From: Aquisphaera insulae
Lineage (GTDB): Bacteria; Planctomycetota; Planctomycetia; Isosphaerales; Isosphaeraceae
DNA length: 64,000 bases
Direction of reading: 5' to 3'
Assembly (NCBI RefSeq): GCF_011064615.1
Contig: NZ_JAALJH010000024.1
Coordinates: 1 to 64,000, forward strand
The notes under the pieces are model-generated. The model had not been told where the DNA came from, did not search any database, and saw only the letters and a program-made list of their open reading frames with translations. A program made the position numbers and the translations under genes. This document shows, in pieces, positions 1 through 64,000 of the stretch; the first letter of the stretch is position 1, and each line of letters begins with the position of its first letter.

Positions 1-131
1 GACCGCCGTCAATACAAACCGTGTCGTGCGCCCCCCCCAGCCCCGCAACCGTCGTTGTCCGGCCGCGCTCGCTTTGATAGCCTCGTTCCTGGCCCGCAAC
101 CCGACACGCCCGCACGAATCGGAACTCGCCC

Positions 132-1706
132 ATGCTCGTCCCCTCGATGATTCTGGCCTGCCTCCTGGGATTCCTCGACGACGGGCCCTCACCATCGGCC
201 GGGGGACGGGACCACGACTACTTCCACGAGAACGTGATGGGGACGTCGCTCGAGCTCCGGGTCCGGGCCGCGGATGAGCCCTCCGCCCGTCGCGCGGAGT
301 CGCGGGTCCTCGCCGAGATCGACCGACTCGCCCGGGTCTTCAGCTCCTACGACCCATCGAGCGAGATCCGACGCTGGCAGTCCGGGCCGCCCGGCCCCGC
401 ACACGTCTCGCATGAGTTGCTCGACCTGCTCGCCGCCTGCGACGGCTGGCGCGAACGGAGCGGCGGGGCCTTCGACGCCCGCGCGGAGGTCTTCACCCGG
501 ATCTGGGCCGGCGCCGAACGGCGGGGATCGCCCCCCTCGGCCCCCGAGCTCGCCGCCGCCCGGACGCTCCTGGATCGGCCCGCCTGGCGACTCGACATGA
601 CGGGGGCGACGGCCGAGCGGCTCGAGGATGTCCCAATCACGCTCAACGCCATCGCCAAGGGCTGGATCGTCGAGCGGGCCGCCGTGGCCGGGCTCGGGGA
701 GGGCGAAGGCGTCCGCGGCCTGGTCCTGAACGTCGGCGGGGACCTGCGGGCGATGGGCGACATCGAGGCGAACATCGGCATGGTCTCCCCCTGGAGGGAC
801 TCCGAAGGGGCGGAGCCGATGACGACGCTCGCCGTCCGGGATCGGGCCGTCGCCACCAGCGGGCAATCCCAGCGCGGGTTCCGGATCGGCGGCGCCTGGT
901 ATTCGCACATCATCGACCCCCGGACCGGGCTCCCCGCCCGCGAGGTCGTCGCGGCCACCGTCGTCGCGCCCCGGTCGGCGGACGCGGACGCACTCGCGAC
1001 CGCCTGCTGCGTCCTGACGCCGGAGGAGGGCCTCCGGCTCATCGCGTCCGTGGCGGGCGCGGAGGGCCTCGTCGTCGATCGCCGGGGGCGGGTCACCCGG
1101 AGCCCGGGCTTCTCACGCTTCGAGATCGCGATGGCCTCCCAGGAGCCGGCGAAGCCCGCGGCGAAACCGGAGGCCGGTTCCCAGGACGGGGCCGCGGAGA
1201 CATGGAACCGGGACCATGAGCTGGCCATCGACTTCGAGATCAACGCCCCGGAAGGGGAGGGCCGGCGCTACCGTCGGCCTTACGTCGCGATCTGGATCGA
1301 GGACGCCGACGGCAACGTCGTCCGCAACCTGACCCTCTGGGTCTCGCTCCGGGGCGCCGGCCCGTTCCAGTGGCTCCCCGACCTGAAGCGCTGGTATCGC
1401 GCCGACCAGGCCCGCAAGCAGGCGGAGAAGAAGGACCTGTTCCTCACCCTGGCCCGACCGACGCGGCCTCCCGGCAAGTACAAGGTCGCCTGGGACGGCA
1501 AGGACACCCAGGGCCGCCCCGCCCCCCCCGGCGAATACACGGTCAACATCGAGGCCGTCCGCGAGCACGGGACGTACCAGCATATCCAGAAGAAAATGAA
1601 GGTCGGTGGCGATGCCCCGATCCGCGAGGAGCTGAGGGGGGATACCGAGATCAAATCCGCGACCGTCGAATACCGTCGCAAGGATTCGCCGAAACCGGCG
1701 CGGTGA
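132..1706 (+). CDS. ApbE-type FAD:protein FMN transferase fused to a DUF2271 domain
   Basis: Predicted exported flavin transferase that attaches FMN from FAD to Thr/Ser of target proteins. Residues 1-15 look like a short hydrophobic export signal. The ApbE domain spans about 30-330: the LNVGGD segment lies near 200 and the conserved HIIDPRTG motif at 259-266, followed by the small-residue stretch DADALATACC. After a linker rich in Ala, Pro and Lys, residues about 358-500 form a second domain that fits DUF2271 (short beta strands, WIEDADGNVVRNL). DUF2271 is usually a separate protein encoded next to ApbE and PepSY genes, so the fusion fits that family setting. The PepSY membrane gene starts 11 bases downstream and probably shares the transcript. 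The ATG at 132 is chosen because the signal follows it directly. No flavinylation target motif was recognised in the fusion itself. Confidence 0.88.
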   Translation: MLVPSMILACLLGFLDDGPSPSAGGRDHDYFHENVMGTSLELRVRAADEPSARRAESRVLAEIDRLARVFSSYDPSSEIRRWQSGPPGPAHVSHELLDLLAACDGWRERSGGAFDARAEVFTRIWAGAERRGSPPSAPELAAARTLLDRPAWRLDMTGATAERLEDVPITLNAIAKGWIVERAAVAGLGEGEGVRGLVLNVGGDLRAMGDIEANIGMVSPWRDSEGAEPMTTLAVRDRAVATSGQSQRGFRIGGAWYSHIIDPRTGLPAREVVAATVVAPRSADADALATACCVLTPEEGLRLIASVAGAEGLVVDRRGRVTRSPGFSRFEIAMASQEPAKPAAKPEAGSQDGAAETWNRDHELAIDFEINAPEGEGRRYRRPYVAIWIEDADGNVVRNLTLWVSLRGAGPFQWLPDLKRWYRADQARKQAEKKDLFLTLARPTRPPGKYKVAWDGKDTQGRPAPPGEYTVNIEAVREHGTYQHIQKKMKVGGDAPIREELRGDTEIKSATVEYRRKDSPKPAR

Positions 1707-1717
1707 CATGAGGTGAG

Positions 1718-2389
1718 GTGACTGTGCCGATGGCCACGACCGACGCTCGCCCGTTCCGCCGCCGGCTGGCGATCCGCTTCGCCTGGCTCGCCCGATGGCT
1801 GCACGTCTACGCCTCGATGCTCGGCCTGGCGGTGACGCTCTTCTTCAGCGTCACGGGGATCACGCTCAATCACCCCGACTGGTTCTTCGGCGAGCAGGCG
1901 CGGACCGTCCAGGCGGAGGGGGCCATCAACTCGGATCTGCTCCACCTGAAACCTCCCGCCCCCGGCAACCAACCTTCGCCGGACCTCTCCGCGGAGGTTG
2001 CGAAGCTGGAGGTCGTCGAGGCGCTCCGGAAGGCCCACGGCATCCGCGGCGCGCTCGTCGACTTCAAGGTGGACGAGCAGGAATGCTCGGTCACGTTCAA
2101 GGGGCCGGGCTACTCGGCCGATGCCTTCATCGACCGGGAGTCGGGCAAGTACACGCTGACGGAGTCGATCCACGGCCTCGTCGCGGTGCTCAACGACCTG
2201 CACAAGGGCCGCGACACCGGCCCGGCCTGGTCGGCGGTGATCGACATCTCGGCGGCGGTCCTCGTGGTCATCTCGCTCACGGGCCTGATCCTCCTCTTCT
2301 ATCTTAAGCTCCGTCGCATCCCGGGCCTGATCGTGGCCCTCATCGGGACGATCGTCGTCCTGGCGTTCTATTTCTGGGGAGTGCCCTGA
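1718..2389 (+). CDS. PepSY-associated transmembrane protein
   Basis: Membrane protein of the PepSY_TM type, 223 aa. The first membrane segment is around residues 25-48 (LHVYASMLGLAVTLFFSVTG, then the typical ITLNHPDWF). A periplasmic PepSY-like region covers about 60-150. The C-terminus has two hydrophobic segments at about 165-190 and 200-222. Start is GTG at 1718, with an in-frame ATG at 1730 as alternative; GAGGTGA precedes both. It follows the ApbE-DUF2271 gene by 11 bases, and ApbE, DUF2271 and PepSY genes commonly sit together in predicted flavin-based transmembrane electron-transfer modules. That role is inferred from family and context only, since no haem or flavin ligand motif is certain here. 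Confidence 0.82.
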   Translation: MTVPMATTDARPFRRRLAIRFAWLARWLHVYASMLGLAVTLFFSVTGITLNHPDWFFGEQARTVQAEGAINSDLLHLKPPAPGNQPSPDLSAEVAKLEVVEALRKAHGIRGALVDFKVDEQECSVTFKGPGYSADAFIDRESGKYTLTESIHGLVAVLNDLHKGRDTGPAWSAVIDISAAVLVVISLTGLILLFYLKLRRIPGLIVALIGTIVVLAFYFWGVP

Positions 2390-2445
2390 CGACAGACGAA
2401 ATCCGGCCTGGGATGACGTCAGCCAGCCGGGACCGTCGCAGGTCT

Positions 2446-2500
2446 GGGTGGTTTCCCATGAACTCCCTGCGAGCTGATGGGTGGCTTCCCATGAACTCCC
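2446..2500. repeat. 22-base tandem direct repeat, two copies
   Basis: Two copies of GGGTGG(T/C)TTCCCATGAACTCCC lie at 2446-2467 and 2479-2500, so the period is 33 bases and they differ at one position. They sit just after the PepSY gene and before the palindromic repeats. They could be a residue of a longer repeat or a binding site; no function is evident. Confidence 0.8.
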
Positions 2501-2561
2501 ATGCCGAAGGGCGAGGTGAGTCGCAGGCGACGAGCGCCGAGATCATGCAGGATCTCTGTCC

Positions 2562-2675
2562 GGGTGGCTGTGGTGGAAGCGAAGCGACACCACGGGATCG
2601 CCTCGGCCGGCGCCGATGCAGGCGCGATCCGGGTAAGCCTTTGCGATCCCGTGGCATCGACTTCGTCAGCATCGT
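2562..2675. repeat. Palindromic dispersed repeat, family A, copy 1 (right end disrupted)
   Basis: The left arm begins GGGTGGCTGTGG at 2562-2573 and runs to the ACGGGATCG block near 2600. A spacer follows, then the inner right-arm block GCGATCCCGTGGCATCG at 2643-2659; the terminal CCACAGCCACCC is missing here. By eye the left arm matches the reverse complement of the right arm of the copy at 18178-18298 at all but one of about 39 positions. This shows it is a mobile or amplified repeat rather than a local hairpin. Confidence 0.85.
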
Positions 2676-2736
2676 CCCGAGACGGTGAGAAGTCGGCTCC
2701 CGAGGGTTGACAGCCGGCATAATTACGCAAGCATGG

Positions 2737-2900
2737 GTGACCACGATCGTCAGATCGTGGTTCGGACGGGCGAAGCCTCCAGCCTCGCACGTCAGTGCGA
2801 TCCGCGGGGCAGGCCGTCGCTCGTCCGAAGGCGGTCCGGCTTACGCCGGAGGCTGGTGGGCTGCGCCCCGTCCGAACCACCCGCTCACGCGGGTGGTTAC
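2737..2900. repeat. Inverted-repeat element with terminal hairpins, family B, complete copy
   Basis: The left end begins GTGACCAC and folds as CCACGATC-GTCA-GATCGTGG, followed by TTCGGACGGGCGAAGCC. The right end is the inverse: CCCCGTCCGAA, then ACCACCCGC-TCAC-GCGGGTGGT, ending GGTTAC. The two ends are thus inverted copies of each other, each carrying its own 8-9 base-pair hairpin. The inner half around 2800-2850 also matches the copy at 25111-25209. There is no open frame inside, so it would be a non-autonomous repeat, either REP-like or a miniature element. Confidence 0.85.
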
Positions 2901-2950
2901 CCGTTCAGAAAGCTCGCGCAGGACTGTCAATCCGTGGCTTCCGCATTTGG

Positions 2951-2983
2951 GATAGTGCCACTTCGTCTCTGCCACAGCCACCC
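2951..2983. repeat. Family A right-end fragment
   Basis: This stretch ends in CCACAGCCACCC, the right terminus of repeat family A, preceded by a degenerate arm (GTGCCACTTCGTCTCTG). It may be the missing right end of the copy that starts at 2562, separated from it by the family B element, or an independent partial copy. The sequence alone does not decide. Confidence 0.65.
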
Positions 2984-3210
2984 GATCGAGGGCTCGTGGG
3001 ACGAATGCGAACCGCCTCTCACTCCGGATTCACGGGGCGTGGGGTCGTCTTCGGCTCCGTCACAGCGACCCCGATGTTCGGTCGCGGCAGGTAGAGCCCG
3101 ATGTCCAGGTCCAGCATGCAGGGACTGCGAACCCGATTCGCCGCGCGGTGTCTGTTCCGCTCGGTGGGAGCACATCGGGCGCGCAAGGCCGGGGACGAGC
3201 GAACGGCGAT

Positions 3211-4638
3211 ATGGACGCCAGGCCGAAGTCGAACAAGCAGAAGCGGCTGGAGCTGAAGGAGAAGCACGAGCGGAGGGCCGCGCGGCAGGCGGCGGAGCGA
3301 GAGAGCCCGCGGGCGCAGGCCCTGGCGATCGCGGCCCGCGCCGACGGGGCGCTCCGCGGATCGCGACTGTTCCACCGCAACCTGCCGCGGTTCCTGGAGC
3401 GGATCGAGGCGGAGGCGACGCCGGGCACGCCGGCGGCGGCGGGCGTCCGGGGGATCGCGTCGCTCTATGCGACGGTGAACCGGGCCAGCCCGAACGCGTA
3501 CCCGCTCGCGCCGGACCGGGATGCCTTCCGTCGTCTCATCGAGGTCTGCTGGGAGCGGACGAGCCTGCTCACGGGACAGCACGCATACACCTTCGCCAAT
3601 GCGCTGATGGCACTCTCGGCACACGCGGACGCGTGGGTCCGGCAGCCGGGCCCGTGGGTCCCGAAGACGCACAACGCGGACCGGCAGTTTCACGCGCTTC
3701 TGCGGCATCTTCTGGCGAAATACGACGTCCCCGCGTTCCTGAACTCGGCCTGGACCGAGGGCCTCACGCCGGCCGGCGTGATCCATCAGCGATGGTTCAT
3801 CCGGATCGCCCAGGGGCGGAACCTGCGCGACGCCGAAGGCCTGCCGATCCCGCTCACGAAGAAGCAGGCGCACCTGTATCTCCAGGCGCCCGCCGACTTC
3901 GACGTGCTGCGGGCCTTCCGCTGGGCCCAGCTCCGCGAGCTCGGGGCCGACGAGCGGTTCATCCGCTCCGTCGCCGCGACTCGGGTCGGCGGGTCGTTCG
4001 ACCACGAGGACTTCTGGATCACCGTGCTCCGCTGGCTCGTCGATCAGCCGATGCTCGACCACGCACACCACGGGCCGATCGTCGACTACCTGTTCGACCG
4101 GCGGTTCGCGGCGAACGTCCCCAACCCGCTGGCGAGCCAGCCGGGGCAGCCGCTGCTGATCCCGGCGCAGCCGAACCTGTCGATGAAGGGCCGCGACGTC
4201 GACGGCCTGCTCCGGGCCGTCGCGGCCTGGCACCGCCGGCTCGGCGGCGGTGGCCACGGGCCGAACTTCGCGTGGGACCCCGTGGGCCTGCCGGAGCTCG
4301 TCCACGAGGAGGGGGAGGGGAAGTCGCGGAAGGTCTACCGGATCGTCCAGCTCACGAACGCGCACGCCCTCCAGGGCGAGGGCCGGGTCATGGGCCACTG
4401 CGTGGCGTCCTACGCCCAGTCCTGCCGCGCCGGGCGGTGCTCGATCTGGTCGCTCCGGATGATCGACGCGGAGGGCCTGGAAACCCGGCTCGTCACGCTG
4501 GAAGTCGCCAACGCCTCCCGCCAGGTCGTCCAGGCCCGGCGGAAGCTCAACGCCATGCCCGGCCCGAAGGAGCTGAATCTCCTCCATCGCTGGACGGCCG
4601 CGGGCGGGCCGTCGCTGTCGAAGTGGGCCGTGCGGTGA
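3211..4638 (+). CDS. PcfJ-domain protein
   Basis: Soluble protein of 475 aa with a C-terminal PcfJ-like domain. The signature is the segment MGHCVASYAQSC at about residues 392-403 with conserved Gly, His and Cys, followed by SIWSLR and a beta-rich TLEV stretch. The N-terminus is a basic, Lys/Arg/Glu-rich helix (KQKRLELKEKHERRAARQ). PcfJ was named from conjugative plasmid pCF10, and chromosomal homologues occur in many bacteria without a settled biochemical role. ATG at 3211 is preferred over an in-frame GTG at 3148 because the extra 21 residues are Gly/Ser/Arg-rich and look untranslated. It stands alone between two repeat-bearing spacers, which fits an accessory gene, but no other mobility genes adjoin it. 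Confidence 0.8.
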   Translation: MDARPKSNKQKRLELKEKHERRAARQAAERESPRAQALAIAARADGALRGSRLFHRNLPRFLERIEAEATPGTPAAAGVRGIASLYATVNRASPNAYPLAPDRDAFRRLIEVCWERTSLLTGQHAYTFANALMALSAHADAWVRQPGPWVPKTHNADRQFHALLRHLLAKYDVPAFLNSAWTEGLTPAGVIHQRWFIRIAQGRNLRDAEGLPIPLTKKQAHLYLQAPADFDVLRAFRWAQLRELGADERFIRSVAATRVGGSFDHEDFWITVLRWLVDQPMLDHAHHGPIVDYLFDRRFAANVPNPLASQPGQPLLIPAQPNLSMKGRDVDGLLRAVAAWHRRLGGGGHGPNFAWDPVGLPELVHEEGEGKSRKVYRIVQLTNAHALQGEGRVMGHCVASYAQSCRAGRCSIWSLRMIDAEGLETRLVTLEVANASRQVVQARRKLNAMPGPKELNLLHRWTAAGGPSLSKWAVR

Positions 4639-4680
4639 ACGCCGCCGCGGCTCGCGTGCCGGTACTCTGCCGACCAGGCT

Positions 4681-4764
4681 GACGGGCAGGCAGGGATGTC
4701 TGCCCCCCGGTCTCGTAGCCACGCAAGCGGACTGGATTCGGGGGACGGGCATTCTTGCCTGTCC
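4681..4764. repeat. Palindromic dispersed repeat, family C, copy 1
   Basis: The left arm GACGGGCAGGCAGGGATGTCTG and the right arm GGGGGACGGGCATTCTTGCC are imperfect inverted copies separated by about 35 bases. The same element occurs more cleanly at 16878-16959. Here it lies between the convergent ends of the PcfJ and VOC genes, a position where a strong hairpin could end transcription from both sides. Confidence 0.8.
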
Positions 4765-4797
4765 TGGGCTCAGCCCGTCAATCAGGCCCGTGGCAGG

Positions 4798-5217
4798 TCA
4801 CGATCGCTCCGCGCGATAGGCCCCGAACGACCAGGTGTAGCCTTCCAGGTCCTTCGCGACGTATTGCCGGGGGCTGTACTCGGTGGTGTGCGGCTCGGCC
4901 GTGATCTCGGCGCCGGCGGCGCGGGCCTTCGCGTGGTGGGCGTCCACGTCCTCGATCGCGAAATAGATACTGAACCAGGCCCCCGGGTCGGCCGGCGGCG
5001 TCGGGATGTTCCCGTCCGCATCCTTGTGGACCGAGCCGAGCATCACGCAGCAAGGTCCCAGCCAGAGCTCGGCATGCGCGAGCGTCCCGTCCGGGTTCTC
5101 GACCACCAACCCCTTCTCGAGCCCGAACGCCTCCTGCAGCCAGGCGATCGCCGCGACGGCATCCCGGTAACGAAGGGCCGGATAAATCACCGGGATGGCA
5201 GCTTGTGATGCGGACAT
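4798..5217 (-). CDS. VOC-family (glyoxalase/bleomycin-resistance fold) protein
   Basis: Small 139-aa protein of the vicinal oxygen chelate superfamily. Pairs of beta-alpha-beta-beta-beta units are visible: YPALRYRDAVAAIAWLQEAFG at the start, HAELWLGPCCVMLGS in the middle, YFAIEDVDAHHAKARAAGA in the second half, then DLEGYTWSFG near the end. These proteins bind a metal through His/Glu side chains, and members range from glyoxalase I to antibiotic-binding and dioxygenase enzymes; the substrate cannot be read from the sequence. ATG at 5217 is chosen because GAGG sits about eight bases upstream and the conserved fold starts right after it. An upstream extension to 5361 lacks family character. Confidence 0.85.
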   Translation of the reverse strand: MSASQAAIPVIYPALRYRDAVAAIAWLQEAFGLEKGLVVENPDGTLAHAELWLGPCCVMLGSVHKDADGNIPTPPADPGAWFSIYFAIEDVDAHHAKARAAGAEITAEPHTTEYSPRQYVAKDLEGYTWSFGAYRAERS

Positions 5218-5475
5218 GACGGGTACCTCATCCGGACGTGACGAAGACTGGACGCAGGATCGAACCAGGATGGCAATCGATATGAGCCGATTGTCGCTGA
5301 CGCGGAGCCGGCAGGGAAAGAGGAGGCCCCGCATGGACGATCCGGTCGGCAGAGACCGCAAGGAACCCGCATGCCCTCGCGGTCGCCCCGTAGCCGCCCT
5401 TCAGCCAACGCGAGAATCACGGAGGACATGCTCGAGGCCCTGAGCCGCCCTCGCGACCGCTTCGCCGGCCGGCCT

Positions 5476-8088
5476 TCATGACCCCGCGCCCTTCGCACGT
5501 GGCCCTCGGGAGGACCGCATCCAATCGGCTCGGCGGGCAAAATCCTCCTGGACCTCGGCACGCCAACGCCAGACGGTCTCTCCTCCGGCCGGGGCATCGA
5601 ACCAATGGTTCCGGGAGGAATCCGGGCGGACGAAGCGTCCGCCCCAGCCCGCCTGGTCGGGGCGTTCGGGGTCATTCCGCCCGTGCACACCACCGGCCAG
5701 GTGCAGGAACGAGGGCGAGTCTCCCTCGATGACACCCTCGGACCGGAGGTTCGCCCCGCTCTTCGGATAAATGGCCCCGAGCGGCCCGTGCCCGCTGCGG
5801 ATGTGCTCGTCCAACCACGCCAGGTCCGCGAGCTTCCGGTCGGAACCGGGCATGTCCCAGAACATGCCCATGTAGTTCCGCTCCGAGAGGATGACGAACA
5901 GGCCCGGGAACGAGTCGAGCAGCCATTGCGTCGAGCCGTCCTGCCTGGCGATCGCGTAGACCCGCAGCTTGTCCAGGAAGCGGGCGAGCTCGGCGGGGGA
6001 ACGTGTCGCTCGAACCTTCCAGATGGCCTGGGCCAGGTCGCACGAGCCGCCCCAGACGCAGAACCAGACCGGCCGCGGGTCGGGCCGGTCCACCAGCCTG
6101 ATGATGGCCCCCGAGGCTTCGCTATCCTTGCCCTCGCCCACGAGCTCCCCGACCGGCTTGCCGTAGGTGCCCGAGCGGCCCTCCCAGGTCACCGACCGAA
6201 GCATATCGGCGGTCGGATATCGGGGGTCGTGCCGCCTCAGGTCGTCGTCTACCTGGTCGTAGAGGTCGAGGATGTCCAGCACGTTCCGCCTCCTCGCCAC
6301 GTTGGCCAGGGTCGCCGACGATGCCACGAGGCCCTCGATCTCGAGGTCGTTCCCGTAGAGCAGGAAGCGGACCATCGATTGCACGTCGTCCGGGTCGCTC
6401 CGCTTCTCGGGCGGGCCGTGCCCGGCCCCCACCGGGATGACGTCGAGCGGCGGGAAGTCCGACAGCACGACCACGCGGGGCCTCGCGGCGGGAGGCGGCG
6501 ACCCGAGGCCACCGTCGGCCGCTTCGGGGCGAAGCGCCTCGCCCGCCCCGCGGGGCGTGAAGCGGTACGCGAGGTCGGGCCTCGGCGACGAGACGACGAA
6601 CTCCCCGGCCTTCGCCGTGCCCACCGGCGTGACGGTCATCTCCCAGGGGTCGACGGCATCGACCTTGTACGGCCGGTCGCCCTCCAGGGTCAGCGTCAGT
6701 TTCCCGGGGGCCGTGCCGTAGAGGAGGTAATACTCGCCGGGCTTTGCGAGCAGGAAGCGGCCCTTGCCGTCGCCCATCGGCCGGAGCTCGTGGAAGGCTG
6801 GGGCCTTCGCCATGAAGTCCTTCAGCCATTGGATCCGCTTCGGGCTCTGGCCGTGCAGCTCACCCCCCTTGGACCACCACAGGATGTCCTTCGGGTGCTC
6901 GTAGGTCTCGCCGTGCCCGACGTAGCAGCCGCTCAGCGTGCCGAGCCAGAACCGCTGCACCATCTCGCGAGCGGTGAGGTTCCCCCAGGAGTCTTTGAGG
7001 TCGCCCTCGTAGCGGCACTCGTCGTAGATGACCGGTTTGCGATATCGGTCGCGGAACGACCGCCCCCCGTTCATGTCGGAGGTCTGGAGGCTCGCGTGCG
7101 TCACCCAGGGTTTCGTGTGGTCGTAGACCTTGACGCCGTTGTGGATGCTCCGTAGCCGTCCGTGCGGGTCCTCGTTCTGAAGGATCGAGAAGAACCGGTC
7201 CCAATCCTCCCACTGCTTGTTGCCGCCGTGGCTCCCGGGACGCTTGTCGGTCATGAAGTCGTATTCATTGGCGAGCGACCACCAGACGTTGCGGTACGCC
7301 GAGAGCCGGGCGATGCAGTACCGCAGATAGCGGTCGTCTTCGGCGTCGCTCATCTCCGAGAAGCCCCATCGGTCGTAGGGGTGCCAGAGGATGATGTCCG
7401 CCTCGATGCCCAGCGATTGCAGGTCGAGGATGCGACGCTCGAACCGCCGCCAGAACTCGGGGTCCGGCCTGCTGAAATCGAACTTGCCGTCGGCCCGCCT
7501 GAGGAAGGCGAAGAGCTCCGGTTCGTTCTTGTTGGCGATGTAGTAGCTCTTGGGGAAGACGCAGAAGCGGAGCTTGTTGAACGGCGAGGCGGCGAGCGTC
7601 TTGAGCGTCCGCTCCTGGAGCTCGCGGGGTTGGTGCACCCAGGCGTAGCAGGTCGTGCCGAACGGGTGATAGGGCGAGCCGTCGGCATACCGGAAGTGGA
7701 ACGTCTCGAAGACCCGGACCGGCCCGTGATTGCTCGCCGCGGGCGGCCCGGCCGTGAACGAGCCGGACTTGCCGTCCAGCTCGGGCCGGTTGCTCCGCGT
7801 CGCGTAGGTCCACGTGCCCGACGACGGGGGCGAGAAGCGGACCCGATAGACGCCGTCGCCGTCGTAGAAGCCCCGCACCGTCACGCGCTCGCCCTCATGA
7901 CGGAGCGTGCACGAGAGGTCCACGTCGAGGAAGGGATTGCCCTCGCGAGGGCCGTCGAGCGACGCCTCCCACACCCCCCACCGCTCGACGTCGGCGGCCC
8001 GCCCGACGCCCGAGAAGACGGCGAGCGTGGCCAGGCTCAGGCACCATGCGACCGCCCGGAAGGAGGCCCGGATATCCCTGGATTTCAT
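5476..8088 (-). CDS. Secreted DUF5060/apiosidase-like glycosidase fused to a DUF1593 domain
   Basis: 870-aa exported protein. Residues 1-31 are a signal peptide ending near GRAAD. A DUF5060 beta domain follows at about 33-105 (WGVWEASLDGP, GFYDGDGVYRVRFSP). Residues 120-430 form a TIM barrel of the DUF4038/apiosidase-like type; N274-E275 in SLANEYDF and E357 in IYDECRYEG sit where clan GH-A enzymes carry their acid/base and nucleophile. A short beta domain follows, then at about 540-860 a DUF1593 domain with DPDDVQSMVRFLLYGND, related to nucleoside hydrolases and also found in cellulose-binding Sde182-type proteins. The usual DUF1593 opening appears altered by an insertion before DPDD. DUF5060/DUF4038 and DUF1593 are normally separate proteins, so the fusion may join two glycan-cleaving steps. 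An AraC regulator is transcribed divergently. GAGG precedes the ATG. Confidence 0.85.
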   Translation of the reverse strand: MKSRDIRASFRAVAWCLSLATLAVFSGVGRAADVERWGVWEASLDGPREGNPFLDVDLSCTLRHEGERVTVRGFYDGDGVYRVRFSPPSSGTWTYATRSNRPELDGKSGSFTAGPPAASNHGPVRVFETFHFRYADGSPYHPFGTTCYAWVHQPRELQERTLKTLAASPFNKLRFCVFPKSYYIANKNEPELFAFLRRADGKFDFSRPDPEFWRRFERRILDLQSLGIEADIILWHPYDRWGFSEMSDAEDDRYLRYCIARLSAYRNVWWSLANEYDFMTDKRPGSHGGNKQWEDWDRFFSILQNEDPHGRLRSIHNGVKVYDHTKPWVTHASLQTSDMNGGRSFRDRYRKPVIYDECRYEGDLKDSWGNLTAREMVQRFWLGTLSGCYVGHGETYEHPKDILWWSKGGELHGQSPKRIQWLKDFMAKAPAFHELRPMGDGKGRFLLAKPGEYYLLYGTAPGKLTLTLEGDRPYKVDAVDPWEMTVTPVGTAKAGEFVVSSPRPDLAYRFTPRGAGEALRPEAADGGLGSPPPAARPRVVVLSDFPPLDVIPVGAGHGPPEKRSDPDDVQSMVRFLLYGNDLEIEGLVASSATLANVARRRNVLDILDLYDQVDDDLRRHDPRYPTADMLRSVTWEGRSGTYGKPVGELVGEGKDSEASGAIIRLVDRPDPRPVWFCVWGGSCDLAQAIWKVRATRSPAELARFLDKLRVYAIARQDGSTQWLLDSFPGLFVILSERNYMGMFWDMPGSDRKLADLAWLDEHIRSGHGPLGAIYPKSGANLRSEGVIEGDSPSFLHLAGGVHGRNDPERPDQAGWGGRFVRPDSSRNHWFDAPAGGETVWRWRAEVQEDFARRADWMRSSRGPRAKGAGS

Positions 8089-8115
8089 CGCGATGACCCT
8101 CGGTTGACCGTCTCG

Positions 8116-8127
8116 ATCCGTACGGAT
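8116..8127. promoter_or_regulatory. Perfect 12-base palindrome in the divergent hydrolase/AraC promoter region
   Basis: ATCCGTACGGAT is a perfect palindrome in the 85-base gap between the DUF5060/DUF1593 gene and the AraC gene. A smaller CGGTTGACCG palindrome lies at 8101-8110. Such symmetry in a divergent control region is a candidate operator. AraC proteins usually bind direct repeats, so the factor that binds is not certain. Confidence 0.35.
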
Positions 8128-8173
8128 TCTCCCATGAAGAAACCCGCGTTACTCCCTTGAATCGGGAGGTTTC

Positions 8174-9049
8174 TTGCGGAATCCTAAGGTCATGGACCGT
8201 TTCGACCCGGCCCGCCCCGAGTTCTCGCCGTACGGGTTCAGTTGCGTCCGCTGGACGCCGACGACGATGCCGCGCGGCGACCGCCACAACGAAATCGAGC
8301 TCAACCTCCTGGGGGAAGGGAGGCTCACGTACCTCATGGGAGGGAGGAAGGTCGTCGTCCCGGCTGGGCGGTTGGCCGCCTTCTGGGCCGGTATCTCGCA
8401 TCAGATCGTCGGGTTCGAACGGCTCTCCGAGTATTTCGTGCTGACCGTCCCCCTGGCGTGGTTCCTCCAATGGCGGCTGCCCGACGGTTTCACGCAGGCG
8501 GTCGTGCACGGAGGGACCGTCATCGAGCCGGACGAGGGCCGCTTCGCGACGGACCGAATATGGTTCGAGGCATGGTGCGAGGACCTGCGGACCGGCTCGG
8601 AGGAGCGCCGCCGAGTCTGCCTGCTGGAGGTCGAGGCCCGCCTGCGACGGCTCGCGATGAGCGTTGCTTCAGACGAGACGCGGCGGCCGCGGCGGAGCTC
8701 GCCGGCCGTCCTCGACGGCCGCCACTTGAGCCGGGCGGAACGGATGGCGGCCTTCATCGCCCAGAACTACACGCAGCCTCTGACTGCCGAGGCCATCGGC
8801 CAGCACGTAAGCCTCCATCCGAACTACGCGATGGCCCTCTTCCAGCGGACTTTCGGCACCACGCTGATCGCTCACATCACCCAACACCGGCTCTCGCACG
8901 CTCAGCGGTTGCTCGTCACCACGAAGGATTCCGTCGCGAGCATCGCGTTCGGCTCGGGCTTCGGATCGCTCAGCCGTTTCAACGAGGCGTTCCGCCAGTC
9001 TTTCAGGTGCACGCCTCGGGAGTACCGCAGGTTGCATCAGCCTCTCTGA
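8174..9049 (+). CDS. AraC-family transcriptional regulator
   Basis: 291-aa regulator with an N-terminal cupin-like sensing domain (residues about 15-110: RHNEIELNLLGEGRLTYL, LAAFWAGISHQI) and a C-terminal pair of helix-turn-helix motifs at about 195-290. The second carries the family signature SVASIAFGSGFGSLSRFNEAFRQ followed by CTPREYRR. It is divergent from the large DUF5060/DUF1593 hydrolase and is the obvious candidate to control it in response to a sugar; that is inferred from position. Start is uncertain: TTG at 8174 has GGGAGG four bases upstream, while ATG at 8192 has a weaker site. AAGAAACC at 8137-8144 and GGTTTCTT at 8168-8175 could pair and cover the first ribosome-binding site. 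Confidence 0.88.
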   Translation: MRNPKVMDRFDPARPEFSPYGFSCVRWTPTTMPRGDRHNEIELNLLGEGRLTYLMGGRKVVVPAGRLAAFWAGISHQIVGFERLSEYFVLTVPLAWFLQWRLPDGFTQAVVHGGTVIEPDEGRFATDRIWFEAWCEDLRTGSEERRRVCLLEVEARLRRLAMSVASDETRRPRRSSPAVLDGRHLSRAERMAAFIAQNYTQPLTAEAIGQHVSLHPNYAMALFQRTFGTTLIAHITQHRLSHAQRLLVTTKDSVASIAFGSGFGSLSRFNEAFRQSFRCTPREYRRLHQPL

Positions 9050-9590
9050 CGGTTCGAGGGGAAATCAATGGTCACGCGCTCAAGATGGGTAAAACCAGGG
9101 AAACCGGCGGACACACGGCCTGAATGGCACGTCGACATCGCGAGCCGGCCGTTGACAGGCCCAGGCCGCCGACAGCCCCAACTGGATTGACCCGCTTTCC
9201 TCTCTGCACTACCCAGGATACCCGCTTTGAGTTCCTGGCCTTTGATGCCCTGGCGTTTGATGCTCCTAGCCTTTGATGCCCCCAACGATGCTGGCGTCGG
9301 CGGAGGCGTAGCGAGTGGACCCAGATCGGCTTAACCTGATCGACGGCCTCCGCTGTTTGACCGGCCTCGAGAGCGGTGGAGACTCGCCGACCTTGGTCGT
9401 CAATCCATCTCGCTGTGGCCGCTACGAGCCTCGCGCGAGGAAGCGCCGACCGAATCAGTAACTTGGCTTAACCAAGCCCCGGATGGATTACCACAAGGAG
9501 ATACTCTTGCAGTATTATTGCGGCTTAACTCCAGGGTATTCGCGATGGCCCCTTTCATTGCCCCGCGAGCAGATACGCCACGTCAGACGC
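9050..9590. other. Intergenic stretch, nothing coding seen
   Basis: About 540 bases between the AraC gene and the protease-like gene. The base composition is visibly less GC-rich than around it, with stretches such as the one near 9500 (CAGTATTATTGCGGC). A short tandem repeat lies at 9237-9286. No recognised gene, RNA or terminator was found. It is the left part of a gene-poor island that continues to 11822. Confidence 0.6.
9237..9286. repeat. Short tandem repeat, about three 15-base units
   Basis: Read on the minus strand, a unit close to GCATCAAAGGCCAGG recurs three times in a row with one or two changes, with a decayed fourth unit (ACTCAAAGCGGG) next to it. The unit length is a multiple of three, but no convincing gene runs through it. 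It may be a small minisatellite. Confidence 0.7.
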
Positions 9591-10463
9591 TCAGTCCGCC
9601 ATCTCCTCCTTCTCCGCGTCCTGCTCCAGCATCCTTTGCATGCCTGTGATCAGGATGTCGCGCACATCCGCAAGCGGCGTGGCGCACACGATCCGCTCCG
9701 GCGGATACCAGCCGCTTTGCACTCCGATGAACCAGTAACGGCCGATGCCGTTCTCATCGAGCTTCAGGCCAAGGATAGGGCCGCCACTCATCCCCTTGAT
9801 GCTCTTCACTCGTTCCTGGGTATCGACCACGCCGTAAAACATGGGATCGCTCTGCTCTTGGTAGCACGCCGGTCTTGCGTGCAGCCGTTCCACGGGGATC
9901 AGTATCGGCTGTGCCGACCAGATGCCCTGCCCTTGCGGGCGCACCAGCTCCCCAGGCAAGCCCAGCATGTAGTAATGATCGAACGTCTCCGGCACCTTCA
10001 CCCAATTTGGTGGGCCGACCGGTTCAAGCCTGTTACCCAGCATCAAATCCGCATCATGAGCTCTCAGGAATATCACCCCGAAATCCATGCCCAGAGCGGT
10101 CCCCCGGTCATCAGTATGGTAGAGCCACGCCTTCGGATGACCGCCCAGATAATCGAACGGCATCGGCAGTTCCGACACGGCGTTGGCGTGAAGCATGTCG
10201 AGGAAGCGAAATCTCACGTCGTCGAAGCATTCCAGCCGTCCTAGGAGTTGCTCTTCAATCTCCTGCATGCAGTGCCCCGCCGTAATCCACATCGTTGCCT
10301 GCCGAGCCGTTCCAGGCAGGTTCACCTGGAGCAGAAATCCCGAATAATGGCTGCGCGCCTGCTCATGCGGTTTGGTTTGATGCTTCACGGTATAGGACGC
10401 TTCGAGCACGGCCAAGTGTCGGGCGAACCACAGCTCTGCGTCAACGCGATCAGCCATTGGCAC
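9591..10463 (-). CDS. Trypsin-like serine protease domain protein
   Basis: 290-aa protein with the catalytic triad order of the chymotrypsin fold. His64 lies in WITAGHC, Asp127 in GMDFGVIFL and Ser226 in KGMSGGPILG, with spacing that fits a minimal trypsin-like domain. The Met before the nucleophile (GMSGG rather than GDSGG) argues against classical trypsin specificity. No signal peptide is visible, so it would be cytoplasmic. Start is ATG at 10463, with an in-frame ATG at 10457. GC content and codon use look lower than in the flanking genes, and it stands alone in a gene-poor region beside an IS66 relic, which suggests acquisition by transfer. Cytoplasmic trypsin-like domains of this kind are often parts of conflict or signalling systems, but no partner gene is adjacent. 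Confidence 0.78.
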   Translation of the reverse strand: MPMADRVDAELWFARHLAVLEASYTVKHQTKPHEQARSHYSGFLLQVNLPGTARQATMWITAGHCMQEIEEQLLGRLECFDDVRFRFLDMLHANAVSELPMPFDYLGGHPKAWLYHTDDRGTALGMDFGVIFLRAHDADLMLGNRLEPVGPPNWVKVPETFDHYYMLGLPGELVRPQGQGIWSAQPILIPVERLHARPACYQEQSDPMFYGVVDTQERVKSIKGMSGGPILGLKLDENGIGRYWFIGVQSGWYPPERIVCATPLADVRDILITGMQRMLEQDAEKEEMAD

Positions 10464-10727
10464 CTCTGGACGGAGTCAGGCATGATACTGGACGTCCATA
10501 CCCATCATATCCATGCGTTCCCTCAGTCGCCAGTCGAGCTCGCAAGCGGCCAACGCCTACAGAAAGGGGCGAGCCTTCCGGACCGCCCCGATCACCACTG
10601 GCACTCATCGACTTCCCCGGCCGTACCGCACCCGCTTTCTATCAGCCGCCATGGATGACCTGGCGGTTCAAACGTCCCGATATATCTGGACGTAGGTCGC
10701 TGCTTCCCCTTCGAGCAAGCGAGGAAT

Positions 10728-10803
10728 CAGTGGCCGCGGGAATCAGCGGGAATCCACGGGAATCAGCAGCGGGAATCAGTGGCCACGGGGATCAGTGGCC
10801 ACG
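10728..10803. repeat. Short interspersed direct repeats (GGGAATCAG / CAGTGGCCAC units)
   Basis: Within 75 bases the words GAATCAGTGGCC, GGGAATCAGCGGGAATC, GGGAATCAGCAGCGGGAATCAGTGGCCAC and GGGATCAGTGGCCAC follow one another, so a core GGGAATCAG is repeated at least four times and CAGTGGCC three times. It lies just before the IS66 relic. It may be replication slippage in decaying DNA. Confidence 0.7.
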
Positions 10804-10889
10804 CCCCCAAGTTGGAGAAGCTGGGGAGGCAGGAGAACACATCGACCCAGCGACATCTTAATTCCGAATATCGTAGTAGCGCCGCTCGG

Positions 10890-11225
10890 GCCGTCGAGAT
10901 CGAGCTCCCCGGCGGTGTCCGGCTCCGCCTCGAATCCCGGCCGGAGCCCGAATGGATCGGCCGGCTCGTCGTGGCGGTCGTCGGGCTCGTGGCTGGGGAG
11001 GCCGGCTGATGATCCTCCGTCCGCTGGCCAGCCGCGCGTTCCTCTGCACCTGGCCCGGCGACATGCACAAGGCTTCGAGGAACTCTCCCTCGTCCGGTCC
11101 GGCTTCGACCAGGACGTCCTCCGCGGCCACCTCGTCCTCGTCGTCAACCGCCGCGGCGAACACCTCAGGGCGCTCCACGTCCACCGGGACGAACTGGTGA
11201 TCTGGTCCCGCGGATCCGGGTCGAG
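10890..11225 (+). pseudogene. IS66-family relic: end of orfA and frameshifted orfB
   Basis: The frame ending at 11009 closes with AVEIELPGGVRLRLESRPEPEWIGRL, split here at the family core IELPGGVRLRL, which resembles the C-terminus of IS66 accessory protein OrfA. Its TGA overlaps an ATG at 11009 (TGATG), the usual OrfA/OrfB junction in this family. OrfB then starts MILRPLASRAFLCTWPGDMHK, matching the FLCT.P.DMRKGFDGL opening of TnpB, but is knocked out of frame near 11071. In the next frame it continues GFEELSLVRSGFDQ and GHLVLVVNRRGEHLRAL to about 11225. Loss of one G in AAGGGCTTC would explain the shift. The transposase gene and the terminal inverted repeats were not found. Confidence 0.72.
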
Positions 11226-11822
11226 CACGATCTGCACGAGGCCGAAACGACCGAGCGGTTACGCGGAGACGTGGGGTCTGGGATTTCGGATTTCGCCGAT
11301 TTCGGCGGAAACAATCTCTGGGAAAACTCGCCGGCGAGGGACAAAAAACGCGAAACATGGCGCACTCTCTGAATAGAGGCATCCTCTTGCGGTGAGCGTG
11401 CGCGCCGCCGGGATCTCGGTCGGATCGGCGACGATGATCGAGGTCCACGTGGGTGCGGGGCCTGAAGAATCCCGATTCCAGGGCGGCGGTTCCGGGCGAC
11501 GAAGGATGCGGAGATCGGGGGTCTGAATCCCGAAAAATGGCGGGCAAAGCCAAATCGAAAAGCGAGTCTAATGTGATGCAGAAAAAGGACTTATGCTAAT
11601 GGCGCGGAGGCCGGGAAAAGACGAACGAACCCAAATTCGCGGGCTGATCCGGGGCACCTCCGACGAGCTGATGGCGACACCCTGGAAGGGATCGGTCTGG
11701 ACCATCAACGGCCTCCGAAGCGGCCAGGGTCCAGAAGGGGTGAGGTGGCTTCTGTCGACATAGTGAGTCACGGCTCGGATCTTGCGTGATCTCTCTGCCG
11801 CATCCGTCATCCGGAGGATCGC

Positions 11823-12668
11823 GTGTCGTCAGAGAGCGCCCGCTCGGAGGAATCGAAGCTCCCCGCCTACGCGGCGACGATGGCCGCCTATCATCGCGCC
11901 TTCGCTCCCGAGCTGATCGCGATCCTGGAGGATCTTCCGATCCGCAAGGGGGACGTGGTGCTCGACTTCGCCTGCGGCGACGGCACGTACACGCGATGGC
12001 TCGCACGACTCGTCGGCAAGTCCGGCCAGGTGATCGCGCTGGACGTCTCGCCGGCCTTCCTGGAGGTGGCCCGGCGCAAGGTCGCGCGACGGCCGAAGCG
12101 GGCGAGGCGGGTCGGGTTCGTCCGGGGCGACGTCGATCACGTCCCGATCGGGGGCGGCTCGGTCGACATGGTTTGGTGCGCCCAGAGCCTCTATAGCCTG
12201 CCCGACCCGATCGAGGCGATCCGGCGGATGGCCGGAGTCGTCCGCCCGGGGGGGCATGTCGCGGTCTTCGAGAACGACGAGCTGCACCACGTCCTCCTCC
12301 CCTGGCCGGTGGAGATCGAGCTGGCGCTCCGCAAGTCGGAGCTCGAGGCGTTCGTCGCCGGGGCCGACGAGCCGCGGAAGTTCTACGTCGGCCGCCAACT
12401 CCTGCACGCCCTCCGCGCGGCCGGGCTCGTCGACGTCCGGGTCCGATGCGTCGCGTTCACGCGGCAAGTGCCCCTGGACCCGGCCGCACGCAAGTTCTTC
12501 GCGGGTTACCTGGAAGACCTCCGCGACCGCGCCGGGCCGCGGCTCGAGCCGAGCCTGCGGACGCTCGTCGATCGGCTCACCACGCCGGACTCCGGCCAGT
12601 TCCTCCTGGATAGCCCGGACCTGAGCGTGACCTGCGTGAACCACACCGCGATCGGCGTCAGGCCGTGA
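11823..12668 (+). CDS. Class I SAM-dependent methyltransferase
   Basis: 281-aa cytoplasmic methyltransferase of the UbiE/Methyltransf_11 type. Motif I is VLDFACGDGTYT at residues 46-57, the acidic end of strand 2 is IALDVSP, and the later motif near 115 reads SVDMVWCAQSLYSLPDP. The C-terminal third (VRCVAFTRQVPLD) probably shapes the acceptor pocket. The substrate cannot be predicted. GTG at 11823 is chosen because GGAGG lies just upstream. Its last 11 bases overlap the end of the convergent phosphoesterase gene, so the two transcripts are antisense at their tails. Confidence 0.88.
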   Translation: MSSESARSEESKLPAYAATMAAYHRAFAPELIAILEDLPIRKGDVVLDFACGDGTYTRWLARLVGKSGQVIALDVSPAFLEVARRKVARRPKRARRVGFVRGDVDHVPIGGGSVDMVWCAQSLYSLPDPIEAIRRMAGVVRPGGHVAVFENDELHHVLLPWPVEIELALRKSELEAFVAGADEPRKFYVGRQLLHALRAAGLVDVRVRCVAFTRQVPLDPAARKFFAGYLEDLRDRAGPRLEPSLRTLVDRLTTPDSGQFLLDSPDLSVTCVNHTAIGVRP

Positions 12669-13572
12669 ACGACGGCAAGTCCGAAGCAGTCGCGGTCAGA
12701 GAGTCCTCGATCATCGGCACGACCTTCCAGTCCGCGCCGGTCCAGGCGTGATGGGAGACCGCGACGCGATCGTCGTCCAGGAGGATCTCCAGGAAGCCGG
12801 GGAGGCGCAGGCCGGTCGGGTCGATCATGGTCGGCGAGCCGGAATTGAGGCAAAGCTGGTTGGGGATCTCCTCCGGGCGAATCGCCCAGGCGGCGTGAAC
12901 GTGCCCGCAGCAGTAGAGATGAGGGCCGATCGTTTTCAGCCAGTCGCGGACGGCCTGCTCGTTCTCCAGCCGCTTGAGCGCCAGCTCGACGCGGTAGAGC
13001 GGCGGGGCGGCGACCGGATAGTGACAGGCGACGATCAGCCGTCGCGGCAGATTGGCGGGATCGGCCGTCAGCGCGCGGGCGGCTGCGAGCTGTCCTTCCG
13101 GAAGATAGCCCCGCGGCGAGAAGTGCCAGTGCCAGCGGGTGGCATCCATGCCGAGGATCCCGGTCTCGTCGTCGAGGCGGCGGATCCAGGGGAACGTGGT
13201 CGAGGGCATGAACTCGCCGAAGGCCGCCTCGAACCGGCGGGTGAAGTACGATCGGCGCGTCGTCCGGTCGTGGTTCCCGGGGATCATCGTGACCCGCTCC
13301 CGATCGCCGAGGATCGGCGCCAGCAGGCGTCGGGCCTGCTGGAATTCGGAGGGCAGGGCGGTGGTCGTCAGATCCCCCGTGATCAGGATGTGGTCGGGGT
13401 CGAGCGATCGCACGCGGTCCACCACGGCGTCGAGTCGATCCATGGGGAACCGCCGGGCCCGGCCCATGAGGAGTTCCATGACCCCGAGGATCCGGAGGCC
13501 GAACAGCCTGCGGGCGTTCCAGGTGTATCGCCAGACGTGGATGTCGGAGAGGTGGATCAGCCGCAAGGCCAT
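12658..13572 (-). CDS. Metallophosphoesterase (calcineurin-like)
   Basis: 304-aa dinuclear-metal phosphoesterase. All family motifs are present: DIH at 10-12, GD at 66-67 (ITGDLTTT), GNHD at 99-102, a His in ACHYP, and GHVH near 223-226. No signal or membrane segment is visible. Substrates in this family range from cyclic nucleotides to phospholipid intermediates. The lipid kinase gene ends 19 bases upstream in the same direction, so the pair is probably one operon. That could hint at a phospholipid-related substrate, but the genomic pairing is the only evidence. Confidence 0.87.
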   Translation of the reverse strand: MALRLIHLSDIHVWRYTWNARRLFGLRILGVMELLMGRARRFPMDRLDAVVDRVRSLDPDHILITGDLTTTALPSEFQQARRLLAPILGDRERVTMIPGNHDRTTRRSYFTRRFEAAFGEFMPSTTFPWIRRLDDETGILGMDATRWHWHFSPRGYLPEGQLAAARALTADPANLPRRLIVACHYPVAAPPLYRVELALKRLENEQAVRDWLKTIGPHLYCCGHVHAAWAIRPEEIPNQLCLNSGSPTMIDPTGLRLPGFLEILLDDDRVAVSHHAWTGADWKVVPMIEDSLTATASDLPSFTA

Positions 13573-13591
13573 CGTCGGGTCTCTCCTGGCA

Positions 13592-14524
13592 TCAGCGAGC
13601 GGGGTGGGGGACGATCACGCGGACAGCCTGAGGGACGACCCGGACCTCGATGGGCGTCTCGCCGATGACCTCGCCGTCCCCCTGCACGGGGAGGGGCCGC
13701 TCGGACCGGATGGCCACCTCGCGACCGGCCGACAGGTAGGCGATGTCCGGATCCTGCCGGTGCCGGCCCCGGATCACGTTCCAGGCCACCCGGAGCGGGC
13801 TCATCAGGTTGCCGGCGCGGAGGATGCAGACGTCGATCCGCCCGTCGTCGACTGCGATGTTCGGGCCCCACCTCAGCCCGGAGCTGCCGAGCATCCCGCA
13901 GTTGGCCAGCAGCACCTGGAGCGCCCTGGCCTTCGACGTCTTGCCGTCGGCGGAGATCGTGAACCGATGCGGCTGGAATCGCACGAGCTTCGTGACGGCC
14001 GTCCAGAGATAGGCCAGCACGCCCAGCCGCTTCTTGGCCTCGGTGTTCGTGTCGCGGATCATGAGCGCGTCGAGGCCGACGCCGATCTGGGTGAAATAAT
14101 GCTTGCCGCCGTACCCCATGGCATCGATCGCCGCGACGTCGTGCTCGCCGTTCACCAGGGCACACGCCTCGTCCATCGCGAGGGGGATTCCCAGCTCATG
14201 GGCCAGGACGTTGGCGGTCCCCAGCGGGATGATGCCGAGCCCGGCCCGGCTTCCCACCAGCCCGTTCGCCACCGCCGAGACCGTACCGTCCCCGCCGGCC
14301 GCCACGATCGTGTCGAAGCCTTCGGCCACGGCGCGGCGGACTCCCTCGACGATGTCCTCTCCCTCGCCGGGCTGCCAGATCCGGTGCTCCTTGTCCTCCT
14401 CGCCCCAGTACGCGAGCATCGCCCGGCGCACGGCCTCCGGCGAGGCTTGACCGGACTTCACGTTCATCACCACGAACATGCGCGACGTTTCGACTCGCGA
14501 CGTCCTCGTCATCATCCGTTCCAT
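13592..14524 (-). CDS. Diacylglycerol kinase-family lipid kinase
   Basis: 310-aa kinase of the DAGK/YegS/BmrU family, expected to phosphorylate diacylglycerol or a related lipid with ATP. The nucleotide-binding motif GGDGT is at 77-81, followed by the conserved GIIPLGTANVLAHELGIP. The C-terminal beta domain includes RIDVCILRAGNL and QGDGEVIGETP, typical of the family. The upstream extension to 14725 is rejected because it is Arg/Pro-rich and overlaps the next gene; ATG at 14524 follows a purine-rich GGGGGAA. It leads the phosphoesterase gene by 19 bases. The facing DUF1080 gene starts about 190 bases away, so this gap should hold two divergent promoters. Confidence 0.9.
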   Translation of the reverse strand: MERMMTRTSRVETSRMFVVMNVKSGQASPEAVRRAMLAYWGEEDKEHRIWQPGEGEDIVEGVRRAVAEGFDTIVAAGGDGTVSAVANGLVGSRAGLGIIPLGTANVLAHELGIPLAMDEACALVNGEHDVAAIDAMGYGGKHYFTQIGVGLDALMIRDTNTEAKKRLGVLAYLWTAVTKLVRFQPHRFTISADGKTSKARALQVLLANCGMLGSSGLRWGPNIAVDDGRIDVCILRAGNLMSPLRVAWNVIRGRHRQDPDIAYLSAGREVAIRSERPLPVQGDGEVIGETPIEVRVVPQAVRVIVPHPAR

Positions 14525-14715
14525 CGGCGATGTTCCCCCGCCACCGTCCCCTGGATGTACGGGGGTCTCCTGTGCAAGTCCGGGGCCAACGCGGGTGAAC
14601 TTTCTTGCTGGAAACCGAGGTCGCGTGCCTCTACCATGTGCGATCATCCCAGGCCGGTGACGCGCCTTGCCGTGGCGAGGGGCTGTCCCCCTGACCGAAC
14701 CCGGAGGACTTGCAC

Positions 14716-15531
14716 GTGAGCACACGACCGTTTCTCTGGGCCCTCCTCGCGGTCGCCTTGCCGGGGGGGGCGTCTGGTGACGACGCGGCGGCCGAGCCCG
14801 TGCGGCCGACGCGGGCGATCCGGCTCTTCAACGGCAAGGACCTGGGCGGGCTGACGACCTGGCTCAAGGAGACCGGCCACGTCGACCCCCGGGGCGTCTT
14901 CCGGGTCACCAGGGATGGGCTCCTGCACATCTCGGGGGATGGCTTCGGGTACGTGGCCACGGACCGGGCCTATCGCGATTACCGGGTGGTCCTCGAGTAC
15001 CGCTGGGGCGACCGGACCGACGGCGGGCCCTCGGTGCGGAACTCGGGCCTGCTGCTCAACGCCGTCGGGCCCGACGGAGGCGCCGGGGGCGAGTGGATGT
15101 CGTCGGTCGAATGCCAGCTCGCGCAGGGTTGCGTGGGGGACCTGATCCCGATCCGGGGCAAGCTCGCCGATGGCTCGATGGTCCCCGTGAGCCTGACCAC
15201 CGACGTGGTCCTGGGCCCGGACAAACATCCTCGCTGGAAGGTCGGCGGGACGCCCCGGACCTTCACGGATAGCCAGCTCTGGTGGTCGCGGCACGACCCC
15301 GACTACAAGGAGCTGCTGGACACCCGGGGCAAGGACGACGTCGAGAGCCCCAAGGGGGAATGGACGCGGGTGGAATGCACGTCCACGGCCGGGCGGATCA
15401 CGGTCCGCGTGAATGGCCACCTGGTCAACGAATGCCGAGAGGTCACCCCGGCGGCCGGCAAGATCCTCGTGCAGACCGAGGGATTCGAGCTCTTCGTCCG
15501 CACCTTCGAGGTGCATCCGATCTCCCAGTAA
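14716..15531 (+). CDS. Secreted DUF1080 (3-keto-disaccharide hydrolase-type) protein
   Basis: 271-aa exported protein with a signal peptide (FLWALLAVALPGGASG) and one DUF1080 concanavalin-like domain: IRLFNGKDLGGLTTW at the start, YVATDRAYRDYRVVLEYRWG, NSGLLLN, and the closing ILVQTEGFELFVRTFEVHPI. Characterised relatives cleave 3-keto-glycosides and others bind or cleave plant glycosides. GTG at 14716 has GGAGG eight bases upstream and is preferred over TTG at 14710. An oxidoreductase gene starts 20 bases after the stop. This pairing is common in planctomycetes and fits a route in which sugars are oxidised at C3 and then split; the specific substrate is unknown. Confidence 0.88.
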   Translation: MSTRPFLWALLAVALPGGASGDDAAAEPVRPTRAIRLFNGKDLGGLTTWLKETGHVDPRGVFRVTRDGLLHISGDGFGYVATDRAYRDYRVVLEYRWGDRTDGGPSVRNSGLLLNAVGPDGGAGGEWMSSVECQLAQGCVGDLIPIRGKLADGSMVPVSLTTDVVLGPDKHPRWKVGGTPRTFTDSQLWWSRHDPDYKELLDTRGKDDVESPKGEWTRVECTSTAGRITVRVNGHLVNECREVTPAAGKILVQTEGFELFVRTFEVHPISQ

Positions 15532-15551
15532 GTCAGAAGGAAGGGCGACCG

Positions 15552-16832
15552 ATGCAGGGACAAACGACGCGGCGAGAGATCCTCAGGGGCGCGGCCGGCC
15601 TCGGCGCACTCTCCACGCTGCCGATGGTGCACGCGGCCGGGACCGGCACGGTGCGGGTGGGGCTCGTCGGCTGCGGCGGGCGGGGCACCGGCGCGGCCAC
15701 GCAGGCGCTCTCGGCCGGCTCCGACGTGAAGCTCGTCGCGATGGCCGACGCGTTCGCGGACCGGCTCGAGGGGAGCCTGTCGTTCCTCAAGGCCGACTCG
15801 GCCGTCGGTTCCAAGGTCGACGTGCCCCAGGACCGCCGGTTCGTTGGCTTCGACGCGTGCAAGGCGCTGATCGAATCGGGCGTGGACGTCGTCCTGCTCT
15901 GCACCCCGCCCCAGTTCCGCCCGCTCCATCTCCGGCTGGCCGTCGAGGCCGGCAAGCACGTCTTCGCCGAGAAGCCCGTGGCCGTGGACGCCCCGGGCGT
16001 CCGCTCCGTGCTGGAGACCTGCAAGCGTGCCGCGGAGAAGAACGTGTCGATCGTCTCGGGGCTCTGCCTGCGATACGACGCGGGCTACCGCGAGACCGTC
16101 CGGCGGATCCACGCCGGGGCGGCCGGCGACGTGACCACGATCCTGGCCAACGACTACCGGAGCGGCCGGTGGACCAAGCCGAAGGAGCCCGGGATGACCG
16201 AGATGATGTACCAGATGCGGAACTGGTACAACTTCACCTGGCTCTCGGGCGACTTCAACGTCGAGCAGCACGTCCATCACCTGGATATCTGCGCCTGGGT
16301 CATGAAGAACCGGTATCCGGTCAAGGCGATCGGCATGGGGGGGCGGCAGGTGCTCACCGGGCCGGAATATGGTCAGATCTACGACCATTTCTCGGTCGTC
16401 TACGAGTACGCCGACGGTGCCCGGATCATCAGCAATTGCCGCCAGCAGCCGGGCTGCAAGGACGACATGAGCGTCCAGGTCGTGGGGACGAAGGGGCAGG
16501 CCCTGATCACCGAGCGCCGCAAGGGGCTCTGGATCAAGGGGACGACGGGCGACACCTGGTACTACGACGGCCCCAAGAACGAGATGTACCAGCAGGAGCA
16601 CGACGAGCTGTTCGCCGGCGTCCGGGCGGGCAAGCCGATCAACAACGGCGAGTACATGGCCCGCAGCACCTTGCTGGCGATCATGGGCCGGATGGCGGCC
16701 TACACGGGCCAGGAGATCACCTGGGAGATGGCCATGAACTCGCAGGAGGATCTCAGCCCGTCCGGCTATTCCTGGGACGCCGCGCCGCCGACCTCGGCGA
16801 TCGCGATCCCGGGGCAGACGGCGTTTCGTTGA
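15552..16832 (+). CDS. Tat-exported Gfo/Idh/MocA-family oxidoreductase
   Basis: 426-aa NAD(P)-dependent dehydrogenase. The N-terminus TRREILRGAAGLGALSTL is a twin-arginine signal, so the enzyme is probably exported already folded with its cofactor. The Rossmann motif VGLVGCGGRGTG is at about 34-45, EKPVAVD near 141 supplies the conserved Lys, and the C-terminal domain has WYNFTWLSGDFNVEQHVHHLDI with the catalytic-region His residues. These enzymes oxidise sugars or sugar acids. Its position 20 bases after a DUF1080 gene suggests that it makes the 3-keto sugar acted on by that protein. Start ATG follows AAGGGCGACCG. Repeat family C lies 45 bases past the stop. Confidence 0.9.
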   Translation: MQGQTTRREILRGAAGLGALSTLPMVHAAGTGTVRVGLVGCGGRGTGAATQALSAGSDVKLVAMADAFADRLEGSLSFLKADSAVGSKVDVPQDRRFVGFDACKALIESGVDVVLLCTPPQFRPLHLRLAVEAGKHVFAEKPVAVDAPGVRSVLETCKRAAEKNVSIVSGLCLRYDAGYRETVRRIHAGAAGDVTTILANDYRSGRWTKPKEPGMTEMMYQMRNWYNFTWLSGDFNVEQHVHHLDICAWVMKNRYPVKAIGMGGRQVLTGPEYGQIYDHFSVVYEYADGARIISNCRQQPGCKDDMSVQVVGTKGQALITERRKGLWIKGTTGDTWYYDGPKNEMYQQEHDELFAGVRAGKPINNGEYMARSTLLAIMGRMAAYTGQEITWEMAMNSQEDLSPSGYSWDAAPPTSAIAIPGQTAFR

Positions 16833-16877
16833 GGGCTTTCCCACTGGTGCCTCGTCAACGTTAAGAACTCGGGTTGC

Positions 16878-16959
16878 GGGACAGGCAGGAATGCCTGTCC
16901 CCCGGTTTATAGCTCAGCGAGTCGGAGATGTCGGGGGACAGGCATTCCTGCCTGTCCCC
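16878..16959. repeat. Palindromic dispersed repeat, family C, copy 2
   Basis: The arm GGGACAGGCAGGAATGCCTG at the left is repeated in inverse at the right, about 30 bases apart, and each arm is itself nearly palindromic (GACAGGCA/TGCCTGTC). Flanking GGGTTGC and GCAACCC extend the symmetry by seven bases. It is the clean form of the element at 4681-4764. Lying after the oxidoreductase gene, it could act as a terminator. Confidence 0.85.
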
Positions 16960-17015
16960 TGGGCAACCCGACAAGGGAGCGGTGACAACGCACTCGTGCC
17001 TCCTTATGGGGAGTC

Positions 17016-18095
17016 ATGCCGATGAGGCAAGGGCCGTTCCGTGCCGAGGTCGTGCCGCGGGTCGGGAGCAGCAGCCCCCTCTCCCTAACCCTCCCCCACG
17101 CGGGGGGGAGGGGACCGGAAGGCCCGCCTCGAGCGAAGGTTTGTCTGTCTGTCGATGGCGATCGAGACGGCCTGGGCCGTCGCGAATGGCTCCTGGCCGC
17201 GGGGGCGAGCCTGGCGGGCCTGGCCGGCACGGCCCGGAGTGCCATGGCCATCGAGGGGCCGCCGAGGCCGGCGGCCACGCGGTTCCGGATCGCCTGCATG
17301 ACGCTGCCGTACTCGCAGTTCCCGCTGGAGCGGGCTCTGGCCGGGATCCATGCGGCCGGCTTCCGATACGTGGCCCTGGGGACGACCCATGCGGAGAAGG
17401 GGGGCGAGACCCCGGTCCTTGTCCCGGACGCGCCCCCGGAGCGGGCCAAGGCGCTGGGGCGGAGGTGCCGCGACCTCGGGCTCGAGCCGTTGATGATGTT
17501 CTCGATGATCTATCCCGAGGATCCCGCGGCGCCCGCCGTCTTCCGGTCGCGGATCCGGCAGGCCGCCGCGGCCGGCGTCCCGCAGGTGCTGACCTTCGGC
17601 CACACCAAGGGGGGCAATCGCGGGCTCTGGGTCGAGCGGTTCAAGGAGCTCGGGCCGATCGCGCGCGACCAGGGCGTGACGATCGTGATCAAGCAGCACG
17701 GCGGCGAGACCGGGACGGGCGCCGCCTGTGCCGAGATCGTCCGCGAGGTCGCCGACCCGGGGATCATGGTGAACTACGACGCCGGCAACGTGATGGATTA
17801 CCTGGACCTCGACCCGATCCCCGACATCACCTCGTGCGCCGACGTCGTCCGGAGCTTCTGCATCAAGGATCACCGGAATGTCCCGAAGGACCAGGACTGC
17901 GGCCCCGGCCTCGGCGCGATCGACCATTACCGCCTGCTCCAGCCCGTGGCCTTCACGGGCCGGGACATGCCGCTCTGCTGCGAGAACATCTCCGCCCCGC
18001 TGCTCCCCTCGCCCGCGAATCCCGACGAGATCGACGCGCTGGCCCGGCGGGCGCGCGAGTTCCTCGAGATCGTGATCCGGGGGATCCAGGCGTGA
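17016..18095 (+). CDS. Exported sugar isomerase/epimerase-like TIM barrel
   Basis: Up to 359 aa. A xylose-isomerase-like (AP endonuclease 2 family) barrel covers about 90-355: RIACMTLPYSQFPLERALAGIHAAGF, VTIVIKQHGGETG, IMVNYDAGNVMDY, SFCIKDH and the final metal-site region LCCENISAP. A twin-arginine signal, GRREWLLAAGASLAGLAG, precedes it. The start is uncertain: ATG at 17016 would add about 50 residues before the Tat motif, and that part overlaps a CCCTAACCCTCCCC/GGGGGGAGGGG spacer hairpin and does not look coding. No ATG or GTG lies closer in frame. Following the DUF1080 and dehydrogenase genes, it probably belongs to the same sugar-conversion pathway. Confidence 0.78.
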   Translation: MPMRQGPFRAEVVPRVGSSSPLSLTLPHAGGRGPEGPPRAKVCLSVDGDRDGLGRREWLLAAGASLAGLAGTARSAMAIEGPPRPAATRFRIACMTLPYSQFPLERALAGIHAAGFRYVALGTTHAEKGGETPVLVPDAPPERAKALGRRCRDLGLEPLMMFSMIYPEDPAAPAVFRSRIRQAAAAGVPQVLTFGHTKGGNRGLWVERFKELGPIARDQGVTIVIKQHGGETGTGAACAEIVREVADPGIMVNYDAGNVMDYLDLDPIPDITSCADVVRSFCIKDHRNVPKDQDCGPGLGAIDHYRLLQPVAFTGRDMPLCCENISAPLLPSPANPDEIDALARRAREFLEIVIRGIQA

Positions 18096-18177
18096 TCGGG
18101 ACGAGATGTATTCCTCTCGTTCGGCGGCGGCGGCGCTGGGCGGTGTGGAAGACCTCTCGGAGGAGATGCGAGTTTCC

Positions 18178-18298
18178 GGGTGGCTGTGGCAGAGCCGAAG
18201 GCGATGCCACGGGATCCCAATGGCCGGCGTGAAAGCGCCGGCGAGTCTTCCGGCCGTCGCGATCCCGTGGTGTCGCTGCGCTTCCACCACAGCCACCC
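18178..18298. repeat. Palindromic dispersed repeat, family A, complete copy
   Basis: This 121-base element is bounded by the perfect 12-base inverted repeat GGGTGGCTGTGG / CCACAGCCACCC. Inside, the arms continue as an imperfect palindrome (GCGATGCCACGGGATC against GATCCCGTGGTGTCGC) around a central GC-rich spacer. It lies between convergent genes. The left and right arms differ in the middle segment, and the right-arm version is the one found inverted at 2562. No open frame is present, so it is REP- or MITE-like. Confidence 0.87.
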
Positions 18299-18349
18299 GG
18301 AGGGTGAGCCCTCGTCGTTCTCGTTGGATCGCCCCACTCCAGACCCACC

Positions 18350-20353
18350 TCACCCCCCCGCACCCAGCCATTCGATCAGGGTGGCGGGCTTCGCGGTGAA
18401 GGCGTCCTCGACGGTGCGCACGGCCGGCAGCTCGCGGCCGAGCGAGCCGCGGCAGGCCGCCGCGAGGACGGGGCGGGGTGACAGGGCGGCGAGGACGTCG
18501 GGGAGGTCGCCGAAGTCGCGGAGCAGGCCCGGGAGGAGGCTCGCGGCATTGATGGCGAGCCCCTCGGGCGCGAACAGGGGCATGAAGCTGAGCAGACCGT
18601 CCTCGATCGCGACCGAGGTGATCCGTGGCTCGATCGCGGCGGCGAGCAAGACGACCAGCGCGGAGTCGCGACGACCGCAGAGGACGATCGGCCGGCCCGG
18701 CCGGCCGTTCGCGGGACTCAGCCGGGCCACGGCGGCGAGGACGTCCGCCACCCGCATCGCGACCAGGCTCTCCCCCACGAGGAAGGCATTGTAGGCGAGG
18801 TTCTCCTCGACGCCCGACAGCGGATCCTCATAGCGATCGCCGCGAGACTTCAAGGGGACGCGAAGCGAACCGACGCCACGCGGGTCGATCGACGTCACGG
18901 CATGTGCGCCTGCGGCCAGGGCGTCGATGAGGGCTCGCTCCTTCCCCCATGCCGGCGCCTCGTTGCCGTTCACGAGGAGGACCAGGTGCCGTCCCTCTCG
19001 CGTCCCGGCCGCCTCGTCGTGGAGGCGGAAATCGATCTCGCCCGCATCACTGCGGAGGAGCGTCTTGAGTTCGACTCTCGGCCGCGGCGGCCGATTCCGG
19101 TACTGCTCCCAGGCCATCGGCAGGAAGGGGCGAGACCTCGTCGCACCGTTCACCTGGCCGTCGGGGCTCGCCCGCAGCTCCGCCGGATCGCGCGGGCTGA
19201 CCGCGACCTCCGGGGCCTGAGCATCCCTCGGTTTTCCCTTCAGCCAGTGATCGAACCAGGCGTAGGCGGCTTCGCGGAGCGGCCGGGAGAGGCCGTGCGG
19301 GCCGGGCGCCACGGTCATCCCGATCCGGTCCTCGGCACCGGCGATGGCGTAGAGCCGTTTCGCCTCCGCGAACGTGGCCCGCGTCCCTGCAATCGGGAAG
19401 AAGTCCTTCTCCGCCGAGCAAAGGAGCGCGGGCCTGGGCGCGATCAGGGCGAGGAGGCCCGCGTGGTCGATGCCTCGCGAGACGAAGCCATGCGGGTCCT
19501 GCTCGGGATCCGACGACGGGTCTTCCTGGATCCGGTTCGCCATCCGGCGGGGCAGGGCGGTGATGTAGCAGCCGATGACGGGGACGCGGACCCGGTCGTC
19601 GACCGCCGCGAGGTACGCCGTCAGGTTGCCCCCGCCGGAGTTGCCGACGCAGCCGATCCGGGCGGCATCGACTCCAGGCAGGGAGATGAGGTAGTCGAGG
19701 GCCCGGATCGCGTCCCAGATCCGGTAGCGGGCGAAGCTCATCCCCAGCAGGTAGAGCGGATTGCCGAGCACGCAATGTTCGCCGCACGAGAGGTCGAATC
19801 GCGAGCGGCCGCGGGACGCGTCCCAGAACTGGCTCCGCTCTCCTTGTCCCACCGGATCATAGGTCAGGACGACGAATCCCCGTTTCGCGAGGTTGATATG
19901 CAGGGTCTGGTACGTCTCGTGGGCCTTGCCCACCTCGGAATGCCCGCACGGGCTGAGCACGCCGGGATGGGCTGTTGCGTCGCCCGCGGGTCGGTACACG
20001 AGTCCGGAGACCTGAAAGCCGGGGAAGCTCTCGAAGAGCACCCTGTCGACGGTGTATCCATCCCCCGAGATCCGCCCGGTGATCCGGGCGGCGGGAGGGC
20101 CCTGGGCACCGGGCATCCCGCCGAGCATCTCCAGGAAGGACGCGCGGAGCGACGCCTTCAGTCCGTCGAGCTGGGTCGGGGTCGAGATCGCCTCGAACCG
20201 CGCGCGTCGGCGTGCCTCCTGGGTCGCCGCGAGGGCCAGGAGTTGCTGATGCAGGTCGGGCACCGGCGCGTCCGCGAAGCCTCCGAGCCCAGGGCCGAAG
20301 GCGGCCGAAAGTCCCAGGCCCAGCACGGTCCGCCGAGACATGGATTGAGTCAC
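18350..20353 (-). CDS. Tat-exported alpha/beta hydrolase (acetyl-xylan-esterase-like)
   Basis: 667-aa secreted hydrolase. MSRRTVLGLGLSAAFGPG is a twin-arginine signal. The alpha/beta hydrolase core at about 100-370 has the nucleophile Ser239 in GCVGNSGGGNLTAYL and a likely catalytic His in PGPHGLSRP; the lead-in YDPVGQGERSQF and SCGEHCVLGNPL resembles planctomycete acetyl xylan esterase/prolyl-oligopeptidase-like proteins. The remaining 280 residues form a second, shorter hydrolase-like half (VLLVNGNEAPAWG, VVLCGRRDSALVVLLAA), possibly a degenerate duplicate. It probably removes acyl groups from polysaccharides. Start is GTG at 20353 with GGAGAG upstream; an internal ATG at 20341 is possible. 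It converges with the isomerase-like gene across repeat A. Confidence 0.82.
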   Translation of the reverse strand: MTQSMSRRTVLGLGLSAAFGPGLGGFADAPVPDLHQQLLALAATQEARRRARFEAISTPTQLDGLKASLRASFLEMLGGMPGAQGPPAARITGRISGDGYTVDRVLFESFPGFQVSGLVYRPAGDATAHPGVLSPCGHSEVGKAHETYQTLHINLAKRGFVVLTYDPVGQGERSQFWDASRGRSRFDLSCGEHCVLGNPLYLLGMSFARYRIWDAIRALDYLISLPGVDAARIGCVGNSGGGNLTAYLAAVDDRVRVPVIGCYITALPRRMANRIQEDPSSDPEQDPHGFVSRGIDHAGLLALIAPRPALLCSAEKDFFPIAGTRATFAEAKRLYAIAGAEDRIGMTVAPGPHGLSRPLREAAYAWFDHWLKGKPRDAQAPEVAVSPRDPAELRASPDGQVNGATRSRPFLPMAWEQYRNRPPRPRVELKTLLRSDAGEIDFRLHDEAAGTREGRHLVLLVNGNEAPAWGKERALIDALAAGAHAVTSIDPRGVGSLRVPLKSRGDRYEDPLSGVEENLAYNAFLVGESLVAMRVADVLAAVARLSPANGRPGRPIVLCGRRDSALVVLLAAAIEPRITSVAIEDGLLSFMPLFAPEGLAINAASLLPGLLRDFGDLPDVLAALSPRPVLAAACRGSLGRELPAVRTVEDAFTAKPATLIEWLGAGG

Positions 20354-20407
20354 CGCGAGCTCTCCGGTGGTTTCGTCATGGAACAGGACGCATGGCTTCC
20401 GTTTGCC

Positions 20408-21253
20408 TCATCCCTTCTCCGGCCCGGATCCGGCCCAGGTCCGGCTCAGATCCTCCGCGACCCGAGGCCCGCGGCCCATCCGGAGCAGGACTCGCTCGGC
20501 GCGCAACCCCCACGAACCGGCCAGGGCCTGGGCGGCGACGTTCACGGTCGGGATGTCAAGGATGACAGTTTCGCCCGCGTACCGCGATCGTGCATCGGCC
20601 AGGAGCGCCGGTCCCGCCAGATCGTCGCCCAGGCACGGCCCGATCTGCCGGGCCGACGCGCCGGGTCGGGAGAGCAGGAAGCCCCGGAGCCGGCCGCTCT
20701 CGCCGACGACCCGGAATGCGTCCGGCTGCTCGTCGGCCAGGCGGCGGATCAGCCGGCCGCGGTCGGTCCCGGTGGCCTCGCGGTCCAGGGCAATCGCCGC
20801 TTCGAGATCGGGATGACCGGCCGTTCGCACCCTCGCCTCGCCGGGAGTCCCGTCGGCCGGGGACAGGATGCCGCGATGGCGATCGAGGGTGGCCTCCGCG
20901 ACGAAACCGAGGTCCTCGTAGAGCGGCCGGCCCAGCGGGGTCGCGTCCAGGCGGACCGACGAAACGCCCTGGGCGTCGAGCGATTCCAGCGCCCGGGTCA
21001 TCAGCGCCCGGCCGATCCCGGAGCCCCGATGGGCCTCGTCGACGAGCATCATGGCGACCCAGGCCACCGGCCCGAACCGGCAGGTCGTCACCGTGCCGAC
21101 GCCGACGCCGTCGAGCTCGGCCACGAATCCGCCGCCCGGTTGCAGGTCCAGCAGGCGCCTCCAGTCGGCCTCGAGCTGATTCCATCCGGCCTGGGCCACG
21201 AGCCGGCGGCCGACGGGGATGTCCTCGATCGTCATCGGGCGGATGCCGAGCAA
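20408..21253 (-). CDS. GNAT-family N-acetyltransferase with two domains
   Basis: 281-aa enzyme transferring an acetyl group from acetyl-CoA. The first GNAT domain covers residues 1-130, with the acetyl-CoA-binding motif region VDEAHRGSGIGRALMTRAL and the following DATPLGRPLYEDLGF. A second, divergent domain (VGESGRLRGFLLSRPG) lies in the C-terminal half, a layout also seen in the GNAT/DUF1248-type tandem proteins. The acceptor is unknown. TTG at 21253 is preferred because GGGAGGGG lies just upstream and the conserved IRPMTIEDIP follows; ATG at 21235 is an alternative. The large NPCBM hydrolase gene ends about 108 bases upstream in the same direction. Confidence 0.82.
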   Translation of the reverse strand: MLGIRPMTIEDIPVGRRLVAQAGWNQLEADWRRLLDLQPGGGFVAELDGVGVGTVTTCRFGPVAWVAMMLVDEAHRGSGIGRALMTRALESLDAQGVSSVRLDATPLGRPLYEDLGFVAEATLDRHRGILSPADGTPGEARVRTAGHPDLEAAIALDREATGTDRGRLIRRLADEQPDAFRVVGESGRLRGFLLSRPGASARQIGPCLGDDLAGPALLADARSRYAGETVILDIPTVNVAAQALAGSWGLRAERVLLRMGRGPRVAEDLSRTWAGSGPEKG

Positions 21254-21361
21254 TGTCCCCTCCCGCGGTCGAATTCGAGCCTTGCCCCACGACCCCTCGA
21301 TTGTACCGGGCCGGCGCCGCCAGGGACTGCGCATTTGCCGATCTCCGGTCCCTCCTCCGAC

Positions 21362-24300
21362 TCAATACTCCACCCGAACCCGCAACGAGGGACCGGTCGG
21401 CGCCAGCGTGATCGTCTCGGACTTCGGATCGAACGCGCCGTGAGGCCGCCCGGACACGGTCACGGAACGCATGGGTTTCCCCTCGGGATGGCGGAGCCGG
21501 AGGAGGATCCTCCGGGGTTCCGCCGGCCCGGTTGGCGGGGCGATCGTCGCCTCGATGAAACCCTCGCCGACGTGAGAGCGGATCGCGTAGCCGACCTTGC
21601 CGAAGCGCGTGGGGGCGTCGCGGACCGACACGGCCCGGCCGTCCCCGAGCCAGCGATCGGTCACGAAGGGGGCCAGCCAGAGGTCCTCGCCTCGCTCCTG
21701 CACCAGCATCAGGCGCGTCTGGCAGAGGAACCAGCCGGTCTCGTGCGTCTTGTTCCATCCGCCCTGGTTGTGGAAATGCTCCCAGAACGACATGTTTTCA
21801 CGGCTGACCAGCGAGGCGAGGCCGTGGAAGTAGGCTCGAAGGAACGGCTTCACGTCGTCGCGGGCGGCGTAGATCTCGGCGACGCGGGCGTAGAAGGGCT
21901 GGACCTTGGCGAAGCCGCCCAGTCCATACGGATCCTTGCGGCTGGCCCCCTCGGGATACTCGCCCATCCCCGTCCGCAGGAACGCCGAGCCCTCCAGGTA
22001 GCCGAGCATCCCGCCGACCTCCGGCGAGCCCGGGTCGAGGATCCCGGTCGCCGCCAGATGATGGGCCCCCAGGTCCACGCTGTAGGCCCAGCTCCGGTTG
22101 GCGTCCTCGCCGGGGAGGAATTCCTCGACGTGCCCGTAGCTGTCGAGCAGGGCGCTCTGGGCCAGCGTCCAGGCCCCATCCCCCAGCGGCAGCACGGGCG
22201 ACCGCGACTGAGTCCACCGATAGGCCGTTCTGAGGTCCTCGCGGTAGGCGTCCGCCTCTTTCGCCAGGGCATCTGCGGCCGGATCCCGGATCGAGCTCAG
22301 GATGCGGGCCGCGGCGGTCAAGCCCGCGGAATACTGGGCGTCGTTGAAGAACCGGTAGGCGAAGCGATTCCAGTCCGCGCTCACGCCCGGCGGCATGAGC
22401 CCGTAGCCTGGCCGTTTCCGACCTTGCTCGTCCACCCGCTTCGTTTTCGTCCGCTGCCGGATGATCCAGGCGCAGACGCGTTTCAGCTCGGGGGCGATGC
22501 TCCGGAGCCAGGCCTCGTCGTGCGTCCGCTCGACGTGCTCGGCGAGCGTCCAGAGGTGCTCGCCGGTGCCGACCAGGGTGTAGCCGGTGGTGAGGAATCC
22601 CTCGGGGCTGTACCGCCTGATGAAGAACTCCAGGCTGCGCCGGGCGTATTCCGACTGGCCGAGCATGTCCATGCCGCGAATCGGCGCGTGGGCCTCGCTC
22701 TCGAGCGGGCCGTAGCGGTCCGAACTGATCCAGGCCGCGACCCGGCGGCCCGAGTCCTCGGACCGTGCCGCGAGCAGGCAATGGACCTGCGAGGCCCGGA
22801 TCAGGTCGGCCAGGAACGGGTCGGGCAGATCCACCTGCATCGAGGGCGACAGGACGGCCTTCCAGTAGGCGGTCGTCCGCTCCTCCCAGGTCGTGCCGGC
22901 GGGCGGAACGACCTTCTCTCCCGGCCGAAGCGGCCAGAGCGGCACGAGCACGGTGCACCCGGATTCCGCGTTCGGCGGCAGCGAGCCGGACAGGGTCAGT
23001 CCCCCGGCATCCTGCCGAAGCGAGAGGGGACCGGCCGCCGCTTCGGCGATCGCCAGAACCCGATCGCCGACCGAGAAGATCGTGGTCCCATCGACGGCCG
23101 CCATGGTGGCCCGCCCGGGCGCCGGTCCCGTCCCGGCCAGGGCCAGGGTCAAGCGCGCCGGGGCGGGGGTGTCGGTCTCGTTCCGCATCGCCAGCTCGAC
23201 GATCCCGACGGCACGATCGCGGACCCAGGCGGGACGATCGGTCGCGGCCTCGCCGACGGGGGCGACGTACGTGGTTTGCCGATAGACGACGGAGCCCTCG
23301 CGGGTCGTCGTCGTCGGCATCGGCAACCAGCCGCCGTGAAGCCGCCGCGTGATGTCGAGCTTCCCGCCCGTCCCCGGCCGGACCTCGAGCCGCCACTGGT
23401 CCGGGATGTCCCGGGGCGGGTCGTCGATTCCGCGCGAGGCGTCGAACCGGACGTCCCCCTCGCGATCGGCCACGATCTTGCGGTTGTCGCAGGCCAGGGA
23501 CAGCATCATCGGCCCCAGGTCCTGGATGCCCCGGTGGACGTCGGTCATCGCGCGTTCGAGGGTCTCGTCCGGCCGGCGCCGGACGTCCTCGAGCACGCCC
23601 GGCGTGACGGCCGGTTCCTGGATGTCGATGCCGTCCTTCCGGCCGGCCGTCGCGGCGACGCGGATGCCCCCGTACGAGACGGAGCCATGCGCCAGGACGT
23701 CCTCGATCGACACCGCAAACCCGCCGGCCTCGCCCCCGAACCGGAGGACGGTCCGGTCCGTCTTGTCCGCCCGCGGCACGCTCGCCAGCAGCCTGACGTT
23801 CAGCGGCTGAGACGCCTGCCAGCGGATCTGATGAGGATCGCCGCCCGACGAATCGACGAGTGCTCCATTGTAAATCTCAACGGGGATCACGGCCGGATCG
23901 GAGGTCGTGACGCGTTCGAGGCGAACCTCCTCCGCCCGCCAGTGCGAGCGAGTGAAGACGCCGACGGACTTCACGACGACCGCCCGGTCGCCACTCGGGA
24001 AGACCCAGCGCACCCTGGGCGTTGGCGTTCGCCAGTTCGCTCCCGGCCCTTCCCAGACGAGCATCGTCCCGCGCCGCTCCGGCCGCGACCCGAGCGCCTT
24101 CCACTCGCCCTGCCAGGGGGATTCGCCGACCCAGGTTTCGACGACAGGAGGACGGTCCGCCGAAGCCCTCGCCGCGTCGGCGAACTCCAGCTCCAGCCGG
24201 CGGAGGCTCCGCGATTCCGGCCATTGCACCCCCAGGCAGCCGCGGCCGTTCCAGTCGGGAGCGATCACCTCGTGATTTCGGCCCACAGCCAGCTCGCGGC

Positions 24301-24976
24301 CGGGCTCGACGTCCTTCGCGGGGAACTCGCCGATGCGGCTGGCCGAGGTCCCGGCCCGTTGCGCCGGGTCCCAGGTCATGATCCGGCCGAAGGGGACGAC
24401 GTCCACCTCGGGGCGAGGCGGCCTCTCCCCCTTCGCGGCCGGGTCGATCGTGAGCCGGGCGAGGGCCCAGTCGGCGCAGTCGCAGAGGATGCCGTCCCCC
24501 GCGTCATCGACGACGAGCGTCAGTTCCGCGGCCCCTTTCGTGGCGACCGAGACGGCCCGCGGCGGATCGGCCTGACGCATGACGCCGCTGTCGAACGCCT
24601 TCCGGCCATCCACGAAGACCCGGAAGACGACCGAGCCGTCCCTGTTCGGCCCCTGCCATTGGACGCCCACCTCGGCGTCGAACGACTGGAAGCGGCCGGC
24701 GAGGTCCACGCGGATCTCGCCGCTCGCGTGATGACCCAGCCCTTTCGGGTAGGTTCGATCGCCGATCCTCAGGGGAGCCCCATTCCGCCCCGCCGGCCGG
24801 ACCGCCGTATCGAGGCCCAGCTCACCCCAGGCCTGGGTGCTCGACAGGATGTCCGCGGCGTTTGTGTCCGACAGGTAGAGCACCCCGGCGGGCTCGTTCG
24901 CGGGGAGAGAGCTCACGCCCCCCGTGCAGGCCGCGCCCAGGACCAGAATCACGACGCGATGGAATGAGCCTTTCAT
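21362..24976 (-). CDS. Secreted NPCBM-domain six-hairpin glycosidase-like protein
   Basis: 1204-aa exported protein. Residues 1-27 are a signal peptide. Residues about 30-175 form an NPCBM carbohydrate-binding module (YLSDTNAADI, YPKGLGHHASGEIRVDLAG, VFRVFVDGRKAFDSGVM). A discoidin-like beta region covers about 240-350. The second half has the alpha/alpha toroid pattern of six-hairpin glycosidases (IRASQVHCLLAARSEDSG, AYRWTQSRSPVLPLGDGAWTLAQ, HFHNQGGWNKTHETGW), ending with a beta sandwich. The NPCBM plus six-hairpin layout suggests cleavage of complex plant or algal glycans, but I cannot name the GH family. Start ATG has GAGGAGGA upstream. An uninterrupted antisense frame crosses nearly the whole gene; it reflects GC bias and is not called. 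Confidence 0.83.
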   Translation of the reverse strand: MKGSFHRVVILVLGAACTGGVSSLPANEPAGVLYLSDTNAADILSSTQAWGELGLDTAVRPAGRNGAPLRIGDRTYPKGLGHHASGEIRVDLAGRFQSFDAEVGVQWQGPNRDGSVVFRVFVDGRKAFDSGVMRQADPPRAVSVATKGAAELTLVVDDAGDGILCDCADWALARLTIDPAAKGERPPRPEVDVVPFGRIMTWDPAQRAGTSASRIGEFPAKDVEPGRELAVGRNHEVIAPDWNGRGCLGVQWPESRSLRRLELEFADAARASADRPPVVETWVGESPWQGEWKALGSRPERRGTMLVWEGPGANWRTPTPRVRWVFPSGDRAVVVKSVGVFTRSHWRAEEVRLERVTTSDPAVIPVEIYNGALVDSSGGDPHQIRWQASQPLNVRLLASVPRADKTDRTVLRFGGEAGGFAVSIEDVLAHGSVSYGGIRVAATAGRKDGIDIQEPAVTPGVLEDVRRRPDETLERAMTDVHRGIQDLGPMMLSLACDNRKIVADREGDVRFDASRGIDDPPRDIPDQWRLEVRPGTGGKLDITRRLHGGWLPMPTTTTREGSVVYRQTTYVAPVGEAATDRPAWVRDRAVGIVELAMRNETDTPAPARLTLALAGTGPAPGRATMAAVDGTTIFSVGDRVLAIAEAAAGPLSLRQDAGGLTLSGSLPPNAESGCTVLVPLWPLRPGEKVVPPAGTTWEERTTAYWKAVLSPSMQVDLPDPFLADLIRASQVHCLLAARSEDSGRRVAAWISSDRYGPLESEAHAPIRGMDMLGQSEYARRSLEFFIRRYSPEGFLTTGYTLVGTGEHLWTLAEHVERTHDEAWLRSIAPELKRVCAWIIRQRTKTKRVDEQGRKRPGYGLMPPGVSADWNRFAYRFFNDAQYSAGLTAAARILSSIRDPAADALAKEADAYREDLRTAYRWTQSRSPVLPLGDGAWTLAQSALLDSYGHVEEFLPGEDANRSWAYSVDLGAHHLAATGILDPGSPEVGGMLGYLEGSAFLRTGMGEYPEGASRKDPYGLGGFAKVQPFYARVAEIYAARDDVKPFLRAYFHGLASLVSRENMSFWEHFHNQGGWNKTHETGWFLCQTRLMLVQERGEDLWLAPFVTDRWLGDGRAVSVRDAPTRFGKVGYAIRSHVGEGFIEATIAPPTGPAEPRRILLRLRHPEGKPMRSVTVSGRPHGAFDPKSETITLAPTGPSLRVRVEY

Positions 24977-25110
24977 GGGTCAGTCCTCCTCAGCCCCGAT
25001 TCAAGCCGATCCCGTGCCCGGTCACAAGAGAGGCGTCCGGCTGAGTCTGGGGGATGCCGTTCCGAATACGGAAGCCACGTCCTGGCATCTGCGGGGCCAT
25101 CCATAGACAC

Positions 25111-25209
25111 GTGACCACCCGCGTCAGCGGGTGGTTCGGACGGGGCGCAGCCCTCCAGCTTCCGGCGTGAGCCGGACTGGCCTCGGGCGAGCGGTGGCCT
25201 ATCCCGCAC
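25111..25209. repeat. Repeat family B, half-element
   Basis: It starts GTGACC and folds as ACCACCCGC-GTCA-GCGGGTGGT, then TTCGGACGGGGCGCAGCC and on through CTTCCGGCGTGAGCCGGACTG to GCGGTGGCCTATCCCGC. This corresponds to the right half of the 2737-2900 element in reverse complement, over about 95 bases. The other end is missing, so the copy was truncated, with the permease-like relic lying just beyond the break. Confidence 0.85.
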
Positions 25210-25229
25210 GTAACCGGCTTCGGCCCGTT

Positions 25230-25292
25230 TCGGCCCCGCGGTGAGCCTCTGGCGGTTCACGAGGAGGACGTTGCTCGCCGTGTTGACAGCAG
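25230..25292 (-). pseudogene. Possible lactate permease (lctP) relic fragment
   Basis: On the minus strand the frame reads NTASNVLLVNRQRLTAG, close to DTASNVLFGNLQRITAD in the intact permease 700 bases away; 11 of 16 aligned residues agree by eye. The DNA shares a 19-base identical block (AGGACGTTGCTCGCCGTGT) and about 34 of 41 bases around it. Only this patch of the gene is recognisable. It could be a remnant of a duplicated or older permease copy broken by repeat insertion. With so short a match, coincidence of a conserved motif cannot be excluded. Confidence 0.5.
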
Positions 25293-25403
25293 CGAATGGG
25301 TTAGTCCTGATCCTTGAGTACTGGTCAGCTTCCCGTATCTTGGGGGTGTCGCCTTCACGGGTAAGACAGACATCCAGCATCGCCTTTCTCCTGGGCATCG
25401 ATC

Positions 25404-25622
25404 ATGGCATCGAGCGCAATCGAATCACGTCTGGCGTTCCTGGAGCGAGAGGTTGCCGACCTCAAGGCGAAGCTCTTGGAGTCACCAGCCGGAGACGGTC
25501 CGTGGTGGGACCGGATCGCGGGCACCTTTACCGACGACCCAGCTCATGAAGAGGCCATGAAGCTCGGGCACAAGTACCGAAGGTCTCTTCGCGCGAGTCT
25601 GACAGGCCAGCGGAAGGGTTGA
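25404..25622 (+). CDS. Small antitoxin-like protein without a toxin partner
   Basis: 72-aa protein. The N-terminal half is a short coiled coil (SRLAFLEREVADLKAKL). The second half, WWDRIAGTFTDDPAHEEAMKLGHKYRRSLR, split here at its core GTFTDDPAHEEAMKLG, matches a pattern I know from small proteins encoded just before PIN-domain (VapC-type) toxins in planctomycetes and cyanobacteria, where it serves as the antitoxin. No PIN gene follows: the next 100 bases hold no conserved frame, and the next gene is the convergent permease. So it is either an orphan antitoxin or a relic of a toxin-antitoxin pair. ATG at 25404 is the only plausible start, with a weak ribosome-binding site. Confidence 0.68.
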   Translation: MASSAIESRLAFLEREVADLKAKLLESPAGDGPWWDRIAGTFTDDPAHEEAMKLGHKYRRSLRASLTGQRKG

Positions 25623-25728
25623 CGTGTGCGTCTCGCGGAGCCGAAACGAGGACGTAGCTCGTTTGACGTCGAGTCGGAGACACGTGGGCTCGAAGTGTTT
25701 GATGGTCGGTTAACAGGCCAGGGACTGC

Positions 25729-27462
<1,734 letters not shown>

Positions 27463-27729
27463 CTATTATGGCCAACTGGGACCGAGTGCGGTCCTTCGGA
27501 GAGCCGCGGCACCCACCATAAGCGAGGGGGAAGGGGAGGGATAGAGGCCACCCGCCGGGCGATGCGGAAGCGACGCGCGGCCGGGCCCGTGGCGGCGGCC
27601 GACCGGAGCGGCGATGCATGATCTTTGGGCGTTGTCGTCTTGACCGCCGTGACGCCAAGGAGTTACCTTTTGTAGTCGCCCCGCGCCTCCGAGAGAGGCG
27701 ATCGACAGGCGATCAGAAGGAGCACCTGA

Positions 27730-28089
27730 GTGCAAATCGAGATCTCGACCCGCCACGGTGAGCTGACGTCCGAACAGCAACGCCGCTTGCATGATAAGTC
27801 GGAGAAGCTGCTCAAGTATTTCGGGCGGCTCATGGCCGTGGAAGTGGCCGTGGACCAGGGTAAGCAGGCGTGGGATGTCGAGATCCTGGTGTCGGCCGAG
27901 CACAAGCACGACTTCGTCGCCCGCGAGGTGGGCCCGACGCCCGAAGCGGCGATGGACCTGTGCCTGCATAAGATCGAGAACCAGCTCCGGCGCTACAAAG
28001 AGAAGGTCCAGAATCACAAGGGCGATATGCCTCAGGGTGGGGGGCGGTCCCGGTCGGGCGACCAGGCGGAGCCCCCCGAATCGGCATGA
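27730..28089 (+). CDS. hpf: Ribosome hibernation-promoting factor (HPF/YfiA family)
   Basis: 119-aa protein with one S30AE domain (residues 1-100: QIEISTRHGELTSEQQRRL, AVEVAVDQGKQAWDVEILVSA, AAMDLCLHKIENQLRRYKEK) and a short polar tail. Such proteins bind the 30S decoding region and silence ribosomes in resting cells; the short length fits the YfiA/short HPF type, which lacks the C-terminal dimerisation domain. GTG at 27730 has AAGGAG eight bases upstream. It heads a plus-strand run with ptsN, HPr and EI, an arrangement also known from proteobacterial rpoN loci, which suggests coordination with nutrient status. Confidence 0.9.
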   Translation: MQIEISTRHGELTSEQQRRLHDKSEKLLKYFGRLMAVEVAVDQGKQAWDVEILVSAEHKHDFVAREVGPTPEAAMDLCLHKIENQLRRYKEKVQNHKGDMPQGGGRSRSGDQAEPPESA

Positions 28090-28278
28090 GACTCTCGGTG
28101 CGGGTCGCGGGGGGATGATCCCCCGCGGAGCCTGTTCCTGACCAGTCGCCGCGAGCATAACGCAGCGGGTCGGTGGTCCGCCATCCTCCTCCTGGTATTG
28201 ATGCCCGCCTGAGCGTCGCGATTCCGAGGCCGTCCGGGGACCCCGGCAGGGTTCCGACGGCCCATGAGGGAGGGGCGG

Positions 28279-28749
28279 ATGAAACTATCAGATTTCGTAA
28301 TTCGCGATTCGATCATCGTCGACTTGCAGGCCACGACGAAGGAAGCGGCGATCCGTGAGATGGTGCACAGCCTGAACGCCTCCAACCATCTCCCCGACTC
28401 GGAAGTGGAGAGCGTCATCCGCGCGATCCTCGGCCGCGAGGAGCTGGGCTCCACGGGTATCGGGATGGGAGTCGCCGTCCCCCATACGCGGCACGCGACG
28501 CTGACGCGGCTGATCGGCACCGTGGCCCTGTCGCGGCGAGGCGTCGATTTCGCAGCCCTCGACGGCGACCCCGTGAACATCTTCTTCCTGCTGGTCTCCC
28601 CCCAGAACCAGCCCGGCGATCACCTCAGGGCCCTGGAGAACATCTCGCGACACCTGAAGGATGAGCGGTTCGTGAGCTTCCTGCGACAGTCCAGCGACAG
28701 GGAGCAGGTCATCCAGGTACTCGACGACGCCGACCATAATACCCTGTAA
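28279..28749 (+). CDS. ptsN: PTS EIIA domain protein, PtsN-like
   Basis: 156-aa phosphocarrier of the fructose/mannitol-nitrogen EIIA type. His69 in GVAVPHTRH is the phosphorylation site. The fold pattern SDFVIRDSIIVDL, REMVHSLNASNHL, LGREELGSTGIGMG and FFLLVSPQNQPGDHLRALENIS is typical. With HPr and EI directly downstream and no EIIB or EIIC in the window, it is likely a regulatory acceptor (PTS-Ntr style) rather than a sugar transporter part. ATG at 28279 follows GGGAGGGG closely and begins the conserved MKLSDF; an upstream ATG at 28264 lacks a comparable site. Confidence 0.9.
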   Translation: MKLSDFVIRDSIIVDLQATTKEAAIREMVHSLNASNHLPDSEVESVIRAILGREELGSTGIGMGVAVPHTRHATLTRLIGTVALSRRGVDFAALDGDPVNIFFLLVSPQNQPGDHLRALENISRHLKDERFVSFLRQSSDREQVIQVLDDADHNTL

Positions 28750-28940
28750 GGGGATGGATGCCGCGCCGCGGCACCCCACCCCTCCCCCAGTCCGGGGCCC
28801 TCGCCAGCGAGGCGTCCCCGGCTTTCCGGCGATGGGCTCCGCGGGAAAGGACCCGAGGGACCAGGCAATTTCTTGCAAGAGGCCCTGACCGCCGGCTCGC
28901 CGCCGGCCGTCGTTCCCGGCCCAGGCCGATCGAGCTGACG

Positions 28941-29270
28941 ATGAGCGACGAATCCGCAGTCTTCCGGCGTCCGGTTGAGATCAGGAATGCACTCGGGTTC
29001 CACATGCGCCCCGCCGGCAAGTTCGTCAAGCTCGCGCTCCGCTATCAGTCCGAGGTCCGGATCCTCTACAATGGCAACCAGTATAACGGGAAGAGCATAC
29101 TCGACCTGACCTCGCTGGCCGCGGAGTGCGGAACGCGGCTCGAGATCGAGGCGAGGGGGCCGGACGCCGCGGAGGCGATCGAGGCGCTCGAGGGGCTGGT
29201 CCTGGCCCATTTCGACGAGAACGAGAACGGCGAAGCGATTTCCGCGCAGCCCACGGAGCCCGCCCGATGA
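28941..29270 (+). CDS. ptsH: HPr phosphocarrier protein
   Basis: 109-aa HPr. His21 in ALGFHMRPAGKFV is the site phosphorylated by EI; the usual context is GLHARPA, so Met and Phe replacements are mild changes. Ser52 in YNGKSILDLTSLA corresponds to the regulatory Ser46 phosphorylated by HPr kinase in other lineages, and is kept. The C-terminal 20 residues (NENGEAISAQPTEPAR) extend past the usual 85-90 aa. ATG at 28941 is the first residue consistent with the fold; no strong ribosome-binding site precedes it (GAGCTGACG). It sits between ptsN and the EI gene. Confidence 0.9.
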   Translation: MSDESAVFRRPVEIRNALGFHMRPAGKFVKLALRYQSEVRILYNGNQYNGKSILDLTSLAAECGTRLEIEARGPDAAEAIEALEGLVLAHFDENENGEAISAQPTEPAR

Positions 29271-29392
29271 TCGGGCGGGGCCGGGTCGGGGCATCCCCCC
29301 GATCCGACCTCGACGCGACATGGAGTCGGCGGCGGGCCCGGGCGGAAGACGGGCGGGCCTCGCGAGGCCGAGCGAATCACAGGAAAGTTGGC

Positions 29393-31231
29393 ATGCCGCC
29401 ACTGGCCCCTCCCCACCAACCCGACGGCCCGACGCCGGCGGCCCCCCCGATGCAGGTGCTGCGGGGGCTGGCCGTCAGCCCTGGCATCGCCATCGGGCCG
29501 GTCGTCGTGGCGAGCCCGGTGGGCCGTCGCCTCCCGCCCCGCAAGATCGCACGCGAGGCCGTCGCCGCCGAAAAGGCGCGACTCGACCGCGCCCTCGAAG
29601 CCGCGGAGGTCGAGGCCGATCAGGCGTGCGCCGAGGCGCGGGACCGGCTGGGCCCGCAGTATGCGGACATCCTCGGCGCCCACGCCCGGATGATCGGCGA
29701 TCCCACCCTCCGCGAGGGCGCCGGCCGGCGGATCGAGCAGGAGACCATCGCGGCGGAGCACGCCGTCATCGAGGTCCTGGAGGCGCACGCCGCCCGGCTC
29801 GAGCAGCTCAGCGATTCCTACCTGGCGGCCCGCGCGGCCGACGTCCGGGACATCGAGGCCCGGATCCTCGGCCAGCTCATGGGCCGCCGGCCGCGCGGCC
29901 TGCAGGATGAGCTGCCCGGCCCGTCCCTCGTCCTGGCGGCCGACCTCTCCCCGAGCGAGACCGCCGGCCTGGATCCGCGGCGCGTGCTCGGCTTCGCCAC
30001 CGAGGCCGGCGGCCGGGCCAGCCACACGGCGATCGTCGCGGCCGCGCTGGAGATCCCCGCCGTGGTCGGCCTGGGGAAATTCCTGGACCTGGCCCGGCAG
30101 TGCCGGATCGCCATCATCGACGGCGACGAGGGCCTCGTGATCCTCGATCCCGACGCGGCCACCCAGGAGCGCTATCGGGACGCCGCCGAGGAGCGATCGG
30201 AGCGATTCCAGGTCCTCTCCCGTCAGGCGGACCTCCCCGCGGAGACGCTCGACGGCACCCGGCTGGAGCTCTGGGGCAACATCGAGTTCTCCGGCGAGGT
30301 GGAGGCCTGCCTCGGCCTGGGTGCCGCGGGGGTCGGGCTCTACCGCACCGAATTCCTCTTCATGAACGCCGAGGCCCCCCCGACCGAGGAGCAGCAGTTC
30401 GAGGCCTACGCGACGGTGATCCGCTCGCTCCAGGGCCGGCCGATCGTGATCCGGACCCTCGACCTGGGGGCCGACAAGCTGGAGTCCTACCGGGCCTCCG
30501 CCCCCCGCGAGGCGAACCCGTTCCTCGGCCTGCGGAGCATCCGGTTGTCGCTCCGGGACCGGGACCTGTTCCGGCCCCAACTCCGCGCGATCCTCCGCGC
30601 CGCCCTCCTCGGCGACGTCCGGATCATGTTCCCGCTGGTGTCGACGATGTCCGAGCTCCGGCAGGCCCGCGCCCTGCTCGCGGAAGCGGCGGCGGGGCTG
30701 GCGGCCGAGGGGATCCCCGGCCGCGGCGACCTGCCCGTCGGCGTGATGGTGGAGGTCCCGGCCGCGGCCCTCGTGGCCGATCACCTGGCGAAGGAGGTGG
30801 ATTTCTTCTCGATAGGCACCAACGACCTGGTCCAGTACACGCTCGCGGTCGACCGGACCAATGAGACCGTGGCCGACCTGTATTCCGCCGCCGACCCCGC
30901 CGTCCTCCGCCTCATCGAGCGGGTGGTCCAGGCCGCCGGCGCGAGGGGGATCGACGTGAGCGTCTGCGGGACGATGGGCGGGGATCCGCTCTACGCGATG
31001 CTCCTGCTGGGCCTCGGCCTGCGGCACCTGAGCATGCCCCCGCACCAGCTCCCGGAGATCCGCCGCGTGATCCGCGGCATCCGCCTGGACGCCGCGCGGG
31101 CCCTCGCCGCCGAGGCGCTGGCCATGGAGACCGCCGCCGAGGTGGCCGACCTGCTGCAACGTCGGCTCCGCGAGGCGCTACCCGACACGCCCCCCCGGTC
31201 CGGGGCACCCCGATCCGAGGCCCGCGGATGA
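29393..31231 (+). CDS. ptsI: Phosphoenolpyruvate-protein phosphotransferase (PTS enzyme I)
   Basis: 612-aa cytoplasmic enzyme that transfers phosphate from PEP to HPr. The N-terminal HPr-binding helical region is at about 45-165. The phospho-histidine is His211 in GGRASHTAIVAAAL. The PEP-binding barrel follows, with GVGLYRTEFLFM, DLGADKL and DFFSIGTNDLVQYTLAVDR, and the active-site Cys525 in VSVCGTMGGDP. There is no N-terminal GAF domain, so it is EI-like rather than the GAF-bearing EI-Ntr. ATG at 29393 has AGGAAAG upstream; the first 20 residues are a Pro-rich leader. Together with HPF, PtsN and HPr it forms a compact regulatory PTS cluster. Confidence 0.93.
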   Translation: MPPLAPPHQPDGPTPAAPPMQVLRGLAVSPGIAIGPVVVASPVGRRLPPRKIAREAVAAEKARLDRALEAAEVEADQACAEARDRLGPQYADILGAHARMIGDPTLREGAGRRIEQETIAAEHAVIEVLEAHAARLEQLSDSYLAARAADVRDIEARILGQLMGRRPRGLQDELPGPSLVLAADLSPSETAGLDPRRVLGFATEAGGRASHTAIVAAALEIPAVVGLGKFLDLARQCRIAIIDGDEGLVILDPDAATQERYRDAAEERSERFQVLSRQADLPAETLDGTRLELWGNIEFSGEVEACLGLGAAGVGLYRTEFLFMNAEAPPTEEQQFEAYATVIRSLQGRPIVIRTLDLGADKLESYRASAPREANPFLGLRSIRLSLRDRDLFRPQLRAILRAALLGDVRIMFPLVSTMSELRQARALLAEAAAGLAAEGIPGRGDLPVGVMVEVPAAALVADHLAKEVDFFSIGTNDLVQYTLAVDRTNETVADLYSAADPAVLRLIERVVQAAGARGIDVSVCGTMGGDPLYAMLLLGLGLRHLSMPPHQLPEIRRVIRGIRLDAARALAAEALAMETAAEVADLLQRRLREALPDTPPRSGAPRSEARG

Positions 31232-31403
31232 GCCGCCAACCCGACGGAACACCCTTGAACGCGAACCGAACCCGAACCCCCTTTCCCGAGGACAACCATC
31301 CGGCCGCCCCGCGAACGGCTCGCCGCCTCGCGGGCCCCGGCCCGATCGGCCCCGGCGGCCCTGCCGCCGCGGCGGATGGTCGCACCTCGCCCCGACCCAG
31401 GCC

Positions 31404-32171
31404 ATGACGACCGCCACGACGATGCGACTCCGATTCGCCAAGCGAGGCGACCTCCGGCTCATCAGCCACCGCGACCTGCTGCGGTGCCTGGAGCGGATGC
31501 TCCGCCGCGCGCGGCTCCCCGTGGCGATGAGCCAGGGTTTCAACCCCCGCGCGCGGATCGTCTTCGCCCTGCCGCTGGGCCTGGGCATCGAGGGATGCGA
31601 CGAGATCGTCGATCTCGAGCTGTCCCGCCCGGAAGACCCGGGAGACGTCCTGCGACGCCTCCGGGACGTTTCCCCTCCGGGGTTCGCCTGGCTCGACGCC
31701 GAGGCGATCCCCGGGCGAGCCCCGGCCCCCCGGCCGGTCGCCGCCGAGTACCGCCTCGAGGTGCCCCCCGAGCGTCGGCGCGAAGCCCGGTCCGCGCTGC
31801 AAGCCCTCCTGGGCGAGACCAGCCGGCCGGTGATCCGCCGCCGCCAAGACAGCAGCCGCGAGCAGCCCGTCGACGTCCGTGCCGCGCTGCTGGATGCCGA
31901 ACTGACCGATGATGGGACGCTCAGGGCCCGCCTCCGGGTGACACCGGAGGGCTCGGCCCGTCCCGAGGAATTGCTCGAGGCGCTGGGCCTTCGCGACCTG
32001 CTGGATCGAGGATCCGTCGTGGCGCGGGCCCGCGTCGAACTTGCCAGTGCCGATGAGAGGACCACAGTGGGCGCCCGGGGCGGATCGACGTGCCCCTCGC
32101 AGGCCGACGGCCGCGACGGGCCGGGATCGCCCCCGCGTCCATCCCGCGAACCGAACACCACAACCACATGA
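31404..32171 (+). CDS. TIGR03936/DUF2344-family protein
   Basis: 255-aa protein of the radical-SAM-linked DUF2344 family. The family start RLRFAKRGDLRLISHRDLLR is followed by RARLPVAMSQGFNPRARIVFALPL with its conserved SQGFNP. In many bacteria this domain is fused to or follows a radical SAM enzyme and lies immediately before RNase E/G; here the second neighbour is present (rne-type gene 35 bases downstream) and the radical SAM gene is absent from the window. The function is not established. The last 40 residues are low-complexity Ser/Thr/Pro/Gly. ATG at 31404 or the in-frame ATG at 31422, nearer the conserved block, could be used. Confidence 0.85.
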   Translation: MTTATTMRLRFAKRGDLRLISHRDLLRCLERMLRRARLPVAMSQGFNPRARIVFALPLGLGIEGCDEIVDLELSRPEDPGDVLRRLRDVSPPGFAWLDAEAIPGRAPAPRPVAAEYRLEVPPERRREARSALQALLGETSRPVIRRRQDSSREQPVDVRAALLDAELTDDGTLRARLRVTPEGSARPEELLEALGLRDLLDRGSVVARARVELASADERTTVGARGGSTCPSQADGRDGPGSPPRPSREPNTTTT

Positions 32172-32206
32172 TCACGCGAAGTGCGTGAGTATCGGAAACA
32201 GACCGC

Positions 32207-35200
32207 ATGAAAAAGGAAATGCTGATCAACGTCCTCCAGCCCGAGGAATGCCGGATCGCGATCGTCGAGAACGGCGTGCTGGAGGAGCTGTACGTGGAGC
32301 GGACCAGCCACGAGAGCTACACCGGGAACATCTACAAGGGCAAGGTGGTGAACCTCGAGCCGGCGATCCAGGCCGCGTTCGTGGACTTCTCTGTCGGCCG
32401 CAACGGCTTCCTCCACGTCTCCGACGTCGAGCCGCAATACTATCAGCGCGGCGAGGCGTCGGCCGATGAGCTCGAATCGGAGGCGGGCCCGTCGCCCTCC
32501 CCGGCGGCCGGCGCCGGCCCGCGGCCGCGCGAGGGCCGGCGCGAGAGGGACCGCGACCGGGAGGATCGGCGGCGACCCAGGCCGGATCCGTTCGGCGAGC
32601 TGCCCCCCGCCTCTCCCGCCCCCCCGCCCCGATCCGAGGATCGGCCGGCCGGCCCCGGGCGGGATCGCGACCGGGACCGGGACCGCGACCGCGAACGGCC
32701 CGACCGATCGGTCCGCGGCCGTCGCGACCGATCCGACGCCCCCCGGAGCTTCGGCGAAGGGCTCGCGGACGACCTCGGCAGCCCCGCTCCCCGGGCCCCC
32801 GAGCCGCCCCGCATCGAGTCCCGCGAGCACCCTCATCAGAAAGCCGCCGAGGCCCACGAGGCCCTCGAGCGCGACTCCTGGTCCGAGGCCGTGGAGCGAG
32901 GCTGGGAATACGAGCGCGAACGGGAGCGGCCCCGCGAGCGTGAGGCGCCCGTGGAGGACGCCCCGGAAGGCCGCTGGGGCTCCCCCGCCGCCGGCGATTT
33001 CTTCGACCCCGACCTGCCCCCCAGCCGGACCCAGAGGGGGCGGCTCCCGCAACCCGCGACCGGTGAGGAAGAGGCATTCGATCGGGGGCGATACCGACAG
33101 GCCGCCGCCCCGCCCGAGCGCGGCGGCGCGGAGCCGACGCGAGAGGCCCGCGATGAGGACGAGATCGAGTCCTTCCGGCCCAGGGAGCCGCGTCGAGAAC
33201 GGGGCCGGGGCCGAGGCCGAAGCCAGCCGCCGGCGGCACGTGCCCCTCGCCCCCCGGCCGGCTTCGACGTCGAGGAGGCGGACTTCGACGCCGCCGAGGA
33301 ACGCGGCGCCTCGCCCTCGGAGCCCGAGGCGCCGGAAGTGGCCGAGCCGGCCCCGCGGTTCGACGAGACACGACGTCGCGGAGGGAGGGCGGCGATCCGT
33401 TCCCGGGGCGGAGAGGGCGAACGCGATCGAGAGCGCGAGCGGCCACGGGAGCGTCAGGCGTCGCCGCCGCCCGAATATGCCCCCCCGGCGGCACGCCCGG
33501 CGCGGGCCGCGGCCCCGGCCGACCCCGACGTCGAGCGCGGCCGTGGCGCCGAGCCGGCGGAGCCCCCGCGAGAGCGGACGCGCCCCCATGCCCGCGCCGG
33601 CGAGCCCGGCTACGTCCCCCGCCGCGAGCGGCTCCGGACGGCCGACCAGGAGGCCGAGCCCGCCCCCGCCGAATCGAGCTGGCCGGAGCCGGCACACGAC
33701 GATCTCCCCGACATCGAATCGCGGGAATTCCTCGGCGCGGACGACGAGCCGTTCACGCCGACGTCGGCCGCGGACGCCGGCGGCGAGGCCCGCGACGGCA
33801 AGCGGCGGCGAAGGCGACGGGGCCGGCGCCGCGACCGCGACCGGATCGAGGACGCCACCTCTCCCGCCGCCGGCGGGGAATTCGACGACGAGGCCGTCGA
33901 GCCCGCCTACGTCCCCTCGTTCGCCCGCGGCCTGGCCGATGCGGACGATCGCCACGACGACCTCGATGAACTCGACCTGGACGACGCCAGGGACGACGAC
34001 GACGACGATTTGCTCGCCGACGACATCCTCGACGAGTCGCCGCGGATCGCCGAGGAGGAGATCGACCCCGAGCTCGAGCAGGAGATCCGCAAGGAGATCG
34101 CGGAGATCGAGGCCCTGGAACGCGAGATGGGGCTCCGGGGGCCCGTCGAGGCCCGTCCGAGACGCGGCGAAGACGCCGGCGCCGGCCGCGGCGGCCGGGG
34201 CGGACGCGGGCGGGGTGCCACCAAGCCCCCGATCCAGGAGATCTTCCGCCGCGGCGACGAGGTCCTGGTCCAGGTGATCAAGGAGAGCATCGGCACCAAG
34301 GGGCCGACCCTCTCCACCTACATCAGCATCCCCGGCCGATACCTCGTCCTCATGCCCGGCCTGAACCGCGTCGGCGTCTCGCGCAAGATCGTCGATGAGG
34401 GCCAGCGCCGCAAGCTCCGCGAGATCATGCACGAGCTGAACCCGCCCAAGGGGCTGGGCTTCATCGTCCGCACCGCCGGCCTGGAGCGGTCCAAGCGCGA
34501 GCTCGCCCGCGACCTCGCCTACCTGCTGCGGCTCTGGAAGGTGATCCTCCGGCGGATCAAGAAGACCCGCACCCCGGGCGCCATCTACCAGGAATCGGAC
34601 ATGATCACCCGGACCATCCGGGACATCTTCACGTCCGAGATCGACACGATCTGGATCGACGAGCCCGCCGCCTTCGAGCGCGCCCAGGAGTTCCTCCGCG
34701 TGGTCATGCCCCGGTTCGTCAACCGGATCAAGCTGTACGACGAGAAGGTCCCCCTGTTCCACAAGTACGGCATCGAGGATGAGATCGCCAAGATCCAGAG
34801 GCGGCACGTCCCGCTCCCGGAGGGGGGCTCGATCGTCATCGACCAGACCGAGGCCCTCGTGGCCATCGACGTCAACTCGGGCAACTTCCGCGTCGAGGAT
34901 GACGCCGAGAAGACGGCCTACGAGATGAACCTCCGCGCCGCCCGCGAGATCGCCCGCCAGCTCCGGCTCCGCGACCTCGGCGGCGTCATCGTCAACGACT
35001 TCATCGACATGCGGGAGGAGCGGCACCGCCGCGGCGTGGAGCGTGCCCTCCGCGAGGCGATCAAGCGGGACCGGGCCCGCACCAAGGTCCTCCGGATGAG
35101 CGCCTTCGGCCTCATCGAGATGACCCGCCAGCGGATCCGCCCCAGCCTCAAGCGGTCGATCTACGAGGACTGCCCGCACTGCACCGGCGCGGGCGTCGCC

Positions 35201-35491
35201 AAGACGGCCGAGAGCATGGCCATCGACGTCATGCGGCTGCTCGCCCTGGCCTCGCACCGCGAGGATATCCGCCGCGTCGGCGTCACCGTCAATTCGGGCG
35301 TGGCGACCTACCTCAACAACCGCAAGCGGAAGGAGATCTCCCGCATCGAGGCCGACTCCAACATGACCATCCAGGTCAGCGTCAAGGAGAACGCCCCGGC
35401 GGAGCACCTGCACATCGAGTGCTACGACGCCAACAACGCCGAGATCCGCCTCATCCCGTTGCCCCCGCCGGGCCACAAGCGGGGCCATTAA
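32207..35491 (+). CDS. rng: Ribonuclease E/G with a huge charged insertion in the S1 domain
   Basis: 1094-aa endoribonuclease of the RNase E/G family, acting in rRNA maturation and mRNA decay. The S1 RNA-binding domain starts normally ([38 protein letters not shown]) to about residue 80 and resumes near 676 ([20 protein letters not shown]). Between them lie about 590 residues of Arg/Glu/Asp/Pro/Ala-rich low complexity that should be disordered. The catalytic core is intact: Asp888 in AIDVNSG, Asp931 and Asp934 in VNDFIDM, and the Zn-link Cys989/Cys992 in CPHC. The C-terminus ends soon after the core, so the protein has no RNase E-style tail; the insertion may take over the scaffold role. The symbol is assigned by family; rne would be equally fair. 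Confidence 0.92.
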
Positions 35492-35548
35492 GCCTCGCGG
35501 GTGCCGCGTCGCGCCGTCCCCTTCCTCTCGATCACGCCCCGGAGGTGG

Positions 35549-35580
35549 GGCGGCCGGCCCGTTTGACACGGCCGGCCGCC
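35549..35580. terminator. Strong GC hairpin between the RNase gene and hemB
   Basis: GGCGGCCGGCC and GGCCGGCCGCC form a perfect 11-base-pair stem around a 10-base loop, 58 bases after the RNase stop. No T-run follows, so it is not a classical intrinsic terminator. It could pause transcription, protect the upstream mRNA end or mark the 3' end of the RNase transcript. Confidence 0.4.
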
Positions 35581-35625
35581 TCGCCTTCCGGGCCATGCCC
35601 CCTCGCGCCTACGGAGGACCTGCCC

Positions 35626-36633
35626 ATGCCTACGCTTCCCGCGGCCGGATACCCGCTCCATCGCCCCAGGCGTCTCCGCGCCAACCCCCGCCTCCGCGAC
35701 CTCACGCGAGAGAATCACCTGACCGTCGATGACCTGATCTATCCCCTCTTCGTCTACCACGGCACGAACCTGAGGCGGGAGATCCCGTCGATGCCGGGGC
35801 AGTACCAGCTCTCGCTCGACCGGTTCCGTGAAGCCGTGGACGAGGTGGTCGACCTGCGGATCCCGGGGATCATCCTCTTCGGCATCCCCGATTCCAAGGA
35901 CGCCTTCGGCTCCGCCGCCTGCCGCGACGACGGGATCGTCCAGGAGGCCGTCGCCATCGCCAAACGGCAGGCGCCCGAACTGCTCGTCATCACCGACCTC
36001 TGCTTCTGCGAGTACACGGACCACGGCCACTGCGGCCCCCTCTCCGACCGGGGGGGCCGGCTCGACGTCGATAACGACGCCACCCTCCCGCTCCTGGCCC
36101 GCCAGGCCGTCAGCCACGCGAAGGCCGGCGCCGACGTGATCGCCCCCTCCGGGATGATGGACGGCATGGTGAAGGCGATCCGCGAGGGCCTCGACGCCGC
36201 GGGCTTCACCGGCACCCCGATCATGTCCTACGCCGCCAAGTTCGCGAGCGCCTACTACGGGCCGTTCCGCGACGCGGCCGAGAGTGCCCCCGCCTTCGGT
36301 GATCGCCGCGGCTACCAGATGGACCCGGCCAACGGCGACGAGGCGATCCGGGAGACGGCCCTCGACCTGGCCGAGGGGGCGGACATCGTCATGGTCAAGC
36401 CGGCGCTCGCCTACCTGGACGTCGCCCGCCGGATCAAGGACACCTTCGGCGTCCCGCTGGCCGCCTACAACGTCTCCGGCGAGTACGCCATGATCAAGGC
36501 CGCCGCCCGCAACGGCTGGATCGACGAGCGCCGGATCGTCATGGAGACCCTGACCGGCTTCAAGCGGGCCGGCATCGACATGATCCTCACCTACCATTCC
36601 CCCGACGTGGCGAGGTGGCTCCGCGAAGGCTGA
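35626..36633 (+). CDS. hemB: Delta-aminolevulinic acid dehydratase (porphobilinogen synthase)
   Basis: 335-aa enzyme joining two 5-aminolevulinate molecules into porphobilinogen in haem synthesis. The Schiff-base lysine is Lys258 in [13 protein letters not shown] and the second active-site lysine is Lys205 in [17 protein letters not shown]. Cys126, Cys128 and Cys136 in [14 protein letters not shown] form the zinc site, so this is a Zn-type enzyme. ATG at 35626 has GGAGGA about ten bases upstream. The Rpn-type gene starts six bases after its stop, and hemL follows 1.1 kb later, so two of the first haem-pathway genes share a locus. Confidence 0.95.
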
Positions 36634-36639
36634 ACTCGC

Positions 36640-37551
36640 ATGGCCAAGCCCTTCGACGCGATCCTCAAGGAGATCTTCGGCGAGGCCCCCGGGCCCCTGC
36701 TGGCGTTCTTCCTCCGCAGGCCCATCGGCCCGGCCCATTCCGAGAGTGCGGACCTGTCCACCGTCACCGCCGAGGCCGACTCCGTCATCCGCGTCGACGA
36801 TCCCCAACCCTGGCTCGCCCACGTCGAATTCCAGGCCAATTACGACCCGACGCTGCCCAGGCGAATGCTCCGTTACAACGCCCTGATCCATCACCGCCAC
36901 GAACTCCCCGTCCGCAGCATCGCGCTGCTCCTCTCCCGCGGGGCCGACGGCCGCTCGATGACGGGCGTTTACCGTTGCGAACTCCCCGACGGCGAACCCT
37001 GCCACGACTTCCGGTATAATGTCGTCAGGCTCTGGGACTGGTCCGCGGAGGCGATCCTGTCGGCCGATCCGGTGATTGCCCCCCTGGCCGCGATCGCCGA
37101 CGTCACCGAGGAGGAGCTCCCGGGCGTCATCCTGGGCATCAAGAGGAGGCTGGAAGGCGACACGCCCGAGCCGCTGTTCAAGAAGCTCTGGACAGCCACC
37201 TACATCCTCATGGGCCTCAAGTTCTCCGAAGAGGTTACCGACCGAATCATCACGGGAGTGGAAGACATGCGAGAATCCTCCACGTACCAGAAGATCCTCC
37301 GCGAGGGACGCGTCGAAGGACGCGTCGAAGGGCGAGCCGAAGGACAGGTCGAGGCGATGAAGAAGACCATCAAGCGCCAGGGTCGTATCAAGTTCGGCCC
37401 GGGCGAGTTGGGGCACGAGGCCGCCATCGACCGCATCGCCGACATCGAAATCCTCGAGAGCCTCAGCGATCGCATCCTCTTCGTCAGCAACTGGGAAGAT
37501 CTCCTCCGCGGAATACCGGGAGATTCCGACTCACGGCCCAACCCAAATTGA
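36640..37551 (+). CDS. Rpn/PD-(D/E)XK-type nuclease-family protein
   Basis: 303-aa protein resembling the Rpn and DUF4351-type PD-(D/E)XK family widespread in planctomycetes and cyanobacteria. The core is at residues 1-100, with Asp in TAEADSVIRV and the E-x-Q motif HVEFQANYD at about 66-74 as likely nuclease residues. A helical region follows, then the Gly-Arg-Val-Glu tandem GRVEGRVEGRAEGQVE near 226-241, a variable linker common in this family, and a C-terminal EILESLSDRILFVSNWEDLL helix pair. Related Rpn proteins are DNases promoting recombination, but many members are uncharacterised. It lies six bases after hemB and inside the haem gene pair, probably a passenger gene. Confidence 0.75.
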   Translation: MAKPFDAILKEIFGEAPGPLLAFFLRRPIGPAHSESADLSTVTAEADSVIRVDDPQPWLAHVEFQANYDPTLPRRMLRYNALIHHRHELPVRSIALLLSRGADGRSMTGVYRCELPDGEPCHDFRYNVVRLWDWSAEAILSADPVIAPLAAIADVTEEELPGVILGIKRRLEGDTPEPLFKKLWTATYILMGLKFSEEVTDRIITGVEDMRESSTYQKILREGRVEGRVEGRAEGQVEAMKKTIKRQGRIKFGPGELGHEAAIDRIADIEILESLSDRILFVSNWEDLLRGIPGDSDSRPNPN

Positions 37552-37581
37552 TCGCAACAACGCAATCAGGGGCGCACTCCG

Positions 37582-37767
37582 GTGGACTCTATAGCCGCAT
37601 GGTTGTGGATCTTGCTCGGCATCGCCTCCGTCGTGATCGCCTTTGTCGAGTTCTGGAAGCAGGAAAGTGCCCTCTCTCGGGACGGTCAACGTCGCTATAT
37701 CGAGGCGTTTCAGCGAGAGCGGGCTCGAATTCGACGTCTTCACCATGAGCACAGGTCCAGCGAATGA
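37582..37767 (+). CDS. Small single-span membrane protein, unknown function
   Basis: 61-aa predicted protein with one hydrophobic segment (IAAWLWILLGIASVVIAFVEF, split here at its core LLGIASVVIAF) and a basic C-terminal tail rich in Arg and His. I do not recognise a family. Its stop overlaps the hemL start as ATGA at 37764-37767, a pattern of translational coupling that supports it being translated. Start is GTG at 37582 with no strong ribosome-binding site, so it could be a chance frame. Confidence 0.5.
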   Translation: MDSIAAWLWILLGIASVVIAFVEFWKQESALSRDGQRRYIEAFQRERARIRRLHHEHRSSE

Positions 37768-39089
37768 GCTCAAGCACCCCCGCCGTATCCCGCCCCGAAT
37801 TCCGGCTGCCGCAGAGCCATGAGGCCTTCGCCCGCGCCAGCCGCGTGATCCCGGGCGGCGTGAACAGCCCGGCGCGGGCCTTCGGCGCGGTGGGGGGCGA
37901 GCCTCCCTTCATCGCGAGGGCGGACGGGGCCTATCTCTTCGATATCGATGGGCATCAATATATTGACTATATCGGCTCGTGGGGCCCGATGATCCTCGGC
38001 CACGGGCATCCGGAGGTCCGCCGGGAGGTGGCGGAGGCGCTCTCGCTCGGCACCAGCTTCGGCGCGCCGACGGTCCGCGAGGCGGAGATCGCCGAGGCTG
38101 TCGCGGCGGCGGTCCCCTCGATCGAGAAGGTCCGATTCGTCTCCTCCGGCACCGAGGCGACGATGTCCGCGATCCGACTGGCCCGCGGCGCGACCGGCCG
38201 GGACAAGGTCGTCAAGATGGCCGGGCACTACCACGGCCACGTCGATGCCCTGCTGATCCAGGCCGGATCGGCCGCGACCACGCTGGGGACGCCCAACAGT
38301 CCGGGGGTGACCGCCGGCGCGGCCCGGGATACGCTGCTCTGCCCGTTCAACGACGCCCCGGCCGTGGCCGCCCTGCTGGAGCAGCACCGCGGGGAGGTCG
38401 CCGCCGTGCTCCTCGAGCCGATCGCCGGCAACATGGGCCTCGTCCCGCCGCGGCCGGGATATCTCGAGGCCCTCCGGACGCTGACGGAGACGCACGGCGT
38501 GATCCTGATCTTCGACGAGGTCATGACGGGCTTCCGCGTCGCCTACGGCGGAGCCCAGTCGCTCTACGGCGTCACGCCCGACATGACCACGCTCGGCAAG
38601 ATCGTGGGCGGCGGGCTCCCCGCCGCGGCCTACGGGTCATCGGCCGCGGTGATGGATCACGTCTCGCCGGTCGGGCCCGTCTTCCAGGCCGGCACGCTCT
38701 CCGGCAACCCGCTGGCCATGGCCGCCGGCCTCGCCACGCTCCGGGCCCTCCGCGAGGAGGCGGCCTACGAGACGCTCGAAGCCCGCTCCGCCCGCCTGGC
38801 CGAGGGCCTCGAACGCGCCGCCCGCGATGCGAAGGTCCCGCACGTCGTCCAGCGCGTCGGCAGCATGCTCACGCTCTTCTTCCACGACGGACCCGTCCAT
38901 GACTATGAGGACGCGAAGCGGAGCGACACGAAGCTCTTCGCCCGATTCTTCTGGGAGATGCTCGCGCGGGGCGTCTACCTGCCGTGCAGCCAGTTCGAGG
39001 CCGCGTTCGTCTCCGCCGCCCACACCGAGTCCGACATCGACCACACCATCGCCGCGGCCCGCGAGGCCCTGGCCGTCGCCACGCGCTGA
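37764..39089 (+). CDS. hemL: Glutamate-1-semialdehyde 2,1-aminomutase
   Basis: 441-aa PLP enzyme making 5-aminolevulinate from glutamate-1-semialdehyde, the step before HemB. The PLP lysine is Lys279 in MTTLGKIVGGGLPAAAYG. Other family motifs are VIPGGVNSPARAF at the start, SSGTEATMSAIRLARGATGRD, KMAGHYHGHVDALLIQAGS, LLEPIAGNMGL and IFDEVMTGFR. The length is normal. It indicates that the organism uses the C5 pathway from glutamyl-tRNA. The start overlaps the small membrane-protein gene by four bases. It shares the locus with hemB. Confidence 0.95.
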   Translation: MSSSTPAVSRPEFRLPQSHEAFARASRVIPGGVNSPARAFGAVGGEPPFIARADGAYLFDIDGHQYIDYIGSWGPMILGHGHPEVRREVAEALSLGTSFGAPTVREAEIAEAVAAAVPSIEKVRFVSSGTEATMSAIRLARGATGRDKVVKMAGHYHGHVDALLIQAGSAATTLGTPNSPGVTAGAARDTLLCPFNDAPAVAALLEQHRGEVAAVLLEPIAGNMGLVPPRPGYLEALRTLTETHGVILIFDEVMTGFRVAYGGAQSLYGVTPDMTTLGKIVGGGLPAAAYGSSAAVMDHVSPVGPVFQAGTLSGNPLAMAAGLATLRALREEAAYETLEARSARLAEGLERAARDAKVPHVVQRVGSMLTLFFHDGPVHDYEDAKRSDTKLFARFFWEMLARGVYLPCSQFEAAFVSAAHTESDIDHTIAAAREALAVATR

Positions 39090-39120
39090 AGCATCGCATC
39101 GAGAAGATGGAGGCTCGCCC

Positions 39121-39891
39121 ATGACTCGTCCGTTCAGTCGCCGCATCGCGCCGATGCTCGCCATCCCGGCCATCCTGGCGTTCTTCCCGATCCACGCCGC
39201 CGACGAGCCCTCGATGGCGACGACCCACGCCGTCTGCCGCCGGGCTTCCGCGCCGCCGGTGCTCGACGGCAAGCTCGACGACCCGTGCTGGAAGGACGCC
39301 GCAGCCATCGACAAGTTCGCCTCCTTCTGGAGCAGGACCCCTCGGCGCGGGACGCGGGCGTATCTCACCTGGGATGACGAGGCCCTCTACTGGGCCGGGA
39401 CGATGACCGACGCGGAGGTCCGCGGCTTCGGCGAACGGCGGAACGATCACCTCTGGGAGGGCGACGTCTTCGAGCTCTTCCTCAAGCCATCCGCCAATCG
39501 GCCCGAGTACTTCGAGTTCCAGGGGAATCCCCGCGGCCTGGTCTTCGAAATGGCCTTCGCCGAGCGCGGCAAGGGCCCGAAGGACTACCACGACGGCCCC
39601 GCCCTGGGCACCGCCATCGCCGTTTCCGTGGACGGGACGCTCGATCACCCCGGCGACACGGACCGGAGCTGGACCATCGAGGGCCGGATCCCCTGGTCGG
39701 CCTTCACCCTCGCCGGTGGACGGCCGAAGCCCGGCGATGTCTGGAAGTTCGCCATCTGCCGCTATGATTATGGTGCAGAAGGGACGGAGCCGGTTCTGAT
39801 GAGCTCGGCCCCCCTCACGGAGCGGAGCTTCCACCAGCATGAGGACTACGGATCGCTGACGTTCGAGGGCCCTGTCGCCGCGGCCCGGTAA
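39121..39891 (+). CDS. Secreted CBM9-like carbohydrate-binding protein
   Basis: 256-aa exported protein. A signal peptide (IAPMLAIPAILAFFPIHAA) precedes a single beta-sandwich domain like CBM9-type modules: PPVLDGKLDDPCWKDA at the start, YLTWDDEALYWAGTM, WEGDVFELFLKPSANRPEYFEF and WTIEGRIPWSAF. No catalytic domain is attached. Such stand-alone proteins occur near sugar-degradation genes in planctomycetes. ATG at 39121 follows AGATGGAGGC. It ends the plus-strand run that begins with the hibernation factor and is convergent with the HIRAN gene. Confidence 0.8.
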   Translation: MTRPFSRRIAPMLAIPAILAFFPIHAADEPSMATTHAVCRRASAPPVLDGKLDDPCWKDAAAIDKFASFWSRTPRRGTRAYLTWDDEALYWAGTMTDAEVRGFGERRNDHLWEGDVFELFLKPSANRPEYFEFQGNPRGLVFEMAFAERGKGPKDYHDGPALGTAIAVSVDGTLDHPGDTDRSWTIEGRIPWSAFTLAGGRPKPGDVWKFAICRYDYGAEGTEPVLMSSAPLTERSFHQHEDYGSLTFEGPVAAAR

Positions 39892-39932
39892 TTCCCCCCC
39901 AACCGTCGAAACGTGACACGCGGAGCGGCGGT

Positions 39933-40394
39933 TCAGAGCTCGGGGAGGAATACCTCCGCCTTGCCGTACATGGCCGCGTGGCCGCCGATCAGGAAGACCG
40001 ACACCCGAACTGCCTTCCATGGCTCGTTGTCTCCATCGGGATTCAGCTCGATGATCCGCCCTTCCAGCGGCGCCCCCTGGTCGAGCAGCCTGGCGATGGT
40101 CGGATTGCGGTCCCGAGGAACATACCCGAGATGATAGCCGCCCCAGCGCAGGGCCACGGCACGACGGTCATGGGGATTCTTCGGCTCGCGGACGAGCGTC
40201 AGCACCAGCCCGGTCATCAGGTCTTCCAGGATCTCCGGCCCGTCGTGGTACTGGAAACCGGCGATGTGGAATCGCGCCAGCTCGTAATCGCTTCGTGGTT
40301 CCAGAGACGTCCCGCGCCACGACGTCCATGGCCAGTCCATCGTGAAGTGGAATCTGAACCGGCAGGAAAACCACGCGCCGATCGAGAACTTCAT
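39933..40394 (-). CDS. Stand-alone HIRAN-domain protein
   Basis: 153-aa protein whose central part fits the HIRAN domain: HIAGFQYHDGPEILEDLM, LVLTLVREPKNPHDRRAVALR, YHLGYVPRDRNPTIARLL and the closing GRIIELN. HIRAN domains bind DNA 3' ends in eukaryotic helicases, and in bacteria they occur alone or with repair and conflict genes; the role here is unknown. The N-terminal 30 residues are aromatic-rich (WFSCRFRFHFTMDWPW). ATG at 40394 is chosen since GGAGGG lies eight bases upstream. It is flanked by an unrelated glycosidase gene, so no repair operon is evident. Confidence 0.8.
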   Translation of the reverse strand: MKFSIGAWFSCRFRFHFTMDWPWTSWRGTSLEPRSDYELARFHIAGFQYHDGPEILEDLMTGLVLTLVREPKNPHDRRAVALRWGGYHLGYVPRDRNPTIARLLDQGAPLEGRIIELNPDGDNEPWKAVRVSVFLIGGHAAMYGKAEVFLPEL

Positions 40395-40459
40395 GGCTTC
40401 GTCCCTCCGGCCCCGGAAGGCACGCATTGCACTCCTTGTTCACTGAGCAATCGTGCACT

Positions 40460-42652
40460 TTATCGCGAAGGTTTGACATCGAGAAGCCCTGACTCGCGGA
40501 GCGAGCCCCGTACGATCCCGAACCGGAATTCCTGCCCGGATTCGAAGGGGGCCTCGAGCTCGAGATTCTCGAACGCCACGCCGCCGGGGATCTTCGCGGT
40601 GGAGGCCCAGTAGGTCTCTCGGGCGTTGACGCGAGCCACGAGGGCGGCCCTGGCCGGCGCGGACCAGTACTGGGTGGCGACGTCGCCGCGGTAGTGCCAG
40701 CCGCGGTGGACGTCGCGGTCGTACGTGGCGTGAGTGGGGTCGGCCTCGTCGGGTGCGGCGGCGACGATCGCACGGCCGTCCCGGAGGCTCAGTTCGTCGA
40801 GCGTCCATTCGCGATGAGCCGCGAACCCCGCGACAATCGGGCGGAAAGGGTGATAGATCGAGGCTGCGGTGACGAGGCGGTCCTTCAGCGAAAGGACGCG
40901 GAGCCTCGCGTAATTGCCCATCGTCGCGGTCAGGATGCACGACCGCATCGTCGCGGAACCCTCGGCGGCGAAGACCCGGAAGGCGACCTCGTGCGGCCGA
41001 TCCTCTCGGAAGGCGACTTCCACGATCGGGCGGGCGCCGTGATTGAAGGGTTCGACCCCGAAAAAGACCCGGAGGGAGCGATGCCCGTCCTCCTCGCCGA
41101 CGACGCCGCGGGCGGGCCGGCTCGGGTCGTGCGGGGAGGTCGCGTCTTGCAGCCGGTCGGCCGACCACATCGCCTTGCCCGGCATGCCGGGATCGAGGCG
41201 GCTGGGCTCCAGCTCGGACAGACCGCGGGCGGCTCCGACGATCGGCTCGATGGCGACGAAGTTCATCGGCGTCAATCGGGGCTGGCCCAGATAGGGCGTG
41301 TAGATTCGGATCAGCCCGCGAGGCCCTCGGTTGGGCCAGAGTCCGACGGCGATACCCCCCTTGATCCCCCAGGTCGGCTCGGCCGCGATGCCCGACGCCG
41401 GGCGGAGGAACGGGCCGTCCTCCTCGGGGGGAGAGAGTGCGGCCGACTCCAACCGGCCCAGGATCTCACGAGACGTCGCGATGCGGCCGTTCGCGAGGTC
41501 CACCGCGGCCTCGTCCAGCTTCGCTCTCAGCTCCGGCCGGGCCGCCTGGATGCCCCTCAGATGGTAAAGGCGAAGGGCCAGCCGGAGGTCCTCACCGCGC
41601 GGGGCGAAGGCTCGATCGATGCGCTCGCGGCGGAGGCGCTGGATCGTTTCCAGGTCGCGAAATCCGACCTCCGCGGACGGCTCGACCTGCGTCCCTTCAC
41701 CCCAGTCGTTCCAGGTCGCGACCTGGACGAACGGTGGCCTGCCGGCCAGTGCCTCCCCGAGGGTCGACGCGAGCATGCTCCCCCCCCGGTCGGGGAGCTC
41801 TCCGTAGCTGGCGTGGACCTTCGCCTCGGCGTAGATGTCCTTGAACCGCACGAAGGCCGCCGGCATCCGCACCGGCCAGGCCGCGGACTCCTCGCGGAAT
41901 CGATCGAAGGCCGCGATCCCCTCCTTCGGGACCGGCCAGTCGAAGCCTCCCTCCGCTCGCGGGCGGCGGCGGTGTTCGCTGAGATAGACCGGTGCGCCGA
42001 CCTCCGGCAAGACCTCCTGCCACTCCCGATCGCTGAGGCCGTCCCGGCCGAACGAGAGGAGCACCGGCCGGCCGTTCCATCGCAGATACTCCGGCGACCG
42101 GAACCAGTGCTCCCCCAGCCAGGCGAGCATCTCCCGGGCGTGCTTCACCCGGTCCCCCTGCGCCAGGCGGCCGGCCTCGACGAGCCGGGGGATGGTCTGG
42201 TCCTCGTAGCAGATCGCCAGCTTCAGCCCGATCCTCTCCGCCGCGGCCAGGATCGCCGCCGTGTTCCTGTGAATGATCGAATAATCATTCAAGTCGGACA
42301 GCCCGTACCAATCCACGACGATGCCGTCGATGCCGGCCAGCTTCATCAGGAGGAGATGGTATTCGATGACCGCCGGGTCGCCGGAATCATACGGTCCGAT
42401 GAGCGGGTGGAAGTGCGAGGCGATCTGCCGTCGCCCCGTCGCCGGATCCACCCTTTCCGGGTCGAAGGCATTCATCGTCCAGTGCCAGCCCCACACGGGT
42501 GACGCGGGCTTCGCCACGAACCAGGGCATGTAATGGGCAAGGATCAGGGTCTCCTTCACCTCCGCCTTCGCGGGATCCTCCGCGGCGATCGCCGGAGCAC
42601 CGATGCCGGCGAGCAGGACGACGATCACGGGCGATCGAGACATCCCGAACAT
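40460..42652 (-). CDS. Secreted GH99/GH71-like glycoside hydrolase
   Basis: 730-aa exported protein. Residues 1-23 are a signal peptide. The N-terminal barrel (30-360) resembles GH99/GH71-like enzymes: LILAHYMPWFVAK at its start, GIDGIVVDWYGLSDLNDY, LKLAICYEDQTI with a likely catalytic Glu, and VQVATWNDWGEGTQVEPS near the end. The C-terminal half is beta-rich (about 420-720) and may bind carbohydrate. GH99 enzymes cleave alpha-mannosides and GH71 alpha-1,3-glucans, so the substrate is not fixed. ATG at 42652 has AAGGAGGG upstream; a second ATG three codons on is possible. Confidence 0.8.
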   Translation of the reverse strand: MFGMSRSPVIVVLLAGIGAPAIAAEDPAKAEVKETLILAHYMPWFVAKPASPVWGWHWTMNAFDPERVDPATGRRQIASHFHPLIGPYDSGDPAVIEYHLLLMKLAGIDGIVVDWYGLSDLNDYSIIHRNTAAILAAAERIGLKLAICYEDQTIPRLVEAGRLAQGDRVKHAREMLAWLGEHWFRSPEYLRWNGRPVLLSFGRDGLSDREWQEVLPEVGAPVYLSEHRRRPRAEGGFDWPVPKEGIAAFDRFREESAAWPVRMPAAFVRFKDIYAEAKVHASYGELPDRGGSMLASTLGEALAGRPPFVQVATWNDWGEGTQVEPSAEVGFRDLETIQRLRRERIDRAFAPRGEDLRLALRLYHLRGIQAARPELRAKLDEAAVDLANGRIATSREILGRLESAALSPPEEDGPFLRPASGIAAEPTWGIKGGIAVGLWPNRGPRGLIRIYTPYLGQPRLTPMNFVAIEPIVGAARGLSELEPSRLDPGMPGKAMWSADRLQDATSPHDPSRPARGVVGEEDGHRSLRVFFGVEPFNHGARPIVEVAFREDRPHEVAFRVFAAEGSATMRSCILTATMGNYARLRVLSLKDRLVTAASIYHPFRPIVAGFAAHREWTLDELSLRDGRAIVAAAPDEADPTHATYDRDVHRGWHYRGDVATQYWSAPARAALVARVNARETYWASTAKIPGGVAFENLELEAPFESGQEFRFGIVRGSLRESGLLDVKPSR

Positions 42653-42696
42653 GATCCCTCCTTCGCACCTTCGACCCGGGAAACCCGTCGGCCAGG

Positions 42697-43782
42697 TCAG
42701 GTCTTCCGCCCCGGGCGGACCAGCCCGGCGGCGACGTCGATGTCGAGATCGGCGACCTGGCCGGCGGACAGCTTGGACAGGGCGATGCCGGCCATGGCGG
42801 CGTTGTCGGTGCAGAGTCCCAGCGGCGGGATGAACAGCTCGACATCCTCTTCCGACGCCAGGGCCGTCAGCCGATCGCGGAGGCGAGCGTTCGCCGCGAC
42901 GCCCCCGCCGACGCCCAGGCGCCTGAGGCCGGTCCTCGCCAGCACCTGGCGGGTCTTGGCGATCAGGACGTCCACGACGGCCTCCTGGAAGCTCGCGGCG
43001 AGGTCCGCCACCATCTCCGCGGACGGGACGACATGCCCGAGCTGCTCATTCGGTCCGCGGAGGGCGTAGAGGACGGCCGTCTTGAGCCCCGAGAAGCTGA
43101 AGATCGGGCGGTCGTCGTGCAGGAACGAGCGGGGGAAGGCGAACGCACGGGGGTTGCCGGCCCGCGCCGCCCGCTCGATCTCGGGGCCGCCGGGATAGCC
43201 CAGTCCGAGCAGGCTGGCGACCTTGTCGAAGGCCTCGCCGGCCGCGTCGTCGGTCGTGCCGCCGAGCAGCTCGCAGTCGAGCGGGCCGCGGCAATGATAC
43301 AGGCTCGTATGCCCGCCGGAGACGACCAGGCCGACGCACGGGTAGACCTCGCGTTCGGGGAAGGCGAGCTGGCAGGCATACAGATGGCCCTCCAGGTGGT
43401 CCACCGCCACGAGGGGGACATCGAGCGCCAGCGCCAGGGCCTTCGCCGCCGTGAGCCCGACGACGAGAGCACCGACCAGGCCCGGCCGCGTGGCGACGGC
43501 GATCATTCCCAGGTCCTGGTGCGCGATCCCGGCTCGGCGGATCGCCTCGTCGATCATCGGCAGCACCTGCTGGACGTGGGCCCGCGAGGCGATCTCCGGG
43601 ACGACGCCGCCGAATCTCCGGTGCAATCCCACCTGCGAGGAGACGACGCTGGAGAGGACGCGGGGCACCCCGTGGAGCGGGGGCCGCGGCCCCGCCAGGA
43701 CCGCCGCCCCCGTCTCGTCGCACGTCGTCTCGATGGCGAGGAAAACGAGCTCCTCGCCGCCTCTTGGACCTGCCGTACTCAC
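42697..43782 (-). CDS. tsaD: tRNA N6-adenosine threonylcarbamoyltransferase TsaD
   Basis: 361-aa universal enzyme that, with TsaB and TsaE, places threonylcarbamoyl on A37 of ANN-decoding tRNAs. Family motifs are AIETTCDETGAAVL, ASRAHVQQVLPMIDEA, TRPGLVGALVVGLTAAK, VDHLEGHLYACQL with its metal-binding His pair, VVSGGHTSLY and LGVGGGVAANARLR. The length is usual. It is encoded directly after the S41 protease gene with a four-base overlap (ATGA at 43779-43782), so the two are co-translated. This gene is a reliable single-copy marker for placing the genome. Confidence 0.95.
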   Translation of the reverse strand: MSTAGPRGGEELVFLAIETTCDETGAAVLAGPRPPLHGVPRVLSSVVSSQVGLHRRFGGVVPEIASRAHVQQVLPMIDEAIRRAGIAHQDLGMIAVATRPGLVGALVVGLTAAKALALALDVPLVAVDHLEGHLYACQLAFPEREVYPCVGLVVSGGHTSLYHCRGPLDCELLGGTTDDAAGEAFDKVASLLGLGYPGGPEIERAARAGNPRAFAFPRSFLHDDRPIFSFSGLKTAVLYALRGPNEQLGHVVPSAEMVADLAASFQEAVVDVLIAKTRQVLARTGLRRLGVGGGVAANARLRDRLTALASEEDVELFIPPLGLCTDNAAMAGIALSKLSAGQVADLDIDVAAGLVRPGRKT

Positions 43783-45224
43783 GCGGCCTTCGCCTGGGGC
43801 GCCGCGGCGATCTTCGCCTTAAGCACCTCGATCGCCTTGTCCAGGACCTTGTCCACGAACGGGCCGGCGTCCTCGCCCGGCTTGCGGATCCTGGTCGCCA
43901 CCGGCTTGTCCTTGTCGTCGGGCTTCTTCTCCTCGGCCTTCTTGTCGTCGGGCTTCTTTTCCTCGGGTTTCTTGTCCTTCGCGGCCTCCGGCGCCGGCTT
44001 GCGATGTCCCTTGGCGGAGGAATTCAGGTCGCGTTCGCGGCGGCCGATGAACCACTGCACATACTCGCTGGGGGTGAGCTTCACCTCCATGCCCGCGTCC
44101 GGAGAGACCCCCCACTTGTCGGTGGGCTTGGAGTCGCGGAAGCGGTGGATGTTGTTGCCGTTGGGCCGGTGGTAACTCGCCACGGTGAGCTTCAGGACGC
44201 TCGTGCCGTCCTCCAGCTCCAGGAGGTTCTGGACCGAGCCCTTGCCGTAAGACCGCTGGCCGACGATCGTGGCGCGTCCGTTGTCCTGGAGCGCGGCGGA
44301 GACGATCTCCGAGGCCGAGGCCGAGTTGGAATTGACCAGCACGACGATGGGCAGGTCCTCGAACGGGCTGTCCTTCTGGGCGAGGTACGACTTGGGGATG
44401 GTGTTCCGGCCCTCGGTGCTGACGATCTTCCCCTTCTCCAGGAAGAGGTCGGAGATCTCCACGGCGGCGCTGAGGAGCCCGCCCGGGTTGTCGCGGAGGT
44501 CCAGGATCAGCCCCGCGGCCCCCTTGTCCTTGATCTCGTCGAGGGCCTTTCGGAGCTCATCCGGCGTGTTCTGGACGAAGCTCGAAATCCTCACATAGGC
44601 GATCTTCTTGTCCTTGTCCAGGAGGTAGTCCCACGCGTCCCCCTCGGCCCGATGGTCGGCCAGGACGCTCGGGACCTCGATGATGGCCCGGGTGACGGCG
44701 ACGGTCTCCGCGGTCTCGGTCCCCTCGTGGAGGACCGTGAGCTTGACGTCGGTCCCGGGGCGGCCGGTGAGGACCTCGACGGCCTTGTCGGGCCCCATGC
44801 CCTCGGTCGAGGTGCCGTCGATCTCCATGATCTGGTCACCGGCGAGGATCCCCGCCTCGTAGGCCGGCGTGCCGACCATGGGGGCGATCACTCGCAGCCG
44901 GTTGGTCTCCGGGTCGATGCCCACCTGGATGCCGATACCCCCGAACTTCCCCTCGATCTGCCGGCGGAAGAGTCGGGATTCGCTGGTGTTGATGAACGAG
45001 GAATGCTGATCCAGGCTCTGGAGCATGCCCTCGATCGCGTTCTCCAGGAGCTCCCGGCGGGTGACCGGGCGGACGTAGTTGGCCTCGACCTTCTCCACGG
45101 CGTCGACGAACAGTCCGTAGAGCTCCAGCATCTCGTCCTTGGGCTTGGCCCCATGCGTGGCCTGCCAGCAGAACAGGCCGCTCGACACGATCAGGGCCAG
45201 GGCCAGTAAGTTCCGTCTCGACAT
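43779..45224 (-). CDS. S41-family C-terminal processing peptidase
   Basis: 481-aa exported serine protease. A signal/anchor covers residues 5-22. The N-terminal helical region is followed by a PDZ domain at about 95-180 (IGIQVGIDPETNRLRV, AYEAGILAGDQIMEIDGTS) and the S41 core at 190-395. Ser303 in SNSASASEIVSAAL and Lys328 in QRSYGKGSVQ form the catalytic dyad. After the core a Lys/Glu/Asp/Pro-rich repeat (KKPEEKKPDDKKAEEKKPDD at about 413-435) leads into a short amphipathic C-terminus; this tail is unusual and may tether the enzyme to the wall or to a partner. It overlaps tsaD by four bases. Confidence 0.92.
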   Translation of the reverse strand: MSRRNLLALALIVSSGLFCWQATHGAKPKDEMLELYGLFVDAVEKVEANYVRPVTRRELLENAIEGMLQSLDQHSSFINTSESRLFRRQIEGKFGGIGIQVGIDPETNRLRVIAPMVGTPAYEAGILAGDQIMEIDGTSTEGMGPDKAVEVLTGRPGTDVKLTVLHEGTETAETVAVTRAIIEVPSVLADHRAEGDAWDYLLDKDKKIAYVRISSFVQNTPDELRKALDEIKDKGAAGLILDLRDNPGGLLSAAVEISDLFLEKGKIVSTEGRNTIPKSYLAQKDSPFEDLPIVVLVNSNSASASEIVSAALQDNGRATIVGQRSYGKGSVQNLLELEDGTSVLKLTVASYHRPNGNNIHRFRDSKPTDKWGVSPDAGMEVKLTPSEYVQWFIGRRERDLNSSAKGHRKPAPEAAKDKKPEEKKPDDKKAEEKKPDDKDKPVATRIRKPGEDAGPFVDKVLDKAIEVLKAKIAAAPQAKAA

Positions 45225-45333
45225 CGGCTAGCTCTCCCTCTTCGTCCTCGTCGGCAAGATTCGTGCATCCGGTCGCAACACCCGAGTCTATTCGATGCCC
45301 CGCGGACGTGGCAAGCTGAGGCGACTCCGGCGA

Positions 45334-47493
<2,160 letters not shown>

Positions 47494-47649
47494 TCGCCGA
47501 CGACGCGGACGCCGCCCGGCTCGATGATTATGACCCGGCACGCCTCTCGTGTCATCGCACTTATCGCGCCGCCCCCGCTCGTCGTCGGATCGGCGACCAT
47601 CCACGCCCGAGATCCCGATGACCGCTGGCCTGGCCGGCGCGGATGCCGT

Positions 47650-50600
47650 TCATCGGGCGAAGACGTCGCGGGGAAATTCCGCGGGGCCGGCCTGACTCGT
47701 CGGGCTGCTCGCGATCCAGGAATCCAGCTCGGCCCAGAGTGCCAGCCAGGCCGCGCGTTCGGCGGCCGGTAACTGGGCCAATGCGATCGGGGAGCGGACC
47801 GGGGCGAGCTCCGGCGCGATCCTCCAGGATCTCACCTCCTCCACGAGATCGGCCGCGAGCGGGCGGCCATCCCGAAACGACGGCCGCCGGGCCTTCACCT
47901 CGGACCGAAACCAGGCGAGGGCATCCCGCCGCAGCCGGAGTTTCTCTTCCCACGAGGGTTCCATCCCGCGGTGGTAGCCGCCGCATGAGGCCTGGACCGC
48001 GGAGCAGGCCGCCAGGTATCCGTCGCCCCCGGATGGCTCGCCGCGGATCGCTCCCGCGAAGAGTCGGGCGGCGGTGGAGAAATGGCTCATGAGATGAAAT
48101 ATGCGAGCCATGACCAGGGCTTCGGCCTCGTCCCTGGGGTGTTCGGTGCCCGCCTCGACGGCCGCCAGCCGCCCTCCCAGCGCGATCGCGGCCTCCGCCA
48201 GGGCGATCCAGCGGGCGGACGGCAGGGGCCACACGTCGCGCATCGTACCGAGGCGGTGGCCCTCTCGCAGCGACCTGACGGCGAGGTCGAACTCCGAGCG
48301 CGCCATCCGCGCGAGCCCCAGGCCGCAATGGGCTTCGGCGGCTCCGGGCTCCAGGCCGACGCCCTTGCCGTAGGCTTCGACGGCCCCGTCCTCGTCCCCC
48401 AGGGCGAGGAGCCCGTTGCCCAGCGCAACCTGGGCGTAGGACTCCTGCCGCTCGAGGCGAGCCGCCTCCCTGGCCGCCTCGACCGAGCCGGCCGGGTCCC
48501 CCAGCGCGAGCAGCGCCTCCGCGAGGTTGCTCCTGTAGGTCGCCGACCCGGGGTCGCGCCGGAGAAGCACGCGAAAGGCCGCTGCCGCTCCATCCAGATC
48601 GCCGAGCTGGGAGAGGGCCACCGCTTGGTTGGAGAGGTACTCCGGATTCAGGGGATCGAGCCGAACCGCCTCGTCATACTCGCGGGCCGCCCGAGCGAAG
48701 TCCCTCGTCTGATAGAGGCTCCCGCCGAGCAGCGTGTGGGCCTGCGCGTAATCAGGCCGTATGCGCACCGCCGCCTCAAATGCCGGGATTGCATCCCGGT
48801 ACTTGCCCATCAGGAACCTGACGCTTCCCAGTTGGAAGTAGGCCGCGAAGGCGCGTGGATCGAGTTGAATCGCCCGTTCCTGGGCCGCGGCCGCCCCCGG
48901 CAGGTCTTCCGCGCCCCGCAGGACATATCCGAGATTGAAATAATAGCTCGCGGTATTGGGACGAATCTCGATAGCCCGCCGGATGGCGGCGAGAGCACCC
49001 TGGTGATCACCGAGGTCGCTCAGCGTGCCGCTGAGGTCGGAGAGGGCCTCAGAATAGTCGGGATCCAGCTCCACCGCGCGCCGCAGCTCGGCGGCAGCCT
49101 CGCCAGCCAGGCCGAGCGCCTTCAGTGCGGTGCTGAGCCTCCCGTGGGCGGCAGCAAGCCGCTCATCCAGCCGGATCGCCTCCCGGGCGGCGTCGGCCGC
49201 GGCCTTCCACTGGGCCAGTTCCCCGAGGACCTCCGCGAGGCTGATATACCCGGCGGGATTCTCCGGACTTGCGGCGGCAGCAGCCCGGAAGTAGGTCGAC
49301 GCTTGCTTGAGATCGGGGGGCGTCCCGAATCGGTGGGCCGTCCCGAGGTCGTGATTGAACCAGAAGTCGCGCGGATACTGATTGCGGGCCCTACCCAGGA
49401 AGTCCCTCGCCGCGTCGAACTCCCTGTCCTCGATCAGCGCGGCTCCCACGTATTCCAGGAACGGTTTGGGGGTCCTGGTCACGTCGAGCCGCTTCGCGAG
49501 AGCCGCGAGCTCTGCATTCCGTTCCGACGGCGGGAGATGGCGGAGGCGGAGGCGGTCCGGGTTCTCGTCGATCGACGAGGCGAACGCGTCGAGCCGGGCG
49601 TGGACCGGCTCCTCGGCCTTCATAGCCCAGTCGTCGACCGCCGCGACGACGGCCTCGGCGACCCCGAGGTCGCGGATCCGCTCGCTCGCCGCGGCGGCGT
49701 CGGGGCCGAGGGGATCGATCCCGGCCCGGGAGAGGGCCTGCCGGTAGGCTTCTACCTTCCGGTCGCGGTCGAATCGCCCTTCCACGACGGCGGCACCGGC
49801 GATCCGAGCCGCTTCCAGCTCGCGGACGAGTGCATCGCTCGCCTTCAACCTGTCCCGGAGACCAACGGCCGCCGCCCATTCCGCGGCCGGCCGGCCCGCC
49901 TCCTCGAGGCTTTCGACGGCGCGCTCCGCGGCCTCCAGGGCCTCGCGGAAGTCCTCGGGACTGGAGCTGAACCTGGCCCGCTCCCCGAGGCGCATCGCCG
50001 TGGCGGCGTCGGCCCTCGCCTGGCCCGTCAGTCGGACCTCCTGGGACTTGCCGGCCCACCAGGCGATCCCTCCGACCAGGGCGAGCGCCGCCACCGCGGA
50101 GGCCGCGGCGGTCACGGAGACGGCCAGGCGATGCCGCCGGCCCCAGCGGCGGATCCGCGCCGCGATCGGCTCGCGAAAGGCCGAGACCGGCTCGTCGGCC
50201 AGCCACCGATCGAGGTCTTCGCCGAGGGCCCGTGCGGTCGGGTATCGGTCCTGAGGCCGGAACGCCATCGCCCTCAGGACCACCGCCTCCAGGGGGGCCG
50301 GCAATCGCGGCTGGAGCCGGCGGGGGGGAGTGAAATCCCCCGCTTTCACCCGGGCCAGCACCTCCTCGCGGCTCGCGCCTGAGAAGGGCGGCGAGCCGGT
50401 CAGGACGAAGTAAAGCGTGGCGCCCAGCCCGTAGATGTCGCTCGCCGGGCCGATCTCCTCGAGCCGCCCTTCCGCCTGTTCCGGGCTCATGTACAGGGGC
50501 GTGCCGATCTCCCGCCCGGCGATCGTCTCGCCGCCGAGTCCCGCCGAAGGGGGGGCGGCCTGCTGCGCTTCGCCCTCGCCGCCGCCCCGGACCTTCGCGA

Positions 50601-51453
50601 GCCCCCAGTCGACGACCAGGGTCTCGCCGAACGGCCCGAGCATGATGTTGTGAGGCTTGATGTCGCGGTGGATCACGCCCCGGCTGTGGGCGTAGGCAAT
50701 CGTCTCGCAGACCGACACGAAACGGGCGAGGAGCTTCCGCAGCCGGCCGGCCCGGCCCGCCGCCTCGGGGTCCTCCCACTCGACCGCCTCGCGGCCCGAT
50801 ACGGCCTCCTGGAGGGTCTGGCCCTCGATGAACCTCATGGCGTAATAGGGCCGGCCGTCGGGATGCTCCCCCAGGCTGTAGATCGGCACGACGCCGGGGT
50901 GCTCGAGGATCCCCGTGATCTCCGCCTCGAGCGTGAACCGGGCCCGCAGCGAGGGATCCGCGTCCCAGGCGGGGTGAATCTCCTTGAGCGCCACCACGCG
51001 GCCGAGCTCGGAGTCCCTCGCCCGGAAGATGCGACCCAGGCCCCCTACGGCATGGGGGTCCCGATTCAGGGGCGTGTACCGCGCCGCGACCCGGAGCCGG
51101 GACACAGGAGCCGAGGGCCCGCCCGCCCCGCCCACGACCACGGGCTCGGTCTCCTCGCCGGCGGCCGGCAGGAGGTGCTCGATGATCCCCGACAGGGCCG
51201 GGAACCGCCCCGCCAGCTCGGAAGGCGTCACCACCTCCCCGACGTTCCGGCGATACTCCACCTCGATGAGGAGCAGGTCCCTCAGCAGCGCCGTCCGTTC
51301 CGGCTGGGGGATCGACATGAGGTAGAGGGTCGCCAGGTGCTCCTCGACCGACAGACGGCCGCCGCTCCGCCAACGCCCGTCGAATCGGTCGCACCGCTCG
51401 TCGTTGCGGCGCGCGGCGGAGTCTGATAGCTCATCCTCGGATGGATACTCCAT
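47650..51453 (-). CDS. Membrane Ser/Thr protein kinase with TPR repeats
   Basis: 1267-aa protein kinase. The kinase domain covers about 125-420: Lys157 in VVALKEIH, the catalytic loop HRDIKPHN at 262-269, and VDWGLAK (Asp282) in place of DFG, the form common in planctomycete kinases. The Gly-rich loop reads GGLGRIFRARD. One transmembrane helix follows at about 440-465, then a helical region and about ten TPR units between 660 and 1110 (for example AYFQLGSVRFLMGKYRDAI, YAQAHTLLGGSLYQTRDFA). The N-terminal 100 residues match the extension seen in sigma-factor-coupled kinases. It overlaps the ECF sigma gene by 23 bases, so it probably relays an outside signal to that factor. Confidence 0.92.
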   Translation of the reverse strand: MEYPSEDELSDSAARRNDERCDRFDGRWRSGGRLSVEEHLATLYLMSIPQPERTALLRDLLLIEVEYRRNVGEVVTPSELAGRFPALSGIIEHLLPAAGEETEPVVVGGAGGPSAPVSRLRVAARYTPLNRDPHAVGGLGRIFRARDSELGRVVALKEIHPAWDADPSLRARFTLEAEITGILEHPGVVPIYSLGEHPDGRPYYAMRFIEGQTLQEAVSGREAVEWEDPEAAGRAGRLRKLLARFVSVCETIAYAHSRGVIHRDIKPHNIMLGPFGETLVVDWGLAKVRGGGEGEAQQAAPPSAGLGGETIAGREIGTPLYMSPEQAEGRLEEIGPASDIYGLGATLYFVLTGSPPFSGASREEVLARVKAGDFTPPRRLQPRLPAPLEAVVLRAMAFRPQDRYPTARALGEDLDRWLADEPVSAFREPIAARIRRWGRRHRLAVSVTAAASAVAALALVGGIAWWAGKSQEVRLTGQARADAATAMRLGERARFSSSPEDFREALEAAERAVESLEEAGRPAAEWAAAVGLRDRLKASDALVRELEAARIAGAAVVEGRFDRDRKVEAYRQALSRAGIDPLGPDAAAASERIRDLGVAEAVVAAVDDWAMKAEEPVHARLDAFASSIDENPDRLRLRHLPPSERNAELAALAKRLDVTRTPKPFLEYVGAALIEDREFDAARDFLGRARNQYPRDFWFNHDLGTAHRFGTPPDLKQASTYFRAAAAASPENPAGYISLAEVLGELAQWKAAADAAREAIRLDERLAAAHGRLSTALKALGLAGEAAAELRRAVELDPDYSEALSDLSGTLSDLGDHQGALAAIRRAIEIRPNTASYYFNLGYVLRGAEDLPGAAAAQERAIQLDPRAFAAYFQLGSVRFLMGKYRDAIPAFEAAVRIRPDYAQAHTLLGGSLYQTRDFARAAREYDEAVRLDPLNPEYLSNQAVALSQLGDLDGAAAAFRVLLRRDPGSATYRSNLAEALLALGDPAGSVEAAREAARLERQESYAQVALGNGLLALGDEDGAVEAYGKGVGLEPGAAEAHCGLGLARMARSEFDLAVRSLREGHRLGTMRDVWPLPSARWIALAEAAIALGGRLAAVEAGTEHPRDEAEALVMARIFHLMSHFSTAARLFAGAIRGEPSGGDGYLAACSAVQASCGGYHRGMEPSWEEKLRLRRDALAWFRSEVKARRPSFRDGRPLAADLVEEVRSWRIAPELAPVRSPIALAQLPAAERAAWLALWAELDSWIASSPTSQAGPAEFPRDVFAR

Positions 51454-52069
51454 CGTCGTCCTCCTCGTGGCGCCAGATCTTGCGGATCAGGCGCAGCTTC
51501 CGGTCCACCGTGGCGCGGCTCATCCCGATCACCTGGGCGATCTCCCCGACCCCGTATCCGTCCAGCCTGAGCCGGGCCACCCTTTTCAGCAGGTCGTCGC
51601 CCAGCGCTTCGAAGCAGGCATCGAGCTCGTCTGCGAGCATTGCGGCGACATCCGGCGACGGCCCGGCGGCGGCTGGCTCTGCCTCGGCCTCGTCGGGCCC
51701 GATCGCGGACAGGTTGATCACCCCCCCGCCGCGCCGCTGCGCCCGCTCCTTCCGGAGGTGATTGAGGCTCTTCCAGTGCAGCTTCTTCAGCAGCAGTAGC
51801 CAGAGGCCGAAGCCGTCGTCGGGGGCGGACGTCGAGCCGCTTTCGATCAGACCGAGGACGCTGCGGAACGTGCTGGCCGCCAGGTCCTCCGGATCGGCGG
51901 AACGCCGCACGGAGGGGTACGCGGCGCGGGCCCGCTCGACGAGTCGTTCGTAATACCGGGCCCAGATCGCGGTGGCCGCCCCCTCGCGATCGCCCAGTCG
52001 CCCCCGGAGGGTGGCGATGTGAGCGGCCGTCGAGAGGATGGAACTCGCGGTGTCGGTAGGGGAATCCAT
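51431..52069 (-). CDS. ECF-type RNA polymerase sigma factor
   Basis: 212-aa sigma factor of the planctomycete ECF type. Region 2 is at about 40-110 (RARAAYPSVRRSADPEDLAASTFRSVLGLI), then KLHWKSLNHLRKERAQRRGG, and region 4 at 145-205 with the helix-turn-helix VGEIAQVIGMSRATVDRKLRLI. No anti-sigma gene is nearby; instead the kinase gene overlaps its end by 23 bases. In planctomycetes such pairs are thought to be switched by phosphorylation. ATG at 52069 is chosen over an upstream start at 52156 that would add Arg/Ser-rich residues. Confidence 0.9.
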   Translation of the reverse strand: MDSPTDTASSILSTAAHIATLRGRLGDREGAATAIWARYYERLVERARAAYPSVRRSADPEDLAASTFRSVLGLIESGSTSAPDDGFGLWLLLLKKLHWKSLNHLRKERAQRRGGGVINLSAIGPDEAEAEPAAAGPSPDVAAMLADELDACFEALGDDLLKRVARLRLDGYGVGEIAQVIGMSRATVDRKLRLIRKIWRHEEDDDGVSIRG

Positions 52070-52224
52070 GGAAGACCGGCCTCGAATGCGATTCGAATTC
52101 CCCGGCCTCGACGAGGCGTCAGGCCGGAAATCGGATCTCCGGCGGCACAGAGACACTCACGCGCCCACGCCCGGCGGCCTCGATTGTCGTCGCGCCGGAA
52201 CATGGATTCCAGGTGTCTTCGTGG

Positions 52225-52330
52225 CGAGCCAGTTTTGGAAAGCCAAAAACTAAAATTGGAATCTATGGTTTTCGTGTTGCTATTATGGAAAATACGAATT
52301 AGGATGCGCCCAAATACATGAAGTGCTTCC
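52225..52330 (+). promoter_or_regulatory. AT-rich control region upstream of the DUF1559 gene
   Basis: A sharply AT-rich patch (for instance TTTTGGAAAGCCAAAAACTA and TTGCTATTATGGAAAATACG) stands out between the sigma factor start and the DUF1559 gene. TTGGAA at 52256-52261 and TATTAT at 52281-52286 resemble -35 and -10 boxes, with a 19-base gap that is a little long. It probably contains the promoter of the DUF1559 gene and perhaps that of the sigma/kinase pair in the other direction. Confidence 0.4.
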
Positions 52331-52354
52331 GGACAGAGCCATGAGGAGCGGCCG

Positions 52355-53413
52355 ATGCCCACGCAACCTGACCCCCGACGCGGAGCCTTCACGCTGATCG
52401 AGCTCCTCGTTGTGATCGCCATCATCGCGATCCTGATCAGCCTGCTCCTGCCCGCCGTGCAGGGGGCGAGGGCCTCGGCCAGGCGGATCCAGTGCGTGAA
52501 CAACCTCAAGCAACTGGGGCTCGGGCTGGCGAATTACGAGTCGGCCCATCGGGCGTTCCCGCCCGCATACCTGGGAGATCCTCGGGCGTCGGGGACGGCG
52601 TACGGGGTGAACTATCCGGATCCGAATGGGAACACGCTGTCGGGGTTCGCGTGGGGGGCTCTGATCCTGCCGCAGCTCGAGCAGGCGCCGGTGCACTCGG
52701 CGTTCAACTTCAACTTGCCGTGCTGGGCGCCGGACAATACAACGTCGGCGCGGACAAAGCTGAGCGTCTTCCTCTGCCCGTCGGCGACGGGGGGCGAGGA
52801 TGGCTTCGCGCTGCACCGGTACACGAACGGGGATTCGCAGGCCCCCAACGATGCCGGGCCGTTCGACCCGGAGATTCGCTTCGCCCATTCGCACTACGTC
52901 ACGAACGCGGGCGTGAATCAGCCGTGGGGGCGGTCGCCGGCGTATTCGAGCGACTTCGACGTGCCCGAGCCGCTCCCCAACGGCATGTCCGTGGTGATCG
53001 ACGGGCCCTTCTATCGGAACTCGCGGACGAGCGTCGCGGCGGTCTCGGACGGGCTTTCGAACACGGTCTTCCTGGGAGAGCGCACCTCGAAGCTCTGCGA
53101 CGGCACCTGGGTCGGTGTGGTCCCCTTCGCCAGCGTCTGGCCCAAGCCGGGCTGGCCGTCGGACCCGAACAGCGGCGGCGACCTCGTGGGGAGCCACAGC
53201 GGGCCGGACGTCCACGACCATCCCCAGGTGATCATCCATGCCCCGAACCACCCGTTCGGCCACACCGACGAGATGTACTCCCAGGACGGCGACGGCGGCA
53301 ACGTCCTCATGGGCGACGGCTCGGTCCGGTTCATCAAGAAGACGATCTACCCGTGGACCTGGGTCGCCCTCTGCACCCGCAGCGGCGGCGAGGTCATCAG
53401 CTCGGACCAGTGA
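52355..53413 (+). CDS. DUF1559 pseudopilin-like protein
   Basis: 352-aa protein with a type IV prepilin-like N-terminus (FTLIELLVVIAIIAILISLL) that would be cut and methylated by a prepilin peptidase, followed by a DUF1559 domain: ARRIQCVNNLKQLGLGLANYESAHRAFPP, FLGERTSKL and the C-terminal H-X9-DG motif region VLMGDGSVRFI. Here an Ala sits between the usual Gly and Phe (RRGAFTL). Planctomycetes carry dozens to hundreds of such genes, whose role is unknown but is thought to involve the cell surface. A small lipoprotein gene starts 13 bases downstream and probably forms an operon with it, an arrangement common for this family. Confidence 0.92.
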   Translation: MPTQPDPRRGAFTLIELLVVIAIIAILISLLLPAVQGARASARRIQCVNNLKQLGLGLANYESAHRAFPPAYLGDPRASGTAYGVNYPDPNGNTLSGFAWGALILPQLEQAPVHSAFNFNLPCWAPDNTTSARTKLSVFLCPSATGGEDGFALHRYTNGDSQAPNDAGPFDPEIRFAHSHYVTNAGVNQPWGRSPAYSSDFDVPEPLPNGMSVVIDGPFYRNSRTSVAAVSDGLSNTVFLGERTSKLCDGTWVGVVPFASVWPKPGWPSDPNSGGDLVGSHSGPDVHDHPQVIIHAPNHPFGHTDEMYSQDGDGGNVLMGDGSVRFIKKTIYPWTWVALCTRSGGEVISSDQ

Positions 53414-53426
53414 GGAGCCACCCGGG

Positions 53427-53756
53427 ATGAGAATGATCCAGATACACCGCCTCCTCGGCATCCTGCTGGTCGCGACGCTCCTCGGGCTGATCGGTGCCGG
53501 GTGCGGCCCGGCCCAGGTCGGCCCGGACCGGGACGCGTTCAAGGCCATCGATGCCCTGTACACGGCCGTCTCCTTGCGGGACGTCACGCTCACGGATCGC
53601 TGCGCGGGCCAGCTCAGGGAGTTGCACGCCGCTGCGAAGCTCCCCGAGGCCCCCTACCGCGAGCTCGTCGCGATGATCGATGAGGCGAAGTCGGGCGGCT
53701 GGGAGCATGCCCAGGGGCGGCTGGCCTCGTTCATGGAAGGGCAGCAACGACGCTGA
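53427..53756 (+). CDS. Small predicted lipoprotein downstream of the DUF1559 gene
   Basis: 109-aa protein. A hydrophobic signal (LLGILLVATLLGLIGAG) ends in GAGC, a reasonable lipobox with Cys near position 26, so it would be anchored by lipid. The mature part is a short helical domain (DRDAFKAIDALYTAVSLRDV, YRELVAMIDEAKSGGWEHA) with no family I recognise. It follows the DUF1559 gene by 13 bases, with GGGATG at its start. Small lipoproteins often accompany DUF1559 genes, suggesting a shared surface role. Confidence 0.72.
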   Translation: MRMIQIHRLLGILLVATLLGLIGAGCGPAQVGPDRDAFKAIDALYTAVSLRDVTLTDRCAGQLRELHAAAKLPEAPYRELVAMIDEAKSGGWEHAQGRLASFMEGQQRR

Positions 53757-53869
53757 CGATGGTCTTGGATCCGGGCACCGGGCCTGCCATCATCGAGGGC
53801 GAGACGGACGATCGCGCGGCGCGGCCTCCCCGGCCCCGGGTCGATCCGCCGGATCGGAGTCTCGCCTCC

Positions 53870-56293
53870 ATGAGCCCTCGCCGCCTGATCTTCACGCAAG
53901 CCCTCCTCATCGTCGCCCCGATCCTCGCCAATGCCGCCCGCGCCGACTCCCCGCCCGGCGACACCGCCCGCAAGGCCGTGCTCCGCCTGGAGTCGGACCG
54001 GGGCGCCAACCTCCTCCGGTCCGATCGCTGGGAGTTCGAGGGCGAGGGCTTCCGCCGCGAGGGAGACACCTTCGCCTGCGACGACACGATGCCCGGCAAA
54101 CGCCGGGGGATCTTTCAGCGGGTGGAGCTGAACCAGGCGGAGGCCCGGCCCATCGTGGCCTCGGCCTGGAGCAAGGCCGAGGGGGTCTCCGGCTCGGCCG
54201 ACGATGACTATTCGGTCTACCTGGACCTGACTTTCACCGACGGCACCGAGCTCTGGGGCCGGACGGCGGACTTCCGCGTCGGCACCCATGATTGGCAGCG
54301 GGCCGAGGTGAACGTCTTCCCCGAGAAGCCGGTGAAATCCGTCACGATCAACCTGCTGCTCCGCACCCACGCCGGCAAGGTCTCATTCCGCGGGGCCTCC
54401 CTCCAGTCGCCGGCAATCCCCCCCGGCGCGGTCCTCTTCGACGGCCTGCCGGTCGTCGCCCGCGGGCCGGCCGTCGAGGGCTTTCAGGTCCGCGACGTCG
54501 CCGCGGGGAGCGATTTCTTGCCGATCCGCGACCGGGCACTCGGGCTCGAGCTCGAGGCCCGGGCCTCGAGCCGGGCCGGTGCGGAGTTCCAGGACGTCAC
54601 CCTCCGCGACACGACGGGCAAGGATCGCGCGATCACGCTGCTGTACGCGATCCCCATCGCCCCCGCGGGCACCGCCTGGCTGGACGATCCCCGGACGACC
54701 CGTGCCGTGGAGGCCGGCCGCGAATACGTCCACGCCCATCCCGCACGCGCCGGCACCGGCCGGCTCTCGTCCTATCCTTTCGCCGCGATCACGACCGACG
54801 ACGGCAAGGGGAAGGGGGAGGCGATCGGGATCGACATGGCCTATCCGGCCGTCTTCCGGGCCGGCTACCACGCCGGGACGGGGGAGCTCTGGATCGCCTA
54901 CGACCTCGGCCTGACGGTCGAGAAGCCGACCGCCCACCTCCGCTTCTGCCGGTTACGCTTCGACCCCGCCTGGGGCTTCCGCGCCGCGCTCGACGCCTAC
55001 TACCGGACCTTCCCGGGAGCCTTCACCAGGCGGGTCAAGGAACAGGGGCTCTGGATGCCCTTCGCGAAGATCAGCGACGTCAAGGGCTGGGAGGACTTCG
55101 GCTTCCGGATCAAGGAGGGGAACGACGAGACGGCCTGGGACGACGCCCACGGCATCATCACCTTCCGCTACACCGAGCCGATGACCTGGTGGATGCCGAT
55201 GAAGAAGGAGACCCCGCGGACGATCGCGGCCGCCGTCGACGAGGCGAGGCGGCTCGCCGAGATGGGAAACCCGGAGGCGAGGGCCTTCGCCGGGAGCGTC
55301 TATCACGACATCGACGGCACGCCGCCGGCCCTCTTCCGCGACGAGCCGTGGAACCACGGCGCCGTCTGGAGCATGAACTCGATGCCGGGGCTCTCCGGCG
55401 AGTTCACCGACTTCCGCACCAAGTGGAGCCCGGCGATCAAGGAGAAGCTCTACGGCCCCGGGCGTCGCGGAGACCTCGACGGCGAGTACGTCGATTCGAG
55501 CGAGGGCTACGTCACCGACGAGCTGGATTTTCGCCGCGACCACTTCGCCGCCGCCGATACCCCGCTGACGTTCGCGCCGGGATCGTCCCGGCCGGCCATC
55601 TTCCGCGGTCTCATCGCCTTCGAGTACGTCCGCGGGATCGAGCGGGACGTCCACGCGATGAACCGGCTGATGATGGCCAACGCCACGCCCGACCGCCTCT
55701 GCTGGCTGGCCCCGCTGCTGGACGTGATGGGGACGGAGACCGACTGGAACCCGCGCGGCAAGTGGCGGCCGATGAGCGACTCCGACCTGATCTACCGCCG
55801 TGCCCTCTGCAAGGGGAAGCCGTTCTGCTTCCTCATGAACACCGACTTCGCGAGGTTCCCCGCCGAGCTCGTGGAGAAGTACATGAAGCGGTCGCTCGCC
55901 TACGGCGTCTTCCCCGGCTTCTTCAGCCACAACGCCGCCGAGGGCCACTACTTCACCCGGCCGGAGCTCTACGACCGGGACCGTCCCCTCTTTCGCAAGT
56001 ACGTCCCCCTCTGCCGGCGCGTGGCCGAAGCCGGCTGGGAACCGATCACGCAGGCCCGCTCGAACGACCCGAAGGTCCACGTCGAGCGCTTCGGCACCGG
56101 CGAGGCCGGCACGCCGATCTACCTGACCGTCTTCAACGACAGCCCCGCACGCCGCACCGCCGCGATCCGCCTGGAGCGGACGGCCTCGCCGACCGGCCGA
56201 GAGCTCGTCCGGGACGTCCCCGTTGCCTGGAAGGACGGCACGACGACACTCTCCCTCGACGGCGAGGATGTCGCGGTGATCGAGCTGAGGTGA
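53870..56293 (+). CDS. Large secreted glycoside-hydrolase-like protein, family not recognised
   Basis: 807-aa exported protein. MSPRRLIFTQALLIVAPILA is a signal peptide. The N-terminal third is beta-rich and may bind carbohydrate (YSVYLDLTFTDGTELWGRTADF). The middle and C-terminal part looks like a TIM-barrel glycosidase: AWGFRAALDAYYRTFPGAF, GEYVDSSEGYVTDELDFRRDHF with acidic residues that could be catalytic, and FEYVRGIERDVHAMNRLMM. I cannot assign a GH family. ATG at 53870 is preferred to an open extension to 53759 because the signal starts there. A short hairpin (AGCAGG-CCGA-CCTGCT, 56295-56310) follows the stop directly. Confidence 0.72.
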   Translation: MSPRRLIFTQALLIVAPILANAARADSPPGDTARKAVLRLESDRGANLLRSDRWEFEGEGFRREGDTFACDDTMPGKRRGIFQRVELNQAEARPIVASAWSKAEGVSGSADDDYSVYLDLTFTDGTELWGRTADFRVGTHDWQRAEVNVFPEKPVKSVTINLLLRTHAGKVSFRGASLQSPAIPPGAVLFDGLPVVARGPAVEGFQVRDVAAGSDFLPIRDRALGLELEARASSRAGAEFQDVTLRDTTGKDRAITLLYAIPIAPAGTAWLDDPRTTRAVEAGREYVHAHPARAGTGRLSSYPFAAITTDDGKGKGEAIGIDMAYPAVFRAGYHAGTGELWIAYDLGLTVEKPTAHLRFCRLRFDPAWGFRAALDAYYRTFPGAFTRRVKEQGLWMPFAKISDVKGWEDFGFRIKEGNDETAWDDAHGIITFRYTEPMTWWMPMKKETPRTIAAAVDEARRLAEMGNPEARAFAGSVYHDIDGTPPALFRDEPWNHGAVWSMNSMPGLSGEFTDFRTKWSPAIKEKLYGPGRRGDLDGEYVDSSEGYVTDELDFRRDHFAAADTPLTFAPGSSRPAIFRGLIAFEYVRGIERDVHAMNRLMMANATPDRLCWLAPLLDVMGTETDWNPRGKWRPMSDSDLIYRRALCKGKPFCFLMNTDFARFPAELVEKYMKRSLAYGVFPGFFSHNAAEGHYFTRPELYDRDRPLFRKYVPLCRRVAEAGWEPITQARSNDPKVHVERFGTGEAGTPIYLTVFNDSPARRTAAIRLERTASPTGRELVRDVPVAWKDGTTTLSLDGEDVAVIELR

Positions 56294-56523
56294 GAGCAGG
56301 CCGACCTGCTGCCCCATGGTCATCCACCCGGCCCCGGCGGCGGAGGGCGAGGCCCACGCGCGACCGGGAAAGCCGAGCGGGATCGGGACGCATGAGCGTG
56401 CGCGAGGCCGAATCCATCCGGTCCGATAGAGGGGGCCGACGCCGACGCATCATCCGGCCCGGGATCGCGCGGGGAAGAACGGTGCGGTGGGGCCTTGGGG
56501 AAAGGGCGACCTGGCCCGACCGC

Positions 56524-56772
56524 TCAGCTCTTGCGACGGAATCCTTGGATCGTGTCTTGCTCGGGATGGTCGAACCCGCAGCCGGCGTCCGGGGCCTCGT
56601 GGTGGGCCTCCCTGGCTTCCGGGGCCTCATTCGCCCGCTGAGCATGCTCCAGTGGCTCCTGAACGCGAGAGGGGGAGGGCGTCGGGAGCGAGTTCTCGAC
56701 ATGAGTCTTGGGATGCGTGGCCGACTTGCGGGCCTGGGTCTTCTTGGTACGAGTACGGGTTGCCGTGGTCAT
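56524..56772 (-). CDS. Small basic-start hypothetical protein
   Basis: 82-aa protein. The N-terminus is Lys/Arg/Thr-rich (TRTRTKKTQARKSATHPKTH) and the rest is polar with many His, Glu and Pro residues (EAREAHHEAPDAGCGFDHPE). No family is recognised and it should be largely disordered. A good ribosome-binding site (GGGGAGG six bases before the ATG) supports translation. It is flanked by 230 and 398 bases of non-coding DNA. Confidence 0.5.
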   Translation of the reverse strand: MTTATRTRTKKTQARKSATHPKTHVENSLPTPSPSRVQEPLEHAQRANEAPEAREAHHEAPDAGCGFDHPEQDTIQGFRRKS

Positions 56773-57170
56773 GGGACACCTCCCCGCGCGTCGCGGGATA
56801 ATCCATGAAAGGCGCGGATGCCGCCCAAGGGTATGGGCAATCTTCCACCCTTCCGGCGACCGGCCTCTGCGATGGCCGATCGCGCAGCGTCTCGACGAGA
56901 GCCGCCGCGGGGCCCTGTCAGACCGAGAACCCGCCCGGCCGGGACGAGATCGACCTCCCCGGCGATGCGGAACCCGGCACGACTTGTGAAACCCTTGTCA
57001 AAGTCTAGCGGTGGGCATTGAACTTGGCCAGGGTCGCTGGCGTCTTTATTTTCGTGGAAGTCGGGGGCGGGAACGATCCGGCCGCTAGCCGGATGGCGCG
57101 ATGATTGCGTCAGGATGGTCCTCGGGCGCTGACCCCCGGCTTCGATTTCAGGACTCGAGGGGACGGAACC
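56773..57170. other. Intergenic stretch with a small hairpin
   Basis: About 400 bases between the small hypothetical gene and the phosphodiesterase gene, which point away from each other, so promoters for both should lie here. ATCCGGC-CGCTA-GCCGGAT at 57076-57094 is a perfect seven-pair hairpin. An AT-richer patch, GTCTTTATTTTCGTGG, lies near 57040. I see no gene or RNA. Confidence 0.5.
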
Positions 57171-57668
57171 ATGCTCATCGGCCTTCTCTCGGATACGCAC
57201 GATCAGGTCGAGCGCACCCGGGATGCCGTCCGCGAGCTCAAGGAACTTGGCGTCATGGCCCTGATCCATTGCGGCGACCTCACCACGGCGGATGTCGTGG
57301 ACGCCTGCGCGGGGGTGCCGGGCTATTTCGTCTTCGGCAACTGTGATTATGACCGCCGGGGCCTGGAAGTGGCGATCGCCGCCATCGGCGGCACGTGCCT
57401 GGGGGACGGCGACCTCATCACCCTGGCCGGCCGCCGGATCGCCGTGACCCATGGGCACCTCGATACTCAGGTCGGTCGGCTGCTGGACCTGAAGCCGGAG
57501 TTCTTTTTCTACGGCCATACTCATCGTCGCGAGGATGCCATGAAAGGCCCGACGCGGTGGATCAACCCGGGGGCCCTCCATCGGGCCAATCCGTGGACGA
57601 TGGCCACGCTGGACCTCGCGACCGACCGGCTCGATGTCCTGACGATCGGCACCGCTATGCGTGCGTGA
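57171..57668 (+). CDS. YfcE/MJ0936-type phosphodiesterase
   Basis: 165-aa metal-dependent phosphodiesterase of the small calcineurin-like type. The motifs are SDTHDQ at 8-13, HCGDLTT near 36-42, GNCDYD near 60 (with Cys in place of the more usual GNHD His, as in the YfcE group), THGHLD, and FFYGHTHRRED. Characterised members split phosphodiester bonds in model substrates or cyclic nucleotides. ATG at 57171 follows GAGGGGACGGAACC. It is 123 bases before the GlmU-like gene and may be co-transcribed. Confidence 0.9.
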   Translation: MLIGLLSDTHDQVERTRDAVRELKELGVMALIHCGDLTTADVVDACAGVPGYFVFGNCDYDRRGLEVAIAAIGGTCLGDGDLITLAGRRIAVTHGHLDTQVGRLLDLKPEFFFYGHTHRREDAMKGPTRWINPGALHRANPWTMATLDLATDRLDVLTIGTAMRA

Positions 57669-57791
57669 CTGCGTTTGCCGACTTGTCTTCCGGGATTTCG
57701 CCGATCGAGTTACCATCCGTCGGCACCTCCGGGGACCGAGGGAGTCGGCCCCCTCGATACGACACGATCGCCGACCCAACGGAGCGGGAAC

Positions 57792-59111
57792 ATGCGACTC
57801 TGCCTCGCCGAAGACATCGCGGCGGCTCAACTCGAGCCGTTGACGCTCACCCGGCCGGTCCACGACCTCTGGCTCGGCGGCACGACGCTGGGTTCCAAGA
57901 TCGCTCGAGCGTTCGGCATCGGCGAGGGCCCCCAGCGACGGGGGGCGGTGATCCGCGGGCATCTGACCCGCGTCCAGCGCGAGCGGGATCCCCACGTCGT
58001 GCTCAACGATCCCGACTGGCTGGCACGCGGGCCCCTGGTCGTGGTCAATAGCCGCTGGGTCCCCCCCGCGGGGTTCGAGGCCCCGAGCCTGGCGTCGCCC
58101 TGCGTGGGCGTCTGCGAGGGCGAGCCCGCCTTCGCCGTCGTCGCCCCGGACGACGCGGTTTCCTCCCTGACAGCCCACGGCATGGGCGCCTGGTTCGAGC
58201 GGATGGCCGAGCGGCACTCCGCCGCGGACGTCGGCGGCGAGTGGATCCGGCGTCCCTGGGACCTCGTCTCCAGGAACGCCGCGCACATCGAGCGCGACTT
58301 CGCGGAATCCGGCCGTCGCGGCGTGACCAATCGCCAGCTCGCGACCCTGGCCCTGGTGGGTCCCTCCGATCGACTGAACATCCACGAGACGGCACGGATC
58401 GATCCCTACACGGTCTTCGATACGACCAATGGCCCGATCGTCGTCGGGCGGAACGTCTGGGTCCAACCATTCACCCGGGTCGAAGGCCCGTGCTACATCG
58501 GTGCGGAGACCCAGCTCTTCCGGGCCAACATCCGCGGCGCGGTCTCCATCGGCCCGAACTGCCGGATCGGCGGCGAGGTCGAGGCCTCGATCATCCAGGG
58601 CCACTCCAACAAGTATCACGAGGGCTTCCTGGGCCACGCCTACATCGGCGAGTGGGTCAACCTCGGGGCGATCACCTCGAACAGCGACCTCCGGAACGAC
58701 TACGGCGAGGTCTACGTCCCCTTGCAGGGCGACCCCGTGCCGACCGGCCAGGCCAAGGTCGGCTGCTTCGTCGGCGACCACACCCGCACGGGCATGGGCT
58801 CGATGCTCAACACCGGGACGGCCATCGGGGTGATGTGCAACGTCCTGCCCGCCGGCCTGCTCCTCCCCAAGCACGTCCCCTCGTTCACCGCCGTCCTCTA
58901 CGGCCGCGTCGGTCCCGGTTTCTCGCTGGACCAGATGTTCGAGACCGCGCGGATCGTCATGAGCCGCCGCGGCAAGACCTTCGGCGAGGCCGACGAACAG
59001 CTCTACCGCGGCCTCTACGAGCAGACGCGACTGGAGCGCGAACGCGCCTTCCAGCGCACCCACGACCGTCGCGCCGACTTCTGGCCGGTGGCCCAGGCCG
59101 GGCGGATCTGA
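57792..59111 (+). CDS. GlmU-like sugar nucleotidyltransferase/acyltransferase
   Basis: 439-aa protein of the alternative GlmU-like family found in Bacteroidetes and planctomycetes. The N-terminal domain (MRLCLAEDIAAAQLEPLTLTRPVHDLWLGG) is a divergent nucleotidyltransferase lacking a clear L-x-x-G-x-G-T-R-M loop. The C-terminal half is a left-handed beta helix with hexapeptide repeats (NIHETARIDPYTVFDT, VVGRNVWVQPFTRVEG, SIGPNCRIGGEVEASIIQGHS) and GAITSNSDLRNDYGEV. Members are annotated as UDP-GlcNAc synthesis enzymes making peptidoglycan or lipopolysaccharide precursors; whether both activities are kept is uncertain. ATG at 57792 follows GGAGCGGGAAC. Confidence 0.88.
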   Translation: MRLCLAEDIAAAQLEPLTLTRPVHDLWLGGTTLGSKIARAFGIGEGPQRRGAVIRGHLTRVQRERDPHVVLNDPDWLARGPLVVVNSRWVPPAGFEAPSLASPCVGVCEGEPAFAVVAPDDAVSSLTAHGMGAWFERMAERHSAADVGGEWIRRPWDLVSRNAAHIERDFAESGRRGVTNRQLATLALVGPSDRLNIHETARIDPYTVFDTTNGPIVVGRNVWVQPFTRVEGPCYIGAETQLFRANIRGAVSIGPNCRIGGEVEASIIQGHSNKYHEGFLGHAYIGEWVNLGAITSNSDLRNDYGEVYVPLQGDPVPTGQAKVGCFVGDHTRTGMGSMLNTGTAIGVMCNVLPAGLLLPKHVPSFTAVLYGRVGPGFSLDQMFETARIVMSRRGKTFGEADEQLYRGLYEQTRLERERAFQRTHDRRADFWPVAQAGRI

Positions 59112-59237
59112 GGGCGACCGAAGGCCACTCCCCCGGATCTCACGCCCTGCACGAACCGCCCAGATCGGTTAGACTATGCTTGTGGATGGACGGGCACGAT
59201 CGCATCGAGCCGAATGCCCCGCGGGGGTGAGGGACTC

Positions 59238-59939
59238 ATGAGTACGATCTCCAGGCCGACGCAGGTTCTCGAGGTCGTCTATCCCGACAGCGACGGTCGG
59301 CCCATGGCGGACAACACGATTCAGTATCGTTGGATCGTCCTGATCAAGGAAGGACTCGAATACGCCTTCCGCGACAGGGATGACGTGTTCATCGCGGGCG
59401 ACCTCCTCTGGTATCCCGTCGAGGGTGACAGGAACAACTGCATGGCGCCCGACGTCCTTGTCGCGTTGGGACGGCCGAAGGGGGATCGCGGATCATATCG
59501 CCAGTGGGTCGAGGGAGGCACTGCTCCCCAGGTCGTCTTCGAGGTCCACTCGCCCAGCAACACGCCGGCCGAGATGAGGCGGAAGCTCCGCTATTACGAC
59601 CGCTACGGCGTCCGCGAGTACTACTACTACGACCCCGAAGCCGGCAAGCTCTCCGGCTGGCAACGAGACGATGAGCCCGGAAGACTCCGACGTATCGCCA
59701 GGATGAACGGATTCCGAAGCCCGCTCCTGGGCATCCGCTTCGAGAACGGTGCGGGCCGCGAAGCCCTGACCATCTTCGGTCCCGACGGCAAGCCGTTCCT
59801 CCCCCCGCTCAAGAGCGCCGAGCAGCGCGACGCCGCAATCGCGCAGGCGCAGGCCGAGCGTGAGAAGGCTCAGGCCGAGCGCGAGCGGGCCGAACGCCTG
59901 GCCGCGAAGCTCCGCGAGCTGGGCATCGAGCCGGACTGA
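59238..59939 (+). CDS. Uma2-family (DUF820) putative endonuclease with coiled-coil tail
   Basis: 233-aa protein with the Uma2 PD-(D/E)XK fold: the metal-site motifs appear as APDVLVALG (Asp near 74), VVFEVHSPSNTPAEMRRKLRYY (Glu near 100) and GVREYYYYDPE, the last typical for the family. After residue 195 a Glu/Gln/Arg/Ala coiled coil (AQAQAEREKAQAERERAERL) replaces a catalytic region and may mediate oligomers. These genes are abundant in planctomycetes and cyanobacteria; their DNA substrate and biological role are unknown. ATG at 59238 has GGGGGTGAGGG upstream. Its end faces the convergent glycosidase gene. Confidence 0.88.
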   Translation: MSTISRPTQVLEVVYPDSDGRPMADNTIQYRWIVLIKEGLEYAFRDRDDVFIAGDLLWYPVEGDRNNCMAPDVLVALGRPKGDRGSYRQWVEGGTAPQVVFEVHSPSNTPAEMRRKLRYYDRYGVREYYYYDPEAGKLSGWQRDDEPGRLRRIARMNGFRSPLLGIRFENGAGREALTIFGPDGKPFLPPLKSAEQRDAAIAQAQAEREKAQAERERAERLAAKLRELGIEPD

Positions 59940-59962
59940 CCACGAGCCAGCTCTCACGCGCC

Positions 59963-62275
59963 TTACTCGAAGACCACCATCGAGTGCATCTCCACGACCG
60001 GGACGACCACCTCGACGCCGCGGTCGATCGGATGGAGCGGGAGCTCGCGGCCCTCGGGCTGCAGGGTGGCCTTGCGGACGCCCGGGACGCGGCAGGTGAC
60101 GCGGATGTCGTGCAGGGGGATGACCTCCTCGCGGACCGGCCAGGTGCCGCGGAGCTCGGAGCGATCGGGGAAGCCGTATTGCTTCTGCAACTCCTGGGGG
60201 AGCGGCGCGACCTTCTGATAGATCGAGTGCATCCCCCAGGAACTCGCGTGGTTGAGCAAATGGACGATCGTCCGTTTGACCTCGAGCTGGCGGCGGAACG
60301 TGGCGCAGAGGAGCAGGGGGCCGCGTGCCTCCGCGGGCGGCGGCACGTCATGGGCGGCCCAGAGGCAGGCGTTCACGAGCAGGCGCCGGAGGAAGGTGTT
60401 GGGATAGAAGAACATCGCCTTGTCGATCCCCACCGGGAAGTAAACGACGCGCCCCTTGCCGTACTCCGAGACGATCGCGGCCGGCCACCGTTTGCCCGGG
60501 GATCGCGGTTCGCCCGAGAAGGTCGCCAGCACCCGGCCGCCCGGAAGGACATCGACCTCCGCCGCCGAGGCGATCACCGCGAGCGGCCCGCGTGCGGGGG
60601 GCTCGCCACTCGGGTTCCGCCAGGCGGTGTTCTGCTGGGCGAGGATCTCGGGGTCGTCGACGATCGGGTGCGAAGCCTCCGGATCGACCTGCAACGCCTC
60701 GTCTCGCTGGGTGACGACCCGCGACGAGGCGTATCGGGCGTGAAGCAGGTCCCCCAGGACGAAATCGGCACGTCGCCCGAAGGCCGCGTCGTGGAGCCCG
60801 GTCTCGAAGGTCGCGACCAGCCCGCCGCCGCCGCGAACGAAGCGGCGGATCACCTCCGCGGATCGGTCCGAGAGGACCAGGGCATTGGGGAGCACCAGCA
60901 CGCGGACGCCCCGCAGGTCGGCGTCTTCCAGGTCGAGCTCCGTCAGGATCCGCACGGGGAGATGGGCCTCGAGGACGGACCGGAACGCCCCCAGGACGTG
61001 CGAGACGTAGACGGGGAGCGCGGCCCGAGAGGCCAGCGTCCGCGACTGGTCCGACGCGACGATGCCGATGTAGGGGACTGGCTCCGAACCGACCCACCAG
61101 GCATCGCGAGCCTTCGCATCGGCTGCCCATGTGCGGAGGTATTCCTCGCGGCCCGTCGATTCGACGAACTCGGGATAGACGCCCCACGGCGGCCCTTCGA
61201 AGTACCGCAGCCGGAATTCGACCGGCGGCGAAACCCCGCTGATGCCGTGCGCCTGAGGCTGGAGCCACGACGTCGCCCCGCGATCGTGGGTCAGCGAGGC
61301 CAGGAACGCATGGACGAACGGGTGATAGAGGGCGTCTCCGGGGACGTCCCAGTGGAGCTCGACCGTGGAGACGTCCACCGCCTCGCAATACCGCAAGGGG
61401 TACTCGCCCATGTACGCCTCGGGGTAGTACCACGTCCGGTTCGCCGAGTGATTCACGAAGATCGCGGCCTCCGGGTTCTCGGCCCGGATCGCCCCGCGCA
61501 TCCGGTCGGCCAGCGCCAGGAAGTTGCCTTCATGCCATGCCAGGTATTCGCGGGCGAGCGGATCGTGCAGGATGTCGAACCGGCCGGCGACCCGCGCCGG
61601 GATCTCCTTCCCGCCGGACGCCGCGCGGAAGGCGGCTCGCGTCGCCGGATCATACGTATGAAGATGATCGGGCGCGTAGCCGTCGAGCCAGAATCCGTCG
61701 ATCCCGTAGGTCTTCACGACGTGGGCCATCTGCGCGAGCATCCAGCCGGCGTAGGGCGAGCGGATGTTGGCGAAGTTCGGCGTCGCGTCCGGCTTGCCGT
61801 CGGGGTTGATCCGCAGCCAGTCGGGATGGGCCTTCACGAACTCCGGGCTGAACATCGGGACCTGCACCGGCCCGATGTAGAGCACCGCCTTCGCCCCCGC
61901 GCCGTGGACGAGCGAGACGAACTTGCGGATATATTCATCCGCCTGGCGGACCTCCTCGGCGGGGTAGAGGCTCGCGGTCGGCCCGACGATGTCCCACTTC
62001 CGCAGCGCGTTGATCGTGATGACGTTGTAGCCCGCCGCCGCGAACGCCTCCGGCATCCGGCCGAGCCCCGGCGGAAGATGACCGATCCGCAGGTTCGTCC
62101 GGAGCCACGCCGGCACCGGCCGCCTCGGCAACGGCGCCATCACGCTCCGGGGCGGGAGCCCCGCCGCGTCGATCGCGGGCAGCTCGTCGCCTCGTGCCGT
62201 CACGACAACCCAGGCCAGGCAGATGCCCAACGCCGACGCCCAGGCCGCTTTACTGCGCTCCGCGATCGTGTGCAT
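59963..62275 (-). CDS. Secreted glycosidase-like protein with amidotransferase-like domain
   Basis: 770-aa exported protein. A signal peptide (AAWASALGICLAWVVVTARG) opens it. Residues about 60-400 form a TIM barrel: RMPEAFAAAGYNVITINALRKWD, KAVLYIGPVQVPMFSPEF, YGIDGFWLDGYAPDHLHTYD with Asp as a likely nucleophile, and IFVNHSANRTWYYPEAYMGE. Next comes a beta-galactosidase trimerisation-like (class I amidotransferase-type) domain at about 430-640 (VRVLVLPNALVLSDRSAEVIRRFVRGGGGLVATFE) and a C-terminal beta domain. The GH family is not clear. ATG at 62275 has GGGAG upstream; it overlaps the end of the PEP-CTERM gene by 26 bases, which suggests translational coupling. Confidence 0.78.
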   Translation of the reverse strand: MHTIAERSKAAWASALGICLAWVVVTARGDELPAIDAAGLPPRSVMAPLPRRPVPAWLRTNLRIGHLPPGLGRMPEAFAAAGYNVITINALRKWDIVGPTASLYPAEEVRQADEYIRKFVSLVHGAGAKAVLYIGPVQVPMFSPEFVKAHPDWLRINPDGKPDATPNFANIRSPYAGWMLAQMAHVVKTYGIDGFWLDGYAPDHLHTYDPATRAAFRAASGGKEIPARVAGRFDILHDPLAREYLAWHEGNFLALADRMRGAIRAENPEAAIFVNHSANRTWYYPEAYMGEYPLRYCEAVDVSTVELHWDVPGDALYHPFVHAFLASLTHDRGATSWLQPQAHGISGVSPPVEFRLRYFEGPPWGVYPEFVESTGREEYLRTWAADAKARDAWWVGSEPVPYIGIVASDQSRTLASRAALPVYVSHVLGAFRSVLEAHLPVRILTELDLEDADLRGVRVLVLPNALVLSDRSAEVIRRFVRGGGGLVATFETGLHDAAFGRRADFVLGDLLHARYASSRVVTQRDEALQVDPEASHPIVDDPEILAQQNTAWRNPSGEPPARGPLAVIASAAEVDVLPGGRVLATFSGEPRSPGKRWPAAIVSEYGKGRVVYFPVGIDKAMFFYPNTFLRRLLVNACLWAAHDVPPPAEARGPLLLCATFRRQLEVKRTIVHLLNHASSWGMHSIYQKVAPLPQELQKQYGFPDRSELRGTWPVREEVIPLHDIRVTCRVPGVRKATLQPEGRELPLHPIDRGVEVVVPVVEMHSMVVFE

Positions 62276-62972
62276 GTCGTGGACTCCCGTCGTGCCGGGA
62301 CCGCCGACCTCGCGGCCCGCCACGACGGTGAGGATTGTACCTGGATCCGCGGAGCAGGGGGGCCATGCCACCGATCGCGAGCAGCAAGAGGCTTCGCGGC
62401 TCCGGAATCGCACCCACATCCGAGTGTCGGATCTGGATGTCCGCCGTCGCCCGCGGACCGATGTTGAACGATCTCGATGCGTCGCCGAGGAGGAAGGCGT
62501 CGAACCCGTCGTCCGGGCTCGTGGCCACGAGGTCGACGATCCCCGGGGCGAGGGCGTGGAAGGTGAACGTCCCGAGGAGGATCCTGGCGTTGGTCCCCAG
62601 AACCGGGCTCAGCGGATCGGCGAGGAGCGACAACGAGGCGCGGCCGTTCGGAGTGTCGATCACGGGATCGGGCGGCGGCGGCAGGAAGCCCGGCCCGAAG
62701 GTGATTTTGGTCAGCTCGACCGCCGCGCCGTCCTCGCCCAGGAAGCGCAGATCCACGCCCGCGGCGAGCAGCCCGACGTCATTGAGTGGCGCCGCGTCGG
62801 CATCGGTCCCGACCACGTAGATCCGGACGTCGAGCGATTCCCCGGCCTGCATCCTGAACCCCTCGGCCGGCGTGCCCGAGGCGTCGGCGATCTGGTAGAG
62901 CATGTTGGCCCGGGCGGGGCCGGCGGGGATCAACAAGAGGATCGTCGCGGTCAAGAATCGAGGCAGGCTCAT
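62250..62972 (-). CDS. PEP-CTERM sorting-domain protein with a C-terminal extension
   Basis: 240-aa exported protein. Residues 1-22 are a signal peptide. The body (25-185) is a cohesin-like or immunoglobulin-like beta domain (GESLDVRIYVVGTD, ILLGTFTFHALAPGIVDLVATS). The PEP-CTERM tail is Pro190-Glu-Pro followed by SLLLLAIGGMAPLL and Arg209-Arg212, the exosortase recognition layout. Here translation continues for about 28 more residues (PHRRGGPRGRRSRHD and on) instead of stopping after the Arg cluster; the extension overlaps the next gene. It may be a recent frameshift or stop loss. The dockerin-like gene lies 51 bases upstream. Confidence 0.78.
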   Translation of the reverse strand: MSLPRFLTATILLLIPAGPARANMLYQIADASGTPAEGFRMQAGESLDVRIYVVGTDADAAPLNDVGLLAAGVDLRFLGEDGAAVELTKITFGPGFLPPPPDPVIDTPNGRASLSLLADPLSPVLGTNARILLGTFTFHALAPGIVDLVATSPDDGFDAFLLGDASRSFNIGPRATADIQIRHSDVGAIPEPRSLLLLAIGGMAPLLRGSRYNPHRRGGPRGRRSRHDGSPRHAHDRGAQ

Positions 62973-63023
62973 GGGGTAATCTCGGTCGGTGAAAGGGGCG
63001 GGGGAATGGTCGTCCGCGGGTCG

Positions 63024-64000
63024 TCAGATCCTGGTCCCGTAGCGGAGCCGGAAGGCGGCGAAGTCGGCGTCGGAAATCATGCCGTCGGCATCCACGTCAA
63101 GGAACCAGTTGGCGGCATAGGCGGCCGGCTTCTTGTAGGCGGCGAGGAACGTCTTGTAGTCGGTGGCGTCCACGTCGCCGTCGCCGTCGGAGTCGCCGAA
63201 GAGGCGGTGGAAGCTCAGGACGGTCTCGGCGACGCCGTCGCCGTCGGCGTCCACCTTCAGGACGTAGCGGCCGTCGCCCAGCCCCTTCGCCCCGAAGTTG
63301 AACGTGAGCCGCGTGCCGACGAGCGTCAGCGCGCCGGCCAGCGACACGTCCTGGGGCGTGCCGCCGGGTGTCAGCCGGCTGAGAGTCACGCGGCCCGGCG
63401 AGAGGATCGTGGAGAACCCCGCGCCGCCGTCGAAGTCGAGCGAGAGGGTGTTGACCAGCGACCTTTGCTGTTGCCCGTCCTGGACGACGAAGCTGCTGGC
63501 TCGGTTGGCGTGGATCACCGTGATGGAAAAATCGCCGACGCGGATCACGTTGAAGTCCCAGGCGAACGAGTCGTAACCGTCGCTCCCTTCGGGCAGGACC
63601 GCGGCGTAGAGCGTTGACCCCGCGGCCAGCGAGACCGGGGCGGAGCCCCAGGCGATCGTCCCGGCCACGCCCGGGTCGCTCAGCAGGCGCGTGGAGCCGG
63701 AATACGCGGCCAGGCCGATCGTGCCCCCGGCCCCGCCGTTGGCCCGGGTCAGGGTGCCGTTGCCGAGCCTGTAGGTGCCCCCCGCGGGGACCGTGTAGGC
63801 GGCGATCGCGGCGACGTCGTAGCCGCCCGGTGTCTGGCCCGAGCCGCCCCCCGGATGCCCGCCGTTGGCCCCGAGCGCGACGAAGCCGGCGGGATAGCTG
63901 GAGGGGTAGGACGTCGTGACGGCCTGGTAGCGCGTGTTCGCCGGGTTCGCGACCATCGCGGTGTAGTTCGCCGGATTGCCGACGGCGCCTCCGCCATTCC
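63024..64000 (-). CDS. Secreted dockerin-like protein, 5' end outside the window
   Basis: At least 325 residues are visible, and the frame stays open to the window edge, so the true N-terminus, signal peptide and perhaps further domains lie beyond base 64000. The visible part is beta-rich (FSITVIHANRASSFVVQDG, TLVGTRLTFNFGAKGLGDGRYVL). The C-terminus has paired calcium-binding loops, GDSDGDGDVDATDYKTFL and LDVDADGMISDADFAAFRL, as in type I dockerins. It could be displayed on the surface or in a cohesin-dockerin type complex; the neighbouring PEP-CTERM protein has a cohesin-like body, but pairing is speculative. Confidence 0.78.
   Translation of the reverse strand, partial: NGGGAVGNPANYTAMVANPANTRYQAVTTSYPSSYPAGFVALGANGGHPGGGSGQTPGGYDVAAIAAYTVPAGGTYRLGNGTLTRANGGAGGTIGLAAYSGSTRLLSDPGVAGTIAWGSAPVSLAAGSTLYAAVLPEGSDGYDSFAWDFNVIRVGDFSITVIHANRASSFVVQDGQQQRSLVNTLSLDFDGGAGFSTILSPGRVTLSRLTPGGTPQDVSLAGALTLVGTRLTFNFGAKGLGDGRYVLKVDADGDGVAETVLSFHRLFGDSDGDGDVDATDYKTFLAAYKKPAAYAANWFLDVDADGMISDADFAAFRLRYGTRI

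What the first reader, a model, noticed from the sequence alone, without database searches (positions are those of the whole stretch)
9591..10463. Cytoplasmic trypsin-like protease in a lower-GC, gene-poor island
The full His64/Asp127/Ser226 triad is visible without a signal peptide, and GMSGG replaces GDSGG. It sits between non-coding DNA and a decayed IS66 element, with composition unlike its surroundings. Orphan trypsin-like domains in bacteria are frequently effectors or sensors in defence systems, so a distant or lost partner is possible.
Basis: partly seen in the sequence, partly recalled or inferred. Interest (0 to 1): 0.5.

Follow-up and report, generated by a model that had tools for sequence, protein, structure and literature searches.

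The report
Lone mobile trypsin-like defence protease
A planctomycete carries a lone, recently arrived gene for a trypsin-like protease whose rare relatives are scattered across bacteria, phages and plasmids and in several cases sit directly beside known antiviral systems, so it is probably a mobile part of bacterial immunity.

Summary
The reported ORF is real: 290 aa, intact, minus strand, probably starting at ATG 10457. Its His64/Asp127/Ser226 triad is invariant in all 32 aligned homologues, and AlphaFold gives a trypsin-type fold (pLDDT 89; Z up to 17.2). It has the lowest GC and codon-adaptation score of 32 window genes and lies in a 2.8-kb stretch absent from both matching places of a congener. 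Homologues share 18-30% identity, are single-domain and rare (0-5% of sampled genomes, own genome or search centre left out). In 4 of 43 mapped neighbourhoods a homologue directly adjoins a tool-identified defence or conflict gene: QatABCD (4-bp overlap), Hachiman HamAB (12-bp gap), Druantia DruA (divergent) and a TPR-GreAB-C-PIN protein; in a fifth an HNH gene lies between. Three others are phage cargo beside portal and terminase genes. Most copies, including this one, have no recognised partner. Best reading: a free-standing protease module repeatedly taken up by antiviral systems, likely cutting a pro-effector or host protein during infection. Closest known: gated nuclease-protease pairs of Hachiman, AVAST and Lamassu; here the protease is never fused and no such nuclease was found nearby. 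Defence is inferred from neighbourhood; nothing was assayed.

The parts
9591..10463 (-). Stand-alone trypsin-like (chymotrypsin-fold) protease gene, 290 aa from GTG 10463; probable start ATG 10457 after AGAGG 10467-10463
   Evidence: ORF; invariant triad; fold
10272..10274 (-). Codon of catalytic His64 (TAGHC motif)
10083..10085 (-). Codon of catalytic Asp127 (GMDF motif)
9786..9788 (-). Codon of catalytic Ser226 in GMSGGPI
9043..11857 (.). Stretch with no counterpart in either of the two matching 19.9-kb stretches of congener G002; GC 0.60-0.64; holds the protease and possible IS66 remains
5233..11857 (.). Larger segment that interrupts collinearity with G002: window 115-5232 and 11858-14533 lie together there, 5498-9042 lies elsewhere
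11083..11211 (+). Possible decayed IS66 TnpB remnant (weak)
   Evidence: E 0.012, under the curated cut-off
10723..10803 (.). Imperfect short tandem repeat (16-bp unit, 5 copies)
8174..9049 (+). Left neighbour: AraC-type regulator, 84% identical in G002 but located elsewhere there
11823..12668 (+). Right neighbour: class I methyltransferase, 69% identical in G002

Best explanation
The gene encodes a soluble, single-domain chymotrypsin-fold serine protease of an unnamed family (signature TAGH ... G-x-D-F/Y ... GMSGGPI ... QSxW). The family spreads by horizontal transfer and serves as an accessory or effector module of antiviral defence: sometimes as the last gene of a known defence operon, sometimes as phage cargo, most often alone. 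Inferred mechanism: the protease is held latent until infection, when it is released by a partner's sensing step or directly by a phage component, and it then cuts a limited set of protein targets (a pro-effector such as a nuclease, or a host protein), stopping phage growth by arrest or death of the cell. Shown here: predicted protease fold, invariant triad, patchy distribution, island, adjacency to defence genes. Inferred: transfer, activity, trigger, substrate, protection. Met in place of Asp before the catalytic Ser means that the zymogen salt bridge of chymotrypsin (recalled knowledge) cannot be its switch. The window copy is probably a recently acquired orphan; its dependence on a partner elsewhere is unknown.
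For: Triad and oxyanion Gly invariant in 32 of 32 rows. Trypsin fold. Homologue directly after complete QatABCD, start overlapping the qatD stop by 4 bp; directly after HamA-HamB, 12-bp gap; divergent from DruA, with DruD two genes on (the gene between them had no PADLOC match); directly downstream of a TPR/PIN-TPR-GreABC protein (L008) and, with an HNH gene between, of another (L014); two genes from an HNH-NACHT protein (L031). Phage cargo on the opposite strand between portal and terminase genes in 3 loci, two of them near-identical (L051, L052), one directly after an XRE-like gene (by eye) with a 4-bp overlap. Near genes (146, from 19 genomes) hit 184 PADLOC families against 41 for 143 control genes; by locus 7 of 19 against 1 of 18, p 0.042. 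Rare: matches outside the own or centre genome in 5 of 98, 2 of 293, 5 of 348, 0 of 346, 2 of 44 and 0 of 344 genomes. Published precedent for trypsin-like proteases recurrently acquired by defence systems (PMC12799240, parts 1-3 of 6 read).
Against: In most of the 43 mapped neighbourhoods no recognised defence gene adjoins (not every neighbour was scanned with a library); several copies sit among housekeeping-looking genes (L015, L028, L032, L038, L070, L071; by eye). The strict locus count, 4 of 19 against 1 of 18, is not significant (p 0.34); the count of 7 was made after seeing the data, includes exonuclease and restriction genes placed by eye, and the control count leaves out generic families (mad, RtcR). 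If 4 of 143 control genes are taken as hits, 5 adjoining genes of 70 is only borderline (p 0.049; 1.6e-4 if 1 of 143). Qat, Hachiman and Druantia are defined without this gene (recalled), so adjacency may mean only shared islands. No partner was found in the window. Two relatives have lost the catalytic His. No experiment exists.
Confidence: 0.5

Rival explanations
1. A self-sufficient single-gene abortive-infection protease: it needs no partner, is triggered by a phage component and cuts an essential host protein. Its place beside complete systems only reflects shared islands. It would work like Lit of E. coli (recalled), which is a different, zinc-dependent enzyme.
For: Most mapped copies, the window's included, show no constant partner; one gene per genome in the 19 genomes looked at, one of them in two pieces; phage cargo position and an XRE-like gene (by eye) directly upstream in one phage; the sister proteins L043 and L044 have different upstream genes.
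Against: The 4-bp overlap with qatD and the 12-bp gap to hamB suggest shared transcription with those systems; no direct test.
Confidence: 0.25
2. A phage or plasmid counter-defence or superinfection-exclusion protease: it degrades host defence proteins or blocks competing elements, and copies in bacteria are prophage or plasmid remains.
For: Three copies within phage head-packaging modules and a fourth IMG/VR contig with a terminase gene; four plasmid-collection records, one of them a frameshifted copy on a 2.6-Mb replicon; possible IS remains at the window copy.
Against: No match in 50,697 phage records with the four family members tried; last-gene position in defence operons would be odd for an anti-defence gene.
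Confidence: 0.1
3. An ordinary cytoplasmic protease of unrelated function (for example protein turnover) that spreads horizontally and lies in variable islands by chance.
For: Many housekeeping-looking neighbourhoods; strict locus excess not significant.
Against: Direct contiguity with several unrelated defence systems in a sample of 43; extreme rarity is unlike a turnover enzyme.
Confidence: 0.15

Closest known systems
Gated nuclease-protease pairs of Hachiman (HamM/HamA), AVAST (Avs1), Lamassu (LmuA) and DRT (PMC12799240)
   Same: Trypsin-like serine protease recurrently joined to unrelated antiviral systems, Hachiman among them; horizontally mobile
   Different: There the protease is fused to a core defence enzyme and paired with an MBL-fold pro-nuclease; here it is a free single-domain protein in all 35 tree rows (at most 329 aa as used), and the only MBL motif in the 40 scanned stretches belongs to a gene that by eye is of the sulfide-oxidation type
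LmuA trypsin-type profile (PADLOC PDLC03855)
   Same: 21 of 32 family members match it at E up to 1, best 1e-9
   Different: The same profile matches two other trypsin-type proteins of the own genome better than this protease, which that search did not report, and rings in 8 of 14 control genomes, so it is not specific
Trypsin_2 (Pfam PF13365) and Deg/HtrA proteases
   Same: Fold and triad; Deg9 is the top Foldseek hit
   Different: No PDZ domain in the 8 members scanned and no leader seen by eye; GMSGG in place of the HtrA type GNSGG (recalled)
Trypsin-like peptidases of prokaryotic conflict systems (VMAP ternary, NucA-linked, iSTAND; PMC7159879, passages seen)
   Same: Trypsin-like peptidases as modules of conflict systems, occasionally stand-alone
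   Different: No vWA, MoxR, NucA or Trypco neighbour was recognised here, but not all neighbours were scanned

Membership tests
Chymotrypsin-fold (PA clan, S1-like) serine proteases | His-Asp-Ser triad in that order with GxSGG around Ser | tested here: met
   H64, D127, G224, S226, G227 invariant in 32 of 32; G228 in 30 of 32, the window included
Chymotrypsin-fold (PA clan, S1-like) serine proteases | Trypsin-type fold | tested here: met
   AlphaFold pLDDT 89, pTM 0.87; VIA Z 17.2 over 212 residues, rmsd 3.4, for the top chain
Chymotrypsin-fold (PA clan, S1-like) serine proteases | Proteolytic activity | not testable with these tools
   no experiment
Gated nuclease-protease pair (HamM-HamA, Avs1, Lmu) | Protease domain fused to a core defence enzyme | tested here: not met
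   window 290 aa; the 35 tree rows are stand-alone ORFs; longest open frame of any full-length match 377 aa, from an upstream start where the record annotates 279 aa
Gated nuclease-protease pair (HamM-HamA, Avs1, Lmu) | MBL-fold pro-nuclease gene, typically just upstream | tested here: not met
   motif scan [ST]HxH/YxDH in ORFs of 100 aa or more of 40 stretches (39 loci and the first 20.5 kb of the window): one hit, L030, by eye a sulfide-oxidation type gene
Gated nuclease-protease pair (HamM-HamA, Avs1, Lmu) | Linkage to Hachiman, AVAST, Lamassu or DRT | tested here: inconclusive
   one relative next to HamAB; none recognised for the window copy
LmuA-type trypsin domain | Specific sequence relationship to LmuA | tested here: inconclusive
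   21 of 32 members match, but the window protein only at E 0.068, and the profile rings in 8 of 14 control genomes
HtrA/Deg proteases | Secretion signal and PDZ domain | tested here: not met
   no PDZ in the Pfam scans of the window protein and 7 relatives; no leader by eye (no signal prediction was run)
Lit-type abortive-infection protease | Zinc-protease HExxH motif (recalled) | tested here: not met
   sequence shows a Ser triad and no HExxH

The most novel reading that the evidence does not exclude
A free-standing trypsin-like protease family is a general plug-in of bacterial immunity: acquired separately beside Qat, Hachiman, Druantia and TPR-GreAB-C-PIN loci and by temperate phages, it adds a proteolytic switch acting on system-specific targets, without the fusion and without the MBL pro-nuclease of the published pairs. 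The orphan planctomycete copy would then act in trans on other systems of its genome.
Probability: 0.25. Interest if true: 0.75.

Novelty: new variant of a known kind. Interest (0 to 1): 0.5.

Why it matters
Proteolytic activation of a gated nuclease in bacterial immunity has been described for trypsin-like proteases fused to core enzymes and for linked caspases (PMC12799240). A mobile stand-alone protease beside several mechanistically unrelated systems would mean that proteolysis is added to immune systems more freely than thought. The Qat-protease and Hachiman-protease operons found here give compact, directly testable units.

Tried and rejected
Single-protein Pfam, NCBIfam, PADLOC and PDB searches gave nothing usable: the RHS Pfam match (E 0.022) and the LmuA match (E 0.068) of the window protein alone are not significant. 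The exfoliative-toxin PDB matches of the profile (E 0.006-0.011) were taken as generic trypsin-fold similarity. Phage records gave no match with four members as query. Two further viral-contig scans gave nothing new. The MBL gene upstream of the L030 homologue was considered as a gated nuclease and set aside because its neighbours look like a sulfide-oxidation operon (by eye). A LmuA-specific kinship was considered and set aside: the profile matches two other trypsin-type proteins of the own genome and rings in 8 of 14 control genomes, and that search did not report this protease. Promoter and terminator scan: two promoter-like sites, both on the plus strand, none for this gene; one terminator-like site, fewer than the shuffles' mean of 1.8. 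No exact words of 11 bases are shared by the two ends of the 5.2-11.9 kb segment, nor of 12 bases by the two ends of the 9.0-11.9 kb stretch, so no target duplication was found. Literature searches for 'TPR-GreAB-C-PIN' (0 papers) and for trypsin-like defence proteases, LmuA, QatABCD and defence islands listed no paper that I recognised as reporting this family; beyond the two papers opened, only listings were seen, and the library lacks most subscription papers.

Rows dropped before counts: the fragments L011 and L016 (taken as one gene over two contigs), L024, L040, L042 and L046, the weak L023 and L072, and the frameshifted plasmid copy L073 were left out of A3 and of the tree; L069-L071 were added to the tree only. 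The 43 mapped neighbourhoods do include the fragments, two loci of one genome (L022/L024, and L035/L040) and near-identical phages (L051/L052), so they are not 43 independent cases; L073 was not mapped. The near set covers 19 of the 24 genome-contig loci; the control 18 genomes, because the 19th control contig was 311 bases long. The PADLOC tables for both sets give counts by family, the first 25 only, so the numbers of matching genes are not exact. Genes in unannotated loci come from my own simple gene caller.

Full report
Observation. The reported ORF 9591-10463 on the minus strand is intact and 290 aa long from GTG; a ribosome-binding-like AGAGG suggests ATG 10457 as the true start (read). 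It is right: in 32 aligned sequences, the others at 18-29% identity to the window protein, H64, D127 and S226 are invariant, with A62, G168, P170, G224, G227 and, near the N-terminus, H16. Trypsin_2 is found at E up to 1 in 5 of 8 members scanned, best 5.8e-6. AlphaFold gives pLDDT 89 and pTM 0.87, with Deg9 and clotting-type proteases as best matches (Foldseek E 4.8e-7; VIA Z 17.2 over 212 residues).

Active site. Position 225 before the catalytic Ser is Met in 30 and Val in 2 of 32 rows; the position six before Ser, which in trypsin sets Arg/Lys preference (recalled), is variable. So trypsin-like specificity and chymotrypsin-like zymogen control are not expected; this is inference.

Island. 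The protease has the lowest GC (0.595; mean of the other 31 genes 0.693) and the lowest codon-adaptation score among 32 window genes. Congener G002 holds the left neighbour (AraC, 84%) at 4.00 Mb and the right neighbour (methyltransferase, 69%) at 6.13 Mb. Window 115-5232 and 11858-14533 are collinear in one G002 stretch, 5498-9042 in another, and 9043-11857 in neither; the protease is absent from the whole of G002. The decayed IS66 is only weakly supported: a sub-threshold match, of a kind that also rings in 8 of 14 control genomes.

Distribution. The gene is single-copy in its genome. Matches outside the own or centre genome: 5 of 98 relatives, 2 of 44 in the family with none in the two congeners, 2 of 293 in the phylum, 5 of 348 and 0 of 346 in two proteobacterial orders, 0 of 344 in the phylum of a Syntrophaceae genome. 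One of the five was known before and one is weak and partial (L072). Relatives come from Planctomycetota, Pseudomonadota, Chloroflexota, Myxococcota and Thermodesulfobacteriota, four IMG/VR contigs and four records of the plasmid collection. The phylum of the window is inferred from titles of related records. In the tree of 35 rows the planctomycete and the viral labels need 3 changes each and are no more clustered than shuffled labels (151 and 174 of 500 shuffles as low); many deep branches are poorly supported, so transfer rests mainly on patchiness, the island and the phage and plasmid copies.

Neighbourhoods. 43 neighbourhoods other than the window's were mapped. In 4 a tool-identified defence or conflict gene directly adjoins: QatA-B-C-D then protease with a 4-bp overlap (L033; QatA 4e-253, QatC 2e-186, QatD 2e-111); HamA (4e-98) and HamB (E 0) then protease with a 12-bp gap (L043); DruA (1e-179) divergent, with DruD (1e-109) two genes on and an unmatched gene between (L037); and a TPR protein with PIN-TPR-GreABC (L008). 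In a fifth an HNH gene stands between the protease and a TPR/GT4-conflict/PIN-TPR-GreABC protein (L014). Close by but not adjoining, or only weakly identified: an HNH-NACHT protein (L031), a SIR2-like gene (L046), a TIR-like gene below cut-off (L049), and a type I restriction system (L026, genes assigned by eye, families). Two loci (L029, L042) adjoin a DEDDh-type exonuclease; PADLOC matches two near-set members to DEDDh and two to PDC-S48, but their assignment to these genes is by eye. In L050, L051 and L052 the protease lies on the opposite strand between portal and terminase genes, in L050 directly after an XRE-like gene (by eye); the L052 terminase is known only by its similarity to that of L051.

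Control. Genes within four of the protease in 19 genomes (146 genes) hit 184 PADLOC families at E up to 1e-10; 143 genes from stretches of 18 of these genomes chosen without regard to content hit 41. Multi-gene systems inflate this. By locus, 7 of 19 (L026, L029, L031, L033, L037, L042, L043) against 1 of 18 gives p 0.042, but the 7 include by-eye assignments and the control count leaves out generic families (mad, RtcR); counting only complete or restriction systems, 4 of 19 against 1 of 18, p 0.34. A crude count of 5 defence genes among 70 flanking genes gives p 1.6e-4 or 0.049, depending on whether 1 or 4 of 143 control genes are taken as hits. So the excess is suggestive; contiguity with several unrelated systems carries more weight.

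Literature. Tuck et al. 2025 (PMC12799240; parts 1-3 of 6 read) describe trypsin-like proteases recurrently acquired by Hachiman, AVAST, Lamassu and DRT, fused to a core enzyme and activating an MBL-fold pro-nuclease; Qat and Druantia are not named in its main text. The family here differs in being free-standing and in lacking such a nuclease nearby. Kaur et al. 2020 (PMC7159879, passages seen; first author recalled) describe trypsin-like peptidases in conflict systems.

Verdict. A real, probably mobile, catalytically intact-looking cytoplasmic protease; a defence role is likely but inferred; the partner of the window copy, if any, is unknown.

Noticed in passing
L070:7974-8816 and L071:7794-8822: Two related genes in the order of the Diaphorobacter genome, downstream of what by eye are ribonucleotide reductase genes, have Arg in place of the catalytic His and a changed oxyanion Gly: probably pseudo-enzymes kept in place.
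   Followed up: partly
L029:6912-7787 and L042:8665-9549: DEDDh-type exonuclease genes (by eye and by clustering) adjoin the protease in two different phyla, in opposite order; a possible second kind of nuclease-protease pair.
   Followed up: partly
L013:2267-3211: A gene with a weak proteasome-subunit match (under the Pfam cut-off) directly follows the protease homologue in a genome of the same family.
   Followed up: no
L008:4342-5800 and L043:1882-3178: The same two-gene pair with a RES-type toxin gene lies upstream of two different defence loci (TPR-PIN and Hachiman), each ending in the protease.
   Followed up: partly
L024:178-1199: A second, stop-interrupted copy of the protease in G236, beside an antitoxin-like gene (by eye).
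   Followed up: no
window 9225-9279 and 10723-10803: Short degenerate tandem repeats flank the protease gene on both sides.
   Followed up: no
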